A stretch of DNA of 64,000 nt, from NCBI RefSeq assembly GCF_001308015.1, contig NZ_LGYH01000005.1, positions 1 through 64,000 on the forward strand, written 5' to 3'. Within the stretch, counting starts at the first letter, position 1. Each line of letters starts with the position of its first letter. The position numbers were made by a program, and so were the translations under genes. Below are positions 1 to 64,000 of the stretch, in pieces. The notes under the pieces were generated by a model. The model made no database searches. It had not been told where the DNA came from and saw only the letters and a program-made list of their open reading frames with translations. Source of the DNA: Neisseria sp. 83E34. GTDB taxonomy: Bacteria; Pseudomonadota; Gammaproteobacteria; Burkholderiales; Neisseriaceae.

Positions 1-7
1 AAGGCAG

Positions 8-36
8 CTCAGATACCCGATAATCGGGTATCTGAG
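8..36. repeat. 14-bp perfect inverted repeat
   Basis: CTCAGATACCCGAT is followed, after one A, by its exact reverse complement. There is no T-run on either side, so it is a weak terminator candidate. It may be the edge of a dispersed palindromic repeat. I see no gene in bases 1-399; the rest of this stretch is AT-rich with one DUS-pair terminator. Confidence 0.6.
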
Positions 37-254
37 GAGAATAAAGGGAATATTGGAATAGAAAACAGCCGAAATCCGGTGTTTGGGCATCAACTGTTAG
101 GTAAAGAGTTATTTTGCAAAGGTCTCAGCACTTAAAATATTTGATTTCCACAGCAATATATGCACCAGCTTAATTTTATTTAATAACAATGATAATAAAA
201 AATAAGAGCTGAACTATATAGCAAAAGTTAAATTGAATGCCTATGGAACACAAA

Positions 255-286
255 ATGCCTGTCTGAAATCTTTTTCAGACAGGCAT
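255..286. terminator. DUS-pair terminator after ribA
   Basis: ATGCCTGTCTGAAA and its reverse complement are separated by a few bases, giving a strong hairpin flanked by T-rich sequence. It lies about 115 bp downstream of ribA, which runs on the minus strand. Inverted pairs of uptake sequences commonly act as terminators in Neisseria. Confidence 0.65.
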
Positions 287-399
287 TGCTCTACGTAATA
301 ACAAGTATTCACTTCATATTATCAAGGATCTAATCATAAAGCTTGGCGTATATTCACAGCATTATCCGCCATTGCCTTTACCACTTTAAATCCATTCAA

Positions 400-984
400 T
401 TATAAAAAATGCCCCAACTTACCGGCTTTCGTACTCAAATAAAGCTCATTTTCCTCATTCTCGCCCACACGCAGCGGCACGCGTTCCACAACCCGGATGC
501 CGGCATTTTCCAACACGGCCACTTTCTGAGGATTATTGGTCAGCAAACGGATACTCTTCACGCCCAAATGCCTGAATATGTCCCTGGCCAAAGTAAAGTC
601 CCGCGCATCCACAGGCAAGCCTAGGGCCACATTTGCTTCAACCGTATCCATTCCTTGATCCTGAAGCTGATACGCGCGGATTTTATTAATCAAACCGATA
701 CCCCGCCCTTCCTGCCTCAAATACACAATCACGCCCCGCCCTTCTTGCTGTACAGCCTGCATAGCTGCCTGCAATTGCGGTCCGCAATCACATTTTTGCG
801 AAAACAACGCATCTCCGGTCAAACATTCAGAATGCACCCTCGACAACACCGCTTCCCCATCGCCCACGTCCCCCATTACTAAGGCCACATGCTCTTGACC
901 GCCGGCCTCTTCAAAGCCATGCATCATAAACACCCCCCATTCCGTAGGCAGGCGGCAAGAGGCTACAAATTTTAATCCCTGCAT
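400..984 (-). CDS. ribA: GTP cyclohydrolase II
   Basis: The product opens the imidazole ring of GTP to give 2,5-diamino-6-ribosylamino-pyrimidinone phosphate, the first step of riboflavin synthesis, in the cytosol. The motif [17 protein letters not shown] holds the three zinc cysteines. With the ATG at 984 they fall at residues 54, 65 and 67, the Escherichia coli RibA numbering, so I prefer it to the GTG three bases upstream. The GTP-binding stretch RQEGRGIGL follows. Length (194 aa) is normal for a single-domain RibA. The start codon overlaps the stop codon of the upstream GAF gene (TGATG), so the two are probably translationally coupled. Confidence 0.93.
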
Positions 985-1652
985 CACATATCCCCGTTAT
1001 CTTCTATTTCATTATCCATATTAAGTAAAACACTCAAAGGTTCAACCAATGCCAAAGCAAGGCCCACCCACTCTGCTTGAGCTGCATCATCAAATGCAGA
1101 TTTCTGCTCAGCCTCCACATGCAGCACACCCAACACCCGGCCGCTCGGCAAACAAATCGGTAACGACATCTGGCTCGGGCCGCGCATATTATGCAGGCCT
1201 TTCAGCTCCCCTTGCTCCAGCCAATGCTCGACATTATCCACCACATTCAGCCAACCCGTCTGCGCCGAACGGGCAAACAAATAATGCCAGCCGTTTTCCT
1301 CATCGACAGACACCTTCTGCTCGATCACTTCACCTTGTTGCGCCAAGCGTACAAGATAAGTTAACTCATCCGGAGCCAGAGCATACACGACCGCACTTTT
1401 CACCACTGTACGCTCAAACACAGAATCCAGAGCCATGAAAACCTGTTTCAGAGCCACTTCATTCTGCTCATTTTCCAAAATATGCTCCGCAAGCACCACA
1501 TCATCGTTCGCATACCATAAAAGCGCCCGTTCAATCGCCGCATTACCCGAAGCCATGACAAGCCGAACCGCAACCTGTGCCACACACACATCATCCTCAG
1601 GCAGCTTCAAACCTTGCGTTTGCAGATAATCCCGAACCGATAAATCAGACAT
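984..1652 (-). CDS. GAF-domain protein of unknown role
   Basis: The predicted 222-aa soluble protein has a helical N-terminus and a C-terminal half (about residues 90-215) that looks like a degenerate GAF sensor domain ([19 protein letters not shown] is typical of the GAF core). I chose the ATG at 1652 because AAGGA lies five bases upstream; a longer TTG-initiated form from 1676 is possible. It is followed by ribA with a TGATG overlap, so the two form an operon. No ligand-binding residue can be named with confidence and no output domain is attached, so its function is unknown. Confidence 0.7.
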
Positions 1653-1831
1653 AACATTCCTTCCTAAAGCGGACAACCAACCAGCGGGAATCTGTCAACA
1701 CATCCCAATCATTCCAAAAAATGCTTGAAACATCGAAAATAATTTGGCCTATCCACCATTAAAAAAGCCGCCCGCATCAGCACAGACGGCAATACTGCTC
1801 CGATAAATCAGTGCTGATTATAACTTTTTCA

Positions 1832-1863
1832 ATGCCTGTCTGAAAAATTTTTCAGACAGGCAT
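1832..1863. terminator. DUS-pair hairpin upstream of tRNA-Leu
   Basis: Head-to-head ATGCCTGTCTGAA copies form a hairpin with an A/T-rich loop. It separates the GAF gene's 5' region from the tRNA promoter. Confidence 0.55.
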
Positions 1864-1891
1864 TTCCATTTTCTTAACTTATGCGTATAAT
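1863..1891 (+). promoter_or_regulatory. tRNA-Leu promoter
   Basis: A consensus -10 TATAAT (1886-1891) lies 17 bp after a -35-like TTTCCA (1863-1868) and 19 bp before the tRNA 5' end. Confidence 0.6.
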
Positions 1892-1910
1892 CAGCACTTC
1901 ACTTTTTTTT

Positions 1911-1995
1911 GCGGACGTGGCGAAATTGGTAGACGCACCAGATTTAGGTTCTGGCGCCGAGAGGTGTGAGAGTTCGAGTCTCTCCGTCCGCACCA
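1911..1995 (+). tRNA. tRNA-Leu (anticodon UAG)
   Basis: This 85-nt class II tRNA has the acceptor stem GCGGACG paired with CGTCCGC, a D-loop with GAAATTGGTAGACGC, an anticodon arm CCAGA-TTTAGGT-TCTGG with anticodon TAG, a long variable arm, a TTCGAGTCT T-loop and an encoded CCA. It decodes CUN leucine codons. Confidence 0.96.
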
Positions 1996-2002
1996 AACAA
2001 AT

Positions 2003-2038
2003 AGCGCAAGCCTTTAATTTATAAGGCTTGCGCTTTTT
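2003..2038 (+). terminator. Rho-independent terminator of tRNA-Leu
   Basis: A perfect 12-bp stem, AGCGCAAGCCTT with AAGGCTTGCGCT and an 8-nt loop, is followed by TTTTT. It lies eight bases downstream of the tRNA CCA end. Confidence 0.85.
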
Positions 2039-2084
2039 AATTCCACAATTCTGTGACAATCTCACAAACCCATATCTTTTTCCA

Positions 2085-2127
2085 AATTATGCATAATTAT
2101 GCATTGGGTGCATAATTATGCATAATT
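2085..2127 (+). promoter_or_regulatory. Perfect 19-bp inverted repeat, likely operator
   Basis: AATTATGCATAATTATGCA (2085-2103) is followed by TTGGG and then its exact reverse complement (2109-2127). Each arm contains the self-complementary 14-mer TGCATAATTATGCA, so the site is a palindrome of palindromes with two equivalent half-sites 19 bp apart. It ends 31 bp before the ATPase start codon and contains several CATAAT -10-like hexamers, as expected for an autoregulatory operator. A cruciform-forming or attachment site is the alternative. Confidence 0.6.
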
Positions 2128-2158
2128 CAATATTCAGATAAACAGCCGGGCAATTAAC

Positions 2159-3244
2159 ATGAATGATCCCCTATACTTCCACCGCCCCGATTATGCCGCC
2201 AAACTCGTTAACAGCCTCAAAGATGGAATCATGCATGCTTTTACCTTGTTTGCGCCACGCCGCATGGGGAAAACCAAATTTCTATTAAATGATATTGCAC
2301 CGGCTGCAGAGGAAGCCGGTTTCAATGTTTTCTATTTCTCCTTTATGGACGATAACCGTGACAACTTAACCCAGCGCTTTCAGGCAGCCTTATACCACTT
2401 CGCACAAAATATCAACAAAATCAGTAGCGCCAAAACTTTTATCAGCAGTGTAAGTAAAATTGATATTTTAGGCGTAGGAATTGAGCGTGATACCGAAACC
2501 AAAGCCATCCCGCCCATTAGTGACATTATCAGCGCAATCGCTGCGGTAGGCCGCCCTTCATTATTATTACTTGACGAAGTGCAGGAGCTGGCGCGCATTA
2601 AGGGCACGGAAGGTATTATTCGCGCTTTACGCACAGGCTTGGATATCAACCAAAACCAGGTCAAAACCATTTTCACAGGCAGCAGCACTCATGATTTAAA
2701 AGCGATGTTCAACAACAGCAGAGCACCGTTTTTCCACTTTGCCCATGCGCTGGATTTCCCTTTGCTCAGCCGCGCTTTTACTGATTTCCTGGCTGACATT
2801 TATCATGAGCGGACAGGGAATGCTGCCGACAAAAATGCTTTTTATGAAATATTTGAAAAACTAAACCACACCCCAATGTACATGAGGGCAATTGTGCAAG
2901 ACATGATTGTGAACCCTGATTTAAGTCTGCACACCGCCGCTGTAGAGCGGTTGGAACAGCTTAACAGCCAAGACGGGCAAATCAAAGAATGGCAGCAAAT
3001 GAGGCCGCTGGAGCAAATCATACTTGCAGACATTGCCCAAAACAACAATGTAAGCCCATACAGCAACCAACGGCGCAAAGAATATGCTTTGATGCTGGGT
3101 GTAACCAACATAAGCAGCAGCAGCGTACAAAGCGCACTGAAGCGTATGGAACGCCACAACTGGATAAGCCGCGATATGTCCGGTTCATTGCAGATAAACA
3201 GCCCTTTATTGCAGATTTGGATAATGGCACAAGATAAGCGTTAA
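2159..3244 (+). CDS. P-loop AAA-type ATPase with winged-helix C-terminus
   Basis: The 361-aa protein resembles the archaeal-type or ATPase_2 AAA family. The N-terminus has a Walker A APRRMGKTK (about residues 32-40). LLLLDEVQEL (about 138-147) is Walker B, and FTGSSTHDL may hold sensor 1. The last 70 residues (RKEYALMLGVTNISSSSVQSALKRMERHNWI) look like a winged helix that could bind DNA. It has no partner gene on its strand and sits between tRNA-Leu and a convergent yidC, a common site for acquired genes. Function is unknown; a nucleic-acid-linked or defence-related ATPase is an inference. Confidence 0.75.
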   Translation: MNDPLYFHRPDYAAKLVNSLKDGIMHAFTLFAPRRMGKTKFLLNDIAPAAEEAGFNVFYFSFMDDNRDNLTQRFQAALYHFAQNINKISSAKTFISSVSKIDILGVGIERDTETKAIPPISDIISAIAAVGRPSLLLLDEVQELARIKGTEGIIRALRTGLDINQNQVKTIFTGSSTHDLKAMFNNSRAPFFHFAHALDFPLLSRAFTDFLADIYHERTGNAADKNAFYEIFEKLNHTPMYMRAIVQDMIVNPDLSLHTAAVERLEQLNSQDGQIKEWQQMRPLEQIILADIAQNNNVSPYSNQRRKEYALMLGVTNISSSSVQSALKRMERHNWISRDMSGSLQINSPLLQIWIMAQDKR

Positions 3245-3273
3245 AGGTTATTACCAAGCAACTGACACGATGG

Positions 3274-3308
3274 ATGCCTGTCTGAAAACCACTTTTTCAG
3301 ACAGGCAT
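3274..3308 (+). terminator. DUS-pair terminator after ATPase gene
   Basis: ATGCCTGTCTGAAA and its reverse complement flank an ACCACTT loop, 30 bp after the ATPase stop codon. Confidence 0.65.
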
Positions 3309-3370
3309 CTTTATTATTTCAAACACTTAGATTTGATCCAAGCATCGCCCAATGTTACTGAATCTAAACT

Positions 3371-3425
3371 CAAGTCAAGCCCGGGTATGGCGGGCGCACT
3401 ATTTTTAAGTTAATTCACCATATAT
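3371..3425. repeat. Degenerate copy of the dispersed CGTCATACTCGGG element
   Basis: CAAGTCAAGCCCGGGTATGG followed by TTTTTAAGTTAATTCACCATATA matches the right arm and right end of the fuller copy at 51749-51887. The left half is missing, so this looks like a decayed remnant. Confidence 0.5.
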
Positions 3426-3451
3426 GGTCTAATTTCATCACTCCTAAAAAA

Positions 3452-3481
3452 ATGCCTGTCTGAAAACTTTCAGACAGGCAT
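3452..3481 (-). terminator. DUS-pair terminator after yidC
   Basis: An ATGCCTGTCTGAAA inverted pair with a tight loop and T-runs on both sides lies 24 bp beyond the yidC stop codon. It can serve both converging transcription units. Confidence 0.7.
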
Positions 3482-3505
3482 TTTTACCTAACAAAGCGAT
3501 ACGGG

Positions 3506-5140
3506 TTATTTATCCAACACTTCACCTTGTGCACGTTGCTTCTCAATGGATTTATTAATGTACCATTGTTGGGCGATACTTAAAATATTGTTCACCACCC
3601 AGTAAAGCACCAAGCCGGATGGGAAGAAGAAGAACATCACTGAGAAAATAATCGGCATCATCTTCATCATTTTCGCCTGCATCGGATCGGTTGGCGGCGG
3701 ATTGAGTGTGGTTTGGAACCACATAGTCGCAGCCATCAGTAACGGCAGGATAAAATAAGGATCCGTGCGGCTAAGATCGGTAATCCAACCAATCCAAGGC
3801 GCTTGACGCAACTCAACCGATGCAAACACTGCCCAATACAATCCAATAAATACAGGGATTTGCAGAAGCATAGGCAAACAACCACCGAGCGGATTGATTT
3901 TTTCATCGCGATACATCTGCATCATGGCTTGTTGCAAAGCCATACGGTCGTCACCGTATTTCTGTTTCAAGGCTTCCAGCTTAGGCGCAACAGCACGCAT
4001 TTTTGCCATTGAGCGGTAAGAAGCATTGGTCAACGGATACAAAGCAGCTTTCACAATCACGGTTAGCAATACAATCGCCCAGCCCCAGTTACCCACCAAG
4101 CCGTGCAATTTTTCCAGTAACCAGAATAAACCGGTAGCAGGGTAATAAACGCGGCCATAGTCTTTTGCTAGCTCAAGTTTATCGGCAATCTTACTAATGG
4201 TTGATGTCGTTTGCGGGCCGGCATACAGGCTCATCGGGAAGCTGTATTTCATGCCGTTCTGCATTTCAGGCAAGTTGACCACCACACCCGAAGAATAAAG
4301 GTTATCATTGCGGCGCTTGATATCAAGCTGGCAGCCTGCGGTACACACAGACGCACCATCTTTAGGCTGCAAAATCCAAGTAGCCATAAAATAGTGTTGG
4401 ATCATGCCCACCCAGCCGGTGTTGGTGCGGCGGACATATTCGGCTTTATCGGTGCCCGAATTGAAATCGTCATCCAAATCGCTGAAATCAACTTTTTCAA
4501 AGTCACCCTGCGGCGTGTACACAACCGGACCGGTATAAGTATGGGTAAAGAAGCCCGAGCCTTCAGGGGCTTTGTTGTCACGCACCACTTTATAAACCGC
4601 ATGAGCTTTAAAAGGCTTACCGCTCAAATTGGTTACATCAAAACGTACGTCAACTAAATAGCTGTCTTTTTTAAACGTATAAACTTTATCAATCCGCAAA
4701 CCGTCACGAGCCGGCGCACTCAAACGCACTTCTGCTTTGTCGCCGTTTAACGTGTATTGTTTCTGCGCCGCGGTAAAAGCCAACCCCTTCAATAAGCTTT
4801 GACCACTAGCATCTTGCAGATCAGATTGTGCAATGTAAGTATTTTCTTTATTGTCACTAAACAATACGAAATCTTTATTTTCATTGCCGGTAGCGTTGTA
4901 TTTCAAGAGAGTAAGACCGCGCAAATCGCCACTTTTCTCATCAATAACAGCCTTAACCGTGTCTGTTGTTACGGTAATCGGCTGCACAGGAGAAAGCGTA
5001 AGCTCTGTTGACGGCGCTTTTTGCTGTTGTTGCTGCTGCACCACAGCCTGAGGCTGTTTGGGCGTAGGGAAAAGCTGCTCCCACCCAAGTAAAATCAGCA
5101 AAGCAATCGCAAAAAACATGGTTAGTCTTTTGGCGTCCAT
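3506..5140 (-). CDS. yidC: Membrane protein insertase YidC
   Basis: The product inserts and folds inner-membrane proteins, alone or with SecYEG. At 544 aa it has the Gram-negative architecture: an N-terminal anchor helix (residues about 5-22), a large periplasmic beta domain preceded by a Gln-rich linker, and the conserved C-terminal five-helix core starting near WLLEKLHGLVGNWGWAIVLLT, with NPLGGCLPMLLQIPVFIGLYW. It is the last gene of the rpmH-rnpA-yidD-yidC cluster, 133 bp after yidD. It converges on the ATPase gene, with a terminator between them. Confidence 0.97.
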   Translation of the reverse strand: MDAKRLTMFFAIALLILLGWEQLFPTPKQPQAVVQQQQQQKAPSTELTLSPVQPITVTTDTVKAVIDEKSGDLRGLTLLKYNATGNENKDFVLFSDNKENTYIAQSDLQDASGQSLLKGLAFTAAQKQYTLNGDKAEVRLSAPARDGLRIDKVYTFKKDSYLVDVRFDVTNLSGKPFKAHAVYKVVRDNKAPEGSGFFTHTYTGPVVYTPQGDFEKVDFSDLDDDFNSGTDKAEYVRRTNTGWVGMIQHYFMATWILQPKDGASVCTAGCQLDIKRRNDNLYSSGVVVNLPEMQNGMKYSFPMSLYAGPQTTSTISKIADKLELAKDYGRVYYPATGLFWLLEKLHGLVGNWGWAIVLLTVIVKAALYPLTNASYRSMAKMRAVAPKLEALKQKYGDDRMALQQAMMQMYRDEKINPLGGCLPMLLQIPVFIGLYWAVFASVELRQAPWIGWITDLSRTDPYFILPLLMAATMWFQTTLNPPPTDPMQAKMMKMMPIIFSVMFFFFPSGLVLYWVVNNILSIAQQWYINKSIEKQRAQGEVLDK

Positions 5141-5273
5141 CGTGTGTTAAGTCCTAAAAATTATTTAAGGGTTATGATTAATTCAAACTTGAAAGGATAA
5201 CAGATAAATGAATTTCGCGCGTGATTGTTTAACAAAATGCAGCTGAATGTTAACTAAAGGATTGGCAAAATAT

Positions 5274-5486
5274 TTAAGGAACAGGGTCATGCCCGTGCCC
5301 GCCCCAAGGATGACAGCGCGCTACTCGCTTTAAAGCCAGCCATCCGCCCTTTAATGCGCCGTATTTGTTAATAGCCTCCACAGCATATTGCGAGCAAGTC
5401 GGCGTATAGCGGCAACGCGGCGAGATCATAGGGCTGATGCAATATTGGTAAAACTTAATCAACCCCAAAAACAGTTTAGCCAACAT
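5274..5486 (-). CDS. yidD: Membrane protein insertion efficiency factor YidD
   Basis: This 70-aa protein has the family signature [29 protein letters not shown] with its conserved cysteines and ends in the usual [12 protein letters not shown]. YidD proteins are membrane-associated through an amphipathic helix and help YidC-dependent insertion. The gene follows rnpA by five bases. Confidence 0.94.
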
Positions 5487-5491
5487 CGTCT

Positions 5492-5836
5492 TTATGACTT
5501 TCTGGGGAGCATCAATTGCGCTAACTCTTTGCGCACTTCCACTGCATGGCTTCTATCAAACCGCTGGCGAACCCGCACCACAAAATCATAAGGTGCCAAT
5601 TCGCTTTTATGGCAACGGAACCACTCCCTAATCACACGCTTCATATAATTGCGCTCGTTTGCACGCTTGGCAGCTTTCTTACCTACCACCAAGCCTAAGC
5701 GAGCGTACCCATAAACGTTTGTATCCGATTGCAACACTTGCAAGAATGCCCTACTGCGTTGCTTTCTTAAAGCAAAAACGGAAGAAAATTCTTCCGTTTT
5801 CAATAAGCGGTATCGCTTTCCAAAGCGCTGTTCCAC
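5492..5836 (-). CDS. rnpA: Ribonuclease P protein component
   Basis: The basic protein subunit of RNase P helps its RNA remove tRNA 5' leaders. The motif [18 protein letters not shown] is the RNR signature. I place the start at the GTG at 5836 ([13 protein letters not shown]..., 114 aa). It lies 14 bp after the rpmH stop and aligns with the usual RnpA N-terminus; a longer frame from 5908 would overlap rpmH. Gene order rpmH-rnpA-yidD-yidC is the conserved one. Confidence 0.92.
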
Positions 5837-5849
5837 AGCGGCACCAAGC

Positions 5850-5984
5850 TTAAACAGCCAAGCGTTTGCGGCCTTTGGCACGACGCGCAGCCAACACAGC
5901 GCGACCACCGCGGGTTTTAGAACGAACCAGGAAACCGTGGGTGCGTTTACGCTTGGTAACTGAAGGTTGATAAGTGCGTTTCAT
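5850..5984 (-). CDS. rpmH: Ribosomal protein bL34
   Basis: A 44-codon gene encodes [18 protein letters not shown] and then an Arg/Lys-rich tail ending in KRLAV, a standard bL34 of the 50S subunit. It is the first gene of the rpmH-rnpA-yidD-yidC operon, with AGGA nine bases upstream of the ATG, and lies divergent from dnaA. Confidence 0.97.
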
Positions 5985-6022
5985 GTCGATTCCTAAAATT
6001 AATCTGAAATATTAAACGAAAG

Positions 6023-6051
6023 ATTACACACCAAATCAATTTTTTTGTCAA
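6023..6051 (-). promoter_or_regulatory. rpmH operon promoter
   Basis: On the minus strand TTGACA (6051..6046) is followed after exactly 17 bp by TGTAAT (6028..6023). This near-consensus sigma-70 promoter lies about 40 bp upstream of rpmH. Confidence 0.75.
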
Positions 6052-6218
6052 TATATATCGGCATATACCTCACCATGCTTGTCTGAAAATTTATATAGCC
6101 TGCCCATGCAAATCCCCCATACGCTGATAGCAGTTATCCACAAAATTCGGTATAATCTTGCGAATCTTTAACAAACGCACAAACTGCCGCCCCGCCCGCA
6201 GCCACTCTGGATTAGCCG
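6052..6218. promoter_or_regulatory. dnaA upstream region with one consensus DnaA box; possible oriC part
   Basis: The AT-rich rpmH-dnaA gap holds one perfect DnaA box TTATCCACA (6134-6142) and, nine bases on, a -10-like TATAAT (6151-6156). The box next to the promoter suggests DnaA autoregulation. I found no cluster of further boxes here, so assigning the replication origin to this gap is tentative. Confidence 0.45.
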
Positions 6219-7772
6219 ATGACTCTTGCCGAATTCTGGCCCCTGTGCCTCGACCGTCTTCACCATACTTTAACGCCGCAACAATTCGATACTTGGATTG
6301 CGCCGTTAACCGTGGGCGAAGAAAAAGGCCAATGGGTGGTTTATGGTAAAAATCAATTTTCGGTCAATATGCTGAAAAAGCAATTTGCCCAATCTATCGA
6401 GCGCGTTCGTGCAGAAATTGCACCCGGTTCACCCAGCCTGCTTTTTAAAACCGGCAAAGGGCAAAGCTTTACACGCGCCGGCCGGGCTGTTAGCTCTGAT
6501 ATTCAATCCTGCCTGTCGGAAAACACCCGAAAAACCGAAGCTTCTCCGCTCGCCTCGCAAAAAAGCCTGTCTGAAAATGCCGCTAAGCCTCAAACAAGTC
6601 AAAAAAATACAGCCAAAACCAGCGCGGCCGAAATTTTGGCCGAGCGTATAAAAAATTTGCCCACAACAAACAAAAAAGCCAAAACGGAAGAGTCCAAAAA
6701 AACCAAAGCAAAAACAGAAGCCGAAAAAGAAAAAGCCGAGCAATTTTACGCCCAAACCAATTTATCCCATGATTACACGTTCGACACCTTGGTTGAAGGC
6801 AAAGGTAACCGAATTGCTGCTGCCGCTGCACAATCTATCGTTGAAAATCCCGGCAAGAGCTATAACCCTTTTTTCCTCTACGGCAGCACAGGCTTGGGCA
6901 AGACCCACTTGGTTCAAGCCATTGGCAACGAATTATTGAAAAACAAACCGGATGCAAAAGTGCGCTACATGCATTCCGACGACTACATCCGCAGCTTTAT
7001 GAATGCCGTGCGCAGCAACAGCTACGAAACATTCAAACAGCAATACAAACAATACGACCTCTTAATAATTGACGACATCCAGTTCATCAAAGGCAAAGAG
7101 CGCACGATGGAAGAGTTTTTTTATCTTTACAACCACTTCCACAACGAAAAGAAACAACTTATCCTCACCTGCGATGTGCTGCCCACCAAAATCGAGGATA
7201 TGGACGACCGCCTAAAGTCGCGTTTTTCATGGGGCTTAACTTTAGAGCTTGAACCACCCGAATTAGAAATGCGAGTGGCCATTTTGCAGAAAAAAGCAGA
7301 AACCGCCGGCGTAGAGCTGGATGAACAAGCTGCTTTTTTCATTGCCAAACATATCCGCTCCAATGTGCGCGAATTGGAAGGCGCTTTCAAGCGTGTCGAA
7401 GCCCGCAGCCGCTTCTTGAAGAAAAAAATCGACATTGATCTGGCAGCGGAAGCTTTGCAAGACATCGTAGCCAGCGCCTACAAAATTATTACCGCCGATC
7501 TGATTATGGATACCGTAGCCAAACACTACCGCATCAAAATCAGCGACCTGCTCGGCGCCAAGCGCACGCGCAACATCGCACGCCCGCGCCAAGTTGCCAT
7601 GAGCCTCACCAAAGAATTAACCAACCTCAGCCTGCCCGCCATCGGCGATGCATTCGGCGGCCGCGACCACACCACAGTGATGCATGCCGTTAAAACCGTA
7701 GCCAAATTGCGCAACGAAGACCCCGAGCTGGCACAAGACTATGAAAAATTATTGATTTTAATCCAGAATTGA
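6219..7772 (+). CDS. dnaA: Chromosomal replication initiator DnaA
   Basis: DnaA binds DnaA boxes and opens oriC. Domain I (about residues 1-80, LAEFWPLCLDRLHHTLTPQQF) is followed by a long Lys/Ala/Thr-rich domain II (about 80-170). Next come the AAA+ core with Walker A GSTGLGKTH and Walker B LLIIDDIQF, and a C-terminal box-binding domain with RDHTTVMHAVKTV. At 517 aa it is longer than E. coli DnaA (467), the difference lying in the linker, which also encodes uptake-sequence copies. It is followed 20 bp later by dnaN. Confidence 0.97.
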   Translation: MTLAEFWPLCLDRLHHTLTPQQFDTWIAPLTVGEEKGQWVVYGKNQFSVNMLKKQFAQSIERVRAEIAPGSPSLLFKTGKGQSFTRAGRAVSSDIQSCLSENTRKTEASPLASQKSLSENAAKPQTSQKNTAKTSAAEILAERIKNLPTTNKKAKTEESKKTKAKTEAEKEKAEQFYAQTNLSHDYTFDTLVEGKGNRIAAAAAQSIVENPGKSYNPFFLYGSTGLGKTHLVQAIGNELLKNKPDAKVRYMHSDDYIRSFMNAVRSNSYETFKQQYKQYDLLIIDDIQFIKGKERTMEEFFYLYNHFHNEKKQLILTCDVLPTKIEDMDDRLKSRFSWGLTLELEPPELEMRVAILQKKAETAGVELDEQAAFFIAKHIRSNVRELEGAFKRVEARSRFLKKKIDIDLAAEALQDIVASAYKIITADLIMDTVAKHYRIKISDLLGAKRTRNIARPRQVAMSLTKELTNLSLPAIGDAFGGRDHTTVMHAVKTVAKLRNEDPELAQDYEKLLILIQN

Positions 7773-7792
7773 TTATTCAAAAGGTATAAACC

Positions 7793-8896
7793 ATGTTGAT
7801 TTTACAAGCCGAACGCGACGCCCTGCTCAAACCGCTCCAAGCCGTAACCGGCATCGTAGAGCGCCGCCACACCCTGCCGATTTTGTCTAATGTATTGTTA
7901 GAAAACGTACACGGGCAAACCAATATTCTGGCAACCGACTTAGAAATCCAAATCAACACCACCGGCCCGCAAAGCGACGCCGGTGAATTCCGCATCACCA
8001 CCAACGCAAAAAAACTGCAAGACATTCTGCGCGCCTTGCCCGAAGGCTCATTGGTTGCACTGGATTGGGCGCAAAACCGCCTCACCCTAAAAGCAGGCAA
8101 ATCGCGCTTCAACCTGCAAACCCTGCCGGCCGAAGATTTCCCGCTGATGAGCGTGGGTGAAGATGTGAACACCGCATTCAGCCTGCCGCAGGAAGCCTTG
8201 AAAAACATGCTTTCGCAAGTGCAATACAGCATGGCCGTGCAAGACATCCGCTATTATCTCAACGGCTTGCTAATGCAAACCGAAGGCGACCAATTGCGCC
8301 TGGTTGCTACCGACGGCCACCGCCTCGCTTACTCCAGCACCACCATTGATGCCGACTTGCCGAGTGCCGAAGTGATTCTGCCACGCAAAACCGTGCTCGA
8401 ATTATTCAAATTGCTCAACAACCCGAGCGAACCCGTGAGCATTGAATTGCTCAACAACCAAGTGCGCTTCCGCTGCAATGACACCGTAATCGTCAGCAAA
8501 GTGGTCGATGGCAAATTCCCCGATTTCAACCGCGTTATCCCGCTTGATAACGACAAAATCTTCCTCGTAGGCCGCACCCAGCTTTTAGGCGCACTGGAGC
8601 GCGCCGCCATTCTGGCAAATGAAAAATTCCGTGGCGCCCGCCTACACCTGAAGCCCGGTTTGCTGAGCGTAGTATGCAGCAACAATGAGCAAGAAGAAGC
8701 ACGCGAAGAACTTGAAATCGCTTATCAAGGCGGCGAATTGGAAGTTGGCTTCAACATCGGCTACTTAATGGACGTATTGCGCAATGTGCATGCCGAAGAT
8801 ATGCAGCTGGCCTTCGGCGATGCCAACCGCTCCACCCTATTCACCATCCCCAACAATCCGAATTTCAAATACATCGTAATGCCGATGCGGATTTAA
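7793..8896 (+). CDS. dnaN: DNA polymerase III beta subunit (sliding clamp)
   Basis: This 367-aa protein is the ring-shaped processivity clamp of the replicative polymerase. The N-terminus MLILQAERDALLKPLQAVTGIVERRHTLPIL and the C-terminal YIVMPMRI are typical of DnaN. The gene is cotranscribed with dnaA in the usual order, and a DUS-pair terminator follows 12 bp after the stop. Confidence 0.97.
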   Translation: MLILQAERDALLKPLQAVTGIVERRHTLPILSNVLLENVHGQTNILATDLEIQINTTGPQSDAGEFRITTNAKKLQDILRALPEGSLVALDWAQNRLTLKAGKSRFNLQTLPAEDFPLMSVGEDVNTAFSLPQEALKNMLSQVQYSMAVQDIRYYLNGLLMQTEGDQLRLVATDGHRLAYSSTTIDADLPSAEVILPRKTVLELFKLLNNPSEPVSIELLNNQVRFRCNDTVIVSKVVDGKFPDFNRVIPLDNDKIFLVGRTQLLGALERAAILANEKFRGARLHLKPGLLSVVCSNNEQEEAREELEIAYQGGELEVGFNIGYLMDVLRNVHAEDMQLAFGDANRSTLFTIPNNPNFKYIVMPMRI

Positions 8897-8908
8897 TCAA
8901 GCACACAA

Positions 8909-8940
8909 ATGCCTGTCTGAAAATGTTTTCAGACAGGCAT
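8909..8940 (+). terminator. DUS-pair terminator after dnaN
   Basis: An ATGCCTGTCTGAAAA inverted pair is followed by TTTTC. Confidence 0.75.
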
Positions 8941-9028
8941 TTTCATAAGCCTTAACCAACATACTCCGGCTTACCCTAAATATCCTTTATTTCCCAAGCC
9001 AACTCATTCTACATAACACATCCAATCC

Positions 9029-9067
9029 GCAGATGCCTGTCTGAAAACTTTTCAGACAGGCATCTGC
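9029..9067. terminator. Extended DUS-pair hairpin before ychF
   Basis: The pair of 12-mers is extended outward by GCAG/CTGC, giving a stem of 17 bp with a short loop. It isolates ychF from the dnaAN unit. Confidence 0.6.
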
Positions 9068-9108
9068 ATTTCAAACCTTTCTCCACCAAGCAACACCCCT
9101 GCGAAATA

Positions 9109-9117
9109 TGCTACAAT
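9109..9117 (+). promoter_or_regulatory. ychF extended -10 promoter element
   Basis: TGC-TACAAT is an extended -10 element located 36 bp before the ychF start codon. No good -35 is visible, as is common for extended -10 promoters. Confidence 0.45.
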
Positions 9118-9153
9118 CGCGCGTTAACTTCTACGAAATTTTCAGGAATAAAC

Positions 9154-10245
9154 ATGAGCTTAAAATGCGGCATCGTCGGCCTGCCCAACGTCGGCAAATC
9201 CACCTTGTTCAACGCCTTAACCCAGTCCGGCATCGAAGCGGCAAACTATCCTTTCTGCACCATCGAACCGAATGTCGGCATTGTTGAAGTGCCCGATCCG
9301 CGCATGGCCGAGCTGGCTAAAATTGTGAACCCGCAAAAAATGCAGCCCGCCATTGTTGAGTTTGTCGACATCGCAGGTTTGGTAGCAGGCGCGAGCAAAG
9401 GCGAAGGCTTGGGCAACCAGTTTCTTGCCAACATCCGCGAAACCGATGCCATTGTGAACGTAGTACGCTGCTTCGACGACGACAATATCGTACACGTTTC
9501 AGGCAAAGTCGATCCGATTGCCGACATCGAAACCATCGGCACCGAGCTGGCACTGGCCGACCTTGCCAGCGTAGAAAAAGCCATCACCCGCGAAGGCAAA
9601 CGCGCCAAATCAGGCGATAAAGACGCGCAAAAACTCGTTGCCCTGTGCGAAAAACTGCTGCCCCATCTCAATGAAGGCAAACCCGTGCGCTCATTCGGCC
9701 TCGATGCCGAAGAACTCGCTATGCTTCGCCCCCTGTTCCTGCTCACCGCCAAACCTGCCATGTATGTGGGCAACGTTGCAGAAGACGGTTTTGAAAACAA
9801 CCCGCACTTAGACCGCCTGAAAGAATTGGCAGCCAAAGAGAATGCGCCTGTAGTTGCCGTCTGCGCCGCATTAGAAAGCGAAATTGCCGAACTCGAAGAC
9901 GAAGAAAAAGCCGAATTCCTCGCCGAAATGGGCTTGGAAGAACCCGGCCTCAACCGCCTGATCCGTGTCGGCTACGACTTGCTCGGCCTGCAAACCTACT
10001 TCACCGCCGGCGTAAAAGAAGTCCGCGCTTGGACCATCCACAAAGGCGACACCGCCCCGCAAGCTGCCGGCGTGATCCACACCGATTTCGAACGCGGCTT
10101 CATCCGCGCCCAAGTGATTTCTTATGACGATTTCGTTACCTTGAGCGGCGAAGCCAAAGCCAAAGAAGCCGGCAAAATGCGGGTGGAAGGAAAAGAATAC
10201 GTGGTTCAAGATGGCGACGTGATGCACTTCTTGTTTAATGTTTAA
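9154..10245 (+). CDS. ychF: Redox-regulated ATPase YchF (OLA1 family)
   Basis: This 363-aa P-loop protein of the OBG-related family hydrolyses ATP rather than GTP and binds ribosomes. G1 is [14 protein letters not shown] near the N-terminus and G3 is [13 protein letters not shown] coiled-coil insertion (about residues 130-200) and a C-terminal TGS domain ending in [13 protein letters not shown] follow. The start follows the AGGA of CAGGAATAAAC. It appears monocistronic; tyrS lies 77 bp downstream beyond a hairpin. Confidence 0.95.
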
Positions 10246-10278
10246 TGCCTGTCTGAAAATATAGAAAATGTGAATTTC

Positions 10279-10304
10279 GTAGGCTGGGCTTTAGCCCAGC
10301 CTAC
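10279..10304. repeat. GTAGGCTGGGCT palindrome between ychF and tyrS
   Basis: GTAGGCTGGGCT, TT, then its exact reverse complement forms a 12-bp stem. Similar GTAGGCTGGGC palindromes are dispersed in neisserial genomes; here it lies 18 bp before the tyrS start and could affect readthrough. Confidence 0.6.
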
Positions 10305-10322
10305 ATAAATAACGGAAATAAA

Positions 10323-11621
10323 ATGAGCTCAGTTATCCAAGACCTCCAATCCCGCGGCTTAATCGCGCAAACCACTGATGCCGAAGCCTTAGACGCTTTA
10401 TTAAACAAACAAAAAATCGCTTTATATTGCGGTTTCGACCCCACTGCCGACAGCCTGCATATCGGCCATTTGCTGCCGGTGCTAGCTTTGCGCCGTTTCC
10501 AACTGGCCGGGCATACGCCGGTGGCTTTGGTGGGCGGTGCGACGGGCATGATCGGCGATCCGAGCTTCAAGGCGGTTGAGCGCAGTTTGAATACGGCTGA
10601 AACCGTGGCGGGCTGGGTAGAGAAAATCCGCAACCAGCTCAAGCCGTTTTTGAGTTTTGAGGGCGACAATGCCGCGGTTATGGCGAACAATTACGATTGG
10701 TTCGGCGGCATGAACTGCTTGGATTTCCTGCGCGACATCGGCAAGCATTTCTCTGTTAATGCGATGTTGAACAAGGAATCGGTGAAGCAGCGTATCGAGC
10801 GCGACGATGTAGGCATTTCGTTTACCGAATTTGCCTACGCGCTACTGCAAGGCTATGACTTTGCCGAGTTGAACAAACGCTACGGTACGGTGCTGCAAAT
10901 CGGCGGTTCCGACCAATGGGGCAATATCACCGGCGGTATCGACTTGTGCCGCCGCCTCAACAAGGTAACGGCTTACGGCCTGACTTTGCCGCTGGTAACC
11001 AAATCGGACGGCACGAAATTCGGAAAAACCGAAGGCGGTGCGGTATGGCTGGATGCGCAAAAAACCTCGCCTTACCAGTTTTACCAATTCTGGCTGAAAG
11101 TGGCCGATGCGGATGTGTATAAATTCCTGAAATACTTTACGTTCTTGTCGGTTGAAGAAATTGATGCCATCGAAGCGAAAGACAAAGCCAGCGGCGTGAA
11201 GCCGGAAGCGCAACGTATTCTGGCGGAAGAAATGACCCGCTTGATTCACGGAGAAGAAGCTTTGGAAGCTGCGCAACGCATTTCCGCCAGCCTGTTTTCC
11301 GGCGACGAAAGCAGCCTGACCGAGAGCGACTACGCCCAGCTCGCTTTAGACGGCCTGCCTGCGTTTGAGGTATCAGGCCGTCTGAATGTGGTGGATGCGT
11401 TGGTTCTGGCAGGTTTGGCAAAGTCCAATAAAGAAGCGCGCGGTTTTCTAAACAGCGGCGCGGTGTTGCTGAACGGCATGGCAGCGGAATTGAATAATCC
11501 CGAACATGCGCCGGAAAAACCGGATGATGCTTATCTGATTGATGATAAGTTCAAACGTTTCGGCAAATATACGATTCTCCGCCGCGGCAAGCGAAACCAT
11601 GCTTTGCTGGTTTGGAAGTGA
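10323..11621 (+). CDS. tyrS: Tyrosyl-tRNA synthetase
   Basis: The enzyme charges tRNA-Tyr. The class I signature HIGHLLP lies near residue 42, the ATP loop KFGKTEGG corresponds to KMSKS, and the tyrosine-site stretch [10 protein letters not shown] is near the N-terminus. A C-terminal S4 RNA-binding domain ([29 protein letters not shown]) completes the 432-aa protein. The ATG at 10323 follows closely on the upstream palindrome. Confidence 0.97.
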
Positions 11622-11822
11622 TTGATTGCACGTTTTGTTTTTCAGACAGGCATGGAAATGTAGCGATAAAACCGCTGCAAATCGATACAGCTATAATTTG
11701 AATGGTTAACCATAATTTACCCGATTTTAATATGACGTAAAAATATGCAACAACCCTTCTAATGCCAACTTGCCGTGTTACTATGTTTCTTCATTTTCAA
11801 TACAATAAAACAAGGATACGCT

Positions 11823-12014
11823 ATGAGCCAAAATCAAAACGACAGCACTTTCGACGTTACCCCTGCCGCAGAAATGGAAGCCGAAGAGCGTGAATTGGTG
11901 ATTGAAAACTCAGTAGAAGAATTGCAAGAACATGCCGACCATCCTCTAACTGATGCGGAAATCGAAGCAAAACGTTTGCATCTTAATGACATCAAACCTA
12001 AACCCGAACAATAA
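11823..12014 (+). CDS. Small acidic protein, unknown
   Basis: A 63-aa acidic, hydrophilic protein rich in Glu (MEAEERELVIENSVEELQ), with no membrane segment or cysteine. I choose the ATG at 11823, preceded by AAGGATACGCT, over an in-frame ATG 48 bp upstream. It has a strong terminator immediately downstream and stands alone between tyrS and the CRISPR array. I do not recognise the family. Confidence 0.65.
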   Translation: MSQNQNDSTFDVTPAAEMEAEERELVIENSVEELQEHADHPLTDAEIEAKRLHLNDIKPKPEQ

Positions 12015-12021
12015 GATAATG

Positions 12022-12050
12022 AAAGCGACCTTTTATAGGTCGCTTTGTTT
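12022..12050 (+). terminator. Rho-independent terminator before the CRISPR array
   Basis: AAAGCGACCT, loop TTTAT, AGGTCGCTTT is followed by GTTTTTC. It terminates the small acidic gene and separates it from the convergent array. Confidence 0.85.
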
Positions 12051-12102
12051 TTCTTTATTTCTGCGCTGGTTGCCGTATTCTGCAAAGCGGCGAAACTTGT
12101 CT

Positions 12103-13666
12103 GTTTCAAGACACAGGCGCCTGAAGGCGGCTGACGGTGGCGGCGGTAAAACTTCCTTGGCCGTTTGCGTTTCAACACACAGCCGCCTAAAGGCGGCTGA
12201 CGGCGCGGGTAGCTAATCCGCGCCGAATTGCATTGTTTCAACACACAGCCGCCTAAAGGCGGCTGAATCCAATTGTGCGGGTGTGCCGTTAATTTCAGAT
12301 GTTTCAACACACAGCCGCCTAAAGGCGGCTGATTTCAGACAAAGAGTACATGTACGTATTAAGCCGTGTTTCAACACACAGCCGCCTAAAGGCGACTGAT
12401 CGCGAAAAGCGTGGCACTGCGAAAAAAACAAAAGTTTCAACACACAGCCGCCTAAAGGCGGCTGACAAATTACGGCGACATAACAAAACTAGTCGGAAGT
12501 TTCAACACACAGCCGCCTAAAGGCGGCTGACGCTGATCTATATTTCCCTGAATATCCGGATCTGCGTTTCAACACACAGCCGCCTAAAGGCGGCTGACGA
12601 GTACGGCACTGGGAAAGGGTTCGATTTCAGTGTTTCAACACACAGCCGCCTAAAGGCGGCTGACTTCAACACTCGGCGGATTTTTTTTGATGCTGGCTGG
12701 TTTCAACACACAGCCGCCTAAAGGCGGCTGATTGGCTTGCCCTGTTTTCCCTCGGGCTTGGCGGTTGTTTCAACACACAGCCGCCTAAAGGCGGCTGACG
12801 AAGCAAAACACAGACACCGACGACCGCAGCATGTTTCAACACACAGCCGCCTAAAGGCGGCTGATTCCGCAAGAGGAGCTTACCGGCGCTTATTTGATGT
12901 TTCAACACACAGCCGCCTAAAGGCGGCTGATAGGCGGCGTATCTTCCCAAAGCTGGGAATCTTTTGTTTCAACACACAGCCGCCTAAAGGCGGCTGATTA
13001 TAAAACGTGCAATACACGTTTGCCGCATCGTAGTTTCAACACACAGCCGCCTAAAGGCGGCTGATGCCCCCAACCAATTTATTCACGCGCTCACTGCGGT
13101 TTCAACACACAGCCGCCTAAAGGCGGCTGACGTTTGCATCAACGCCCATGTTGATGCTTTCGATTGTTTCAACACACAGCCGCCTAAAGGCGGCTGACTC
13201 ATCTTCATCGCATGGCGCACCATCCTCAATCATGTTTCAACACACAGCCGCCTAAAGGCGGCTGATTGATTGCTGTTTAATATTTTTGATGTTGGTTGTA
13301 GTTTCAACACACAGCCGCCTAAAGGCGGCTGAGCATTCTTGCTTGTGACAAAATGGGCGAAGTTCAGGTTTCAACACACAGCCGCCTAAAGGCGGCTGAG
13401 GTAGTAAGGATGGGTAAAAAATATTCGGGTGAAGTTTCAACACACAGCCGCCTAAAGGCGGCTGACAGTTTGTAGCCTATGCTGGATTAAGTCCCCAAAA
13501 GTTTCAACACACAGCCGCCTAAAGGCGGCTGAGCGTATAACCGCCGTGCCTTAATTCTGCAAGCTTTTGTTTCAACACACAGCCGCCTAAAGGCGGCTGA
13601 GAAAAGTGGGTAGCAAAATCACAAGAGGCAAGCCGTTTCAACACACAGCCGCCTAAAGGCGGCTGA
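12103..13666 (-). CRISPR. Type I-C CRISPR array, 24 repeats and 23 spacers
   Basis: I count 24 copies of a 32-bp repeat with 23 spacers of 33-36 bp. Read on the minus strand, the repeat has the stem AGCCGCC-TTTA-GGCGGCT and ends in GTTGAAAC, typical of type I-C. The copy at 12103-12134 has three mismatches and the one at 12368-12399 has one; the rest are identical. The decayed copy lies at the end far from cas2, so the leader end is at 13666, next to cas2. Transcription should run with the cas genes. Confidence 0.97.
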
Positions 13667-13856
13667 AGCCTTCTCGGAAACCTTTATCCATCAAGGCTTG
13701 CTTAGCCCTGATTCGCTAAAGCTCCCCGAAAATGCGAAAAGCGAGTATAACACAGCCTGATTCCGCCACACCCGCTTTCCTAATTTCCTGATTGTTAAAG
13801 AACAATCCCGCATCGCCAACCTCCCCGCATTTTCATGAGAACCATACGTTAGCGAT
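13667..13856 (-). promoter_or_regulatory. CRISPR leader
   Basis: The 190 bp between cas2 and the first repeat is non-coding. On the minus strand it holds an extended -10 TGT-TATACT (13752..13744), about 70 bp before the first repeat, and the inverted repeat GATTGTT-AAAG-AACAATC at 13790-13807. Both fit a leader with a promoter and a protein-binding site for spacer integration. Confidence 0.7.
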
Positions 13857-14150
13857 TCACACGATCAGCGTATCCTGAAACACATCTACCGCCTCCTTCG
13901 CACCATGATGCTCCACCTTGCGCCGCCATTTGCTGCCCAGATGGTAAAAACGCAGGCTGTCTGTTTCAGGCTGGTAAGTGTCCAATAGCTTGGCTTTCAG
14001 TTTTACCCACTGATCAGGCGTAACGTCGCACTCGAATACCGAATATTGCACGCGCACGCCGTAATCCAAACAATGTTTGGCGATGCGCCGCAGCCTCGCC
14101 TGCCCTGCCGCGTCTTCCAGCGAAATATCATAAGTAATCAACATCAACAC
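13857..14150 (-). CDS. cas2: CRISPR endonuclease/integrase subunit Cas2
   Basis: This 97-aa ferredoxin-fold protein forms the Cas1-Cas2 spacer integrase. MLITYDISLEDAAGQARLRRIAKHCLDYGVRVQYSVFEC is a standard Cas2 N-terminus. The GTG at 14150 has AGGGG seven bases upstream and is preferred to the ATG two codons later. A 73-nt perfect hairpin separates it from cas1, and the leader follows directly. Confidence 0.95.
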   Translation of the reverse strand: MLMLITYDISLEDAAGQARLRRIAKHCLDYGVRVQYSVFECDVTPDQWVKLKAKLLDTYQPETDSLRFYHLGSKWRRKVEHHGAKEAVDVFQDTLIV

Positions 14151-14168
14151 ACTATTTCCCCTTATCCA

Positions 14169-14241
14169 TTTTTCAGACAGGCATTTTCAGACGGCCTCAA
14201 AGATTACCCGAAAGGCCGTCTGAAAATGCCTGTCTGAAAAA
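14169..14241. repeat. 29-bp perfect inverted repeat carrying two DUS dialects, between cas1 and cas2
   Basis: Each 29-nt arm contains one TGCCTGTCTGAA (TG-wadDUS) and one AGGCCGTCTGAA (AG-DUS). The arms are perfect reverse complements around a 15-nt loop, bracketed by five T and five A. It starts one base from the cas1 stop codon and could terminate or attenuate transcription into cas2. Confidence 0.85.
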
Positions 14242-14242
14242 C

Positions 14243-15256
14243 TCAACGCATCAAAAACGGCGGATATTCCGCCAAATCCCCGCGCAGATGCCGCGCCAGC
14301 AGCATCGCCTGAATATGCGGCAGCAGGCCGATTTCCACTTCCTCCTGCAAAAACGGATGCACAATCTTTTCCTGCTTTTTGCTTTGCAGCGTTTGAAACA
14401 GCAACTTGCGCACTTCCGGCTTAATATTCACCGCACCGCCCGCCTCCGTTACAAAATCCTGCGGCTTGATTTGCCCGCGGTTAATCAGGCTCAACACCAT
14501 CCTGTCCACCCACCACGCGCGGAACTCTTCCAAAATATCCTGCGCCAAACTGTCGCGCCCCGGCCGATCAGCATGCAGAAAACCCACCTGCGGATCCAAG
14601 CCCACGCCCTGCAACGCCCCGCTGATGTCCTTGCCCAGCACCGCATACAGAAAAGACAGCAGCGCATTCACCCCATCACGCGGCGGGCGACGGTTGCGGC
14701 CGTCAAAATCAAAACCGCTTTTCTCCGCAAGCAAATGCCGGAACACCCCGAAATAACGCGCCGCCGCATCGCCCTCAATCCCGCGAACCTTGTCCAAACA
14801 CTCCGCCCGCTTCAACTGCTGCAAAGAAAAATTCAACGCCGTTACCGCCGCCAGCACCTCCGCATGCTCGCCATGATTGCGCAAACGCCGCTGCAACACC
14901 CGCTTGGCCGACTGAATCTTCGCCGCAATAATATGCCGCGCAATCGGCACAGGATTCTGCTCCGACAGCCGATACTGCGCCCGCCGCAACAACACATTAC
15001 CACTCTGACGCCCCTGCAAACGCCCCAAAAACCGTCCGTTTTCGGTAAAAAACGCCAAATTCACATTGTTTTCACCGCAAAACCCCATCAAAAAAGGCGA
15101 CACCAACACGTTACCGAAACAAAAAATATGCCCAATCGCATGCACCGGCAACTGCGCCACCTTCTTGCGCTCCTGCTCCACCACCAGCGTTTCCCGCTCC
15201 TTATGCAGATAACTGCCTTGAGTGGTGATATAGAGCGTGTTTTGCAGTTTGCGCAT
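14243..15256 (-). CDS. cas1: CRISPR integrase Cas1 (type I-C)
   Basis: The 337-aa metal-dependent integrase inserts new spacers with Cas2. The N-terminus MRKLQNTLYITTQGSYLHKERETLVVE is typical of I-C Cas1. Likely metal ligands are Glu in RGIEGDAAARYF, His in GFLHADRPGR and Asp in LAQDILEEF. AAGGAG lies 11 bases before the ATG at 15256. In a canonical I-C operon cas1 follows cas4 directly; here a two-gene AT-rich insert separates them. Confidence 0.96.
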   Translation of the reverse strand: MRKLQNTLYITTQGSYLHKERETLVVEQERKKVAQLPVHAIGHIFCFGNVLVSPFLMGFCGENNVNLAFFTENGRFLGRLQGRQSGNVLLRRAQYRLSEQNPVPIARHIIAAKIQSAKRVLQRRLRNHGEHAEVLAAVTALNFSLQQLKRAECLDKVRGIEGDAAARYFGVFRHLLAEKSGFDFDGRNRRPPRDGVNALLSFLYAVLGKDISGALQGVGLDPQVGFLHADRPGRDSLAQDILEEFRAWWVDRMVLSLINRGQIKPQDFVTEAGGAVNIKPEVRKLLFQTLQSKKQEKIVHPFLQEEVEIGLLPHIQAMLLARHLRGDLAEYPPFLMR

Positions 15257-15431
15257 GGTTTGAAAAACTCCTTGAATTTTGACCGCGCTTTAAAGTGCCA
15301 TCTAAATGATGATTTAGGCTTCAGACGGTATCGTAGTAATCATAGGTTGAGTTGGAAATCCAGTACTTTTATTAATTTAATGATTTTAATAGGTTTTTAT
15401 CCAACCAACTAACAATCCATTTAATTTATTT

Positions 15432-16373
15432 TTAATCAATTTTTATATTGCAATTTTTCGCAATACATTTCCCAAATGGAGTTAATGGCTTAATTAATTC
15501 ATCAAGATTAGAAACATCTATTTTCATAAACTCAATAAACTCAATAAAATTTGGGAAATCAATTTTTATATTTTCTTCTTTATAATCATTTATTCCTAAA
15601 CCCTTTCCAAAAACTTGTAATGTACTAATTCTATAAGACTTATCAGAAAAAATCATATTATTCAAAGCAAGTAAATCAATATCCACAGGAGAAGAAATAT
15701 TATTCATAAAGAATTTTGATATATTATTTATATATCCTTTATAAATATCTTCTGCCTTTTTCCGTAAATCAACCTGCAAATCTAGTGAGGCAACTTTACT
15801 ATCAATTAATTGGTAAACATCGAAAATATTACTAGAAAATTGACCCTCACTATAGTTAACCAAAACATATGGGACATCTCTAAGATATCTAATGAAACAC
15901 AAGAAAAATATCTGATCCTTGTTTAAGTATTTTACATATGAGATAGCCTGATTAATCAAATAGTCATTGCTATTACTATTTAGCTTATCCATTAATAAAT
16001 TTGCCAATAAATCATTTAATGAAATATCATTTTTTGTTCCAACTTGGTTAACTATCTCACTAATTAAACTTTGTACTTCAGAAGAAGCAAATCTTTTCTC
16101 CATTTCTTCATCAATACGACCACTTAAAGCCTCATCGACAGTTGAACTTAGCTTTTCATGGAATTGAAATGCGAAATCTGCAATGGCTTTATATGATTCA
16201 GATTTTGCATCTGCTATCAAGCTAGGTAACTTAGCAGAAAATAGTGTCTCAAATAGATTTTTAATTTCAGAAAATGAAAGCCCAATATTTACACTACCAG
16301 TAATCTCCCCTTGGTTTTGCAAAGATACAGAATTTTCACCCTGAAATAATGTTAAATTTTTTCCCAAAACCAT
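15432..16373 (-). CDS. LPO_1073/Vpar_1526-like protein with N-terminal repeat motif
   Basis: A 313-aa protein from a strikingly AT-rich gene lying between cas4 and cas1. Its N-terminus (GENSVSLQNQGEITGSVNI, residues 12-30) followed by a helical domain (LSFSEIKNLFETLF) reminds me of the uncharacterised LPO_1073/Vpar_1526 family. The remainder is helical with no recognisable catalytic motif. The same 19-residue motif recurs at the C-terminus of the upstream gene's product. The start is three bases after that gene's stop, with AAGGA inside the upstream coding end, so the two are coupled. Defence function is an inference from location and motif pairing. Confidence 0.7.
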   Translation of the reverse strand: MVLGKNLTLFQGENSVSLQNQGEITGSVNIGLSFSEIKNLFETLFSAKLPSLIADAKSESYKAIADFAFQFHEKLSSTVDEALSGRIDEEMEKRFASSEVQSLISEIVNQVGTKNDISLNDLLANLLMDKLNSNSNDYLINQAISYVKYLNKDQIFFLCFIRYLRDVPYVLVNYSEGQFSSNIFDVYQLIDSKVASLDLQVDLRKKAEDIYKGYINNISKFFMNNISSPVDIDLLALNNMIFSDKSYRISTLQVFGKGLGINDYKEENIKIDFPNFIEFIEFMKIDVSNLDELIKPLTPFGKCIAKNCNIKID

Positions 16374-16376
16374 TTT

Positions 16377-16640
16377 TCAATCCTTTTTGTTTATTTGATT
16401 AATGTTTATATTGCCGTTAATTTTTCCAGAATTCTGAATACTTTGTATATTATCTCCATTTAAATTAGCACTTATGTTATTTTTCACAAATCTATCTCTA
16501 ATGTAACTAGCTCCAAATAATAACGACAAAGCACCAAATATCATGGACCAGCTACTAGGATTCAATCCCAGAAAAGACTTATCAAAAATATTTGTAATAA
16601 AAGCCAAAAGCAACCAAACAATAACGAAAAATATTTTCAC
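16377..16640 (-). CDS. Small two-helix membrane protein with C-terminal GDN...NINI motif
   Basis: I place the start at the GTG at 16640, with AGGAGA four bases upstream and 25 bp after the cas4 stop; longer frames run into cas4. The 87-aa product has two hydrophobic segments (about residues 3-19 and 31-46) and a basic stretch RDRFVK. A polar tail holds GDNIQSIQNSGKINGNINI at residues 62-80. Ten of 19 tail positions are identical to the N-terminal motif of the next protein. By the positive-inside rule the tail is probably cytosolic. It could be a membrane effector or anchor recruited through that shared motif. Confidence 0.72.
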   Translation of the reverse strand: MKIFFVIVWLLLAFITNIFDKSFLGLNPSSWSMIFGALSLLFGASYIRDRFVKNNISANLNGDNIQSIQNSGKINGNININQINKKD

Positions 16641-16665
16641 ATACTCTCCTAAAAATACCAATAAA

Positions 16666-17277
16666 TCAAAAGCATTTGCCAAACAACCCTTCCACATACC
16701 CCACCGACCGATCCCTCTCCATCAACTTCGGCTGACAAACCTCAATCAACGAACAGGCTTTACAGCGTTTGCCGTATTCCGGCGGCGGGGTGATACCGCT
16801 TTCCAAAAGCCCGCGCACTTGTGCGATGGTATCCAGCGTTTCTGCCCTGAGGCCGTCTGAAAACACAATCGATACGCGGTGGCGGGTTTGCATGTACCAC
16901 AATGCGCCTTCTGCCACCGTTTGCCCGGTCATTTCTTCCAAACACAGCGCTTGAGCACAAAGCTGGATTTCGTCGAACGGTTCGGGCTTGGGTTTGCCAC
17001 GCTTGTATTCGACAGGTTTCAGACGGCCTGTCTGAATATCGCGCTCGACCATATCCAACACGCCGTGCACGCCTAAGTTTTCTGCCGACACATGCACGCT
17101 GCGCTCGAAGCGCACGCCCTTGCGCATTTCCGGCTCGCCGCCATCCACCCGCTCATGCAACGCACGACCTTGTGCGGTCAAAAAATTCTCCGCCCATACT
17201 TGTTCGTTATGAATCAAAGCACACTGGCGCGGACAAAAGGCGTAGTGTTGCAGGGCGGAGAGTGGGATGCTTGTCAT
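16666..17277 (-). CDS. cas4: CRISPR-associated exonuclease Cas4
   Basis: This 203-aa PD-(D/E)XK nuclease trims prespacers and selects the PAM during adaptation. The iron-sulfur cysteines are visible as FCPRQC near the N-terminus and CKACSLIEVC near the C-terminus, and the nuclease core shows GVLDMVE and KPVEYKRGKP. The gene carries two AG-DUS copies and a fused uptake site (TTCAGACGGCCTGTCTGAA) near 17030. It is separated from cas7 by the RHH gene. Confidence 0.94.
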   Translation of the reverse strand: MTSIPLSALQHYAFCPRQCALIHNEQVWAENFLTAQGRALHERVDGGEPEMRKGVRFERSVHVSAENLGVHGVLDMVERDIQTGRLKPVEYKRGKPKPEPFDEIQLCAQALCLEEMTGQTVAEGALWYMQTRHRVSIVFSDGLRAETLDTIAQVRGLLESGITPPPEYGKRCKACSLIEVCQPKLMERDRSVGYVEGLFGKCF

Positions 17278-17296
17278 GGTATTTTTCTCACCAATC

Positions 17297-17334
17297 AGCG
17301 CTTATTGTGGTAAAAAATACTCATTCTAAGCGCT
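17297..17334. promoter_or_regulatory. AGCGCTTA inverted repeat upstream of cas4
   Basis: AGCGCTTA (17297-17304) and TAAGCGCT (17327-17334) flank 22 AT-rich bases, 20 bp upstream of the cas4 start. It may be an operator or a weak terminator for the RHH gene, whose stop lies 19 bp further upstream. Confidence 0.4.
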
Positions 17335-17352
17335 TTATATAGATTATTTTCA

Positions 17353-17976
17353 TCATTTTTTAACCTCTAATAATAACTTTTCTCCATCAGCAATTCGTGC
17401 CAAGGTTTGGGCAAATGGAAATGAACGGTTCAAAATCCTTTTAACTTCACTGGCCTTAATAGCTTTTGATAAACGGGTAAAGCCCTCCAAACGCTGATAA
17501 TAGGTTTTATCTTCCCTTCCATAATGCGGTGCTTTTTCCAGCTTGCCTGATGCTTGCCCGAATGCCACGATTCCTTGCCCTGATTCGTAGAGAAATACCC
17601 AGTCGCCTTTTTTGAATTTAGCAATTTTCTCTTTATAGCCATCTTCAAATGCCGCCGCCACTTGTTTTTCCAACATAAAATCATGATCATCGATATCATT
17701 AACTTTATTGGTATTGAGCAAAAAATATTGGGTTGATTGCTCGGCATCCACCTCCTCCAGTTCCTCATTTGCCTGCTCCTCGAACCGCTTTTTCCACGGA
17801 ACAATAATTTGCTCTGTAATCAGGCGGTGCAACAGTTCTTGTCGCGACATGTCAAAACTTTCAGCGATTTCCTGCAAGATCAAGTCTTCTTTTACGGAAA
17901 GGCGAATACTGAATGTTGTTTTTTCCTGGTTTTTTTCAACAAATTCATTTTCCAAGCTTTGGATGAAATTTTTCAT
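17353..17976 (-). CDS. RHH protein with EVE/PUA-like C-terminus
   Basis: A 207-aa protein between cas7 and cas4, not a standard I-C component. Residues about 20-55 (TTFSIRLSVKEDLILQEIAESFDMSRQELLHRLI) look like a ribbon-helix-helix DNA-binding domain. The C-terminal half (about 115-205, GDWVFLYESGQGIVAFGQASGKLE then a YQRLEGF segment) resembles EVE/PUA-like domains that bind modified bases in other proteins. The gene has its own promoter overlapped by a palindrome, as for an autorepressor, and AAAGGAG before the ATG. AT-rich upstream DNA suggests separate acquisition. It may regulate cas expression or sense modified nucleic acid; both are inferences. Confidence 0.7.
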   Translation of the reverse strand: MKNFIQSLENEFVEKNQEKTTFSIRLSVKEDLILQEIAESFDMSRQELLHRLITEQIIVPWKKRFEEQANEELEEVDAEQSTQYFLLNTNKVNDIDDHDFMLEKQVAAAFEDGYKEKIAKFKKGDWVFLYESGQGIVAFGQASGKLEKAPHYGREDKTYYQRLEGFTRLSKAIKASEVKRILNRSFPFAQTLARIADGEKLLLEVKK

Positions 17977-18004
17977 TTGATGCTCCTTTTTTCACAGAGC
18001 AAAG

Positions 18005-18059
18005 ATTATACCAATAAAAACATAAAACGTGAACACAATTTCAATTTTAAATGTGTTCA
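18005..18059 (-). promoter_or_regulatory. Promoter and palindromic operator of the RHH gene
   Basis: On the minus strand, consensus TATAAT (18010..18005) follows a -35-like TTCACG by 17 bp. TGAACACA (18030-18037) and TGTGTTCA (18052-18059) form an 8-bp inverted repeat with a 14-bp centre that overlaps the -35. This arrangement suits repression by a dimeric RHH protein. Confidence 0.6.
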
Positions 18060-18091
18060 TATTTATAATGAACTGAATTTAAATAATTTAT

Positions 18092-18955
18092 TTACAGAAT
18101 TTCCACTACTCCCACACCCTTGAGGCCGTCTGAATCCACGCTGATGGCGTAATCGCTGAATGCGGCTGCGGGCGTGCCGCTTTCGCCGTGGATGCGCTCG
18201 ACTTTGACGGCTTCAAACAGTTTATGCGCCGGTTCGTTGCCGAGTGTGCTGTCGTGTTTGAAGACGATGAGTTTACGGGCGGCCATTTCGCCGCGGGCGG
18301 CGGAACGGTCGTGCTCAAACATGAGCTTCAAGGCGTTCCACAGTTGTTGCAGGTCTTCATCAGAAAAGCCGGTTTTGGCGGCAAGATTGACGGAAACGAA
18401 GCCGTGCACGCGGTAGAGTGCGTAGGGGACGATGTATTTGCGCCCCATAGTGCGCTCTTTTTCGAGGTCTTTTTCGTTGGTAACGGCCATGCGGGTAATA
18501 GAGACTTCCAGCGGCACGATGGGGTCGATGGATTGGGCGAAGGCAAGCTGCACGGGGCCGCGCACTTGGCCGCTGTTGACTTCTGTGGTCATCACTGCGC
18601 CGAAAGTGCGGATATCGAAGAAGTTTTTGCACATCCATGCAGTGATATCGCGGGCTTTGGCTTCGTCTTTAGGCAGTTTTTTGGCTTCGGGTTCGATGCC
18701 GAGGGCTTCATAAGCGCGCTTGTTTTGCAGGTTGAGCACGCTTTTTTCTTTGACATAAATTTCATAGCCGGGTCGGTTTTCATTTGCCATTTCTACAAAG
18801 TTGCGGATTTTGCGCTTCAGGCACACATCGGTTACCAAACCTTTGCTGGATTCAGGATCGAGGCGCGGCATATTGCCTGCGTCGGGGTCGCCGTTGGGGT
18901 TGCCGTTGCTTACGTCGAAGAAAAACACGAATTCATAGCGGTTTTGGATAGACAT
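18092..18955 (-). CDS. cas7: Cascade backbone subunit Cas7 (type I-C, Csd2)
   Basis: Multiple Cas7 copies coat the crRNA spacer in the type I-C surveillance complex. [26 protein letters not shown] is the Cas7/Csd2 N-terminal signature. The ATG at 18955 has AGGAGA six bases upstream and is preferred; an ATG two codons earlier overlaps the cas8c stop (ATGA). The product is 287 aa, normal for Csd2. Confidence 0.96.
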
Positions 18956-18957
18956 TT

Positions 18958-20787
18958 TCATTCTCCTTCATGTGATTGGGTTTCTGCGGGGTCTTTTTTG
19001 GCGAAATAGCTTTGTTTTTGATGGTAATAGCCGATGGCGAAGCGGCCTTGCTCTTCCATGCTCAAATGGCGCGGGAAGGTTTCAGGCAGGCCTGCAATCA
19101 CGGCGCTCAAATCTTTATCGAGATTTACTGCCATGCCTGCTTTGTCTTTACGCAGGCGGGACAAATGGTGTTTTGCGCCGCTCAATAAACGCGGGAACAC
19201 GGAAAACGGCACCGCGGAAGCGGAGCCGTAATAGCGGTCGGCAATGCCCGCATTCAATTCACCCAGCGCCTGATATTGAATGCGCTCCAACACGGCGAAC
19301 AATCTGCCGAGCAAATAAGCCGTGTTGCGGCTTTCGGTATCCAAACTCATGGGAATCTCCTCTTTAATCAAACCTTTTCTGAAACGCCGCTGCAATACGG
19401 CTTTAATCATGGCAATGCGCAGGCCGTTGGCATCGCCGTCGGCACGGATACGCGCGATTAATTGCGACAGCAAACTCATGGGATAGGGCGTGCCGCCGAT
19501 CACGGCGCGGGTCATTTCACCGGCCAACACGGGCGAAATGGTTTCCGCCTTTGGTTTTTCGTAGCGTCCCTCGCTATTTTTAAACTTAATCGCTGTTTCC
19601 AGTAACAATTTGAAAATTGAAGGCGGCGTTTTCCACGCACACGGTTCAAGCGCCAAATCTTTCCAATGTTGCGCCAAATGTTCCGCCAGCTTGCCAAACG
19701 TGGTATCCAGCCAAAAGCGGATGGAAATCCGTGAAGCATTCGGCGCCAAGCCCAAAATATAAAAGCGGGTGTCGGGCGACAATTCGGGCGCAGCTTCCTG
19801 CAAAGGGCGGCCTTTAGCGATTTGCTCCAAAATATTGAATACTTTTTTGCTTTCCTGCTCGTCATCGGGCGGGGTGAAAGCAGCGGCAAAAAACCCTTCC
19901 GCCGCCGCGGCTTGCTCAGGCGTAGCGGCTTCCGCCCAAAAAACGGTGCTGGCATCGCCGATGGTCAGGCAATGGTCATCATTTCTTAGCAAATAATTTA
20001 ATGCTGTCGTATAAGCAAATGCAGCTTGTTCAGAAACTGGTGCATTTGTCCCCTTTTCTTTTCCATACGATTTAAATGAATCTTGATTGAATGCAACAAT
20101 AGAACAACCAGAACTTTGTCCCCCAGCTAAAGTCAGTGTCCTCCCCTTAATCGCCGGATGCAGCCGCGCAATCGGTGCTTGTTCGCCACTTACCAAACAC
20201 AAGCCCTGCTCCGCTTCATCGTTTTTCAGACGGCCTGCCCACAATGCCTGCGCCGCTTCACGCTGGTGGATATAGCCGCGCGTACCGTCCAACCTAAACG
20301 CCACATTCGCATCGAGCATGTCAGGCCGGCAGGGCGGATGGGCAAATTGTTCGGGCTGCCAGCGCTCCAAATAACGGCGCAAGGCCAGCAAACCCTCGTC
20401 TTGCGTGTCTTTCAGGGCTTCCAAATGCAGCTCGCGGAAAGCGGCAAAGGTTTTTTCAGACGGCCTAAACGGCTGCTCCTTGGCAGCGGTTTTGTCTTTA
20501 TTGGCTTCCACGCCCAGCGCATAAGCAGTTTTGTCCCACAAAAAATTGGGCTTCACGCCCGACGTGCGCTTTTCAGGGCGCGGCACACTCATCAGGCGGG
20601 GTTGCGGTTTTTTGTCATCCGTCAGATGCGGCACCACATCCACCAACAGGCCGCCTGAATCCAACACCAGCACCCAGCCGATTTTTTCCTCACTAAAACC
20701 ATACGACGGCACTTTCGGCTCGCCTGTTCGGTCATCATTCTCCGCTGCCAAACGGCGGTAATAGCGTGCAAGAGAGGCCAAAATCAT
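18958..20787 (-). CDS. cas8c: Cascade large subunit Cas8c (Csd1)
   Basis: The 609-aa type I-C large subunit recognises the PAM and holds the R-loop. [36 protein letters not shown] and the C-terminal [13 protein letters not shown] are characteristic of Csd1. The start overlaps the cas5 stop by four bases (ATGA), so cas5-cas8c-cas7 are tightly coupled. Two AG-DUS copies lie inside the gene. Internal initiation to give a Cas11-like small subunit is known in I-C systems but I did not assign a site here. Confidence 0.96.
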
Positions 20788-21461
20788 CTTTTCACCTCCT
20801 CTGCATCAAACGGCGGCACCTCAATCACCCCGTTTATCATTTCCGCACGAAAAAAATACGGCGTATTGCCGTGGTCGAAATCAATATCGTGCAGCATCCA
20901 GCCCAAATCGCGGTTCAACTCGTTTTCAGACAGGCATGAAACCGGCAAAGGCTCGCCCTCATCCACCCAAGCAAAATGTGCCGGAAACTCACGCACACCC
21001 ATGCAAGGCTGCTGGAAACACTGCCCTTTTGTGGCACGGCGTTTGAACATCTCGATATGCTTGGCAATGGTTTCGCCCTCGCCCGCCCGCGCAGTCAACA
21101 CGGCATGCGCTTCAATCACATAAGCCACATCTTTCAACACCGTCGCCGCGCGCTGCTGACGGTCATCCTCAATCAACGCATACAAATCTTCCACACTCTT
21201 GCGCCGCATCGCCCCGCTGACCTTGCTCGCCGAAATCTTGCTGCCCAATTCATTACGCCGCACCGACTCAAAGCGAATCGGCTTCAACACATGAATACGG
21301 TCAATCACCCAGCGAATAGCCGGCTTCCAATGCACCGCCGCCAAAATCCCCCGCGCCGCCGACGGTGTGATCACATCGTAAGACACCCGCTCCACTTTCA
21401 TCTCGGGGCGGGTAAAGCAGGCGTAGTCACCCCAGATGTGTAAGCGTATTTTGTTTGCCAT
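20784..21461 (-). CDS. cas5c: Pre-crRNA endonuclease Cas5 (type I-C, Cas5d)
   Basis: In type I-C systems, which lack Cas6, Cas5d cuts pre-crRNA at the base of the repeat hairpin and stays on the crRNA handle. The 225-aa product starts MANKIRLHIWGDYACFTRPEMKVERVSYDVITPSAARGIL and holds TIAKHIEMFKRR, matching the Lys-His pair of characterised Cas5d. AGGAG, supplied by the end of a degenerate CRISPR repeat, lies five bases before the ATG. Confidence 0.95.
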   Translation of the reverse strand: MANKIRLHIWGDYACFTRPEMKVERVSYDVITPSAARGILAAVHWKPAIRWVIDRIHVLKPIRFESVRRNELGSKISASKVSGAMRRKSVEDLYALIEDDRQQRAATVLKDVAYVIEAHAVLTARAGEGETIAKHIEMFKRRATKGQCFQQPCMGVREFPAHFAWVDEGEPLPVSCLSENELNRDLGWMLHDIDFDHGNTPYFFRAEMINGVIEVPPFDAEEVKR

Positions 21462-21468
21462 ACCGGCT

Positions 21469-21555
21469 CCTTTTACACACAGCCGCCCGAAGGCGGCTGA
21501 CTTTCACTTTAAACTATCAACTTTAGTTTCAACCCACGCAGCCCGAAGGCTGCGA
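21469..21555 (-). CRISPR. Pair of degenerate CRISPR repeats with 25-nt pseudo-spacer in front of cas5
   Basis: The copy at 21469-21500 keeps 26 of 32 repeat positions. The copy at 21526-21555 is a more divergent I-C-type repeat. Both have TTCG tetraloops (stems AGCCGCC/GGCGGCT and CGCAGCC/GGCTGCG) instead of TTTA. In cas orientation the first keeps a good handle (GGGTTGAAAC), then come a 25-nt spacer and the second hairpin, whose own handle is lost and runs into the cas5 ribosome-binding site. This is the layout of crRNA-like regulators such as CreR; a vestigial array is the alternative. Confidence 0.7.
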
Positions 21556-21569
21556 TACATCGGCTATTT

Positions 21570-24263
21570 TCAGACGGCCTTTTTCTCAAACCGCAAAAAA
21601 TCCGCCAATTTTTTGGCTTCACTCACTTCATCATGAGGAATCAACAGATAACGCCACGCTTTCGTGCCGTGTTGGCTGGCGTAATTGGATGCGTGTTTGC
21701 ACCATGTGCTTGCCGCTTGGGCCTTGGCTTGCACTTCAGCACTATCCAAATCAGCATGCGCCTTGGTTTCCGCCATCAAAATACAATCCTCCGTTTCTGC
21801 CACAAAATCGGGCAAATATTCTTTTTGCTCCATACCCAGTTTGTAATCTATTTGGAACTGCCCCTTGGCGGGTTTGAACCATTTTTGTGCATCACGCTCC
21901 AAAATCACGGCAAAGCGGCGTTCGGTGTCGGAATCAAATTTTTGCAACGGATACAGACATTTTGCGAAATGGCCGAACAACATATTTTTGATGCGCGTTT
22001 TGTCGGTCACGGTATCGCGCACCGAATGCACGGCTTCGTTGGCGGCCACTGTATAGACACAAGGTTTGAGCGTGCTAAACCCTTGACTGACTTTGGCTTC
22101 GTAGCCAGCGGCCTTTTCCCAAAAGTGTGCGACCATTTGCGCATGAATTTCACGGGCAATCAGGCGGCGTTCTTTGTCCAGCACATTCAAGGCTTCTTCC
22201 TCACTTAAATAGCTGTGCAAATGCGCCACCATTTGTCCTGCCAAATCATACAAAAGCTCGGACTGGGTGAAGTAATCAATATCGTCAAAATCAATCAGCG
22301 CATGAACGATATAGTCTTCGGGACGTTTTTCAGTCAGCCCCATTTCCCGTGCCAAGCTGGTTTGCTCGTTGGTATGCAGATTGTGAATGGTGATTTCCCG
22401 TTCGCTCGGCTGCAGATGCAACCGGCTGACATCCAAAGTGAACGGATGAAAACCCGTGCTCACCTCGCCGCTCGGCACAACGGTAATGCGCGGAATATCG
22501 ATGGTGCTGTCCACCATCACCTTTGTGGTTTTGGCAACAATACCAGCCACATCCGGCGTATCTGCCATTGGCAATTCAGCCTGTGCCGGCTGCAGGCGTT
22601 TTTGCACCTCGGCGGTAATTTGTGCCTGTATATCTGACTGCAATAATGCTTGCGAAGTCGGTGCATCATCAGGCCTGCGGCCATATTGTGCCGCCACCTC
22701 CATCACCACACGGGCAATGCGTTTTTCATGTTCGTTGGTAAAAACGGGTTGATAAGATTGTGGTTCTTGTGCCGACATATTTTCAGACGGCCTCTCAGCC
22801 AACCCCAAACACACCTCCATACTGCTGGCTACCTGAACGCTGACTTTTTCATCATCTTGGCAGGGTGCTTCCAAAATCACCTGCTGCAAACGCAGCACCG
22901 AATCGCCTTGATTGGCTTCATCAATAATTTCCTGAAAACGGTCATGGGCAATGATATTGAGCCTGTCCACCGCCGCCACGCCGGTACGCTTGCCATAGGG
23001 CAAACGCAAACCGCGTCCGATGGATTGCTCAATCAAGGTACGGGCATTGGCAGCACGCAGCGGCACGATGGTATAAAGATTGGTCACATCCCAACCTTCT
23101 TTCAACATATTAACGTGAATCACAATCTCGGTCGGCTCATCCACGCTTTCCACCGCCAGCAAACGGGCAATCATTTCTTCTTCGTCTTTGCCCGATTTGC
23201 TCGAATCCACCTGAATCACCTTGCCGCGATAACGCCCGCCGTGAAAGTTTTCCGACTCCATCAAAGCCAGCAAAGCCGTTGCATGCGTAGTATCGCGGGC
23301 AATCACCAGCATAAAGGGCTTAACCGGCTTGACGCCGTTTTCGCGCGCATAGGTAAGCAACTCTACCTTGGTGTTTTCATGCAAACGCACGCCGTCTTCC
23401 AATTTGATTTTCTCGATTTCTTCAAGCGTATAGTCTTTGGCATTGAAATTACGCTGAGTGACGACGGCCGGCACTTTCACAAAACCGTCCTCCAGCGCCC
23501 GCGCAAGAGGATAATCGACAATCACATTTTTAAACGGCTGCGGTGCTTTTCCCGTTTCTACAAAAGGCGTGGCGGTCAATTCCAAACCCAATAACGGTTT
23601 CAATTCATTAATCGCCCGCATACCGGCTTGTGCACGATAGCGGTGCGATTCGTCCATTAACAGCACCAAATCGGGCAAATTCGCCAAATAATTGAAATAA
23701 CTGTCGCCCAGCACCTCGCGCATCCGCTTGATACGCGGTTCTTTGCCGCCGCGCACTTCAGAATTGATTTTGGCGATATTGAAAATGTTGATGCGTACCT
23801 CCGTTATCCAGTCGCCGGAAGCAATATCCTGCCGCTCGTAATCTTCGCCGGTAATCACCCGTGGCGGATGAAGGGCAAATTCACTAATCCCCTTAAACAC
23901 ATATTTAGGGGTATTAGGCGAAAAGTCGGCAATCAGCTTGTTGTAAATGGTGAGGTTGGGCGCAAGCACAAAAAAATTGTTGATGCCGTGCGCCAAATGC
24001 AGATAAGCAATAAACGCACCCATTAAGCGGGTTTTGCCCACGCCCGTTGCCAGCGCAAAACACAAAGACGGAAACTCGCGCTCAAAATCCTGTAAAGTGG
24101 CGAATTTGCCTTTCAAAATCTCCAAAACCGCCGCCACATCACGCTCGTGCTTGAGCATCTGTGGCGCGGCATCCAAAGCCTGTTTTAACTTCGCCAAACT
24201 CTCCGCCTGCGGCGTGCGTAGCGACAGGCGGCCGTTGATATGGTGTTGTACCCGTGTGGTCAT
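21570..24263 (-). CDS. Type III restriction Res-like helicase-nuclease
   Basis: The 897-aa protein has a DEAD/DEAH helicase core: Walker A FALATGVGKTRLMGAF, the box LVLLMDESHRYRAQ, motif III LELTATPF and motif VI IEQSIGRGLRLPYG. A C-terminal PD-(D/E)XK site reads PDFVAETEDCILMAETKA. It resembles Res subunits that translocate and cut DNA with a Mod methyltransferase. The methyltransferase lies two genes upstream, separated by a broken DUF1016 gene. Its stop lies 108 bp before cas5. It contains AG-DUS copies, suggesting arrival from another Neisseria. Confidence 0.88.
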   Translation of the reverse strand: MTTRVQHHINGRLSLRTPQAESLAKLKQALDAAPQMLKHERDVAAVLEILKGKFATLQDFEREFPSLCFALATGVGKTRLMGAFIAYLHLAHGINNFFVLAPNLTIYNKLIADFSPNTPKYVFKGISEFALHPPRVITGEDYERQDIASGDWITEVRINIFNIAKINSEVRGGKEPRIKRMREVLGDSYFNYLANLPDLVLLMDESHRYRAQAGMRAINELKPLLGLELTATPFVETGKAPQPFKNVIVDYPLARALEDGFVKVPAVVTQRNFNAKDYTLEEIEKIKLEDGVRLHENTKVELLTYARENGVKPVKPFMLVIARDTTHATALLALMESENFHGGRYRGKVIQVDSSKSGKDEEEMIARLLAVESVDEPTEIVIHVNMLKEGWDVTNLYTIVPLRAANARTLIEQSIGRGLRLPYGKRTGVAAVDRLNIIAHDRFQEIIDEANQGDSVLRLQQVILEAPCQDDEKVSVQVASSMEVCLGLAERPSENMSAQEPQSYQPVFTNEHEKRIARVVMEVAAQYGRRPDDAPTSQALLQSDIQAQITAEVQKRLQPAQAELPMADTPDVAGIVAKTTKVMVDSTIDIPRITVVPSGEVSTGFHPFTLDVSRLHLQPSEREITIHNLHTNEQTSLAREMGLTEKRPEDYIVHALIDFDDIDYFTQSELLYDLAGQMVAHLHSYLSEEEALNVLDKERRLIAREIHAQMVAHFWEKAAGYEAKVSQGFSTLKPCVYTVAANEAVHSVRDTVTDKTRIKNMLFGHFAKCLYPLQKFDSDTERRFAVILERDAQKWFKPAKGQFQIDYKLGMEQKEYLPDFVAETEDCILMAETKAHADLDSAEVQAKAQAASTWCKHASNYASQHGTKAWRYLLIPHDEVSEAKKLADFLRFEKKAV

Positions 24264-24297
24264 TCTAATAATCCTTTGTTATATATATTATTTTGAA

Positions 24298-25371
24298 CTA
24301 TCCGGAGAAACCGGAAAGTTGCTGATCGTTTTGCCAATCCAACAACTCATTTTCCAATTGCTCAACCGTCGGCAAATTTGTCAGCAACTGATCCGGCAAA
24401 GCCCGCACCAGCTCGTATTCAGCCACACCAATCGGCTTATCAATACCCGATAGCGCATATTCGGCAACCAAACGGTTTTGCGTTTTACACAGCAACAGTC
24501 CGATGGTTGGATTATCCTCCTCGGCTTTAATTTGCGCATCTACTGCTGCCAAATAAAAATTCAGCTGCCCGGCATGTTCGGGCTTGAATGCCGTAGCCTT
24601 AAGCTCCACCACCACATAGCATTTCAGACGGATATGGTAAAACAGTAAATCAATAAAAAACTCATCGCCATTCACTTCCAAACGATATTGCCGCCCGACA
24701 AAAGCAAAGCCGCTGCCCAACTCCAACAAAAAACGGGTAATGTGTTACACCAAAGCATTTTCAATATCCCGTTCATGTGCCTCATCCCCTAAGCCCAAAA
24801 AATCAAACAGATAGGGATCTTTAAGCGTTTCTTGCGCCAATTGTGAATGAGGCTTGGGCAGGCGGGTTTCAAAATTGGTAACGGCTTGCCCTTGCCGCTC
24901 GTGCAAACGGTTTTTGATTTGCTTTTCCAAGGTAGCACGCGACCAATTTTCAGCCATCACCTTTCGCACATAAAACAAGCGGACATCTTGCTCTTTAATA
25001 CGATTTAATAACAGAACATTATGCCCCCACGGCAATTGTCCAACAGCCTGTTGGACAATTTCAAAATCAGGCCATGCTTCGGCAAAAGCCCGCATATACA
25101 GCAGGTTGGCACGGGAAAACCCTTTCATTTCAGGAAAAGATTCGCGCAAATCACGCCCCAAGCGCTCAATCACTTTACTGCCCCAGCCCTGTGCCGCCTG
25201 CCGCTGCAAAATATCCCGCCCGATATGCCAATAAAGAGAAATCAGCTCGGCATTCACAGCTAAAACCGCTCTTTGCCGTGCCACCAGTACCCGATCTTTG
25301 ATTTCTATCAGCCACTGCCCGTAATCATTTGGCAATGATGAATTTTCCTTACCCATCACCATATTCCCCAT
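24298..25371 (-). pseudogene. DUF1016 (PDDEXK nuclease) gene split by an in-frame stop
   Basis: Residues 1-208 are the DUF1016 N-terminal domain (YWHIGRDILQRQAAQGWGSKVIERLGRDLRESFPEMKGFS). A TAA at 24747..24745 interrupts ENALV*HITRFLLELGSGFAFVGRQ, and the same frame then continues through the nuclease core DEFFIDLLFYHIRLKCYVVVELKA to GFSG. One base change would restore about 358 residues. DUF1016 proteins are YhcG-like nucleases common in defence loci. The ATG at 25371 overlaps the methyltransferase stop. A TTG at 24729 could start the nuclease half separately. Confidence 0.85.
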
Positions 25372-27049
25372 CAAACAGCCCCTCTTGCTTTTCAGGTAGC
25401 CTTTTGCCCTTTTTCGCTTTCACAGGCGGTTTCTGGTCATCCGTTTTTTCAGACAGGGGTTCGACTTCGGCAAAGGGCAGATTGGCGACATTCAAACTGT
25501 AATCGTCATGCCCCCATTCACAGCGTGCCAAAATCATTTTCGGGATTTTCTTTAAGGTGAGATTGGGAAAACGCTCCGCCGCCTGCGCTGCCGTGATGCC
25601 GCGCCATGCCGAACAGCAAATCAGCAAACTGCGTCCTTCGCCCACCTCATCCGACAACGCCTGCAACTGCTCGGCGGATAAGGTTTGCGTGGTCACATAA
25701 ATAAAATCCTGCTCACTGGAAAAACCATGCTGCCACCAATGGGTTTCAGACGGTCGGTAAGTAAAGCCCTCCAACTTGGCAAGCGCTTCGGCAAGCATTT
25801 CAGGGTTGTAGTCGGGGTTGATGATCGGATTACCCCATTTGTCGTTCACAATCAAAGTCGGCGCCAAACGGTAATAACGAAAACCGCCGCCGCCCTGCCA
25901 ATTCACCGCTTTGGAAATCCCGCCCTGATCGCTGCCGTCAATCACCTTTTGCAGACGTGGAATAATATGCGTGTGGCAATGCTCGCCCAGTTCCACCATA
26001 ACCCAGCGCCGTCCCATCTTATGCGCCACAGCGCCTGTGGTGCCGGAACCGGCGAAGGAATCGAGCACCAGATCGCCAGGGTTGGTGGCTAGATGGATAA
26101 TTCGTTGTAAAAGCTTTTCAGGTTTTGGTGTATCAAAAACATCTTCTGAATTAAATTGCTTGACTTCTTTTTTAGCATCTTGATTATCACCAACTTCTTC
26201 TCTTAACCATATTGTTTTTGCAACAATCCCACTTTGAACCTCATTCAGAAAACGCTTTATTCTTGGAACACCATCACCTTTTTTACCGAACCAAATTCTA
26301 TTTTCACGGATTAACTGATCTAGCTTTTCCTTAGTATATGCCCAACAGCGGCTTGCTGGCGGATGAACAACTCTACCTGACGGAGTAACTATTGGATAAT
26401 CCGTTGTAGAAGAATATGTTTTTACTGACATGTTGTCAGACATCCACACTCCTCTCGAATCATTATCAGGATTTTTATATAAGCTATTCGCTTCTTCTGT
26501 CCTCGCAAGTAAATGTGGTCTCCAAATTATTTTATTCTTGGCGTAAACCAAAATATGGTCATGAGAGTCAGACAACCACTTTGCGTCATTCTGTGGAGCA
26601 TATTTTTTCTGCCAAACCGCATTTGTTACAAAATTCCCCCGCCCAAAAATCTCATCACATAACACTTTCAAATAATGGGCTTCATTGTCATCAATGGTAA
26701 TCCACAACGAACCGTCATCAGAAAGCAAACGCTTGATAATCTCCAAACGGTCGCGCATCAATCCCAGCCAAATCGAATGCTCCAGCCCATCATCGTAATG
26801 CGTAAACGCACTGCCCGTGTTATACGGCGGATCAATAAACACACATTTCACCTTGCCGGTAAATTCCTGCTCCAACGTTTTGAGCGCAAGCAAGTTGTCG
26901 CCAAAAATCAGACGGTTATCAAACACATCCTTTTCCGACCGCACCTTGGCATGATAAGACTTATCCGCCTCTTCCAATAAAATACGGGCTTCTAACTTAG
27001 GACGTTTATGCTTGCCTATCCAAGTGAGTTCTAGTTTTTGGTTTTTCAT
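25349..27049 (-). CDS. DNA adenine N6-methyltransferase, type III Mod-like
   Basis: The 566-aa protein has the beta-class order: the catalytic motif DPPYNTG (about residues 72-78) comes before the AdoMet-binding FAGSGTTGA (about 335-343). The region between should be the target recognition domain. That stretch, roughly 26080-26680, is markedly more AT-rich than the flanking conserved motifs, as if exchanged by recombination. Its ATG overlaps the TIGR04141 stop (TAATG). It presumably protects host sites from the Res-like protein. Confidence 0.9.
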   Translation of the reverse strand: MKNQKLELTWIGKHKRPKLEARILLEEADKSYHAKVRSEKDVFDNRLIFGDNLLALKTLEQEFTGKVKCVFIDPPYNTGSAFTHYDDGLEHSIWLGLMRDRLEIIKRLLSDDGSLWITIDDNEAHYLKVLCDEIFGRGNFVTNAVWQKKYAPQNDAKWLSDSHDHILVYAKNKIIWRPHLLARTEEANSLYKNPDNDSRGVWMSDNMSVKTYSSTTDYPIVTPSGRVVHPPASRCWAYTKEKLDQLIRENRIWFGKKGDGVPRIKRFLNEVQSGIVAKTIWLREEVGDNQDAKKEVKQFNSEDVFDTPKPEKLLQRIIHLATNPGDLVLDSFAGSGTTGAVAHKMGRRWVMVELGEHCHTHIIPRLQKVIDGSDQGGISKAVNWQGGGGFRYYRLAPTLIVNDKWGNPIINPDYNPEMLAEALAKLEGFTYRPSETHWWQHGFSSEQDFIYVTTQTLSAEQLQALSDEVGEGRSLLICCSAWRGITAAQAAERFPNLTLKKIPKMILARCEWGHDDYSLNVANLPFAEVEPLSEKTDDQKPPVKAKKGKRLPEKQEGLFDGEYGDG

Positions 27050-28653
27050 TACGACACATCCGCTTTTAAATCATTAATTACAACAGGCACGATACAGATA
27101 CTAACAGACACGCCCATTAATTGAAGGCGGTTATAGCAACTGCGCAAATTTATTTTGCTAAAAAGAGGTAAATCAAGTGCAGTCGTTTTCTTATCATTGC
27201 TTGCTATGACATATACAACTTCAAACTCACTTGCTTTTGGTTTTTCATTTTTAGCGGGTAATTTATGAGTCTTCGGTAATTTTTTATTCACCAAAGCGCG
27301 AAAATTTCCATCTGACAAGATCAATTGAGTGGAAACCAAACCTTGAGAAAATAGATGACTTAATACGCTTGAGCCGCCATATCTTTTTACATGAATGAGC
27401 TTCTTATCATTTGTGTAAATATCGCAAAGCTCAATTCTGCTACTCCCACCACCATAAGATATATTTCTTTTATCCATTAACACAAATCTGCTGCCATCAC
27501 TATTTACAACTTTTTCATTATATTTATCTTCAGATTTTTCAGAATATTCAGGTAACGATATTTTTGACAAAGGAATATCTTGAATATTCTTATCTAAATT
27601 TTCCAAAAAATCACCATCAATTTTGTACCATTTTCCATTTGTTAAAGAGTACGCTCCCCCATTCAGTTCAAGCTCACAATAAATACATTGATAAACTTTC
27701 CATGTATATGTGGGCTGTTCATTTGCAACATTAATGCAATGAATATACTGCTCCCTCATCTTTTTAATAGAGAGTTCTTCGCTATCATTCCTTGTATAAG
27801 CCAAATAGCCTTCCCAACTTATATCATCATGAAGCTCTCCCCTTTTGGCTTTTTGGTATCTGAAGCCTGAAATATTTTCCCAGTTAATAACTTCAGGAAT
27901 GGAAAGCCATGTTTTTGAAAAGTCATTTTGAGCAATTTTCTCAATCAGCTTTGCGTCTAATTCATTTTTAATGGATAAATTTCTAACTTCTGATAATCTA
28001 TCTATCCAAGGAAAACTTTGTTTGTAAGATTCAGAATCAAACAAAGTTATCGCTTTATTCAAAAGCAAAGGAAGATCTTTCAACTCAAAAGGTAGCGAGA
28101 CCTTGAGTGCATCTTTTCCAGAAAGTGTTTTACAAAAATTTTTATCTTTTGGAGAACCTGTAGCTGCATACATTAAATCTTGTTCAACATCCAAGCCAAA
28201 ATCAGCAAAGCTTGTTGAAACACTGGCTTGGTTTTTCTTATGAACAGGTATAGATTCCAAAGTATGCACATCTACACTTCTTAACTTTCCCGGATCCACT
28301 GCATTCACAACAACTCGTAGCCCAAAATTTTCCTCAAAGCAATCTGGATTAAGAAGATGACGACCATATCCAAAAGTTAAAGCAAAATATCTGTCACTAT
28401 GTTTCATCAAGAGGACTGCTGCACAACCAGAACTAAATAAATGACTTAAATCATCATCTATATGAGGCTTAAACAAATTTACCCATGAAGGTGGACGAGG
28501 GGGATTTTGCTTGGAATACAAAACTAATTCTTGCCCACCCTCTATTTCCAGGACTGTTTTCTTTAAACCACCTATGCCTTGAATAGCTTGATCTTCCTGT
28601 GTTATAGATTCTTTTAACAGAAAAACTGAAAGGCTATGTGTTTTCTTTTTCAT
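27049..28653 (-). CDS. TIGR04141 (DUF6119) family protein
   Basis: A 534-aa protein that I assign to the TIGR04141 sporadically distributed family from stretches such as YFALTFGYGRHLLNPDCFEENFGLR, DKRNISYGGGSSRIELCDI and HVKRYGGSSVLSHLFSQG. The biochemical role is not established to my knowledge; members tend to sit beside restriction-type genes. The ATG at 28653 overlaps the SNF2 stop (TGATG) and its stop overlaps the methyltransferase start (TAATG), so these genes are cotranslated. The gene is AT-rich compared with its neighbours. Confidence 0.8.
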   Translation of the reverse strand: MKKKTHSLSVFLLKESITQEDQAIQGIGGLKKTVLEIEGGQELVLYSKQNPPRPPSWVNLFKPHIDDDLSHLFSSGCAAVLLMKHSDRYFALTFGYGRHLLNPDCFEENFGLRVVVNAVDPGKLRSVDVHTLESIPVHKKNQASVSTSFADFGLDVEQDLMYAATGSPKDKNFCKTLSGKDALKVSLPFELKDLPLLLNKAITLFDSESYKQSFPWIDRLSEVRNLSIKNELDAKLIEKIAQNDFSKTWLSIPEVINWENISGFRYQKAKRGELHDDISWEGYLAYTRNDSEELSIKKMREQYIHCINVANEQPTYTWKVYQCIYCELELNGGAYSLTNGKWYKIDGDFLENLDKNIQDIPLSKISLPEYSEKSEDKYNEKVVNSDGSRFVLMDKRNISYGGGSSRIELCDIYTNDKKLIHVKRYGGSSVLSHLFSQGLVSTQLILSDGNFRALVNKKLPKTHKLPAKNEKPKASEFEVVYVIASNDKKTTALDLPLFSKINLRSCYNRLQLMGVSVSICIVPVVINDLKADVS

Positions 28654-31544
28654 CACACCATCTCCCACTTAATAAAAAACATCTCTTCCTCCTCCACTTG
28701 CTGCTGCAAACTTCTCTCCAACTCTTCAATCAGTGCATTCCGCTGATTTTCAATGTCGTCCTGCCTGTCGAACAGCTCGCGTCGCTGTTTGCTGCGTTTG
28801 CTTTCCAACTCCCGCTGTTTTTTCTGCCAGGCGAGTTTTTCTTCCAATGTGGCGGCGGTAGCGGCGGTGCGGCGGATTTCTTTGATTTGCCGGTCGGTTT
28901 CTTTGATTTCTTGTTCCAGTCCGTGTTTGAGGTCGTCTGCCCAATCGTCCAGTTTTTGTACTTCTTGTTCAAAGTAATCAAGGTTGCGTTGTTGGGCTTC
29001 ATTCAGCAGGGCTTGACGGCGGGCGGTGATGTCTTGGCTTAAGGCCGTCTGAATCTGTGGCGGCTGCATGATGGGTGTTTGGTTGGCGGGCAGACCGAGC
29101 AGTTTTTCGGGGTCGGTTTCTTGCAGGATTTCGCCGCTGTCGGTAATGGCGGCTACCAGCAAATGCTGTTCTTGATTGTTAAAGGCACGAATGATAACAA
29201 GCTTGGCAATCAATTGCCCGCTTTGTCCGATATAAGGCGCCAAGGTGCTGATTTTGCCGTGCTGTTTCTGATATTCGCCGTAATCGAATATCAGTTTGGC
29301 AGGCGGGCAATGGCAGGATTTGGCTTGGGCAAGCAGGGCTTGTGCCAACGGGTGGCTGATGCGGTAGAGGTGGGCATTTCCGTTTTGGCGGGGCAGTTCG
29401 TAACGGCCTGCCGGGATATGGCTGAGGCCGTCTGAAAGGTTTTCAGGTAGGCTGTGCAGGGTAAAGCCGTGTGCATCAAAGGTTGCGTGTTTGCCCAATG
29501 CGCTGCGGGTGAAGTTGAGTAGCAGTTTTTCGTATTTGCTGCGGGTGCGCTCGCTGTCGTCAGCACGGATTTTGAGTTTCGCTTGCACTGCTTCGTCGAA
29601 GTTTTCCAGCAGGGTTTGGCGGGTTTGGGTCATGGCCGCGTTGATTTCGCCGGAAAGTTCTTGTTGCAGTGCGTCAAAACCGGTTTTGATTTCATTGGGC
29701 AGGCGGCAGCGGCGGTAGATATCGGCAATGCGGCGTTCGATATCCACACCTGAACCGATAGCACCGAGCACTTCGTCGCTGGCACCGAATACGCCTTCAA
29801 AAAGCCGGAACTTTTCTGACAGCAGTTCGTAAACGCGGGCATCGGCTTCGTTGCTTTTATCCAAAAAGTTCACCACGACCACATCGTGTTTTTGCCCGTA
29901 GCGGTGGCAGCGTCCGATACGCTGTTCGATGCGTTGCGGGTTCCACGGCAAATCATAGTTGATGACCAACGAGCAAAATTGCAGGTTGATGCCTTCGGCA
30001 CCGGCTTCGGTGGCGATCATGATGGTGGCGTGTTCTTTAAAATGCTCAACAAGGGCGGCGCGGGTATCGGCGGTTTTGGAGCCGGTGATTTTGTCGCTGC
30101 CTTCGTGTTTTTTGAGCCAGTTTTTGTAGATGGTTTGGGCTTGCGGGCCGCTGTTGGTGCCGTTAAACAATACGATACCATCGCCGTTTTCACCCGCATA
30201 GGTACTTTTGGATAAGCATTCAAGCAGGTATTCCTGGGTGCGTTTGGATTCGGTAAAGATAATGGCTTTTTGTGCCGCACCCAAGCGTTTAAGCTCGGCA
30301 AAGGCTTTTTCTAACGCACCAAACAATGCTTTGCCTTTAGCATCTTCGCGGATATTTTGTGCCAAGTTTTTAAAATGATTGAGCTCTTCGATTTCGTTGG
30401 CGATGGCTTGGTATTCGTCGCAGGTTAGGCTGGGTGTTTCGCCGTTTTCGTTTTCCCATTCTTCTGCGGTTTCGTCCAAGCTTTCATAATCTTCATCCAG
30501 CGTTTCAACGAGATCCGTGATGTTTGCCTCATTCAATACGCCTTGCAGGCGTTTGCTCATGGTATCCAAGGCACCGGCAATCGCCCGGCTGCTCGAAGCC
30601 AAAAGTTTCCATAATACCAGTGAAATCAGCTGCCTTTGCCCCTCAGGCATGGCTTGCAGATTGGAGCGGCGCAAGTAGTCTGCCACCAATGCGGAAAGTG
30701 CTTTTTCTTCGTCTGATGGTGTGAATTCCTGAACAATGGCAAGGCGTGCGGTATAAGGCACATAGGCTTGCACTTGACGGCGCAGCGTGCGTTTGCACAC
30801 CGTTTGCAATCGCTGGCGTAGGTTGTGCAGGCTTTGCTCCGAAGGTTTTGTACCGAACTGGCTGCGGAAACTGTCCAAATCGCCAAATACATGCTGATCA
30901 ATGATGCTGACCAGGCCGTACAACTCTAAAAGCGAGTTTTGCAGCGGTGTGGCAGTCAATAGCACTTTGGAAGGTACGTGGTCAAGCGCTTGTTGCAGGG
31001 TTTTGGCAATTACGTTGCCTTTTTTATAGACATTGCGCAGGCGGTGCGCCTCGTCGAGCACCACCAAATTCCAATCAACCGTTTTTAAGTCATCCGCTTT
31101 AGACTTGGCAAACTGGTAGGAACAAATAACCGGAGCGTCTTGGCGAAAGGGATTTTTACCCTGTTTTTTAATGGCGTTATAACTTTTGGCTTCCAAAATC
31201 ACGCCCTGCAAACCGAATTTTTCCTGCAATTCCTGATGCCATTGTTTGCGCAGATTAGCAGGGGTAATGATTAAAATCTTGCGTTTACGCTCTGCCCAAC
31301 GCTGCAAAATCACCAAGCCAGCTTCAATGGTTTTGCCCAAGCCCACCTCATCCGCCAGAATCACGCCTTTGGACAATGGATTTTGGCAGGCAAACAAGGC
31401 GGCATCGACCTGATGCGGGTTTAAGTCTACTTGCGAGTCCACTAAAGTGGAGGCAAGAGATTCCATGCTGCCGTTTTGTGCTTGACGGGTCAGTTGCCAG
31501 GCAAAATATTTAGACTGATGGGGGGTAAGTTTGCTTTGCTGCAT
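28653..31544 (-). CDS. SNF2-family helicase, RapA/HepA-like
   Basis: A 963-aa ATP-dependent DNA translocase. Walker A ILADEVGLGKTIEAGL, LVVLDEAHRLRNVYKKG and LLTATPLQNSLLELYG form the first lobe. INYDLPWNPQRIEQRIGRCHRYGQ is motif V-VI in the second. The C-terminal part is a long charged coiled coil (QQELDYFEQEVQKLDDW onward). I prefer the ATG at 31544 to an upstream TTG. It opens the five-gene cassette inserted after cas3 and is coupled to the TIGR04141 gene by TGATG. A SNF2 partner in a methylation-based defence system is likely but unproven. Confidence 0.88.
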   Translation of the reverse strand: MQQSKLTPHQSKYFAWQLTRQAQNGSMESLASTLVDSQVDLNPHQVDAALFACQNPLSKGVILADEVGLGKTIEAGLVILQRWAERKRKILIITPANLRKQWHQELQEKFGLQGVILEAKSYNAIKKQGKNPFRQDAPVICSYQFAKSKADDLKTVDWNLVVLDEAHRLRNVYKKGNVIAKTLQQALDHVPSKVLLTATPLQNSLLELYGLVSIIDQHVFGDLDSFRSQFGTKPSEQSLHNLRQRLQTVCKRTLRRQVQAYVPYTARLAIVQEFTPSDEEKALSALVADYLRRSNLQAMPEGQRQLISLVLWKLLASSSRAIAGALDTMSKRLQGVLNEANITDLVETLDEDYESLDETAEEWENENGETPSLTCDEYQAIANEIEELNHFKNLAQNIREDAKGKALFGALEKAFAELKRLGAAQKAIIFTESKRTQEYLLECLSKSTYAGENGDGIVLFNGTNSGPQAQTIYKNWLKKHEGSDKITGSKTADTRAALVEHFKEHATIMIATEAGAEGINLQFCSLVINYDLPWNPQRIEQRIGRCHRYGQKHDVVVVNFLDKSNEADARVYELLSEKFRLFEGVFGASDEVLGAIGSGVDIERRIADIYRRCRLPNEIKTGFDALQQELSGEINAAMTQTRQTLLENFDEAVQAKLKIRADDSERTRSKYEKLLLNFTRSALGKHATFDAHGFTLHSLPENLSDGLSHIPAGRYELPRQNGNAHLYRISHPLAQALLAQAKSCHCPPAKLIFDYGEYQKQHGKISTLAPYIGQSGQLIAKLVIIRAFNNQEQHLLVAAITDSGEILQETDPEKLLGLPANQTPIMQPPQIQTALSQDITARRQALLNEAQQRNLDYFEQEVQKLDDWADDLKHGLEQEIKETDRQIKEIRRTAATAATLEEKLAWQKKQRELESKRSKQRRELFDRQDDIENQRNALIEELERSLQQQVEEEEMFFIKWEMV

Positions 31545-31635
31545 AAGTTTTTCCAAAATTTTATTTTTAAAATTAGCCTTATAGTAAAATTCAGTTCATC
31601 TTATTATTAATATTTATATTTTATAGGTGATAATT

Positions 31636-33912
31636 TCAAAAAACTAGCATTTCTGCTTTCAAAAATTCCATATCTCCCCAAGAGAATCCCGCCGCTTCAT
31701 CATACAAATCCAACCCAATCAGGCTGTAAAACTGTTTCCCAAACTGCTTTTCGTTAACCGTTTCTACCCGCCCTGCTTCAAACAAGGCTTTCAAGGCGTT
31801 TTCGGGTATTTGCACGGTGTAGGGCTGAAGCTTGCGCAGCAGGCCGCCGATTTGGTCGGCGTGGCGCAGGCTGTCGATCAGGGCTTCGGCCTCGGCATTG
31901 AAGGGGATGATCAGCGGCTGCATATGGGTTTCGATCATGCGGAATTCGCGAGCGATGGTTTGGAAGGGGAAATCCATTGTTCTGCCCGCATCGTGGTGCT
32001 TGGCAAGGATTTGCTTGCCATCCAGCGCCTTGCCCTTCTCTTCATAGACACGCTGGAAATAGCGGCGGATGGCATGCGGCGACAGCAGGTCGTCGGCGTG
32101 GTGGCGCACGACTTCGCGCATGGCGGCGGCCAGCAGGCCGAGTTCGGGCGGGGCCTTCCATTGTTGTTCGGGTTTGAATACCCAGACGAAGCTGTTTTCA
32201 GACGGACTTTTGCCTTCGCGGTTGCAGCGTCCTGCGGCTTGGGCGATGCTGTCCAATCCGGCTTCGGCGCGCATGACCAAGGGTAAGTCCACATCGACAC
32301 CGGCTTCAATTAAAGAAGTCGAAATCACGCGGCAGGGTTCGCAGTTTTTCAGACGGCCTCGGATGAATTCCAGCACTTGGGCGCGGTGTTTGGCGCACAT
32401 CAGAGTGGTGAGGTGGAAAACGCCGTCGAGGCATTTGGCGCTGTCGTACAGGCTGCGGGCGTGGCGGCGATTGTTGACGATGATGAGGATTTGCCTGTAC
32501 TGCGCGAGCTTTTCTAACAGCTCGGCATCGGTTTGTGCGCCGATGTGTTGCACGGTGGTGCGGCTCAGCTTGTCGAACAATTCAGGGGGATTGGGCGCGA
32601 GTTCGCGGATATTCTCCAGACCGCGGTAAAAGCCGTGTTCGGCCTGTATGGCAGGCTGGGTGGCGGTGCACATGACGATAGAGCAGTGGTAATTGCACGC
32701 CAGCTCCTTGATGGCCTGCACGATGGGCAGCAAGAGCCCCAGCGGCAGCATTTGTGCTTCGTCGAGAATAATCACGCTGCCGGATATGTTGTGCAGCTTG
32801 CGACAACGCGAGGAGCGATCGGCAAACAGCGATTCAAAAAACTGCACGGCAGTGGTAACCACCACGGGCATATCCCAGTTTTCCGAGGCTTGGCGCAGTT
32901 TGTCTTTGCTGTTTTCGCCCTGCAGTTTGCTGTCGTCAAACGTGCTGTGGTGCTCCAGCACGGCGGCTTCGCCCAGGTTACCGAAGGCTTTGCAGAACTC
33001 GGCTGCGTTTTGCTCGATGATGCTGGTAAAGGGAATCACATAAATCACGCGACGCATGCCGTGGCGCTTGGCATGTTCGAGGGCGAAGGCCATGGAGGTG
33101 AACGTTTTGCCGCCGCCGGTGGGCACGGTCAGGGCAAACGGTCCCGGAGCTTGTGCGGCTTGGCTCACGGCATGGTCGAGAATTTCGCTGCGCAGGCGGT
33201 TCAGTGCGGCATTGCGTTTTTCTTCTTCCGTGCGCTGCGGCTTTTTTGCAGCCTTTTGTCTGAACTCATAAATAAAACGATTGAACTGCGTGCACAGCTC
33301 TGACAAATCAGGGTGGCCGCCCCGCTGAACGGGCTCCCCCTCCTGCTCCGCATAAAAAGCTTCGGTGTCGAGGTAATCGGCGTCCACCAGACAGGAATAC
33401 AGCATGCGGGTAAAGAACGCATAAGAGAAAAAGGGCCGGTGCTCATCAGCCTTCAGAGCTGGAGCAGGCAAGGTTTGCGGAAGATGGATTTCCTGCTGCC
33501 ACACGGCATCCAGCGCCGGAATGTCTTGACCGAATTGCAAGGCAAGCCGTTGCTTCAAGGTGCGACGGCCATCTCCTTCGCCATCGCCATTGGCCAAACC
33601 GGCGTGATGCCCGGCAATGCAAAACGCCATCAACTTGCCCGGCACTCCCCAGTGTTCGAAGGCGATTTTCGCTCCTGCGGTGGCGTGATCCACCGCAGGG
33701 CCGCCGCGCAAGCGCCGGTCAAATTCAGGCGTGTATTTGCCCAAATCATGCAGGCAGCCGGTATAGCGCGCTATTTCCTGCGCGCCAAAAAAAGCGGCAA
33801 ACCTTGCAGCCATATCGCCTACGTTAGCGAGGTGGCTTTGCAAGGTCTGCCAGTGTTGTTCAGGCCGGTTTTCGGCGGAATGGGCGTAGTAAGTTTTGGT
33901 TTTCCCCACCAT
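31636..33912 (-). CDS. cas3: CRISPR helicase-nuclease Cas3
   Basis: The effector nuclease-helicase degrades DNA marked by the I-C Cascade. The N-terminal HD domain shows HLANVGDMAARF, CLHDLGKYTPEFDRRLRGG and AGHHAGL. The helicase has Walker A TVPTGGGKTFTSMAF, the DEAQ box IILDEAQMLPLG, SAT-like CTATQPAI and motif VI AQAAGRCNREG. At 758 aa it is normal for type I-C. It starts the minus-strand locus but is cut off from cas5 by ten kilobases of other genes. It contains AG-DUS copies. Confidence 0.96.
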   Translation of the reverse strand: MVGKTKTYYAHSAENRPEQHWQTLQSHLANVGDMAARFAAFFGAQEIARYTGCLHDLGKYTPEFDRRLRGGPAVDHATAGAKIAFEHWGVPGKLMAFCIAGHHAGLANGDGEGDGRRTLKQRLALQFGQDIPALDAVWQQEIHLPQTLPAPALKADEHRPFFSYAFFTRMLYSCLVDADYLDTEAFYAEQEGEPVQRGGHPDLSELCTQFNRFIYEFRQKAAKKPQRTEEEKRNAALNRLRSEILDHAVSQAAQAPGPFALTVPTGGGKTFTSMAFALEHAKRHGMRRVIYVIPFTSIIEQNAAEFCKAFGNLGEAAVLEHHSTFDDSKLQGENSKDKLRQASENWDMPVVVTTAVQFFESLFADRSSRCRKLHNISGSVIILDEAQMLPLGLLLPIVQAIKELACNYHCSIVMCTATQPAIQAEHGFYRGLENIRELAPNPPELFDKLSRTTVQHIGAQTDAELLEKLAQYRQILIIVNNRRHARSLYDSAKCLDGVFHLTTLMCAKHRAQVLEFIRGRLKNCEPCRVISTSLIEAGVDVDLPLVMRAEAGLDSIAQAAGRCNREGKSPSENSFVWVFKPEQQWKAPPELGLLAAAMREVVRHHADDLLSPHAIRRYFQRVYEEKGKALDGKQILAKHHDAGRTMDFPFQTIAREFRMIETHMQPLIIPFNAEAEALIDSLRHADQIGGLLRKLQPYTVQIPENALKALFEAGRVETVNEKQFGKQFYSLIGLDLYDEAAGFSWGDMEFLKAEMLVF

Positions 33913-34042
33913 ATTTGCTCCATGATTGTTTTTATTTTTTTAAATACTATCACAACCTTTAAAATAATGATTAATAAAAATCAAATATTCTTTATATGTG
34001 TTCTAAATTGCTTTCAGACAGGCATTCTGTTGCCTGCTTGAT

Positions 34043-34080
34043 TCATATTCTTTGAATATGACGGTTCATCCTTATATAAT
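34043..34080 (+). promoter_or_regulatory. copZ promoter with inverted repeat over the -35
   Basis: TTGAAT (34052-34057), 17 bp, TATAAT (34075-34080) forms a good promoter 41 bp before copZ. TCATATTC-TTT-GAATATGA (34043-34061) overlaps the -35 and may be an operator. The 17-bp spacing is unlike the longer spacers of MerR/CueR promoters. The rest of the cas3-copZ gap (33913-34121) shows no gene. Confidence 0.5.
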
Positions 34081-34121
34081 GAATGAATCATTCAACCTCA
34101 TGTTTACAAAGGGAAGAACTT

Positions 34122-34331
34122 ATGGAAACCATCAATATCAAAATCGGCGGCATGACTTGCGGCGGCTGCGTGAAAAGCGTGACCAAAGTATTGGAGGCAT
34201 TAGACGGCGTGGCGAAAGCCGAAGTGGATTTGGCATCGGCCTCTGCTCAAATCACGTTCGACCCGGCCGAAGTGCAAACCGCCGCATTAGTTGAAGCCAT
34301 TGAAGATGCTGGGTTTGATGCTTCGCTTTAA
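34122..34331 (+). CDS. copZ: Copper chaperone, heavy-metal-associated domain
   Basis: A 69-aa HMA-fold protein with the metal motif GGMTCGGCVKSV. It would carry cytosolic Cu(I) to the CopA ATPase encoded 94 bp downstream. The ATG at 34122 has GGGAAG upstream; an in-frame ATG at 34083 would add 13 unrelated residues. A single uptake sequence lies between the two genes. Confidence 0.9.
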   Translation: METINIKIGGMTCGGCVKSVTKVLEALDGVAKAEVDLASASAQITFDPAEVQTAALVEAIEDAGFDASL

Positions 34332-34424
34332 AATTTTTCAGACAGGCATTGTTTATACTATTTAGCTCTTTCTCATTAGCTCTTTCTCATCCCTAATGCC
34401 TGTCTGAAATTTAAAGGTAATACC

Positions 34425-36581
34425 ATGCAACAAAAAGCCCGTTTCCAAATCGACGGCATGACCTGCCAAGCCTGCGCCAGCCGTATTGAAAAAGTGTTGA
34501 ACAAAAAAGACTTTGTTCAGACGGCTTCGGTGAATTTTGCCGGCGAAGAAGCGCAGGTGGTGTTTGACGACAGCCGCGCCGATGCCGACACGCTGATTCA
34601 CATCATTGAAAAAGCCGGCTTTAAGGCCGCGTTGAAAGCCGATGCGCCAATGCAGCCGGAAGCGGAACCGCATATCGGCTGGCGGTTGTGGCTGCTGCTG
34701 GCGATTAACGTGCCGTTTTTGTTCGGCATGGCGGGCATGATGATCGGGCGGCACGATTGGATGATGCCGCCGATGTGGCAGTTTGTGCTGGCGAGTATCG
34801 TGCAGCTTTGGTTGGCGGTTCCCTTTTATAAAAGCGCGTGGGCGAGCATCAAGGGCGGGCTGGCAAATATGGACGTGCTGGTTACCGTCGGCACGGCGGC
34901 GATTTATCTCTACTCGGTGTTCATGCTGTTTTTCCACCCGCACGCAGCCCACGGCGATATGGCGCATGTGTATTTTGAAGCGGGCGTGATGGTGGTGGGC
35001 TTCGTGAGCTTGGGCAAATTTCTCGAACACCGCGCCAAGAAAAACAGCCTCAACAGCCTGAGCCTGCTGCTGAAACTCACGCCCCGCCAAGTGAGCGTGC
35101 AACGCGGCGGGCAATGGCAGGAAGTGCCGCTCGACGACGTACAGATCGGCGATTTGATCCGCGCCAACCACGGCGAGCGCATCGCGGCGGACGGCACGGT
35201 GGAAAGCGGCAACGGTTGGGCGGACGAAAGCCATCTCACCGGCGAATCCAACCCCGAAGCCAAAACTGCGGGCAGCAAAGTGCTGGCGGGTGCGGTGATG
35301 ACCGACGGCAGCGTGGTTTACCGCGCGGAACAGCTCGGCAGCCAAACCCTGCTCGGCGACATGATGGCGGCTTTGTCTGAAGCGCAAGGCAGCAAAGCGC
35401 CGATTGCACGCATTGCCGACAAAGTGGCTGCGGTGTTTGTGCCCGCCGTGGTCGGCATTGCGGTGATGACGTTTCTGATTACTTGGTATGTCAAGGCCGA
35501 TTGGGTAACGACATTGATGAATGCCGTGGCTGTGCTGGTCATCGCCTGCCCGTGCGCCCTCGGGTTGGCTACGCCCGCCGCGATTATGGTCGGCATGGGC
35601 AAGGCGGTGAAGCACGGCATTTGGTTTAAAGATGCCGCCGCCATGGAAGAAGCGGCCCATGTGAATTCGGTGGTGCTGGATAAAACCGGCACGCTCACGC
35701 AAGGCAAACCTCAGGTTGCGGCAACGCTATGCCTGTCTGAAATGGAAGAAAACGAACTCTACCGCCTTGCCGCCGCTGTCGAACAAAATGCCACCCACCC
35801 TCTGGCTACTGCCATTGTTCAGACGGCCTTATCGCGCGGCATCAACATTCCCGAAGCCAAAAACGCGCAAACCGCCGTCGGCGCAGGCATTTCCGCCGAG
35901 ATTGACGGCGCGGGCGTGGTGAAAGTCGGCAAACCCGATTACTGCAATCTCGTGCTGCCCGATAATCTTGATTCCGTATGGCGCATCGCCACCATCGTGG
36001 CCGTGTCGGTCAACGACCAACCCGTCGGCGCGTTCGCCCTTGCCGACGCGCTGAAAGCCGACACGCAACAAGCCATAGGCCGTCTGAACAACCACGGCAT
36101 CGACGTTTACATCATGAGCGGCGACAACCAAAACGTGGTCGGCTACATCGCCGGACAGCTCGGCATTTCCCACGCCTACGGCAACATGAGCCCGCGCGAC
36201 AAAGCTGCCGAAGTGCAGAAACTGAAAAACGCCGGCAAGGTGGTTGCCATGGTCGGAGACGGCATCAACGACGCCCCCGCGCTTGCTGCCGCCAACGTGA
36301 GCTTTGCCATGAAAGACGGCGCAGACGTTGCCGAACACACCGCCTCTGCCACGCTGATGCAGCATTCCGTCAACCAAATGGTCGATGCCCTGCTGATTTC
36401 CCGCGCCACTTTGAAAAACATCAAACAAAACCTGTTTTTCGCCTTTGTCTACAACACTTTGGGCATACCGCTGGCGGCATTCGGCTTTCTGAATCCGATT
36501 ATCGCGGGCGCGGCGATGGCGATGAGTTCGGTGTCGGTGCTGAGCAATGCCTTGAGGTTGAAGCGGGTGAAGATTGAATGA
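34425..36581 (+). CDS. copA: Cu(I)-exporting P1B-type ATPase
   Basis: A 718-aa inner-membrane copper exporter. One N-terminal HMA domain (DGMTCQACASRIEKV) is followed by paired helices. The Cys-Pro-Cys membrane metal site is in IACPCALGLATPAAIM, the phosphorylated Asp in DKTGTLTQGK, and the hinge in [17 protein letters not shown]. With copZ it forms a copper tolerance operon. The gene contains both TG-wadDUS and AG-DUS copies. Confidence 0.95.
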   Translation: MQQKARFQIDGMTCQACASRIEKVLNKKDFVQTASVNFAGEEAQVVFDDSRADADTLIHIIEKAGFKAALKADAPMQPEAEPHIGWRLWLLLAINVPFLFGMAGMMIGRHDWMMPPMWQFVLASIVQLWLAVPFYKSAWASIKGGLANMDVLVTVGTAAIYLYSVFMLFFHPHAAHGDMAHVYFEAGVMVVGFVSLGKFLEHRAKKNSLNSLSLLLKLTPRQVSVQRGGQWQEVPLDDVQIGDLIRANHGERIAADGTVESGNGWADESHLTGESNPEAKTAGSKVLAGAVMTDGSVVYRAEQLGSQTLLGDMMAALSEAQGSKAPIARIADKVAAVFVPAVVGIAVMTFLITWYVKADWVTTLMNAVAVLVIACPCALGLATPAAIMVGMGKAVKHGIWFKDAAAMEEAAHVNSVVLDKTGTLTQGKPQVAATLCLSEMEENELYRLAAAVEQNATHPLATAIVQTALSRGINIPEAKNAQTAVGAGISAEIDGAGVVKVGKPDYCNLVLPDNLDSVWRIATIVAVSVNDQPVGAFALADALKADTQQAIGRLNNHGIDVYIMSGDNQNVVGYIAGQLGISHAYGNMSPRDKAAEVQKLKNAGKVVAMVGDGINDAPALAAANVSFAMKDGADVAEHTASATLMQHSVNQMVDALLISRATLKNIKQNLFFAFVYNTLGIPLAAFGFLNPIIAGAAMAMSSVSVLSNALRLKRVKIE

Positions 36582-36631
36582 CAAAGATTGAAATCCGCCC
36601 GGCGGCTGAAGATGCACAGGAGTATGGCCGA

Positions 36632-36740
36632 TATAGTTAATCCTCTTACATAATAAAGAAACCGTCATACTCGGGCTTGACCCGAGTATCTTGAGTTTCG
36701 GTAACTCTAAGAGATGCTCGGGTCAAGCCCGAGCATGACG
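36632..36740. repeat. MITE-like dispersed element, left end and inverted core
   Basis: TATAGTTAATCC starts a stretch aligned with the copy at 51749. The core arms at 36663-36690 (CGTCATACTCGGG...) and 36713-36740 are near-perfect reverse complements, so the whole folds back. Its right end does not match the other copy. It fills most of the 211-bp copA-CNNM gap. Confidence 0.65.
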
Positions 36741-36792
36741 AAACCATGACAAAAATAAAGTTTATTTGTTAAATTTTCAGACAGGCATTGCT

Positions 36793-38088
36793 TTAGTCTT
36801 TCTTTTCAAGCATATCTTGATTAAGCGAAACCAAAAGCTGGTCGATTTTCAGATTATCGGTGTCGATAATTTCAAACTTATATTTATCAAACACCACAAA
36901 ATCGGTTTTCTTGGGGATTTTGCGTAACGAATACATCATAAATCCGCTCAATGTTTCATAGTTTTCCGAATTGGGAAAAGCGGCAATATCGAGCGCGCGC
37001 ATTACGTCTTCCAGCGGGGTTGCGCCGTCAACCAACCAAGATGTTTCGTTGCGGCGGATGATCTGCGGCTCTTCTTCTGTGGCCACCAAATCCCCCATCA
37101 CGATGCTCATCACGTCTTTGAGCGTAATCACGCCCACCACAAGAGCATATTCGTTGATAATCACGGCAAAGTCTTCGCCGGCGTTTTTGAAGGTTTCCAA
37201 CACTTCGTAAAGCGACAAAGTATCGGGAATAAACAAAGCCTTGCGCAATACGCGGCGGTCGGTCAGGTTGATATTCGGCTCTTTCAGATAATGAGTAAGA
37301 AAAGTGTGTGATTCGATATAGCCGATCACTTTCTCCAACCCGCCGTTACACACCAGAATTTTGGAGTGCGGGGTTTCATCCATTTTCGCCAACACGGTTT
37401 CGTTATTGTCGTTTTTATCCACATAAATCAGATATTCGCGTGCGCTCATGGTGGAAGTAACCGTGCGCTCCTGCATATCGAAAATGTTTTCAATCAGATA
37501 GTGCTCCTGCTGCTTCAACACACCCGCCTGTGCGCCGGCATCCACCATGGCATAAATGTCTTCCGAAGTCAGCCCGTCGCTACGCACGGTAGAAATTTTC
37601 AGCGATTTGAAAATCAGGTTGGCCATACCGTCAAACAGGAAAATCAGCGGCTTGAGCACAAAAATCAGCAGCATCACCGGCCGCACAGCGCGCACGGCCA
37701 CACGTTCGGGGTTGATCATGGCAAAGCGCTTGGGCATCAGGTCGGCAAACAGAATAAACACGCTGGTTACAAACATAAACGCCAACACGGAAGCCGCCGT
37801 TTGCAAACCGGTGCCGGCCAGCAAGTTGCTTAAAAACGGGCGCACAGCCGCCTCGCCGATAATACCGCCCAACACCGCCACCGCGTTCAATCCGATTTGT
37901 ACCACCGTGATAAAGCTGCCCGGATGCTCCTGCATATTCAACACATCCAACGCGCGCACATCACCCTCTTTCGCCATCACTTGTAATTTGATTTTGCGGG
38001 AAGAGGCCAAAGCCAACTCTGCAGCAGAAACAAAGCCGCTAACCAAAATCAACAGGAATAAAATAAAAACCGCTTCGAGAATGCTCAT
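36793..38088 (-). CDS. CNNM/CorC-type membrane protein (HlyC/CorC family)
   Basis: A 431-aa inner-membrane protein with an N-terminal DUF21 domain of about four helices (residues 1-185). Two CBS domains follow (about 205-330), then a C-terminal CorC_HlyC domain (SWLVDGATPLEDVMRALDI). Relatives are linked to magnesium or cobalt efflux and often called hemolysin-like, a name without functional support here. It is a single-gene unit converging on copA. Confidence 0.88.
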   Translation of the reverse strand: MSILEAVFILFLLILVSGFVSAAELALASSRKIKLQVMAKEGDVRALDVLNMQEHPGSFITVVQIGLNAVAVLGGIIGEAAVRPFLSNLLAGTGLQTAASVLAFMFVTSVFILFADLMPKRFAMINPERVAVRAVRPVMLLIFVLKPLIFLFDGMANLIFKSLKISTVRSDGLTSEDIYAMVDAGAQAGVLKQQEHYLIENIFDMQERTVTSTMSAREYLIYVDKNDNNETVLAKMDETPHSKILVCNGGLEKVIGYIESHTFLTHYLKEPNINLTDRRVLRKALFIPDTLSLYEVLETFKNAGEDFAVIINEYALVVGVITLKDVMSIVMGDLVATEEEPQIIRRNETSWLVDGATPLEDVMRALDIAAFPNSENYETLSGFMMYSLRKIPKKTDFVVFDKYKFEIIDTDNLKIDQLLVSLNQDMLEKKD

Positions 38089-38200
38089 AAAAAAGAAAGA
38101 TTTGTTGCCAACGGAAAGATTGTAGCATCATCGCCGCCAAACCCCACAATTATTCCAAATGCAAGGCCGCCAAACATCATGGCCGGTATGGTGCAACGTA

Positions 38201-38252
38201 ATGCCTGTCTGAAAGCATTTAACTGCCTTAATTTAAGCTTTCAGACAGGCAT
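38201..38252. terminator. Long DUS-pair hairpin
   Basis: ATGCCTGTCTGAAAGC and its reverse complement flank a 20-nt AT-rich loop between the divergent CNNM and PepSY genes. With no upstream gene end here it may serve as an uptake site rather than a terminator. Confidence 0.45.
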
Positions 38253-38358
38253 GCTTAAATTTACACATCCTTAACTGCACCCTAATTTTTAGCCAAATGT
38301 TCACTCTTATAATCAAAACATCTCAACAACAACTGTTTGACTACTGAGGAAATACATC

Positions 38359-38646
38359 ATGAAAAAAATGCTGCTTACTACAACCCTGATCGCCCTTTCT
38401 GCAGGCGCTTTTGCTGCCGATCATATCGAACGACAAGTTTATCAAGATCCCGGCTTCGAAAAAAAACGTGCCAAAGCCGTGAAAATGCTGGAAGCGCGTG
38501 GCTACAAAGTTGTGGATGTTGATGCTGACGACCACATGGGCAAACCCGCTCTTGATGTGGAAGCATTTAAAGGCAATCAGGAATACGACATCAAATTGTC
38601 TTACCCTGATTTGCAAATCTTGAAAGAGCGACCAGACCGCAACTAA
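38359..38646 (+). CDS. Periplasmic PepSY-like small protein
   Basis: A 95-aa precursor with a clear signal peptide (MKKMLLTTTLIALSAGAFAA, cleavage after residue 20). The mature part resembles a single PepSY domain (KAVKMLEARGYKVVDVDADDHMGKPALDVEA then YDIKLSYPDLQIL). PepSY proteins bind or inhibit periplasmic partners. The neighbours give no clue to the partner. Confidence 0.75.
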   Translation: MKKMLLTTTLIALSAGAFAADHIERQVYQDPGFEKKRAKAVKMLEARGYKVVDVDADDHMGKPALDVEAFKGNQEYDIKLSYPDLQILKERPDRN

Positions 38647-38660
38647 ACCACTTTAAAATA

Positions 38661-38696
38661 AAGCCGCCGGAAATGCTATGAAGCATCCGGCGGCTT
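38661..38696 (+). terminator. Hairpin after PepSY gene
   Basis: GCCGCCGG and CCGGCGGC enclose an inner ATGCT/AGCAT stem, 17 bp after the stop codon. The downstream T-run is weak. Confidence 0.55.
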
Positions 38697-38742
38697 GTCA
38701 ATTTATAGCTATACAATTTATTAAAACAACATATTAAAACTA

Positions 38743-39417
38743 TTATCTTTTTCCAGAAAAAGGATAAGTACTTCTTAAACCGTCGATATGCTCAAATAAA
38801 TCTTCGGGAATATTCTGCCACATTGGATCTAAAATAAAATCAATACCTTCTCGTCTAGCTAACTTAGCAGCAGGAACAAAATCAGAATCACCTGAAATTA
38901 ATACGATACGGTCAGCCTGTTTTTTCAAAGTTATTGATGCAATATCCAATGCAATGCGCATATCAACGCCTTTTTGTTTCACATCGATAATAACATCGTT
39001 TTCTGTTATGTCGCTACGCTCTATCTGACCCTTAAGCAGCTTGCTCATAACATCGGGTTTAAGTCGCCAGTGAGTGAGTTGATCAGATAGCTTCCCCAAC
39101 CGTAAAGCCAGTTTTCTTTGCTTAATTAGCTCTTTATGAAGCTCTCGACGAAAAACAGCTTCATTAGATTTGGAAAAATCAATCAGTTTTTTAGAAACTG
39201 GATTATGCATTTTCTTTTCGAGAGGTGCGCAATCGTAAAAGAAAATCCGATAAAGGCTATCGTGTTGTTTGGTTCCATTTATTTTTTGTGAAAGATGAAG
39301 CAGAGACAAGCGAAAAGCAAGAGAAGAAATGCGCTTAGCATCATAAGCATTGTGTTTCTCAAAATATCGAATACGCTTAATAAAAAACGCACCGTCAATT
39401 AAAACAGCTGTTCGCAT
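38743..39417 (-). CDS. NYN-domain (PIN-like) protein
   Basis: A 224-aa protein with the NYN/LabA-like signature: an N-terminal RTAVLIDGAFF with the first acidic residue, KGVDMRIALDIAS in the middle and VLISGDSDFVPAAKLARREG. These give the acidic pocket of PIN-like nucleases, so RNA cleavage is likely. The gene is AT-rich compared with flanking pepSY and bioB and stands alone, suggesting horizontal acquisition. The target is unknown. Confidence 0.85.
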   Translation of the reverse strand: MRTAVLIDGAFFIKRIRYFEKHNAYDAKRISSLAFRLSLLHLSQKINGTKQHDSLYRIFFYDCAPLEKKMHNPVSKKLIDFSKSNEAVFRRELHKELIKQRKLALRLGKLSDQLTHWRLKPDVMSKLLKGQIERSDITENDVIIDVKQKGVDMRIALDIASITLKKQADRIVLISGDSDFVPAAKLARREGIDFILDPMWQNIPEDLFEHIDGLRSTYPFSGKR

Positions 39418-39561
39418 AATAATCCCTTAAAATAAAGAAAAAGCCCAAAGGCTCGGCACTTTCGGAATAAATTGAAAGGCTTACTGCTAAGGGCGTTATT
39501 TGTATCTAATTATAAATTCAATATTTGTTGGAAGCAAATCTTTTGATCTAGCTCTTCAATA

Positions 39562-40569
39562 TCATGTATCCAAACGGTGTTGCAGCGGATACAAATCCAA
39601 TTTTTCCATCAGCATTCTGTCGCCGTCTTCTTCCGGGTTTTCGGTGGTGAGCAGTTTGTCGCCGTAAAAAATCGAGTTCGCGCCCGCCATAAAACACATA
39701 GCCTGCATGGCTTCGGGCATATTGCTGCGGCCTGCGGACAGGCGTACATAGCTTTTCGGCATGGTAATGCGGGCAACCGCGATGGTGCGCACGAATTCCG
39801 TCCAATCCAAATCTTCGGCATCGGCCAGCGGCGTGCCTTCCACTTTTACCAACTGGTTAATCGGCACGCTTTCGGGCTGCGGGTCGAGGTTGGCGAGGCT
39901 GGCGATTAAGCCTGCGCGTTCGGGGCGGGTTTCGTTCATGCCTACGATGCCGCCGCAGCACACTTTCAAACCTGCGCCGCGCACTTTGCCGAGTGTGTCC
40001 ATGCGATCTTCGTGTTGGCGGGTGTGGATGATGTCGTTGTAGCGGTCTGGGTCGGTGTCAAGGTTGTGGTTATAATAGTCCAGCCCGGCGTTTTTCAAAT
40101 CTTCGGCCATGCCCTCTTCGAGCATACCGAAGGTGCCGCAGGTTTCCAAGCCCAAGCCTTTGACTGCTTTGATGATTTCGGATACGGTTTCCACGTCTTT
40201 GGGTTTGGGGCCGCGCCATGCCGCGCCCATGCAGAAACGGCTGGCGCCGCGCGATTTGGCGATTTTGGCTTTTTTCAGGATTTCTTCCACATCCATCATG
40301 CGTTCTTTTTCCAAGCCGGTGTTGTAGTGCGCCGACTGCGGGCAGTATTCGCAATCTTCGGGGCAGCCGCCGGTTTTAATGGAAAGCAAGGTGGAAAGTT
40401 GGACTTCTTGCGGATTGAAGTGTTCACGGTGGATTTGTGCGGCTTTATAGACGAGGTCTAAAAAAGGCATTTCAAACAGCTCTTCAACTTGGCATTTGCG
40501 CCAATATTGGGCGGTAGCATGCGGCTTGCGTTCGGTTTTACGGCGCAAGGCGATAGGTGATACGGTCAT
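39562..40569 (-). CDS. bioB: Biotin synthase
   Basis: A radical-SAM enzyme that inserts sulfur into dethiobiotin. The cluster motif [19 protein letters not shown] carries the CxxxCxxC cysteines. The start is the ATG at 40569 ([16 protein letters not shown]); a frame extending to 40674 adds a non-homologous leader. Length is 335 aa. No other biotin gene is adjacent. Confidence 0.95.
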
Positions 40570-40710
40570 GTTTTTACTTTCTGAAATTTCGCAGCGGCGC
40601 AATGACGCTGACGTGCAAAGCCACAGGCGCAATGACTGGGGCTGCAGGTTGTCAATCAAGTTATCGTTTGGCAAGTTTAGCCTGTTTGGTGATAGCGGGC
40701 AAATGATAAG

Positions 40711-40735
40711 GCCTGTCTGAAAGTTTCAGACAGGC
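40711..40735. terminator. DUS-pair hairpin between bioB and lipoprotein gene
   Basis: GCCTGTCTGAAA and its exact reverse complement are separated by one G, giving a tight hairpin 23 bp from the lipoprotein gene stop. Confidence 0.6.
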
Positions 40736-40757
40736 ATCGGCATATCCGCATCCGCGC

Positions 40758-41705
40758 TTAAAACGCCGATTCGCCAAAATATTGTTTTTGAGCCGTTTGC
40801 ACTGTTTTCATGGCCTGCTCGTAATTTTGGTTTTCTATTCGACGGATTAAAGCCGTGGTCGGGCTTTCGGGATGGTGTTTGGCAAAATCCTGCCAGGCTT
40901 TGGCCACTTCCGGCCGGGCGTGTTTGCCGTCATCATCAAACGCAAGCGTGTTTTCCATGCCGAGCAGAAATATATATTGGTAATACATCTGCTCCTCTTT
41001 CATCCGTTTAATCAAACGGCTTTGAGGATATTGCCGGATAAACGCTTCACGTGCCGCCAGCCGCTTGCCCAGCTCCGGCCAGCCCACCATCACATCCACT
41101 TCACCCTGCGTTGGATCTCTCCGCTCTTGTGCTTCAAATTCGATAAAGCGGGCAAAATCAGGGCTGACTTTATCGCCGAACAGCTTTCGGTAATAATCCG
41201 GCTCTGCGCGTATGCTGACAGGCCCGTCATACATATCGACATATTCCAAGCCGATAGCCGCCATTTCCTCCTGCTTCTTTTTCAATGCCGGCGCTGGCTT
41301 GCGCTCGTCGGTTGCCGGATTGATTATCCAATTCGCATCATCGTGATAGTGGTCGAGAAACGCTTTTCGCTCATGCGCCAGCCTGTCCAGCAGGCCGCTT
41401 TTTTCTATCTGCTCGTCGTAATGCTCGAGCATTTCTTTGTGTGTTTCATAAAGCTGATTGGCTTCTTCGGGCGTGGCTTGCTGCAATCGGCGGCGTACTT
41501 GCTCGGTATGCCACACAAATTGCTGCAATAAATCTTCGGGCACCGGTGTATCGGCTTGCGGCTGGGCCACATGCCTGTCTGAAGCGGCGCTTTGCGGCGC
41601 GGAAGCAACAGCGGCTTGTTCGATTTTTTCGGCTTGCCCGCCTTGTTCGGAACACGCGTTGAGCAAGCCTGCCGATAAAGCTAAATAAAATATGGGCTTT
41701 TTCAT
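40758..41705 (-). CDS. Predicted lipoprotein, unknown function
   Basis: A 315-aa precursor starting MKKPIFYLALSAGLLNACSEQGG, a lipoprotein signal with the acylated Cys at residue 18. I use the ATG at 41705 rather than one 36 bp upstream. The mature protein is hydrophilic and mostly helical (QQFVWHTEQVRRRLQQATPEEANQLYETHKEM). I do not recognise the family. It is likely periplasmic or outer-membrane anchored. Confidence 0.75.
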   Translation of the reverse strand: MKKPIFYLALSAGLLNACSEQGGQAEKIEQAAVASAPQSAASDRHVAQPQADTPVPEDLLQQFVWHTEQVRRRLQQATPEEANQLYETHKEMLEHYDEQIEKSGLLDRLAHERKAFLDHYHDDANWIINPATDERKPAPALKKKQEEMAAIGLEYVDMYDGPVSIRAEPDYYRKLFGDKVSPDFARFIEFEAQERRDPTQGEVDVMVGWPELGKRLAAREAFIRQYPQSRLIKRMKEEQMYYQYIFLLGMENTLAFDDDGKHARPEVAKAWQDFAKHHPESPTTALIRRIENQNYEQAMKTVQTAQKQYFGESAF

Positions 41706-41747
41706 CGCTCCTCCCAAACCAATTGTATATTGGGCTTTCAATAAATC

Positions 41748-42275
41748 CTAAGCCAACAACATTTCCTGCATTAATTTCATGCCCCATTGCCAGCCGCCAA
41801 GAGTTCCGTTCAGATGCCCCTGATGCGGCGACACCAGCAAACGCGCGCCCCAAAGCGAAGCCTGTTCGGCAGCCCAATCGCGCGGGCAATGTTCGTCATC
41901 TTCGCCAATGGCTAAAGCGGCTTTGCTGCACATCAGCCGCACATGGCGCACGGCATCGTGGCGGCAGGCATTTTGTGTCGGCGCCGCCAAAATAATGCCT
42001 TTGATACGCCGCTGCACCAAAACGCCGATGGTGCCGTACCAAGCCATAAACGCAGCCGCGCCTGCACCATGAGCCACCACCATCACGTTTTCGCTGCGAA
42101 TCCGCCCGAATGCTTCAGCCACATGTTTTTCCTGCTCAGCCAAAGTTTGCGAAGCGCTGCATTCGGCAATTTCCACAATCGGATAGCTGACCGCCCAACG
42201 GTCTATCCACATCGTCGGCTCATCCGCATCGCGTATCAGGAATAAGGTTAGATCTTCTAAATCGCCCGGTTTCAT
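41748..42275 (-). CDS. RBBP9/YdeN-like alpha/beta-hydrolase lacking its nucleophile
   Basis: A 175-aa single-domain hydrolase-like protein. The expected nucleophile elbow HSxG is HGAG here (VVAHGAGAAAFMAWY, Gly70). The acidic (GEDDEHCP) and His (HQGHLNG) positions are retained, as is the YdeN-type C-terminus GGWQWGMKLMQ. It is therefore probably not a serine hydrolase. It is 15 bp downstream of DUF1737, so the two probably form one unit. Confidence 0.75.
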   Translation of the reverse strand: MKPGDLEDLTLFLIRDADEPTMWIDRWAVSYPIVEIAECSASQTLAEQEKHVAEAFGRIRSENVMVVAHGAGAAAFMAWYGTIGVLVQRRIKGIILAAPTQNACRHDAVRHVRLMCSKAALAIGEDDEHCPRDWAAEQASLWGARLLVSPHQGHLNGTLGGWQWGMKLMQEMLLA

Positions 42276-42290
42276 AGTTTCAGACAGGCA

Positions 42291-42488
42291 TCAGTAATCG
42301 CGCAAAGGTTTTTCGGGGTCATAAGCATCACCCACTTCTTTCACCACAGCCTGCCCTACCTGCACGCCATCGGGCGTGTGCGTCATGGTCGGGCTGCCGT
42401 ATAAGTCCCAGCCGTGTTGCAAAGCTTCGGTTACACGGCGGCAAAACGCGGCATCGTCCGCACCGGTAAGCATTCGGTATACTTTCAT
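42291..42488 (-). CDS. DUF1737 protein
   Basis: A 65-aa protein beginning MKVYRMLTGADDAAFCRRVTEALQHGWDLYGSP and ending in the conserved VGQAVVKEV, matching the DUF1737 family. Function is unknown. It precedes the YdeN-like gene by 15 bp and is likely cotranscribed with it. Confidence 0.8.
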   Translation of the reverse strand: MKVYRMLTGADDAAFCRRVTEALQHGWDLYGSPTMTHTPDGVQVGQAVVKEVGDAYDPEKPLRDY

Positions 42489-42508
42489 GTCGTTTCTCCA
42501 AAGAAAGA

Positions 42509-42542
42509 TTCAGACAGGCATTATAACGAATGCCTGTCTGAA
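42509..42542. terminator. DUS-pair hairpin between DUF1737 and exonuclease III
   Basis: TTCAGACAGGCATT and AATGCCTGTCTGAA face outward around a short loop, with an A-run on one side, giving a terminator for the exonuclease gene on the minus strand. Confidence 0.55.
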
Positions 42543-42552
42543 AAAATTTGCA

Positions 42553-43329
42553 CTAAATCGAATAATCGTATTCCACTACCAACGGCGCATGGTCGGAAAA
42601 TTTTTCATCCTTATACACATGCGCCTGCATCGCTTTGGCTGCCAGCCCGGGCGTTACCATATGGTAGTCGATGCGCCACCCCACATCCTTAGCATAAGCC
42701 TGCCCGCGGTTGCTCCACCAAGTGTAACCCGGAATCTCGGGATACAGGCTGCGCCACATGTCCACCCAGCCCAACTCGGCAATCACTTTACCGATCCATG
42801 CACGCTCTTCCGGCAGAAAACCTGAATTTTTCTGGTTGCCTTTCCAGTTTTTCAAGTCGATGTTTTGATGAGCAATGTTCCAGTCGCCGCACACCACAAT
42901 ATCACGGCCTTCGGATTTCATTTCGGCCAACATAGGGTAAAACGCATCCAGAAAGCGGTATTTCAACTCCTGCCGCTCCGGCGCGCTGGTGCCCGAGGGC
43001 AGATAAAGCGAAATCACACTCAGGTCGCCGAAATCAGCGCGCACAAAGCGCCCTTCGCGGTCGAATTCCTCAATGCCCATGCCTGTCTGAACATTATCCG
43101 GCTCCTGCCTGCTATACACCGCCACACCACTGTAACCGCGTTTCTCCGCACAATGCCACACACCGTGCATACCGTGAGGCTGTTTCATATCTTCGCTTAA
43201 ATCGGCTTCCTGAGCTTTAAGCTCCTGCACACACACAATATCCGCACCCGAAGCGGCAATGTATTCATGAAAACCTTTTTTATAAGCCGAACGGATGCCG
43301 TTCACATTGGCAGAAATAATTTTTAACAC
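42553..43329 (-). CDS. xth: Exodeoxyribonuclease III
   Basis: A 258-aa AP endonuclease/exonuclease acting in base-excision repair. LKIISANVNGIRSAYKKGF, VQELKAQ, CGDWNIAH and the C-terminal SDHAPLVVEYD are the ExoIII/EEP active-site motifs. The GTG at 43329 fits the family N-terminus; the open frame runs further upstream into unrelated sequence. The 43330-43581 gap contains nothing I can support. Confidence 0.93.
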   Translation of the reverse strand: MLKIISANVNGIRSAYKKGFHEYIAASGADIVCVQELKAQEADLSEDMKQPHGMHGVWHCAEKRGYSGVAVYSRQEPDNVQTGMGIEEFDREGRFVRADFGDLSVISLYLPSGTSAPERQELKYRFLDAFYPMLAEMKSEGRDIVVCGDWNIAHQNIDLKNWKGNQKNSGFLPEERAWIGKVIAELGWVDMWRSLYPEIPGYTWWSNRGQAYAKDVGWRIDYHMVTPGLAAKAMQAHVYKDEKFSDHAPLVVEYDYSI

Positions 43330-43581
43330 GATTGTTTTTCCTACGATAAAAAATGGCACTATTCTACTGTATAGTGAAACCGCTGAACATCTGGCCTTTC
43401 CACCTTCGCACCACATAACAAAACCATGAAACACCCAACCGTGCCGTCTGCCAATAACGTCTGCCCTGCACCCGTGTAGCTTGTGTTGCAGAAAACATTC
43501 ATCCAATGCCAAAACTCAAAAACATAAGAACATAAAAAATAAGAAACTTTTCTTTTTCAGACAGGCATTATTCATCCACAC

Positions 43582-44789
43582 TCAAACCAACCACACTCCG
43601 GCACATACTGCCAACAATACCACCAGCCAAACCGGTACTTTCCAGAACATCAACGCGCAAAAAGCAAATAAAGCCAGTGCAAAATCAGCAGGATTATGCA
43701 CTGCGCTTACCCACACAGGCTGATACAAAGCGGCCAGCAGCAAGCCCACCACCGCGGCGTTTATTCCGGCCAAAGCAGCGCGTGCTTTAGGTTTTCCACT
43801 CAAACTGTTCCAAAACGGCAGCAACCCAAACACCAGCAAAAACGACGGGATAAAAATCGCAATCAGTGCCGCCACACCGCTCCAAAATCCGCCTGCCGCC
43901 GTGCCGAGAAAAGCAGCGAAGGTAAACAACGAGCCGGGCACAGCTTGAGCCGCACCATAACCTGCGAGAAACGTGTCGCTATTTAACCAAACCGGCACAG
44001 TCTGCGCCTGTAACAGCGGCAACACCACATGCCCGCCGCCGAACACCGACGATCCTGTTCTGAAAAACGCCGCCGCCAAGCCCCAAAGCGAATGCTTGTC
44101 TGAAAGCAGAAACGACGACGACAATAAAACCGCAAACAGCACCAACCACAACCAACCCGCCCGATGGTTCGAAGCAACACATAATGTCTGCTGCTCCGGC
44201 TCAGAAGCTTCCCGTAACAGCACCCACCCTACCAAACCGGCAAGCATCATCACACCGATTTGCGCAATGATGTGCGGCAACAGCAACACAGCAATACAGC
44301 TTGCCGCCATCAACGCAACCGTAACCGCGTTTTTGCAAAATGTTTTGCCCATGCCCCAAACCGCCTGCGCTACAACTGCCACCGCGACGATTTCAAACCA
44401 TGTACCACACCACCCAGCACCTCACCCTGCCAACGGGGCAAACCCCATGCAAATGCACCCAACAGCAAAGCCGAAGGCAAAGTGAACCCGGCCCACGCAA
44501 ACAGCGCCCCCAAATAACCGCCGCGCATCAGCCCGACTGCCAAACCCACTTGGCTGCTTGCTGGGCCGGGAATAAACTGACACATTGCTACCAAAGACGC
44601 ATATTGTGCTTCGCTCAACCAAGCGCGTTTTTCCACAAATGCCTGTCTGAAATAGCCCAAATGCGCCGCAGGGCCGCCGAATGATGTGCAACCCAAATAA
44701 AGAAAAATCAGAAACAGCTTGATGTTTTCCGCAAACCCGCTTGCCGCTACGGTTTGCAGACTATTTATCTGCTTGCGATTACCACTCAT
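43582..44789 (-). pseudogene. chrA: Chromate transporter gene with a frameshift
   Basis: The N-terminal half (FLYLGCTSFGGPAAHLGYFRQAFVEKRAWLSE, FIPGPASSQVG) and C-terminal half (GSSVFGGGHVVLPLL, AVPGSLFTFAAFLGTAAGG) are the two CHR domains of long ChrA. After HGLK the frame shifts near 44391. Restoring one A in the AAA run would read LKIVAVAVVAQAVWG and join the halves into about 400 residues. As given, the first half ends early at 44370. It is a recent mutation, a sequencing error, or two short CHR proteins. Confidence 0.85.
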
Positions 44790-44943
44790 ATTGATGCCTT
44801 TTATTTCTCCTTCCCGCATTATATAGCCTCAAATTGCATAGCGAGACCGGCAAAACCTATGCGTTTTGTGTCATGCAGCCTGTTGCTGTTTACCGCCTTC
44901 GGCTATAATCCGCTTTATTTTTCTGCTGGGAAGAACCGAAAAA

Positions 44944-45585
44944 ATGTCCGATTTCCGTCAAGATTTCCTGAAATTCGCCCTAGAGCAAAACGTATTAAAG
45001 TTCGGCGAATTCACCACCAAAGCAGGCCGTCAGTCGCCTTATTTTTTCAACGCGGGTTTATTTAACGACGGGGCCTCCACTTTGGCGCTGGCCAAATTCT
45101 ACGCACAAGCCATTATTGAAAGCAAAATCGAATTCGATATGTTATTCGGCCCGGCTTACAAAGGCATTATTCTGGCGGCGGCCACTGCCATGATGCTGGC
45201 CGAAAAAGGCGTGAACGTGCCGTTTGCCTACAATCGAAAAGAAGCCAAAGACCACGGCGAAGGCGGCGTATTGGTGGGTGCGCCGCTCAAAGGCCGCGTG
45301 TTGATTATCGACGACGTGATTTCGGCCGGCACTTCCGTGCGCGAATCGGTTAAGCTGATTGAAGCGGAAGGCGCAACCCCCGCCGCCGTCGCTATCGCAC
45401 TCGACCGCATGGAAAAAGGCACGGGAGAATTGTCGGCCGTTCAGGAAGTGGAGCAACAATACGGTCTGCCCGTTGTATCTATCGCCAATCTGCGCGACCT
45501 GCTCTCCCTGCTGGAAAACGACACAGCCTTCCAGCAATATTTGGCGCCGGTTCAAGCCTACCGCGAGCGTTACGGTGTGATTTAA
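44944..45585 (+). CDS. pyrE: Orotate phosphoribosyltransferase
   Basis: A 213-aa pyrimidine biosynthesis enzyme that makes OMP from orotate and PRPP. The PRPP loop is VLIIDDVISAGTSVRES. The flexible loop lies in NRKEAKDHGEGG. The start is the ATG at 44944 (MSDFRQDFLKFALEQ), with the upstream in-frame codons unrelated to the family. It is a single gene followed by a DUS-pair terminator. Confidence 0.96.
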   Translation: MSDFRQDFLKFALEQNVLKFGEFTTKAGRQSPYFFNAGLFNDGASTLALAKFYAQAIIESKIEFDMLFGPAYKGIILAAATAMMLAEKGVNVPFAYNRKEAKDHGEGGVLVGAPLKGRVLIIDDVISAGTSVRESVKLIEAEGATPAAVAIALDRMEKGTGELSAVQEVEQQYGLPVVSIANLRDLLSLLENDTAFQQYLAPVQAYRERYGVI

Positions 45586-45596
45586 TTGCTTCAACA

Positions 45597-45630
45597 ATGC
45601 CTGTCTGAAACACATTTTTCAGACAGGCAT
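45597..45630 (+). terminator. DUS-pair terminator after pyrE
   Basis: An ATGCCTGTCTGAAA inverted pair lies 11 bp after the pyrE stop. Confidence 0.7.
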
Positions 45631-45715
45631 CATGTTGCCATATAGTTCACGTTGGCAAACTTATTGAAATTGCTTAAAATATCCGCCATCCATAATACCA
45701 ACGAAAGAAAACGTC

Positions 45716-46117
45716 ATGCCTTTATGCGTTTGCCCGCATTGCAGCACCCAACTTTGGGTAAAAGACAGCCAGCTCAATTTGGCACAAGGCTATGTGGTCT
45801 GTCGAACCTGCCAAGGCTTGTTTCAAGCGCGCAGCCATACCCGCCCTACGCCGGAAAACTTTAATCCCGATCTGTTCCCACCCGCCGGCAGCGACACCCA
45901 ATTGGTACATAAAATCGGCCCGCAAGTTCGCGCCCAGCGCCAGCTTTCCCGTCAGGAAATCGCCGAGCTGCTCGACAGCCTGCTCAACCAGCAAAACCGC
46001 GCACCCGCCGCGCTTCCTCCTCCGCCACAAGCCAAAGAAACCAACTGGACACTGCCTTGCATGGTGGCGCTTACCGTGTTGATTATCCAGATTTTTTACC
46101 TAACCATTATCCTCTAA
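45716..46117 (+). CDS. Zinc-ribbon (MJ0042-type) membrane-anchored protein
   Basis: A 133-aa protein with two CxxC pairs at the N-terminus (CPHCSTQLWV and CRTCQGLF), a Pro-rich linker and one C-terminal membrane segment (LPCMVALTVLIIQIFYLTIIL). The zinc ribbon should lie in the cytosol. Similar proteins are common in betaproteobacteria and uncharacterised. Its stop is four bases before the argA start, so the two are cotranscribed. Confidence 0.8.
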   Translation: MPLCVCPHCSTQLWVKDSQLNLAQGYVVCRTCQGLFQARSHTRPTPENFNPDLFPPAGSDTQLVHKIGPQVRAQRQLSRQEIAELLDSLLNQQNRAPAALPPPPQAKETNWTLPCMVALTVLIIQIFYLTIIL

Positions 46118-46121
46118 CCCT

Positions 46122-47447
46122 ATGACCACGCCCGCTTTCGTTCGTGATTTCCGAGAAGCCGCTCCCTATATCAACTATCTGCGCGGCAAAACGCTGGTTA
46201 TCGGCATCGCCAGCGATATGCTCGAAGGCCGGGTGCTGCAATCGCTGGCCGCCGACATCAATCTGCTCGCCAGCCTCGGCGTGAAGCTCGTTTTGGTACA
46301 CGGTTCCCGCCGCCAAATCAACGCCCTCGACCGGGCCGCCGGCATTACCCCCGAATACCACGACGGCAGAAGAATCACCGATCAAGCCACACTGGAGCGC
46401 ACCAAACAAGCCTGCGGCATTGTGCGTTTCGACATCGAAGCCGCACTTTCAGTCGGTATGGCCCACTCATTGCAGCGCGGCAAACGCTTGCGTATCGCTT
46501 CCGGCAATTTCGTTTCCGCCCGCCCCTACGGCATCATCAACGGCATCAACATGGGCTACACCGGCCGCGTGCGTAAAATCGACACCGAAGCCATCCGCCA
46601 GCAGCTGGACAGCGGCGCAGTCGTGCTCATCAGCCCGCTCGGTGCCTCGCTCAGCGGCAAAACCTACAACCTCAGCATGGCCGACATCGCCGAAGCCGCA
46701 GCCATCGCCCTGAGCGCCGAAAAGCTGATTTTCATCATCGAACCGGAAGGCATACTGGACGACAGCGGCAACCTGATCACCAACCTCTCCTCGCAAGAAG
46801 CACAAGTTTTAATCAAACAAAACAAAATCCGCACCGACCAATGCCGCCTGCTGCAATCTTCCGTTAACGCCGTCGAAAACCAAGTAGAGCGCACCCACAT
46901 CCTTTCCGGCTTGGAAGACGGCAGCCTGATCAGCGAACTCTTTACCCGCGAAGGCACCGGCACATCCATCGCACAAGCCCCTTTCATCAACATCCGCCCC
47001 GCAGCAAGCAGCGACATTGCCGACCTCATCAGCCTTATCCGCCCGTTGGAAGAGCAAGGCATACTGGTCAAACGCAGCCGAGAATACCTTGAAGATCACA
47101 TCAACGAATTTTTCATATTGGAGCACGACCGCCAAATCTACGGCTGCGTCTCCCTCAAGCTTTACAGCGAACACCTTACCGGCGAACTCGCCTGCCTGGC
47201 CGTTTCCCCCGAAGCCCGCGACAGCGGCTACGGCAAGCTGCTGCTCGAACACATTATCAATCAAAGCAAAGCCGCCGGCATGGCCAAGCTCATCGCCCTT
47301 TCCACCCACACCGGCGACTGGTTTACCGAACGCGGCTTCAGCGTGGCGCAACCCGCCGATCTCCCCGCCGAACGCCGCGAAGAATACGAAGCGGGCGGCC
47401 GAAAATCCAATATTTTCAGCCTAAACCTGACCGCCCCGGAAAATTAA
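46122..47447 (+). CDS. argA: N-acetylglutamate synthase
   Basis: A 441-aa enzyme that acetylates glutamate in the first step of arginine synthesis. The N-terminal amino-acid kinase-like domain (about residues 1-280, [16 protein letters not shown]) is a regulatory domain. The C-terminal GNAT domain (about 295-440, [23 protein letters not shown]) is catalytic. This two-domain form is the classical ArgA and is usually inhibited by arginine. Confidence 0.95.
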
Positions 47448-47450
47448 AGA

Positions 47451-47483
47451 ATGCCTGTCTGAAACCTTCTTTCAGACAGGCAT
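47451..47483 (+). terminator. DUS-pair terminator after argA
   Basis: An ATGCCTGTCTGAAA inverted pair begins four bases after the argA stop codon. Confidence 0.75.
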
Positions 47484-47548
47484 TCATATACAAACCCTGC
47501 TCAATCCATTACAATTCCGAGCATGACAACCTCAAAAAGGATACCGAC

Positions 47549-47821
47549 ATGACCCGCATGGTTCACTGCATCAAGCTGGGCAAAGAAGCCCCCGGCATGA
47601 AATTCGCCCCCCTGCCCAATGCACTGGGCAAACGCATTTTTGAAAACGTATCTCAAGAAGCATGGGACGCTTGGACGCGCCACCAAACCATGCTGATTAA
47701 CGAAAACCGCCTCAGCCTCGCCGACCCGCGCGCGCGCGAATATCTGGCACAACAAATGGAAAACTACTTCTTCGGCGAAGGCGCCGACAGCGTTCAAGGC
47801 TACACGCCGCCCAGCGAATAA
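47549..47821 (+). CDS. yggX: Fe(II)-trafficking protein YggX
   Basis: A 90-aa protein matching YggX throughout ([21 protein letters not shown], Cys7, and [23 protein letters not shown]). The family is linked to iron handling and protection of iron-sulfur clusters from oxidation. A CCGGCCTTCC/GGAAGGCCGC hairpin follows the stop and may be its terminator. Confidence 0.94.
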
Positions 47822-47889
47822 TCTGCCGGCCTTCCCGGAAACGGAAGGCCGCTTCAATTTTTACCATTCACAACACCATCCACATCATT

Positions 47890-48642
47890 ATGTCTGCTCG
47901 CAATAAATTCAACACAACCGGCCCGAAAATCGGACTCAGCGTTCGCCTCGCCGAAACACCGCAGGAAATCGAAGCCGCCCAGCGGCTGCGCTATCAAGTA
48001 TTCGGCATAGAAATGGGAGCGGGCATCAAAGCCGTAGACGGCCGCGATATTGATCAATACGACGAACATTGCCACCATCTTCTGGCATTCAACGACGCCA
48101 CCGGCGAAGTGATCGGCTGCTACCGCATGCTTACCGAAGAAGGTGCCAAAGCCGTAGGTTCATGGTATAGCGCCGGCGAATTCGATCTTACCCCGCTGAA
48201 GGACATCCTGCCGCAAACCGTAGAACTCGGCCGCGCCTGCATCCATCCCGACTACCGCCACGGCGGCCTGATTATGCTTTTGTGGACCGGCCTCGTAAAA
48301 TTTATGAAAGACTACAACCTGCGCTTTATGACGGGCTGCGGCAGCATCAGCACTCTCGACGGCGGCCACCAAGCCGCAGGGCTTTACTACGCTTTAAAAG
48401 AGAAACACCTCGCGCCCGAACAATGGCGCGTGCGCCCGCTCAACCCGCTCAAATGGGATAAACTCACACCGGTTGAAAACCCGGAATGCCCTGCCCTGAT
48501 TAAAGGCTATCTGAAAGCAGGCGCATGGTTTTGCGGCGAACCTTGCGTAGATGAGGCGTTCAACTGCGCCGACATCCTGATTCTAATGGATATCACGCAA
48601 TTAAATGACCGATACTTACAGCGCTTCGCGCCCCAGCCATAA
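47890..48642 (+). CDS. olsB: Ornithine N-acyltransferase-like GNAT (OlsB family)
   Basis: A 250-aa acyl-ACP-dependent GNAT protein. EAAQRLRYQVFGIEMG, ELGRACIHPDYRHGGLIMLLW and MTGCGSISTLDGG are typical of OlsB and hemolysin-like acyltransferases. OlsB adds a 3-hydroxyacyl chain to ornithine to give lyso-ornithine lipid. The next gene encodes a PlsC-type O-acyltransferase, the expected second enzyme (OlsA), which supports the call. Substrate specificity is inferred. Confidence 0.8.
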   Translation: MSARNKFNTTGPKIGLSVRLAETPQEIEAAQRLRYQVFGIEMGAGIKAVDGRDIDQYDEHCHHLLAFNDATGEVIGCYRMLTEEGAKAVGSWYSAGEFDLTPLKDILPQTVELGRACIHPDYRHGGLIMLLWTGLVKFMKDYNLRFMTGCGSISTLDGGHQAAGLYYALKEKHLAPEQWRVRPLNPLKWDKLTPVENPECPALIKGYLKAGAWFCGEPCVDEAFNCADILILMDITQLNDRYLQRFAPQP

Positions 48643-48729
48643 CAAACTGCCTCCAAATATAACAAAACAAGGCTAACCAGCCCTCATCACGCATATATAA
48701 ATCCGCAGCTAAAATCAACACACACCAAC

Positions 48730-49476
48730 ATGAACTCAATCCGCTTTATCTTCCGCCTGTCCGGCATTGCCTTCTGCCTGATTTACGGCATGCTCGAAAT
48801 GTTTTTCCTGTTTCCCTTTTACAGTAAACAACGCAAACTGCGCGCCATCCAAATCTGGTCGCACTGCGTGCTCGCCTCTTGCGGCATGAAACTAAAAACT
48901 TACGGCACGCTGCCCCTGCAGGAGCGCGGTCAGATGATGATTTGCAACCACATCTCCTGGCTCGACATCATGGCCATCAACGCCGCATTTCCCGGCCGCT
49001 TCGTTGCCAAAGACGATGTTGCCAAATGGCCGGTTATCGGCTATCTCGCCACGCAGGCGCAAACCGTTTATGTAGCCCGCCGCAAAGGCACGGGAAGCAA
49101 CGGCGAAAAAATATCCCACGTTACCGAAGCATTGAAAAACGGCGATACCATTACCCTCTTTCCCGAAGGCACCAGCACCGAAGGCCATGAAATCCTGCCT
49201 TTCAAAACCAGCTTTTTTCAAGCACCCTATGATGCCGGCGTGCCCCTGATTCCCGTACTCTGCCGCTACCCCAACCCCGACGGCAGCAGCCCCAATCCCC
49301 ATATGGCCTATTATGGCGACATCAGCTTGTGGTCATCCATCCGCTCCGTAATCAGCCAACCCCAAAGCACTGTAGAACTGCATTTCCTCGAAGCTTTAAC
49401 ACCCGGCCCCGAACGTCAGGAAATTGCCCGCGAGATACACCGCAGATTAAGCGAAAAGCAAAAAGCGCTCGGTTAA
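48730..49476 (+). CDS. PlsC-type acyltransferase (OlsA/NlaA-like)
   Basis: A 248-aa membrane-bound acyltransferase with an N-terminal hydrophobic segment (residues about 5-25), the catalytic NHISWLD box (HxxxxD) and the FPEGTS substrate motif. It could acylate lyso-ornithine lipid (OlsA) or lysophosphatidic acid (PlsC/NlaA). The adjacent OlsB-like gene 87 bp upstream favours the first role, though neisserial NlaA enzymes are the other possibility. Confidence 0.85.
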   Translation: MNSIRFIFRLSGIAFCLIYGMLEMFFLFPFYSKQRKLRAIQIWSHCVLASCGMKLKTYGTLPLQERGQMMICNHISWLDIMAINAAFPGRFVAKDDVAKWPVIGYLATQAQTVYVARRKGTGSNGEKISHVTEALKNGDTITLFPEGTSTEGHEILPFKTSFFQAPYDAGVPLIPVLCRYPNPDGSSPNPHMAYYGDISLWSSIRSVISQPQSTVELHFLEALTPGPERQEIAREIHRRLSEKQKALG

Positions 49477-49499
49477 ACAGTTTCATGTCACCTATCCCA

Positions 49500-49562
49500 A
49501 TGCCTGTCTGAAAACAAACAACGCGGGTTTCTGCGAAGCTAAAAAACATTTCAGACAGGCAT
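49500..49562. terminator. DUS pair with a long spacer
   Basis: ATGCCTGTCTGAAAAC and TTTCAGACAGGCAT flank 36 bases containing GGGTTTCTGCGAAGC. A similar filler (CAATTTCTGCGAAACC) lies inside the pair at 58164-58223, so the pair may be one repeat unit. Confidence 0.5.
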
Positions 49563-49674
49563 GTTCGATTAATACCCGGGTTTAACCTGAGCACCTCCCT
49601 GCAATCCCATCTTTTTCCCTGCAACAAAATATGGTTAAAATACCCTTTCCTTTCAACGACTCAGGAGAAATCAA

Positions 49675-50169
49675 ATAAAGCCCGCTCTGATTGTAGTTGA
49701 TGTACAAAACGAATATTTTGCAAACGGCGGCTTTCCGCAATGGAATATTGATAAAACTTCAGCAAACATCGCCGAAAAAATCAAACAGGCAAAAGCAGAC
49801 GGCTGGCTGGTTGTGGTCGTGCAGCATTTTATTCCGGGTGACGATGCGCCGCTTTTCCGAAAAGGCTCATCCGGCGCAAACATCCACACTTCCGTAGCCG
49901 GATTGCTCGCAGACGCACCTTTGGTAGAAAAGGTTCACGCCGACTCTTTTCTCAATACCAATATGGGCGAAATCCTGAAAAAAGAAGGCATTACCGACCT
50001 CTACATTTGCGGCATGATGACTCAAAACTGCATTACCCACACCGCCATTTCACCGCAGGCTTCCGGCTTCAACGTGCATGTTATCGCAAGCTGCTGCACC
50101 GCGCCCTCCGAGCTGGTACACATCCTCGCTCTCGAAGCGCTGGCCGACCGAGGGGTTAAAATCATTTAA
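49675..50169 (+). CDS. Isochorismatase-family cysteine hydrolase with ATA at the start position
   Basis: The family homology begins KPALIVVDVQNEYF and runs 164 residues to the stop. The catalytic Asp is in VVDVQ, the Lys probably in VEKVHADSF, and the nucleophile in MMTQNCITHTA. The codon where ATG is expected reads ATA (49675-49677), seven bases after a good AGGAG. No in-frame ATG, GTG or TTG lies between it and an upstream stop. Either ATA is used weakly, or the gene is silenced; the first internal GTG (49813) would lose the catalytic Asp. Confidence 0.8.
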   Translation: MKPALIVVDVQNEYFANGGFPQWNIDKTSANIAEKIKQAKADGWLVVVVQHFIPGDDAPLFRKGSSGANIHTSVAGLLADAPLVEKVHADSFLNTNMGEILKKEGITDLYICGMMTQNCITHTAISPQASGFNVHVIASCCTAPSELVHILALEALADRGVKII

Positions 50170-50200
50170 ACCTATCAGTTGAATATTCGGCACATTCCAT

Positions 50201-50234
50201 ATGCCTGTCTGAAAACAAACTTTCAGACAGGCAT
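50201..50234 (+). terminator. DUS-pair terminator after isochorismatase gene
   Basis: An ATGCCTGTCTGAAAA inverted pair lies 32 bp after the stop. A third, single uptake sequence follows at about 50285. Confidence 0.65.
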
Positions 50235-50370
50235 TCCTTATCCAACCATCACCAAGAGAATCGGCTGTAACAGGTTTACGACCTTTCAGACAGGCATAAG
50301 GTTAAGTTTTCTTAACCTTATGTTAGAATGCCAAACATGTTTCTTCACTATTAAATGCAAAGGAAAAAAG

Positions 50371-51753
50371 ATGGCAAGCATCGCCAGAGATATTTTCAAA
50401 GCTTACGACATTCGCGGCATCGTCGGCAAAACGCTCACCAATGAAGCGGCTTATTTAATCGGCAAAGCCATCGCTGCCAAAGCAGCAGAAAAAGGCATTA
50501 AAAAAATTGCCATCGGGCGCGACGGCCGTTTAAGCGGCCCCGACTTGATGGCCAACCTCTCCCGCGGCTTTACCGAAAGCGGCATCAACGTGTTAAACGT
50601 CGGCATGGTTGCCACGCCCATGCTCTATTTCGCGGCCATCCAAGAATGCGGCGGCAGCGGCGTGATGATTACCGGCAGCCACAACCCGCCCGACTACAAC
50701 GGCTTCAAAATGATGCTCGGCGGCGACACACTGGCCGGCGATGCCATCCAAGAGCTGCTCGCCGTGATCGAGCAAGACCGTTTCGTTAAAGGCGCAGCCG
50801 AAGGCACCGTTACCGAACAAGACATCTCCGCCGAATACCGCAACCATATCGTTAACCACATCACGCTCAAACGCCCGATGAAAATCGTGGCCGACGCGGG
50901 CAACGGCGTGGCCGGCGCGTTTGCCGGCGATTTATACCGCGCGCTCGGCTGCGAAGTTACCGAACTGTTCTGCGATGTCGACGGCAATTTCCCTAACCAC
51001 CATCCCGATCCGGCCAAACCGAAAAACCTGCAAGACGTCATTAACGAACTGAAAAACGGCGATGCGGAAATCGGCATCGCGTTCGACGGTGACGGCGACC
51101 GCTTGGGCGTGGTTACCAAAGAAGGCAACATCATTTATCCCGACCGCCAACTGATGCTGTTTGCGCAAGACGTGTTGAGCCGCAACCCCGGCGCAAAAGT
51201 GATTTTCGACGTAAAATCCACCCGTCTGCTCACCCCCTGGGTAAAAGAACACGGCGGCGAACCGATTATGGAAAAAACCGGCCACAGCTTCATCAAATCA
51301 TCCATGAAGAAAAACGGTGCCCTGCTGGCGGGCGAAATGAGCGGCCACACATTCTTCAAAGAGCGCTGGTTCGGCTTCGACGACGGCCTCTACGCCGGCT
51401 GCCGTCTGCTGGAAATCCTTTCTGCCAGCGACAACCCCTCCGCCGTGCTCAACGGCTTGCCCCAGAGTATTTCTACGCCCGAAATCAATATCGACCTGCC
51501 CGAAGGCAGCAACGGCCATAAAGTGATTGAAGAGCTGGCACAAAACGCTAAATTCGACGGTGCCACGGAAATCATCACCATCGACGGCCTGCGCGTGGAA
51601 TTCCCCGACGGCTTCGGCCTGATGCGCGCTTCCAACACCACGCCTGTTTTGGTGTTGCGTTTCGAGGCCGACAGCGAGGAAGCCATCGCACGGATTCAGA
51701 ACCAATTCAAAACCGTGATTGAAAGTAATCCGGCATTGCATTGGCCGCTATAG
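50371..51753 (+). CDS. pgm: Phosphoglucomutase/phosphomannomutase
   Basis: A 460-aa alpha-D-phosphohexomutase, supplying hexose-1-phosphates for lipooligosaccharide synthesis. The phosphoserine loop is MITGSHNPPDYNG, the metal site is FDGDGDRLGV, the sugar loop is GEMSGHTFF and the phosphate site is RASNTTPVLVLRFEA. The ATG at 50371 has AAGGAAAAA upstream; an upstream in-frame extension is not conserved. The TAG stop lies inside the left end of the dispersed element (TATAG). Confidence 0.94.
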   Translation: MASIARDIFKAYDIRGIVGKTLTNEAAYLIGKAIAAKAAEKGIKKIAIGRDGRLSGPDLMANLSRGFTESGINVLNVGMVATPMLYFAAIQECGGSGVMITGSHNPPDYNGFKMMLGGDTLAGDAIQELLAVIEQDRFVKGAAEGTVTEQDISAEYRNHIVNHITLKRPMKIVADAGNGVAGAFAGDLYRALGCEVTELFCDVDGNFPNHHPDPAKPKNLQDVINELKNGDAEIGIAFDGDGDRLGVVTKEGNIIYPDRQLMLFAQDVLSRNPGAKVIFDVKSTRLLTPWVKEHGGEPIMEKTGHSFIKSSMKKNGALLAGEMSGHTFFKERWFGFDDGLYAGCRLLEILSASDNPSAVLNGLPQSISTPEINIDLPEGSNGHKVIEELAQNAKFDGATEIITIDGLRVEFPDGFGLMRASNTTPVLVLRFEADSEEAIARIQNQFKTVIESNPALHWPL

Positions 51754-51887
51754 TTAAACTACTTACATAGTAACAGTTCCGTCATACTCGGGCTTGACCC
51801 GAGTATCCCAAAATTTACTAAAACCCAAGATACTCGGATCAAGCCCGAGTATGACGTATGTACTTTTTCTTAAGTTGATTGACTATA
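51749..51887. repeat. MITE-like dispersed element, most complete copy
   Basis: Terminal TATAGTTAA and TTGACTATA form imperfect 9-bp inverted ends. Inside, the arms at 51780-51807 (CGTCATACTCGGG...) and 51829-51856 are near-perfect reverse complements. About 139 bp, no coding capacity. It supplies the pgm stop codon. Confidence 0.7.
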
Positions 51888-51923
51888 TAAAGCCGCATTT
51901 ATCGGCTGGCTTTGATATAAAGA

Positions 51924-51954
51924 ATGCCTGTCTGAAATGTTTTCAGACAGGCAT
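51924..51954. terminator. Bidirectional DUS-pair terminator
   Basis: The ATGCCTGTCTGAAA pair is extended by AAAGA/TCTTT and sits between convergent pgm and trhP. Confidence 0.75.
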
Positions 51955-51974
51955 TCTTTCATACTAATCAAATA

Positions 51975-53330
51975 CTAAGGCTTAACCACGCGGGCAATCA
52001 ACGCATTGTCCTTACCCTCCATATGCGGGATTTTCACCTGAATACCGTTGCCCGGCGCAACGTCTATGGTTTTGCCTTTGCGCGTCATTGCCTCCAGCAC
52101 CAGTGTTTGATTACCCTGCGGGTGAATAATTTCAATCGTATCACCCACGGCAAAGCGGTTTTTCACATCCACGGTCGCCCAACCTTCTTCATCAATGTCA
52201 ATCACTTGACCGACAAACTGGCTTTGCTTGGCCAGCGAATGGCCGCTGAGGTAGTTTTGATAATCCTGCGTTTGATGGCGCTCCAGAAAGCCGGAGGTAT
52301 AGCCGCGGTTGGCCAGCCCTTCCAGCTCGGCCAACAGGCTGTAATCAAACGGTTTTCCGGCCACTGCATCATCAATCGCTTTACGGTAGGCCTGCGCTAC
52401 GCGGGCAACGTAGTAAACCGACTTGGTACGCCCTTCCACTTTCAGGCTGTCCACGCCGATTTCGGCCAGCTTGGCCACTTGCTCGATGGCGCGTAAGTCT
52501 TTGGAGTTCATGATGTAAGTGCCGTGTTCGTCCTCCATGATCGGCAGCAGGCTGCCCGGGCGGTTGGCTTCTTCAATCAGAAACACTTTGTCGGCAAGCG
52601 GATGGCGCTGCTGGCCGTTGATGCCTTCAAAAGCCGCATTGGCTTCTTCTTGCGCGCGGTTGAAATCGAAACCTTGCAGCAGTTTGCTGTCGCCCATTTC
52701 ATCGGTTTCTGCTGCGTGCACTTTGTAATCCCAGCGACAGGCATTGGTGCAGGTGCCTTGGTTGGGATCGCGGTGGTTGAAATAGCCGGAAAGCAGGCAG
52801 CGGCCGGAATAGGCAATGCACAATGCGCCGTGCACAAACACTTCCAATTCGATATCGGGGCATTCTTGGCGGATTTCGGCAATTTCTTCCATGCTCAATT
52901 CGCGCGACAGAATAATGCGCTCCACGCCGATTTTCTGCCAAAATTGCACGCCCCAATAGTTGGTAGTGTTGGCCTGCACGGAAAGATGTATCGGCATTTC
53001 AGGCCATTTTTCGCGCACCTGCATAATCAGGCCGGGGTCGGCCATAATCAACGCATCGGGGCGCATGGCGATTAGGGGTTCCATATCGGCGATAAAGGTT
53101 TTGAGCTTGGAGTTGTGCGGCAAGGTGTTCACGGTTAAGAAAAATTTCTTGCCGCGCGCATGTGCTTCGCTGATGCCCTGCTCCAACACGGGCAATTTGG
53201 CAAACTCGTTATTTCGTGCACGCAGGGAATAGCGCGGGCTGCCCGCATACACGGCATCGGCGCCGTAATCAAACGCGGCGCGCATACGCTCCAAGCCGCC
53301 GGCGGGAAGTAGTAATTCTGGTGATTTCAT
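51975..53330 (-). CDS. trhP: tRNA hydroxylation protein TrhP (YegQ, U32 family)
   Basis: A 451-aa U32-peptidase-family protein; TrhP takes part in 5-hydroxyuridine formation at tRNA position 34. Conserved features include KSPELLLPAGGLERMRAAFDYGADAVYAG, ALCIAYSGRCLLSGYFNHRDPNQGTCTNACRW with the clustered cysteines, and SLKVEGRTKSVYYVA. Length matches YegQ (453 aa) rather than the longer RlhA. Confidence 0.93.
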   Translation of the reverse strand: MKSPELLLPAGGLERMRAAFDYGADAVYAGSPRYSLRARNNEFAKLPVLEQGISEAHARGKKFFLTVNTLPHNSKLKTFIADMEPLIAMRPDALIMADPGLIMQVREKWPEMPIHLSVQANTTNYWGVQFWQKIGVERIILSRELSMEEIAEIRQECPDIELEVFVHGALCIAYSGRCLLSGYFNHRDPNQGTCTNACRWDYKVHAAETDEMGDSKLLQGFDFNRAQEEANAAFEGINGQQRHPLADKVFLIEEANRPGSLLPIMEDEHGTYIMNSKDLRAIEQVAKLAEIGVDSLKVEGRTKSVYYVARVAQAYRKAIDDAVAGKPFDYSLLAELEGLANRGYTSGFLERHQTQDYQNYLSGHSLAKQSQFVGQVIDIDEEGWATVDVKNRFAVGDTIEIIHPQGNQTLVLEAMTRKGKTIDVAPGNGIQVKIPHMEGKDNALIARVVKP

Positions 53331-53438
53331 ATGTTTCTGCTGAGTAAAATAGTTTTAGGCAGCCGGATCGGGCTGCCTTAAATGTTTGAATTGCTGCGGA
53401 TTATGCGCTTTTTTTTGTAAGCGGTCAAATGGCTTGGA

Positions 53439-53494
53439 ATGCCTGTCTGAAAACCATGCCGGCTGTTTACAGGATTGCTTTTTCAGACAGGCAT
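53439..53494. terminator. DUS pair with 28-nt spacer
   Basis: ATGCCTGTCTGAAAA and TTTTTCAGACAGGCAT, downstream of the lipoprotein gene on the minus strand, 170 bp from its stop. Confidence 0.5.
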
Positions 53495-53663
53495 CAGCCT
53501 TTGTTTGCCGCAGACAAGTTATTGGTATGCAAACGATTCTGTTGCCGCTTTAGCGGCTTATTCAATCGTTCTCTTCCAACCGGAGCAAAGCGGCACTGCA
53601 TGAAAGATTCAGTTTCACAGCGATAAAGGCTTATGGCATTGCGTTTGCAGCTTAATGGCTCAG

Positions 53664-54038
53664 TTACCACCACCAATAAGGCCGCGGGCCCCAATACCAA
53701 TCATCGCAACAGCCGCGCCAGCGTTCAACCTGCTCCAAACGGCGCTGGTTGATGTGGTTTTCCCAAGCCAAGCGGTAGCAAGATTGAAATAGTTTATCGC
53801 TGGTTTTATCAATGTATTTCAGGCGGAAATCTTTGCGCTCTTTTTCGGTGGCACCGATATCGCCCCGAAACTGGCGCGCCATCATTTCTGCCGTTTCCTT
53901 ATCGCATTGCGCCGCTAAAGCAACTTGCAGTTGCTGCTCATAGCGCTCTTGCTCGGCGGCACGGCGCGCTTTCTGTTCCGGTGTGACGGCGCAGCCCGCC
54001 AAGAGGCATATTGCAACCAAAGATAATAGATGTTTCAT
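53664..54038 (-). CDS. Small predicted lipoprotein
   Basis: A 124-aa precursor with signal MKHLLSLVAICLLAGC and lipobox LAGC, giving an acylated Cys16. The mature part is a charged helix (TPEQKARRAAEQERYEQQLQ) followed by a Cys/Trp-rich tail (RGCCDDWYWGPRPYWWW). I use the ATG at 54038. Family not recognised; likely envelope-anchored. Confidence 0.75.
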   Translation of the reverse strand: MKHLLSLVAICLLAGCAVTPEQKARRAAEQERYEQQLQVALAAQCDKETAEMMARQFRGDIGATEKERKDFRLKYIDKTSDKLFQSCYRLAWENHINQRRLEQVERWRGCCDDWYWGPRPYWWW

Positions 54039-54139
54039 GACTCTTCTCCCAATTTTATTTTCAGAATAATAACAAAATGTCAAAAAAATCAATTAGATGC
54101 AAGCTTATTTATTTTCCGGCTTTCAGACAGGCATTCTGC

Positions 54140-55288
54140 TCAATCTCCCGCTTGCGCCAGCTCCACCATGGCATCACGCAAATCGTCCAGCCCCCAGCCT
54201 TCTTTCACCGAAATATACACTGCCACCGGCATACCGCACGCATTGCGCAGAATGCCTTCGTGCCGTTTCTCTGCGGGCAGCAAGTCGGTTTTGTTATACA
54301 CCATCAACTGAGGCACATCGCCTGCGCCGATTTCTTCCAATACCAGATTCACATCGTCTTCCTGCCGCTCCACCTGCGGATGCGACACATCGGCCACATG
54401 CAAGAGCACATCGGCCAATGCCGTTTCTTCTAACGTGGCGGAAAACGCAGCCACCAGGCTGTGCGGCAAATCGCGTACGAAGCCCACCGTATCCGTAATG
54501 ATCACGCTGCATTCAGACGAGAGATACAGGCGGCGGGCGGTGGTATCGAGCGTGGCGAATAATTGGTCTTTCGCCAACACGTCGGCTTTGGTTAGGCGGT
54601 TGAACAGGCTGGATTTTCCCGTGTTGGTGTAGCCCACCAGCGCAAAGGTTTTCAGGCTGCCGCGCAAGCGTGCTTTGCGGCGGGTAGCGCGTTGCTTTTC
54701 CACATTTTTCAGCTGGCGTTTGAGCGCAGCGATTTTCTGGTTAATCAGGCGGCGGTCGGTTTCCAGCTGCGTTTCACCCGGCCCTTTGAGGCCGATGCCG
54801 CCGCGCTGGCTTTGCAAATGGCCGTAGCCGCGCACCAAACGGCCGGAAAGATGCGTGAGCTGCGCCAGCTCTACTTGCAGCCGCCCTTCCTGACTTTGCG
54901 CGCGCTGGGCAAAAATCGCCAGAATCAGCCCCACACGGTCAAGCACCCGACATTGCAGCGCTTTTTCAAGGTTGCGCTCCTGCGTGGGCGTTAATTCATG
55001 GTTGAACACAACCAGCTCGATTTCATTTAGGCGCACGGCTTCTGCCAGCTCCTGGGCCTTGCCTGTACCGACAAACAGCGCGCTATGCGCCCTATCGCGC
55101 TTGGCGCTTTCCACCTGTACCAACTCGCCGCCCGTCGCCCTCACCAATTCTGCGGCTTCTTCCAAAGCCGCCTGAAAATCACGCTCGCGGATTTCGTTGG
55201 CACCGGAATAATCGGCAGCCAGCATCACGCCGACCAGCATCACACGCTCGGGTTTGCTCAAGGATTTATCGGGTTGGTGTTTGCTCAA
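54140..55288 (-). CDS. hflX: Ribosome-associated GTPase HflX
   Basis: A 382-aa GTPase that splits or rescues stalled ribosomes. The N-terminal HflX domain ends in a coiled coil (LETDRRLINQKIAALKRQLKNVEKQR). The G domain has G1 GYTNTGKSSLFN, G3 DTVGFVRDLP and G4 NKTD. The start is a TTG at 55288 with AAGGAAG five bases upstream. No hfq or hflK/C gene is adjacent. Confidence 0.94.
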   Translation of the reverse strand: MSKHQPDKSLSKPERVMLVGVMLAADYSGANEIRERDFQAALEEAAELVRATGGELVQVESAKRDRAHSALFVGTGKAQELAEAVRLNEIELVVFNHELTPTQERNLEKALQCRVLDRVGLILAIFAQRAQSQEGRLQVELAQLTHLSGRLVRGYGHLQSQRGGIGLKGPGETQLETDRRLINQKIAALKRQLKNVEKQRATRRKARLRGSLKTFALVGYTNTGKSSLFNRLTKADVLAKDQLFATLDTTARRLYLSSECSVIITDTVGFVRDLPHSLVAAFSATLEETALADVLLHVADVSHPQVERQEDDVNLVLEEIGAGDVPQLMVYNKTDLLPAEKRHEGILRNACGMPVAVYISVKEGWGLDDLRDAMVELAQAGD

Positions 55289-55336
55289 AACCGCTTCCTT
55301 ATCAAGTGTTGGTGAATCAACTTAAAATAATACGTT

Positions 55337-55367
55337 CGCCATACTCGGTGCAAGCCCAAGTATGACG
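55337..55367. repeat. Degenerate core of the dispersed element
   Basis: CGCCATACTCGGTGCAAGCC followed by CAAGTATGACG matches one arm of the CGTCATACTCGGG element with several changes. It lies between hflX and psd. Confidence 0.5.
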
Positions 55368-55435
55368 ATGCTATAAAATAAATGTGAAAAATAAAAACGG
55401 CTTTCAGAATGCCTGTCTGAAAGCCGTTGGCGCTT

Positions 55436-56248
55436 TTATTCTTGCGGAGCCTCGCGTTCGGCAGCCGCTCTCACTTTCTCGGCAGCCGCTTCAATCATCT
55501 GCTGCTCGTCTTGTTGGGCGCTCTCCGCTGCGCTTTCCACTACTTGCCGCTTACTTGCAGCGGGCTGAATTTCTTTCGGCTCATCATTGTAAACCGGTGC
55601 TTTCAGCGGCAAACGTGCCAATATAGTGGAACTGGCTTTCACTTTGTCGCCAATCGACACCTGCGCCACCGCATCGGTCGGCAGGTAAACGTCAACACGC
55701 GAACCGAAACGGATAAAGCCGTAGCGCTCGCCGCGCACCACTTTTTGACCTGAATCGACATAACACAAAATGCGGCGCGCCACCAAACCGGCCACTTGCA
55801 CGAAAGTCAGCTCGCGGCCTGTGCGCGTGGTGGCAAATACGGCATTGCGCTCGTTTTCAGTGCTGGCTTTATCCAGCGCCGCATTCAGGAATTTGCCTTT
55901 ATTGTATTCCACGCGGGTAACTGTGCCGTCAATCGGCGAGCGTTGCGAATGCACGTTAAACACGTTCATAAACACGCTGATTTTCAGGGCCTCGGTATTT
56001 CGGTAGGGGTCGATGGCGCGTTCCACCACCACGATGCGGCCGTCTGCCGGACACAACACGGCATCTTCTTCTTGCGGAATCGGGCGCGAAGGATCGCGGA
56101 AAAACTGAATGGCAAACAGGGTAAACAGCCAAAACGGCAACGACCACCATTCCAGCCAGCAGGCAAATACAATGCTGAAGAACAAGCCGGCCAGAATAAA
56201 CGGCCAGCCTTCGCGGGCAATAATCGGATGCGGGTAAAAACGCGGCAT
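55436..56248 (-). CDS. psd: Phosphatidylserine decarboxylase proenzyme
   Basis: A 270-aa inner-membrane enzyme making phosphatidylethanolamine. Membrane segments lie near residues 15-50 ([20 protein letters not shown]). The self-cleavage site is the Gly-Ser in [16 protein letters not shown], where Ser becomes the pyruvoyl group. The start is the ATG at 56248. The last 50 residues are an Ala/Glu/Gln-rich tail ([20 protein letters not shown]), not part of the catalytic fold. Confidence 0.93.
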
Positions 56249-56318
56249 AAGGTTTCCTCTATCAACCAATGGGCAGAATAACGAACCGATTATACCCGAT
56301 TTGCCCGCCCGCATGGCA

Positions 56319-56350
56319 ATGCCTGTCTGAAAGCGTTTTCAGACAGGCAT
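56319..56350. terminator. DUS-pair hairpin between psd and cytX
   Basis: An ATGCCTGTCTGAAAGC inverted pair in the divergent psd-cytX gap, followed by TTTT on the plus strand. Confidence 0.45.
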
Positions 56351-56495
56351 TTTATAAAGTCTGGCGGTAAAGAGTAGATCACAGGCCATTTTCAAGATTG
56401 CCCGGGCATAATCATTCGGCTCACATGCTAAATGTATATAAAAACCAGTTTTATTCGCTATAATCAGCTCTAACTCATTTCAGGATTTATGTGTT

Positions 56496-57686
56496 ATGGA
56501 AACAAAAAAACTCTCTGCCGCCGCTGCCGGCTTAATCTGGTTCGGCGCGGCTGTGTCGGTGGTGGAAATCATCACCGGCACGCTCTTCGCCCCACTGGGC
56601 TGGGAAAAAGGGCTGACAGCCATTATTCTCGGCCACATCATCGGCTGCGCGCTCTTTTATTTCGCCGGCTTGATTGGTGCCCAAACCGGCCGCAGCGCCA
56701 TGCAGACGGTGCAGCTTTCTTTCGGCGAACGCGGCTCCGTGCTTTTCTCCGGCGCCAACGTATTGCAGCTGATCGGCTGGACATCCATCATGATTTTCAC
56801 CGGCGCGCAGATTGCCGCCGCACTCACCCAGCATTTATGGGACGGTGTTTCCCAATTGACGTGGAGCCTGATTATCGGGGGCTTGATTGTGTTGTGGCTG
56901 CTGAGCGGCGTGCGGCATTTCAACCGCGTGCAAGTGATTGTGTTGGGCGCACTGTTTCTGATTACGCTTTGGCTGAGCACCAAAGTATTCGGCGGCAGCG
57001 CAGCGGTTCAAACCGACGCACAAGCCATGGGCTTCGGCTTGGCGGTTGAGCTGGCAGCCATTATGCCGCTTTCATGGCTGCCGCTGGTTTCCGATTACAC
57101 GCGCAATGCCCAATCACCGAAAAAAGTAACCGTTGCCGCCGCTTCGGCCTATTTTGTAACCAGCTCGTGGATGTATACGCTCGGCTTGGCCGCCGCGCTC
57201 TTTACCGGACAATCCGACATCGCCCAAATCCTGCTTTATTCAGGGCTGGGCATTGCGGGCATTCTGATTGTAGTGCTCTCTACCGTAACCACCACTTTTC
57301 TCGATGCCTATTCCGCAGGCGTCAGCTACTATGCCATCAGCCAGCGTTTCAGTGAAAACGCCGTAGCCATTACCGTTACTGTGATCGGCACCGTACTCGC
57401 CGCCACACTGCCGGTTAACCGCTTCGAGCACTTTCTGCTCTTTATCGGCTCCGTGTTCGCACCTATGATTGCCGTGCAGATGGCCGATTATTTCGTGCTC
57501 AAACGCCGCGCCGCCGCTGCAATCGACTGGATCAGCCTTGCTCTGTGGCTGGCCGGTTTCTTCCTCTACCGCATTCTGATTGAATGGCAAACCCCGCTGG
57601 GCAGCACCCTGCCCGTGATGCTGGCCACGTTCGCGCTCACATTGTTGGTGCGCAAGGCTTTACCGGGGAAAATACAAGGTGCTTGA
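56496..57686 (+). CDS. cytX: CytX-like hydroxymethylpyrimidine/cytosine permease
   Basis: A 396-aa integral membrane protein of the NCS1 family with about twelve hydrophobic segments. WFGAAVSVVEIITGTLFAPLGW, PLSWLPLVSDYTRNAQSPKK and VNRFEHFLLFIGSVFAPM are typical of CytX, the putative hydroxymethylpyrimidine transporter used in thiamine salvage. I see no thiamine pyrophosphate riboswitch upstream and no thi gene nearby, so a cytosine substrate remains possible. Confidence 0.85.
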   Translation: METKKLSAAAAGLIWFGAAVSVVEIITGTLFAPLGWEKGLTAIILGHIIGCALFYFAGLIGAQTGRSAMQTVQLSFGERGSVLFSGANVLQLIGWTSIMIFTGAQIAAALTQHLWDGVSQLTWSLIIGGLIVLWLLSGVRHFNRVQVIVLGALFLITLWLSTKVFGGSAAVQTDAQAMGFGLAVELAAIMPLSWLPLVSDYTRNAQSPKKVTVAAASAYFVTSSWMYTLGLAAALFTGQSDIAQILLYSGLGIAGILIVVLSTVTTTFLDAYSAGVSYYAISQRFSENAVAITVTVIGTVLAATLPVNRFEHFLLFIGSVFAPMIAVQMADYFVLKRRAAAAIDWISLALWLAGFFLYRILIEWQTPLGSTLPVMLATFALTLLVRKALPGKIQGA

Positions 57687-57704
57687 ATAAACGGATAAAG
57701 CAAA

Positions 57705-57736
57705 ATGCCTGTCTGAAAAAGGTTTCAGACAGGCAT
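57705..57736 (+). terminator. DUS-pair terminator after cytX
   Basis: An ATGCCTGTCTGAAA inverted pair lies 18 bp after the stop. Confidence 0.75.
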
Positions 57737-57766
57737 TTCTATCATTTTATCTGATTGCTTTCATAC

Positions 57767-58085
57767 GGCGGGCAATAATGCCCGCCCTACATTGTTCAGC
57801 TTTTGTTGTTTCACAGTATAACTGATCAACCCTCAGCCTGATTGAAACCTCAGCCACTCCCGCTTCACCCGCTGGCGCCGCCGAACGGAACGGGATTTTC
57901 GGAGAAACAAGGCCGGTCCCGGAGCGTAGCGACTACCGGCCGCCCCGAAAAGTACGCGCAGAGAGGGTAGTTTGCGAAGCAAACCGGCAACCGCGGTCGC
58001 CTTCCTTTGCCTACTTTCTTTGGCGAGACAAAGAAAGTAGGTGGCCGCGCGGCCATGAAGCGCAACCTAGGTCGAGCGGAAATCG
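57767..58085. repeat. GC-rich palindrome module without a credible gene
   Basis: GGCGGGCA-ATAA-TGCCCGCC (57767-57786) starts a stretch unlike its surroundings. It ends with a perfect 13-bp hairpin CCTACTTTCTTTG / CAAAGAAAGTAGG (58010-58041). A minus-strand frame across it (57865-58065) encodes a basic Pro-rich 66-mer of the sort often predicted over such repeats. I regard it as a repeated non-coding module. The rest of 57687-58255 holds only DUS pairs. Confidence 0.55.
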
Positions 58086-58163
58086 GTGGGATTTAAGTAA
58101 ACGCAACCGCGCCCATTCTTAAGTTATACAATAAAATACTCTATATAAACTGATCCCAAGCCA

Positions 58164-58223
58164 ATGCCTGTCTGAAACGGGCAACGCCAATTTCTGCGAA
58201 ACCAAACCCTTTCAGACAGGCAT
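58164..58223. terminator. DUS pair with TTTCTGCGAA filler, after ccoI
   Basis: An ATGCCTGTCTGAAA pair separated by 33 bases that include CAATTTCTGCGAAACC, about 33 bp from the ccoI stop. The same filler type occurs at 49500-49562. Confidence 0.5.
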
Positions 58224-58255
58224 TGGCCTGATTTAACCCGCTATCCGAATCCAGC

Positions 58256-60685
58256 TTATTGCTTACCCAGCCTCAGCGCGTTCATCAACACCAATAAAGA
58301 GCTGCTGCTCATACCCAGCGCCGCAACCCACGGCGTTACATAGCCGGCGGCGGCAAGCGGTACGGCGATGATGTTATACAGGCTTGCCCAAATCAGGTTT
58401 TGCCGGATATTGGCCTGCGTGCGTGCAGCCTGTTCCAGCATTTCGGGCAACACGGCCATGTCTTCGTTTAAGAGCACCACATCGGCGCCGTCCCGCGCCA
58501 CATCGGCGCCGCCTGCAACAGCCACAGACACATCCGCCGCCGCCAGCACAGGCGCGTCGTTGATGCCGTCGCCCACCATCAGCACTTTTTTTCCCTGCCG
58601 CTGCAAGTTTTCCACATAGGCCAGCTTGTCTTCCGGCGCGGCTTCGGCGCAGGCGGATTCGATGCCCAACTGCTTGGCCAGCGCGTTCACGGCATTTCGG
58701 CGGTCGCCGCTCAAAATATGCGGCGTTAACCCGCGATTTTTGAGCGCGGCCAGCATTTCCGGCACACCCGCTTTCACTTGGTCTTTCAGAAAAAACAATG
58801 CGGCAAAACCCTGCTGGTTGCCCAAAGCAATCACGCTGCCGTCGTGTCCGGTATCGCAGCATTGCGGCGGAATGTCGCCGGCAATTTCAGCCACAAATTC
58901 CGGCCTGCCGATGGCCCAAATTTGCTGTTTGCCGCTGATGGTCAACATGGCGCTCACGCCGTGCCCCACGCGGTTGACCCGCTGTTCTACTGCTATATCC
59001 GCCGCTTTTTCCACAGGCAATGCCATAATGGCGTGCGCAATCGGGTGTTCGGACTGGCTTTCCAATGCCTGCGCGGCCTGAACGGCATATTCTCCGCCCA
59101 GCAGCAGAGTTTGGGTTACCCACAATTTGCCTTCGGTGAGCGTGCCCGTTTTGTCGAATACCACATCGGTAGCCGCCGCCAATGCCTCCAAAGCATGCCC
59201 CCGTGCAATCAGCACGCCTTTGCCGGCCAGTTTGCCGGTGGAGACGGCCAGCGCAGTCGGCGTGGCCAGCGAAAGCGCGCACGGGCAGGTAATCACCAGC
59301 AGCGACACGGTTATCCACAAAGCCTGATAAGCATCGGTGAAATACCACCAACCCGCAAACACGGGCGCGGCCAGCGACAACATGCCGGACACAAAGCCCG
59401 AGGCATACTTGTCGGCCGCCTCGGCCAAACGCGGCTTCTGCGACAGCGCACGGTCGAGCAGCTTCACAATATGCGCCAAACGGGTTTGCCCGCCCACCTC
59501 GTCGGCGCGCACAACCAACGGGCTGGCGGTATTGAGCGTGCCCGCCGTAACCTTATCTCCGGCGCGCTTGGCAACCGGCAGGCTTTCACCTGTGAGCATG
59601 GCTTCGTCGGCTTCGCTTTCGCCCGACAACACCGTGCCGTCCACCGGCACCACTTCACCCGCACGCACCAGCAACACATCGCCCGAGCGCAGTTGCGCCA
59701 CTGCCGCTTCCTGCACTTTTTCATCCGGATAATCCGGCAACTTGTGGCAAAACGCCGGCACCAATTTAACCAGCCGCTCGGCTGCGTCGCCCGCTTTGCG
59801 TCGCGCCGCCTGCTCCATAAAACGCCCCAGCAACAGCAAAAAGGCAAACATGGCAATGCCTTCGAAATACATGCCCTGGCCGGCATTAGAAAGCAGCGCA
59901 TACACGCCCGCCACAAACGCCAGCAATATGGCCAGCGCAACCGGCGTATCCATGCCCGCGCGGCGGTTTTTCACATCACGCAGCGCGCCTTGATAAAACG
60001 GCACGGCGGAATACAGCATCACCGGCAACACCATCAGAAACGCGCCCCAATGCAAAATCTCCAAATATTGCGGCTCGATATCGTCGTAAAGATAAGTAGG
60101 CACGGCAAACATCATGGTCTGCATCATACACAAGCCTGCCACCGCCAACCGCGCCAGCGATTTTTTGCGCTCGGCCACCGCCGCTTCTTCCACTTTCTGC
60201 GCATCATAAGGCGCTGCGCTATAACCCGAATTCTGAATGCGCAAAAGAATATCCGAAAGCTTTACGCGGCTGTCGTCCCACTTCACACGCACGCGGCGGG
60301 TGCTGTAATTCAGCTCCACCGACACCACACCCTGCAGCCGTAAGAGCTGCTGTTCAATCAGCCACACGCAGGCCGCACAAGTGATGCCGCTCAACATCAA
60401 CACCGCTTCGCGTCCGTTTTCCGAATCCGCCTCCACAAAATCCGCCTGCACTTCAGGCAAATCATAAAGCTTTAACTGCTCGAGCAATTCCGGCGGCGGC
60501 AAACCCGCTTTCTGCGCATCGGCCGTGCGCTGTTTGTAATAATTGCCCAAACCCGCATCAATAATGCTCTGCGCCACCGCCTGACACCCTGCGCAGCAAG
60601 CAGGTTCGGTGCGGTTTTCATAACGGATGGGCAAATCGACATCTTCGGGAACGGGCAGGCCGCAATGGAAACAGGATTGGGACAT
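58256..60685 (-). CDS. ccoI: Copper P1B-type ATPase of cbb3 oxidase assembly (CcoI/FixI)
   Basis: An 809-aa ATPase. Its N-terminal Cys-rich domain ([15 protein letters not shown] then [12 protein letters not shown]) separates CcoI/FixI from CopA. An HMA domain ([16 protein letters not shown]), the membrane site [24 protein letters not shown] and [17 protein letters not shown] follow. CcoI exports Cu(I) for loading cytochrome cbb3 oxidase rather than detoxification. No cco genes are adjacent in this window. Confidence 0.92.
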
Positions 60686-60851
60686 AACAGGCTTTGAATT
60701 GAATAGAGAGTGAGAGGATTTTCAGACAGGCATCATTATAGAATCAATGCACCGCCAAACCAATGCCTGTCTGAATATAGCGGGCATAATTGCCTGTTCC
60801 GCATCGGATTCTGTTAAAGTATGCCTTTTTCATCACTTTCTGACAGCAGTT

Positions 60852-61391
60852 ATGACCCCGCAAACAATTTTGAATTTTTGGTTTTCAGATGCCTCGAAGC
60901 CTTTCTGGTTTGAAAAAAGCGATACCTTCGACCAAAGCATCCGCACTGAATTTGCAGATATTTGGCAACAGGCCGCACAGAGCGAGCTTGATGCGTGGCG
61001 CGGCACGCTTGAAGGACGTCTGGCCGAAATTATTGTTCTCGACCAATTCTCGCGTAATCTTTTCCGCAACAGCCCGCAAGCTTTCGCCCAAGACAATATG
61101 GCCGTTGCCCTTGCCCAAGAGGCTTTGCGCCAAAGCGGCTTTGAACACATGCCCGAAATACAGCGCAAATTTATGCTGATGCCGTTGATGCACAGCGAAA
61201 GCCGCGCCATTCACGAGCAGGCGCTGCCGTTGTTTCAACGCTACACCGACTCCGTAACCGTTGACTTTGAAATCCGACACAAAGCCATTATTGACCGCTT
61301 CGGCCGCTACCCGCACCGCAACGCCGTGTTCGGCAGGGTATCCACACCGGAAGAAACCGAATTTCTAAAGCAGCCCGGCTCTGCGTTTTAG
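60852..61391 (+). CDS. DUF924 family protein
   Basis: A 179-aa soluble helical protein. ILNFWFSDASKPFWFEKSDTFD, IIVLDQFSRNLFRNSPQAFAQD and FMLMPLMHSESRAIHEQ are the hallmarks of DUF924. The ATG at 60852 fits the family N-terminus. Function is unknown; the fold is tetratricopeptide-like. Confidence 0.88.
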   Translation: MTPQTILNFWFSDASKPFWFEKSDTFDQSIRTEFADIWQQAAQSELDAWRGTLEGRLAEIIVLDQFSRNLFRNSPQAFAQDNMAVALAQEALRQSGFEHMPEIQRKFMLMPLMHSESRAIHEQALPLFQRYTDSVTVDFEIRHKAIIDRFGRYPHRNAVFGRVSTPEETEFLKQPGSAF

Positions 61392-61397
61392 AAATGT

Positions 61398-61434
61398 TTC
61401 AGACAGGCATCTGTGCTATACGGTGCCTGTCTGA
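61398..61434. repeat. Outward-facing uptake sequence pair
   Basis: TTCAGACAGGCA and TGCCTGTCTGAA lie seven bases after the DUF924 stop, separated by 13 bases. This and the next pair fill the 61392-61604 gap, where I see no gene. Confidence 0.55.
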
Positions 61435-61534
61435 AAAATACGCAAAAATAATCCGCAGCTGCCTTCCGGCTTAACCGAACATTCTAAGCTTACCGTCGCA
61501 ATTAAACATGCTTTTATGCAACGGATAAAACCAA

Positions 61535-61567
61535 ATGCCTGTCTGAAACCATTTTTCAGACAGGCAT
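61535..61567. terminator. DUS-pair terminator of the que operon
   Basis: The ATGCCTGTCTGAAA pair is extended by CCAA/TTGG and followed by TTTTT, 38 bp past the queE stop. Confidence 0.75.
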
Positions 61568-61604
61568 TTGGTTTTTATTCACACTATTTATCTTTCCCAA
61601 CTTT

Positions 61605-62237
61605 TTACTCAATCCCCGCCCACTTATGCGTTTGAACGCTCAATTGCCAATGCACGGGGGCGTTGGGGCGGCTGTTGAGCTCGCCGAGTTGGCGGATGGT
61701 GTCGTAAATATTCATCACGCCGTTTTTTTCGCAAGGCGAGAGGTAGTAATGCTTGGCGCGGATTTTGTGCTCCATACGCTCGCAAAACGCGGTAACGTCG
61801 CCGTCGGCCACAATGCGCACTTCATCGGCGCTTTCAATGCACTGCTTTTCATATTTTTCGGCATAGCAGGCTTTGGGGCTGGTGGCCACGTAGTCAATCT
61901 GCGGCGGCGCGGGGTTGAGGCCGTTGGTTTCGATGCAGAGTCGGTAGCCTTCGGCTTTGAGCGAATCAAGCAAGGCAGCCAGATTGGGCTGTATCGTCGG
62001 TTCGCCGCCTGTGATGATGATGTTGCGGGCGGTATAGCTTTTCAGACAGGCATGGATTTCGCTCAGTGTCATGGGTTTGAAGGTCAGGTAATCGGTGTCG
62101 CACCACGGGCAGGCGAGGTTGCATTTGCCCAGGCGGATGAATACGGCGGGCATGCCGGTGTTATAGCCTTCTCCTTGCAAGCTCTCAAAGATTTCGACGA
62201 TGCGGTATTGGGGGTTGTCTGTATGATTTTTAGTCAT
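61605..62237 (-). CDS. queE: 7-carboxy-7-deazaguanine synthase
   Basis: A 210-aa radical-SAM enzyme that converts carboxytetrahydropterin to CDG in queuosine synthesis. The cluster motif is GKCNLACPWCDTDY (CxxxCxxC) and TGGEPTIQPNL follows. It starts four bases after the queD stop and ends the queC-DUF1543-queD-queE operon. Confidence 0.95.
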   Translation of the reverse strand: MTKNHTDNPQYRIVEIFESLQGEGYNTGMPAVFIRLGKCNLACPWCDTDYLTFKPMTLSEIHACLKSYTARNIIITGGEPTIQPNLAALLDSLKAEGYRLCIETNGLNPAPPQIDYVATSPKACYAEKYEKQCIESADEVRIVADGDVTAFCERMEHKIRAKHYYLSPCEKNGVMNIYDTIRQLGELNSRPNAPVHWQLSVQTHKWAGIE

Positions 62238-62241
62238 TTTT

Positions 62242-62664
62242 CTACACTCCGTCGCACTCGGCGCAAGAAGTCGGTGTTTCCCACAAGCGGATTAAGCTCA
62301 CGGGCAGGCCTGCGTTTTTCAGACAGGCATACATGTAAGCCGCCATATTTTCTGCCGTGGTGCGGAAATCAAGCCGCAGGGTTTTCATGTTCCAGCTTTC
62401 GAGCAGGGCGGCGATTTGGCTTTCGCGCGGGTTGTTGCCGTTGTAGATGAAGGCGTGGTCGAACGGTTCGATGATGGTGCGTTTGACGATGGTTTTGAGG
62501 TCGGAAAAGTCCATGACCATGCCGTCTTTCGCGCCGCCTTGGATGAGGCCGTCTGAAACCGTGACTTCGAGTTTGTAGGTGTGGCCGTGCAGGTTTTGGC
62601 ATTTGCCGTCGTGGCCGTCGAGCATGTGTGATGAATCGAATGTGAAGATTTTGGTGATTTTCAT
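62242..62664 (-). CDS. queD: 6-carboxytetrahydropterin synthase
   Basis: A 140-aa zinc enzyme making 6-carboxytetrahydropterin from dihydroneopterin triphosphate. FDSSHMLDGHDGKCQNLHGHTYKLEV carries the zinc histidines and catalytic Cys. The ATG at 62664 is the family start; an upstream in-frame extension passes through the AG-DUS hairpin and is not coding. Confidence 0.95.
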   Translation of the reverse strand: MKITKIFTFDSSHMLDGHDGKCQNLHGHTYKLEVTVSDGLIQGGAKDGMVMDFSDLKTIVKRTIIEPFDHAFIYNGNNPRESQIAALLESWNMKTLRLDFRTTAENMAAYMYACLKNAGLPVSLIRLWETPTSCAECDGV

Positions 62665-62678
62665 GGTTTGTATGGGTG

Positions 62679-62703
62679 AGGCCGTCTGAATTTCAGACGG
62701 CCT
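62679..62703. terminator. AG-DUS inverted pair within the que operon
   Basis: AGGCCGTCTGAA and its reverse complement are separated by one T, followed by TTTTG. It lies between DUF1543 and queD and may attenuate readthrough. It uses the AG-DUS dialect, not the TG-wadDUS of the core genome. Confidence 0.6.
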
Positions 62704-62722
62704 TTTGTCTGTTTTAATATTC

Positions 62723-63223
62723 TTAGATCGGCATATAGCCTTGAAAGCCGATTTCGTCGGGCTTGCCGTCGGGATTGGGCTCAAGGTGGATATGCAGGCC
62801 GCCGATTTCGTTTAATTCGAGCAGGTTGTCGATATCTTTCAGGTTGTCTTTGTGTTGCAGCGTATGGTCGGGCAGCAGGCTTTGCAAGGCTTTTTGTTTG
62901 GCCTCGGACGGGTTTGCCGCTACAAAGAGGCCGAAGGCATGGGTTTCTGCCAGCGTTTCGGCGGTGTAGCCGCCCACATTGACGAAATACAGGCGTTCTT
63001 TGCTTTCAGACGGCCTGTCTGAAAGGCGGATGTCGTAGCCGTCGGCACAACTGACGGTTTGCCAGCCGTCGATATGGATTTTGTCGGCATCGCCGAACCA
63101 AGCGGCTTTCAGTTCGGGAATGGCTTCGCGGTAATCGCTGCATACGGCAAACTGTATGTCGTGTACTTCGATATTGGAACGGCCTGCGTTGCCGCCGAGG
63201 TAAAACATATACAGTTGTTTCAT
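62723..63223 (-). CDS. DUF1543 protein
   Basis: A 166-aa soluble protein starting MKQLYMFYLGGNAGRSNIEVHDIQF, matching DUF1543, with a second related half after YFVNVGGYTAETLAETH. Function unknown. It lies inside the que operon between queC and queD, 30 bp after queC. It also carries an AG-DUS fused to a wad-type copy near 63008. Confidence 0.85.
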   Translation of the reverse strand: MKQLYMFYLGGNAGRSNIEVHDIQFAVCSDYREAIPELKAAWFGDADKIHIDGWQTVSCADGYDIRLSDRPSESKERLYFVNVGGYTAETLAETHAFGLFVAANPSEAKQKALQSLLPDHTLQHKDNLKDIDNLLELNEIGGLHIHLEPNPDGKPDEIGFQGYMPI

Positions 63224-63253
63224 GGTTGCTCCTTTGTGTTTTTATGGTTTGGT

Positions 63254-63919
63254 TTATGTTGCGGAAAGCCGTTTGGCGGCAAGATATTCGGCCAGCCCGC
63301 GTTCGCGCAGCACGCAGCTCGGGCATTCTCCGCAGCCGCCCGTTACGCCGTGGTAGCAGGTGTGGGTGTGTTCGCGGATGTAGTCGAGGCAGCCCAGCCG
63401 GTCGGCCAGCGCCCACGTTTCGGCTTTGGTGAGATACATCAGCGGTGTGTGGATTTGGAAGGCGTAGTCCATGGCCAGATTGAGGGTCACGTTCATGGAT
63501 TTGACGAATACGTCACGGCAGTCGGGGTAGCCGGAAAAGTCGGTTTCGCACACGCCTACGATGATGTGTTTGATGTTTTGGCTTTTGGCGTAAATGGCTG
63601 CGTATAGCAGAAAGAGGGCGTTGCGGCCGTCTACAAAAGTATTCGGCATGCCGTTGGTGCCTGTCTGAATTTCGGCCGTGTCGTCCATTAAGGCGTTGTG
63701 GGTGATTTGCTGCATCAGGCTTAAATCAAGCACGGTTTGTGCGATGCCCAAGTCTTCGGCAATCCGGCGGGCGCAATCCAGCTCGACGGCGTGGCGTTGG
63801 CCGTATTGGAACGTGATGGCCTGCACGTTGTCGCGGCCGTAGGTTTGAATGGCCTGAATCAGGCAGGTAGTAGAATCCTGGCCGCCTGAAAAGATGACCA
63901 GTGCTTTTTGGTTTTGCAT
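63254..63919 (-). CDS. queC: 7-cyano-7-deazaguanine synthase
   Basis: A 221-aa ATP-dependent enzyme that makes preQ0 from CDG and ammonia. The PP-loop [11 protein letters not shown] is near the N-terminus and the zinc cysteines are in [22 protein letters not shown]. It is the first gene of the operon and sits six bases after the ribosome-binding site of a preQ1-I riboswitch. Confidence 0.96.
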
Positions 63920-63924
63920 GTGGG

Positions 63925-63962
63925 TTCCTAGTTTTGGTATCGCGGGAGGATTTCGAACCGCG
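63925..63962 (-). promoter_or_regulatory. preQ1-I riboswitch upstream of queC
   Basis: On the minus strand CGCG, GTTC, a 10-nt loop GAAATCCTCC and CGCG form the short P1 stem-loop. The A-rich ATACCAAAACTAGGA tail then forms the pseudoknot and includes the AGGA ribosome-binding site. This matches the layout of the queC preQ1-I aptamer of Bacillus subtilis and the ATCCTCC variant. PreQ1 should close the site and reduce translation of the operon. Confidence 0.85.
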
Positions 63963-63975
63963 CTGAAAACGGCGG

Positions 63976-63981
63976 ATTATA
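63976..63981 (-). promoter_or_regulatory. que operon -10 element
   Basis: On the minus strand TATAAT (63981..63976) is 14 bp before the riboswitch. The matching -35 would lie at the window edge. Confidence 0.55.
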
Positions 63982-64000
63982 GCCGAATTGCCGGAGGTTT

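Follow-up and report, generated by a model that had tools for sequence, protein, structure and literature searches.

In BASS1-10, the closest described systems, a Bell-domain protein is paired with an NLR, as set out in three reports (PMC7889193, PMC8086366, PMC12261475). The gene pair described here resembles these in layout: the genes are adjacent or overlapping in both (for BASS, according to PMC7889193), and in both a single short, Gly/Asn/Gln-rich motif marks the C-terminal end of a membrane-targeting protein and the N-terminal end of the protein encoded next to it (here, in the window and at 17 further loci). The partners themselves differ, however. In place of the NLR there is a protein of the LPO_1073 family, in which Pfam finds no NLR, NB-ARC or other NTPase domain, and the membrane protein has just 61-93 aa, with one or two helices; that of the window matches no family. 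By analogy the pair may work like BASS, but because no NLR was found it is not filed as BASS; the likeness is one of layout.

The window analyzed is a 64,000-nt stretch of Neisseria sp. 83E34 (contig NZ_LGYH01000005.1, positions 1 to 64,000 of the forward strand); repeats in it such as TTCAGACGGC are of a kind that we take to point to Neisseria. The two genes lie on its minus strand, separated by 3 bp. The upstream gene (16640 to 16377) has a GTG start preceded by TTTAGGAGAGTAT, a plausible ribosome site, and encodes an 87-aa membrane protein with the motif near its C-terminus; the downstream gene (16373 to 15432) encodes a 313-aa protein. Both are AT-rich, with 24-29% GC in 400-bp bins from 15400 to 16599 vs. 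44-60% in the bins beside them (13800-15399 and 16600-17399). An earlier, sequence-only reading of this DNA was thus accurate in calling the genes adjacent, three bases apart and AT-rich. Its description of the 87-aa product as a two-helix membrane protein also agrees with hydropathy, by which there are two hydrophobic segments, at residues 1-21 (16578-16640, minus strand) and 30-47 (16500-16553); the membrane region between and including the second segment is 16500..16578.

The first motif copy, GDNIQSIQNSGKINGNINI, is encoded at 16401-16457 in the 87-aa gene, and the second, GENSVSLQNQGEITGSVNI, at 16284-16340 as residues 12-30 of the 313-aa protein, both on the minus strand. The 10 identities in 19 positions claimed for them were reproduced, with a BLOSUM62 sum of 58. 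In 3,000 whole-protein shuffles of the two sequences the best 19-mer match never exceeded 50 (mean 26.5, sd 4.2), placing the observed score more than 7 sd over the shuffle mean. A position matrix made from 12 other pairs, with this one held out, ranks the two window motifs 1 and 2 of 61,796 window 19-mers, at modest scores (12.8 and 10.3, the next best being 8.9). Between them, the shuffles and the held-out matrix rule out chance similarity of the two copies. The motif had been placed at the protein termini, which holds in the sense of near them but not exactly at the end: seven more residues follow it in the 87-aa protein, and in the 313-aa protein it starts at residue 12.

By sequence comparison, the 313-aa protein belongs to the LPO_1073/Vpar_1526 family (NF045477), an NCBIfam family of unknown function, over the curated cut-off (61 bits against 45) with a partial profile: the match covers positions 1-138 of 257 only (15849..16283, minus strand) and lies directly after the motif. 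An E. coli relative scores 243 bits over the whole profile. The profile of the family begins immediately C-terminal to the motif and mentions no partner. PHROG 19542 matches residues 14-167, which include most of the motif. No Pfam family was above cut-off for the 313-aa protein, and no NTPase family was found for it in Pfam, PADLOC or NCBIfam, or in the relatives scanned; the 87-aa protein had no match in Pfam, PADLOC, NCBIfam or PHROGs at the limits used. As a query, the 313-aa protein gave no result in phages and plasmids, and viral contigs gave no useful result with it, with the L004 protein or with the motif pattern. Among solved structures the best match had an E of 0.014 over short stretches. 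AlphaFold gave poor models, at mean pLDDT 35.8 and 58.0, in which the motif has no strands; fold searches returned no match.

Two other sets of described families show a partial or unstable likeness. Of seven relatives of the membrane protein, two are matched in part by the PADLOC candidate PDC-M43A (E 1e-5 and 5e-6), and PDC-S47 partially matches 2 of the 6 LPO_1073 relatives scanned (E 2e-4 and 0.005). Neither matches the window's own proteins (for the 87-aa protein, no PADLOC entry including PDC-M43A did so at E 0.1), and both are phage-defense candidates only. The other is Abi_alpha (PF14337). In a profile comparison, eight LPO_1073 proteins and six Abi_alpha proteins were co-linear over 182 columns with a probability of 73% (P 3e-5), and a score of 42 vs. 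at most 25 for 60 block-shuffled controls; this probability fell to 49% with another column setting, however, and to 17% or 2% with 14 LPO_1073 proteins. Pfam finds no Abi_alpha domain in the 313-aa protein or in the relatives scanned. The comparison suggests a distant LPO_1073-Abi_alpha link, but an unstable one, to be taken as a lead only.

The 313-aa protein is confined to the window's own genome among 46 of the genus, and a profile of four proteins found no other match among 83 genomes of the family (the 46 included). Farther afield, searches with the LPO_1073 family model covered 398 genomes of the phylum, with matches in 3 (again including the window's), and 345 genomes of one order, with matches in 9, 8 of them over cut-off; 5 loci came from an alignment search against genome contigs. 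Together with E. coli, Pantoea and phage-contig matches and one motif-profile match (L028), these make 21 distinct loci, L007-L011 having been merged with L006 before counting (98-100% identical proteins).

At 18 of these 21 loci the layout is the same: a membrane protein of 61-93 aa ending in the motif is encoded directly upstream of an LPO_1073 protein beginning with it, the second gene being close behind the first or overlapping it. The pair is absent at the other three: at L023 and L110 the LPO_1073 protein lacks its N-terminal part, and L025 is a sub-threshold match with an internal stop. The sequence-only reading had named as contrary evidence homologous pairs in which the motif is not conserved in both partners; the search for these found both partners carrying it at the 18 loci and so did not refute the reading. 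A common form of the motif is G-D/N-N-S-T-x-I-Q-A/V-G-G-N/D-V. By eye, L109 has a variant in which both partners are without the central Gln, and the membrane partner at L108 seems to have two motif copies; the LPO_1073 ORF at L108 is short (163-172 aa).

Each of the 16 membrane partners analyzed for hydropathy has one or two hydrophobic segments. In 15 of them (L018 is the exception) basic residues are in excess over acidic ones directly behind the last segment, so the motif of the membrane partner is probably on the cytosolic side.

Motif similarity is greater within pairs than between them. In 13 pairs, own partners were more alike than under re-pairing (p = 1.5e-5); in 16 pairs, none of 200,000 re-pairing permutations was as good (L015 and L017, which are among the 18 loci, were excluded from both sets as near-duplicates). 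With the similarity of the rest of the LPO_1073 protein removed, a partial Mantel test on the 16 pairs still gave r = 0.38 (p = 0.00125). The window's two motifs are reciprocal best matches in both directions, and the own partner came first in 5 of 16 cases when ranked against LPO_1073 motifs and in 3 of 16 when ranked against membrane motifs. Co-variation of the motif within pairs is a trend, and motif-matched coupling of the two partners is well supported.

Another finding that the sequence-only reading had set against itself was that the motif might be an ordinary repeat of unrelated genes. This could be tested weakly, with two insensitive searches. A DNA pattern for the common form gave a match in only one of 295 genomes, where it falls within the L004 pair, and missed six pair-carrying genomes of that set (G485, G495, G518, G604, G629, G678). 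With a protein profile of the motif alone there were 19 weak matches, spread over 18 of 274 genomes, and the window's own pair was not among them. One of the 19 was the new pair at L028; a motif regex found no other membrane partner at the 19 loci, and the two matches of lowest E-value are in a gene resembling ribosomal protein L2 (by eye).

The window pair sits within a type I-C cas operon, in the order cas3, five other genes, cas5c, cas8c, cas7c, an unknown gene, cas4, the pair, cas1, cas2. Its place there, window 15257-16665, is bordered by cas4 (16666..17277) and cas1 (14243..15256), both on the minus strand. Of the 46 genomes of the genus, 28 (the window's included) have a strong cas1 match, and 25 of the 27 others were fetched, G005 and G015 (partial matches) being left out. 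In 22 of these 25, at loci within L076-L100, 0.6-2.7 kb of cargo lies between cas4 and cas1; the gap is 75 bp at L097, and at L087 and L090 cas1 is the sole cas gene in about 7.8 kb. In eight of the 25 operons the effector module shares only about 28-36% identity with that of the window; cargo is present in seven of these eight. In this genus, the space between cas4 and cas1 of type I cas operons serves as a slot for exchangeable cargo.

Recognized defense systems occupy 8 of the 22 filled slots: DarT with a macrodomain protein, a D12 methylase with an AlwI endonuclease, a methylase with a BsuBI/PstI endonuclease, an OLD nuclease, SMODS with SLATT, Shedu, and, at two loci of which one was scanned, an AbiP2 reverse transcriptase. 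Five more contain proteins of other kinds: HNH at two loci and Nmad2 at two (one of each two scanned), and PIN at one. The other nine have no clear family. The cargo type at L078, L089, L091, L098 and L100 was set by eye from a scanned relative; L084 and L089 have small unscanned ORFs only, and the 276-aa protein of L092 is likewise unscanned. Because nine of the 22 loci are without a recognized family, location alone is no proof of defense.

Other features of these operons were seen in passing. At L096, L098 and L100, cas1 aligns as two separate pieces. Between cas3 and cas5c the window has another inserted block (21570-31556), with type III restriction enzyme-like and methylase-like genes, a DUF6119 gene, a DrmD-like helicase, and a YhcG/PDC-S02-like gene in two ORFs. 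The gene between cas7c and cas4 (17353-17976, 207 aa), with weak DUF6290, YlxM-like and EVE matches that are all below cut-off, may be further cargo.

Pairs elsewhere occupy different mobile settings. The E. coli pair (L006 4731-5843) lies between the replication endonuclease gpA and portal genes of a P2-like element; the P2 gpA-gpQ hotspot has been shown to hold anti-phage systems, and also houses non-defense genes, according to PMC9122126. At least 80% of the 1.3-kb E. coli query is present in 6 of 5,426 E. coli genomes. An integron integrase is found 2.5 kb before the L016 pair and 0.3 kb before that of L017, and a recombinase-like gene (all its matches below cut-off) is 0.14 kb from that of L028. 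Two sets of neighbors may be recorded here: three opposite-strand genes without annotated function beside the E. coli pair in the P2 hotspot (L006 1675-4425), and, on a Pantoea plasmid, an annotated O-acetyl-ADP-ribose deacetylase 0.4 kb past the pair on the other strand (L109 5175-5705). The locations of the pairs, in the cas4-cas1 slot, in the P2 hotspot and near integron integrases, suggest defense.

The sequence-only reading had proposed a two-gene system of abortive-infection type. The part of this that concerns a motif-sharing two-gene unit is borne out by its recurrence at most loci, by co-variation and by the defense-rich or cassette niches; the abortive-infection function stays a proposal. 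At roughly even odds (probability about 0.5), we take the pair to be a mobile two-gene immune module of this type, acting at the membrane and signaled via the matched motifs. What can be read from the sequences as its starting point is the pairing, the motif in both partners, its co-variation, the likely cytosolic side and the locations. The LPO_1073 protein would be a cytosolic, mostly helical sensor or switch, and the 87-aa protein an inner-membrane effector whose cytosolic tail has the same motif. On infection, the sensor motif would become exposed or self-assemble, and would capture or template the matching motif of the membrane protein; this direction of signaling, like an amyloid-like (beta-arch) assembly, we infer. 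The membrane protein would then cluster, the membrane would be breached or de-energized, and the cell would stop before phage release, so that killing by membrane damage and protection from phage are presumed outcomes.

A more ambitious version can be put forward tentatively, as possible but with the odds somewhat against it: that this is an NLR-free, pair-specific, amyloid-like form of immune signaling, in which a small helical LPO_1073 sensor fires a membrane effector of 61-93 aa via a matched beta-arch motif. Integrons, P2-like phages and the cargo slot in type I CRISPR-cas operons would have spread it among bacteria, and in that slot it may back up failed CRISPR interference.

The main rival is a static membrane tether in which LPO_1073 is the effector. 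The two motifs would form a stable mixed beta structure of a non-amyloid kind that holds the LPO_1073 protein constitutively at the inner membrane, with the small protein as anchor and LPO_1073 either the effector or a sensor of events at the membrane (phage DNA entry, for example). In many partners there is a single segment and a length of only 61-72 aa, small for a pore, and pair-specific motif matching is equally compatible with a static complex; it is not obvious, however, why both sides of an anchor should carry the same motif, and no enzyme domain was found in LPO_1073 by Pfam and PADLOC scans of the 313-aa protein and the relatives scanned. Vpar_1526 is among 78 Veillonella membrane-fraction proteins in PMC5491611, which fits either reading, but these fractions had many false positives, including ribosomal proteins, according to the authors (PMC5491611). 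We consider such a tether rather unlikely.

A small hydrophobic protein next to a larger soluble one, with genes overlapping or nearly touching in mobile settings, also recalls toxin-antitoxin pairs. The small membrane protein would then be a toxin that LPO_1073 keeps inactive by way of the shared motif, with stabilization of the locus as a possible purpose, but the motif is duplicated rather than complementary, and this seems improbable; the truncated LPO_1073 copies L023 and L110 have lost the partner too, which is neutral. Nor do we give much credence to the idea that the pair is non-defense cargo that travels with mobile elements and shares these sites by happenstance. The unrecognized cargo at nine slot loci and the non-defense genes of the P2 hotspot would accommodate it, but the pair recurs in several independent defense-gene-rich niches, and its presence in just one of the 46 genomes of the genus argues against a housekeeping role.

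No description of the pair, the motif or the cas4-cas1 slot was found in searches of the open-license PMC literature; Table S5B of PMC9122126 catalogs 169 P2-hotspot systems, the E. coli pair perhaps among them. By comparison with BASS, the signaling principle would be one already known, while the novelty, as far as seen, lies in the family of the partner, the minimal size of the membrane protein and the setting.

If the proposed immune module is real, motif-templated immune signaling, known from fungal and bacterial NLR pairs, would reach to a very small NLR-free two-gene system, and LPO_1073, an unnamed protein family, would gain both a role and a partner. For this genus, the cas4-cas1 gap, with its mixture of recognized defense genes, HNH, PIN and Nmad2 proteins and unrecognized cargo, is a place to seek new defense genes.
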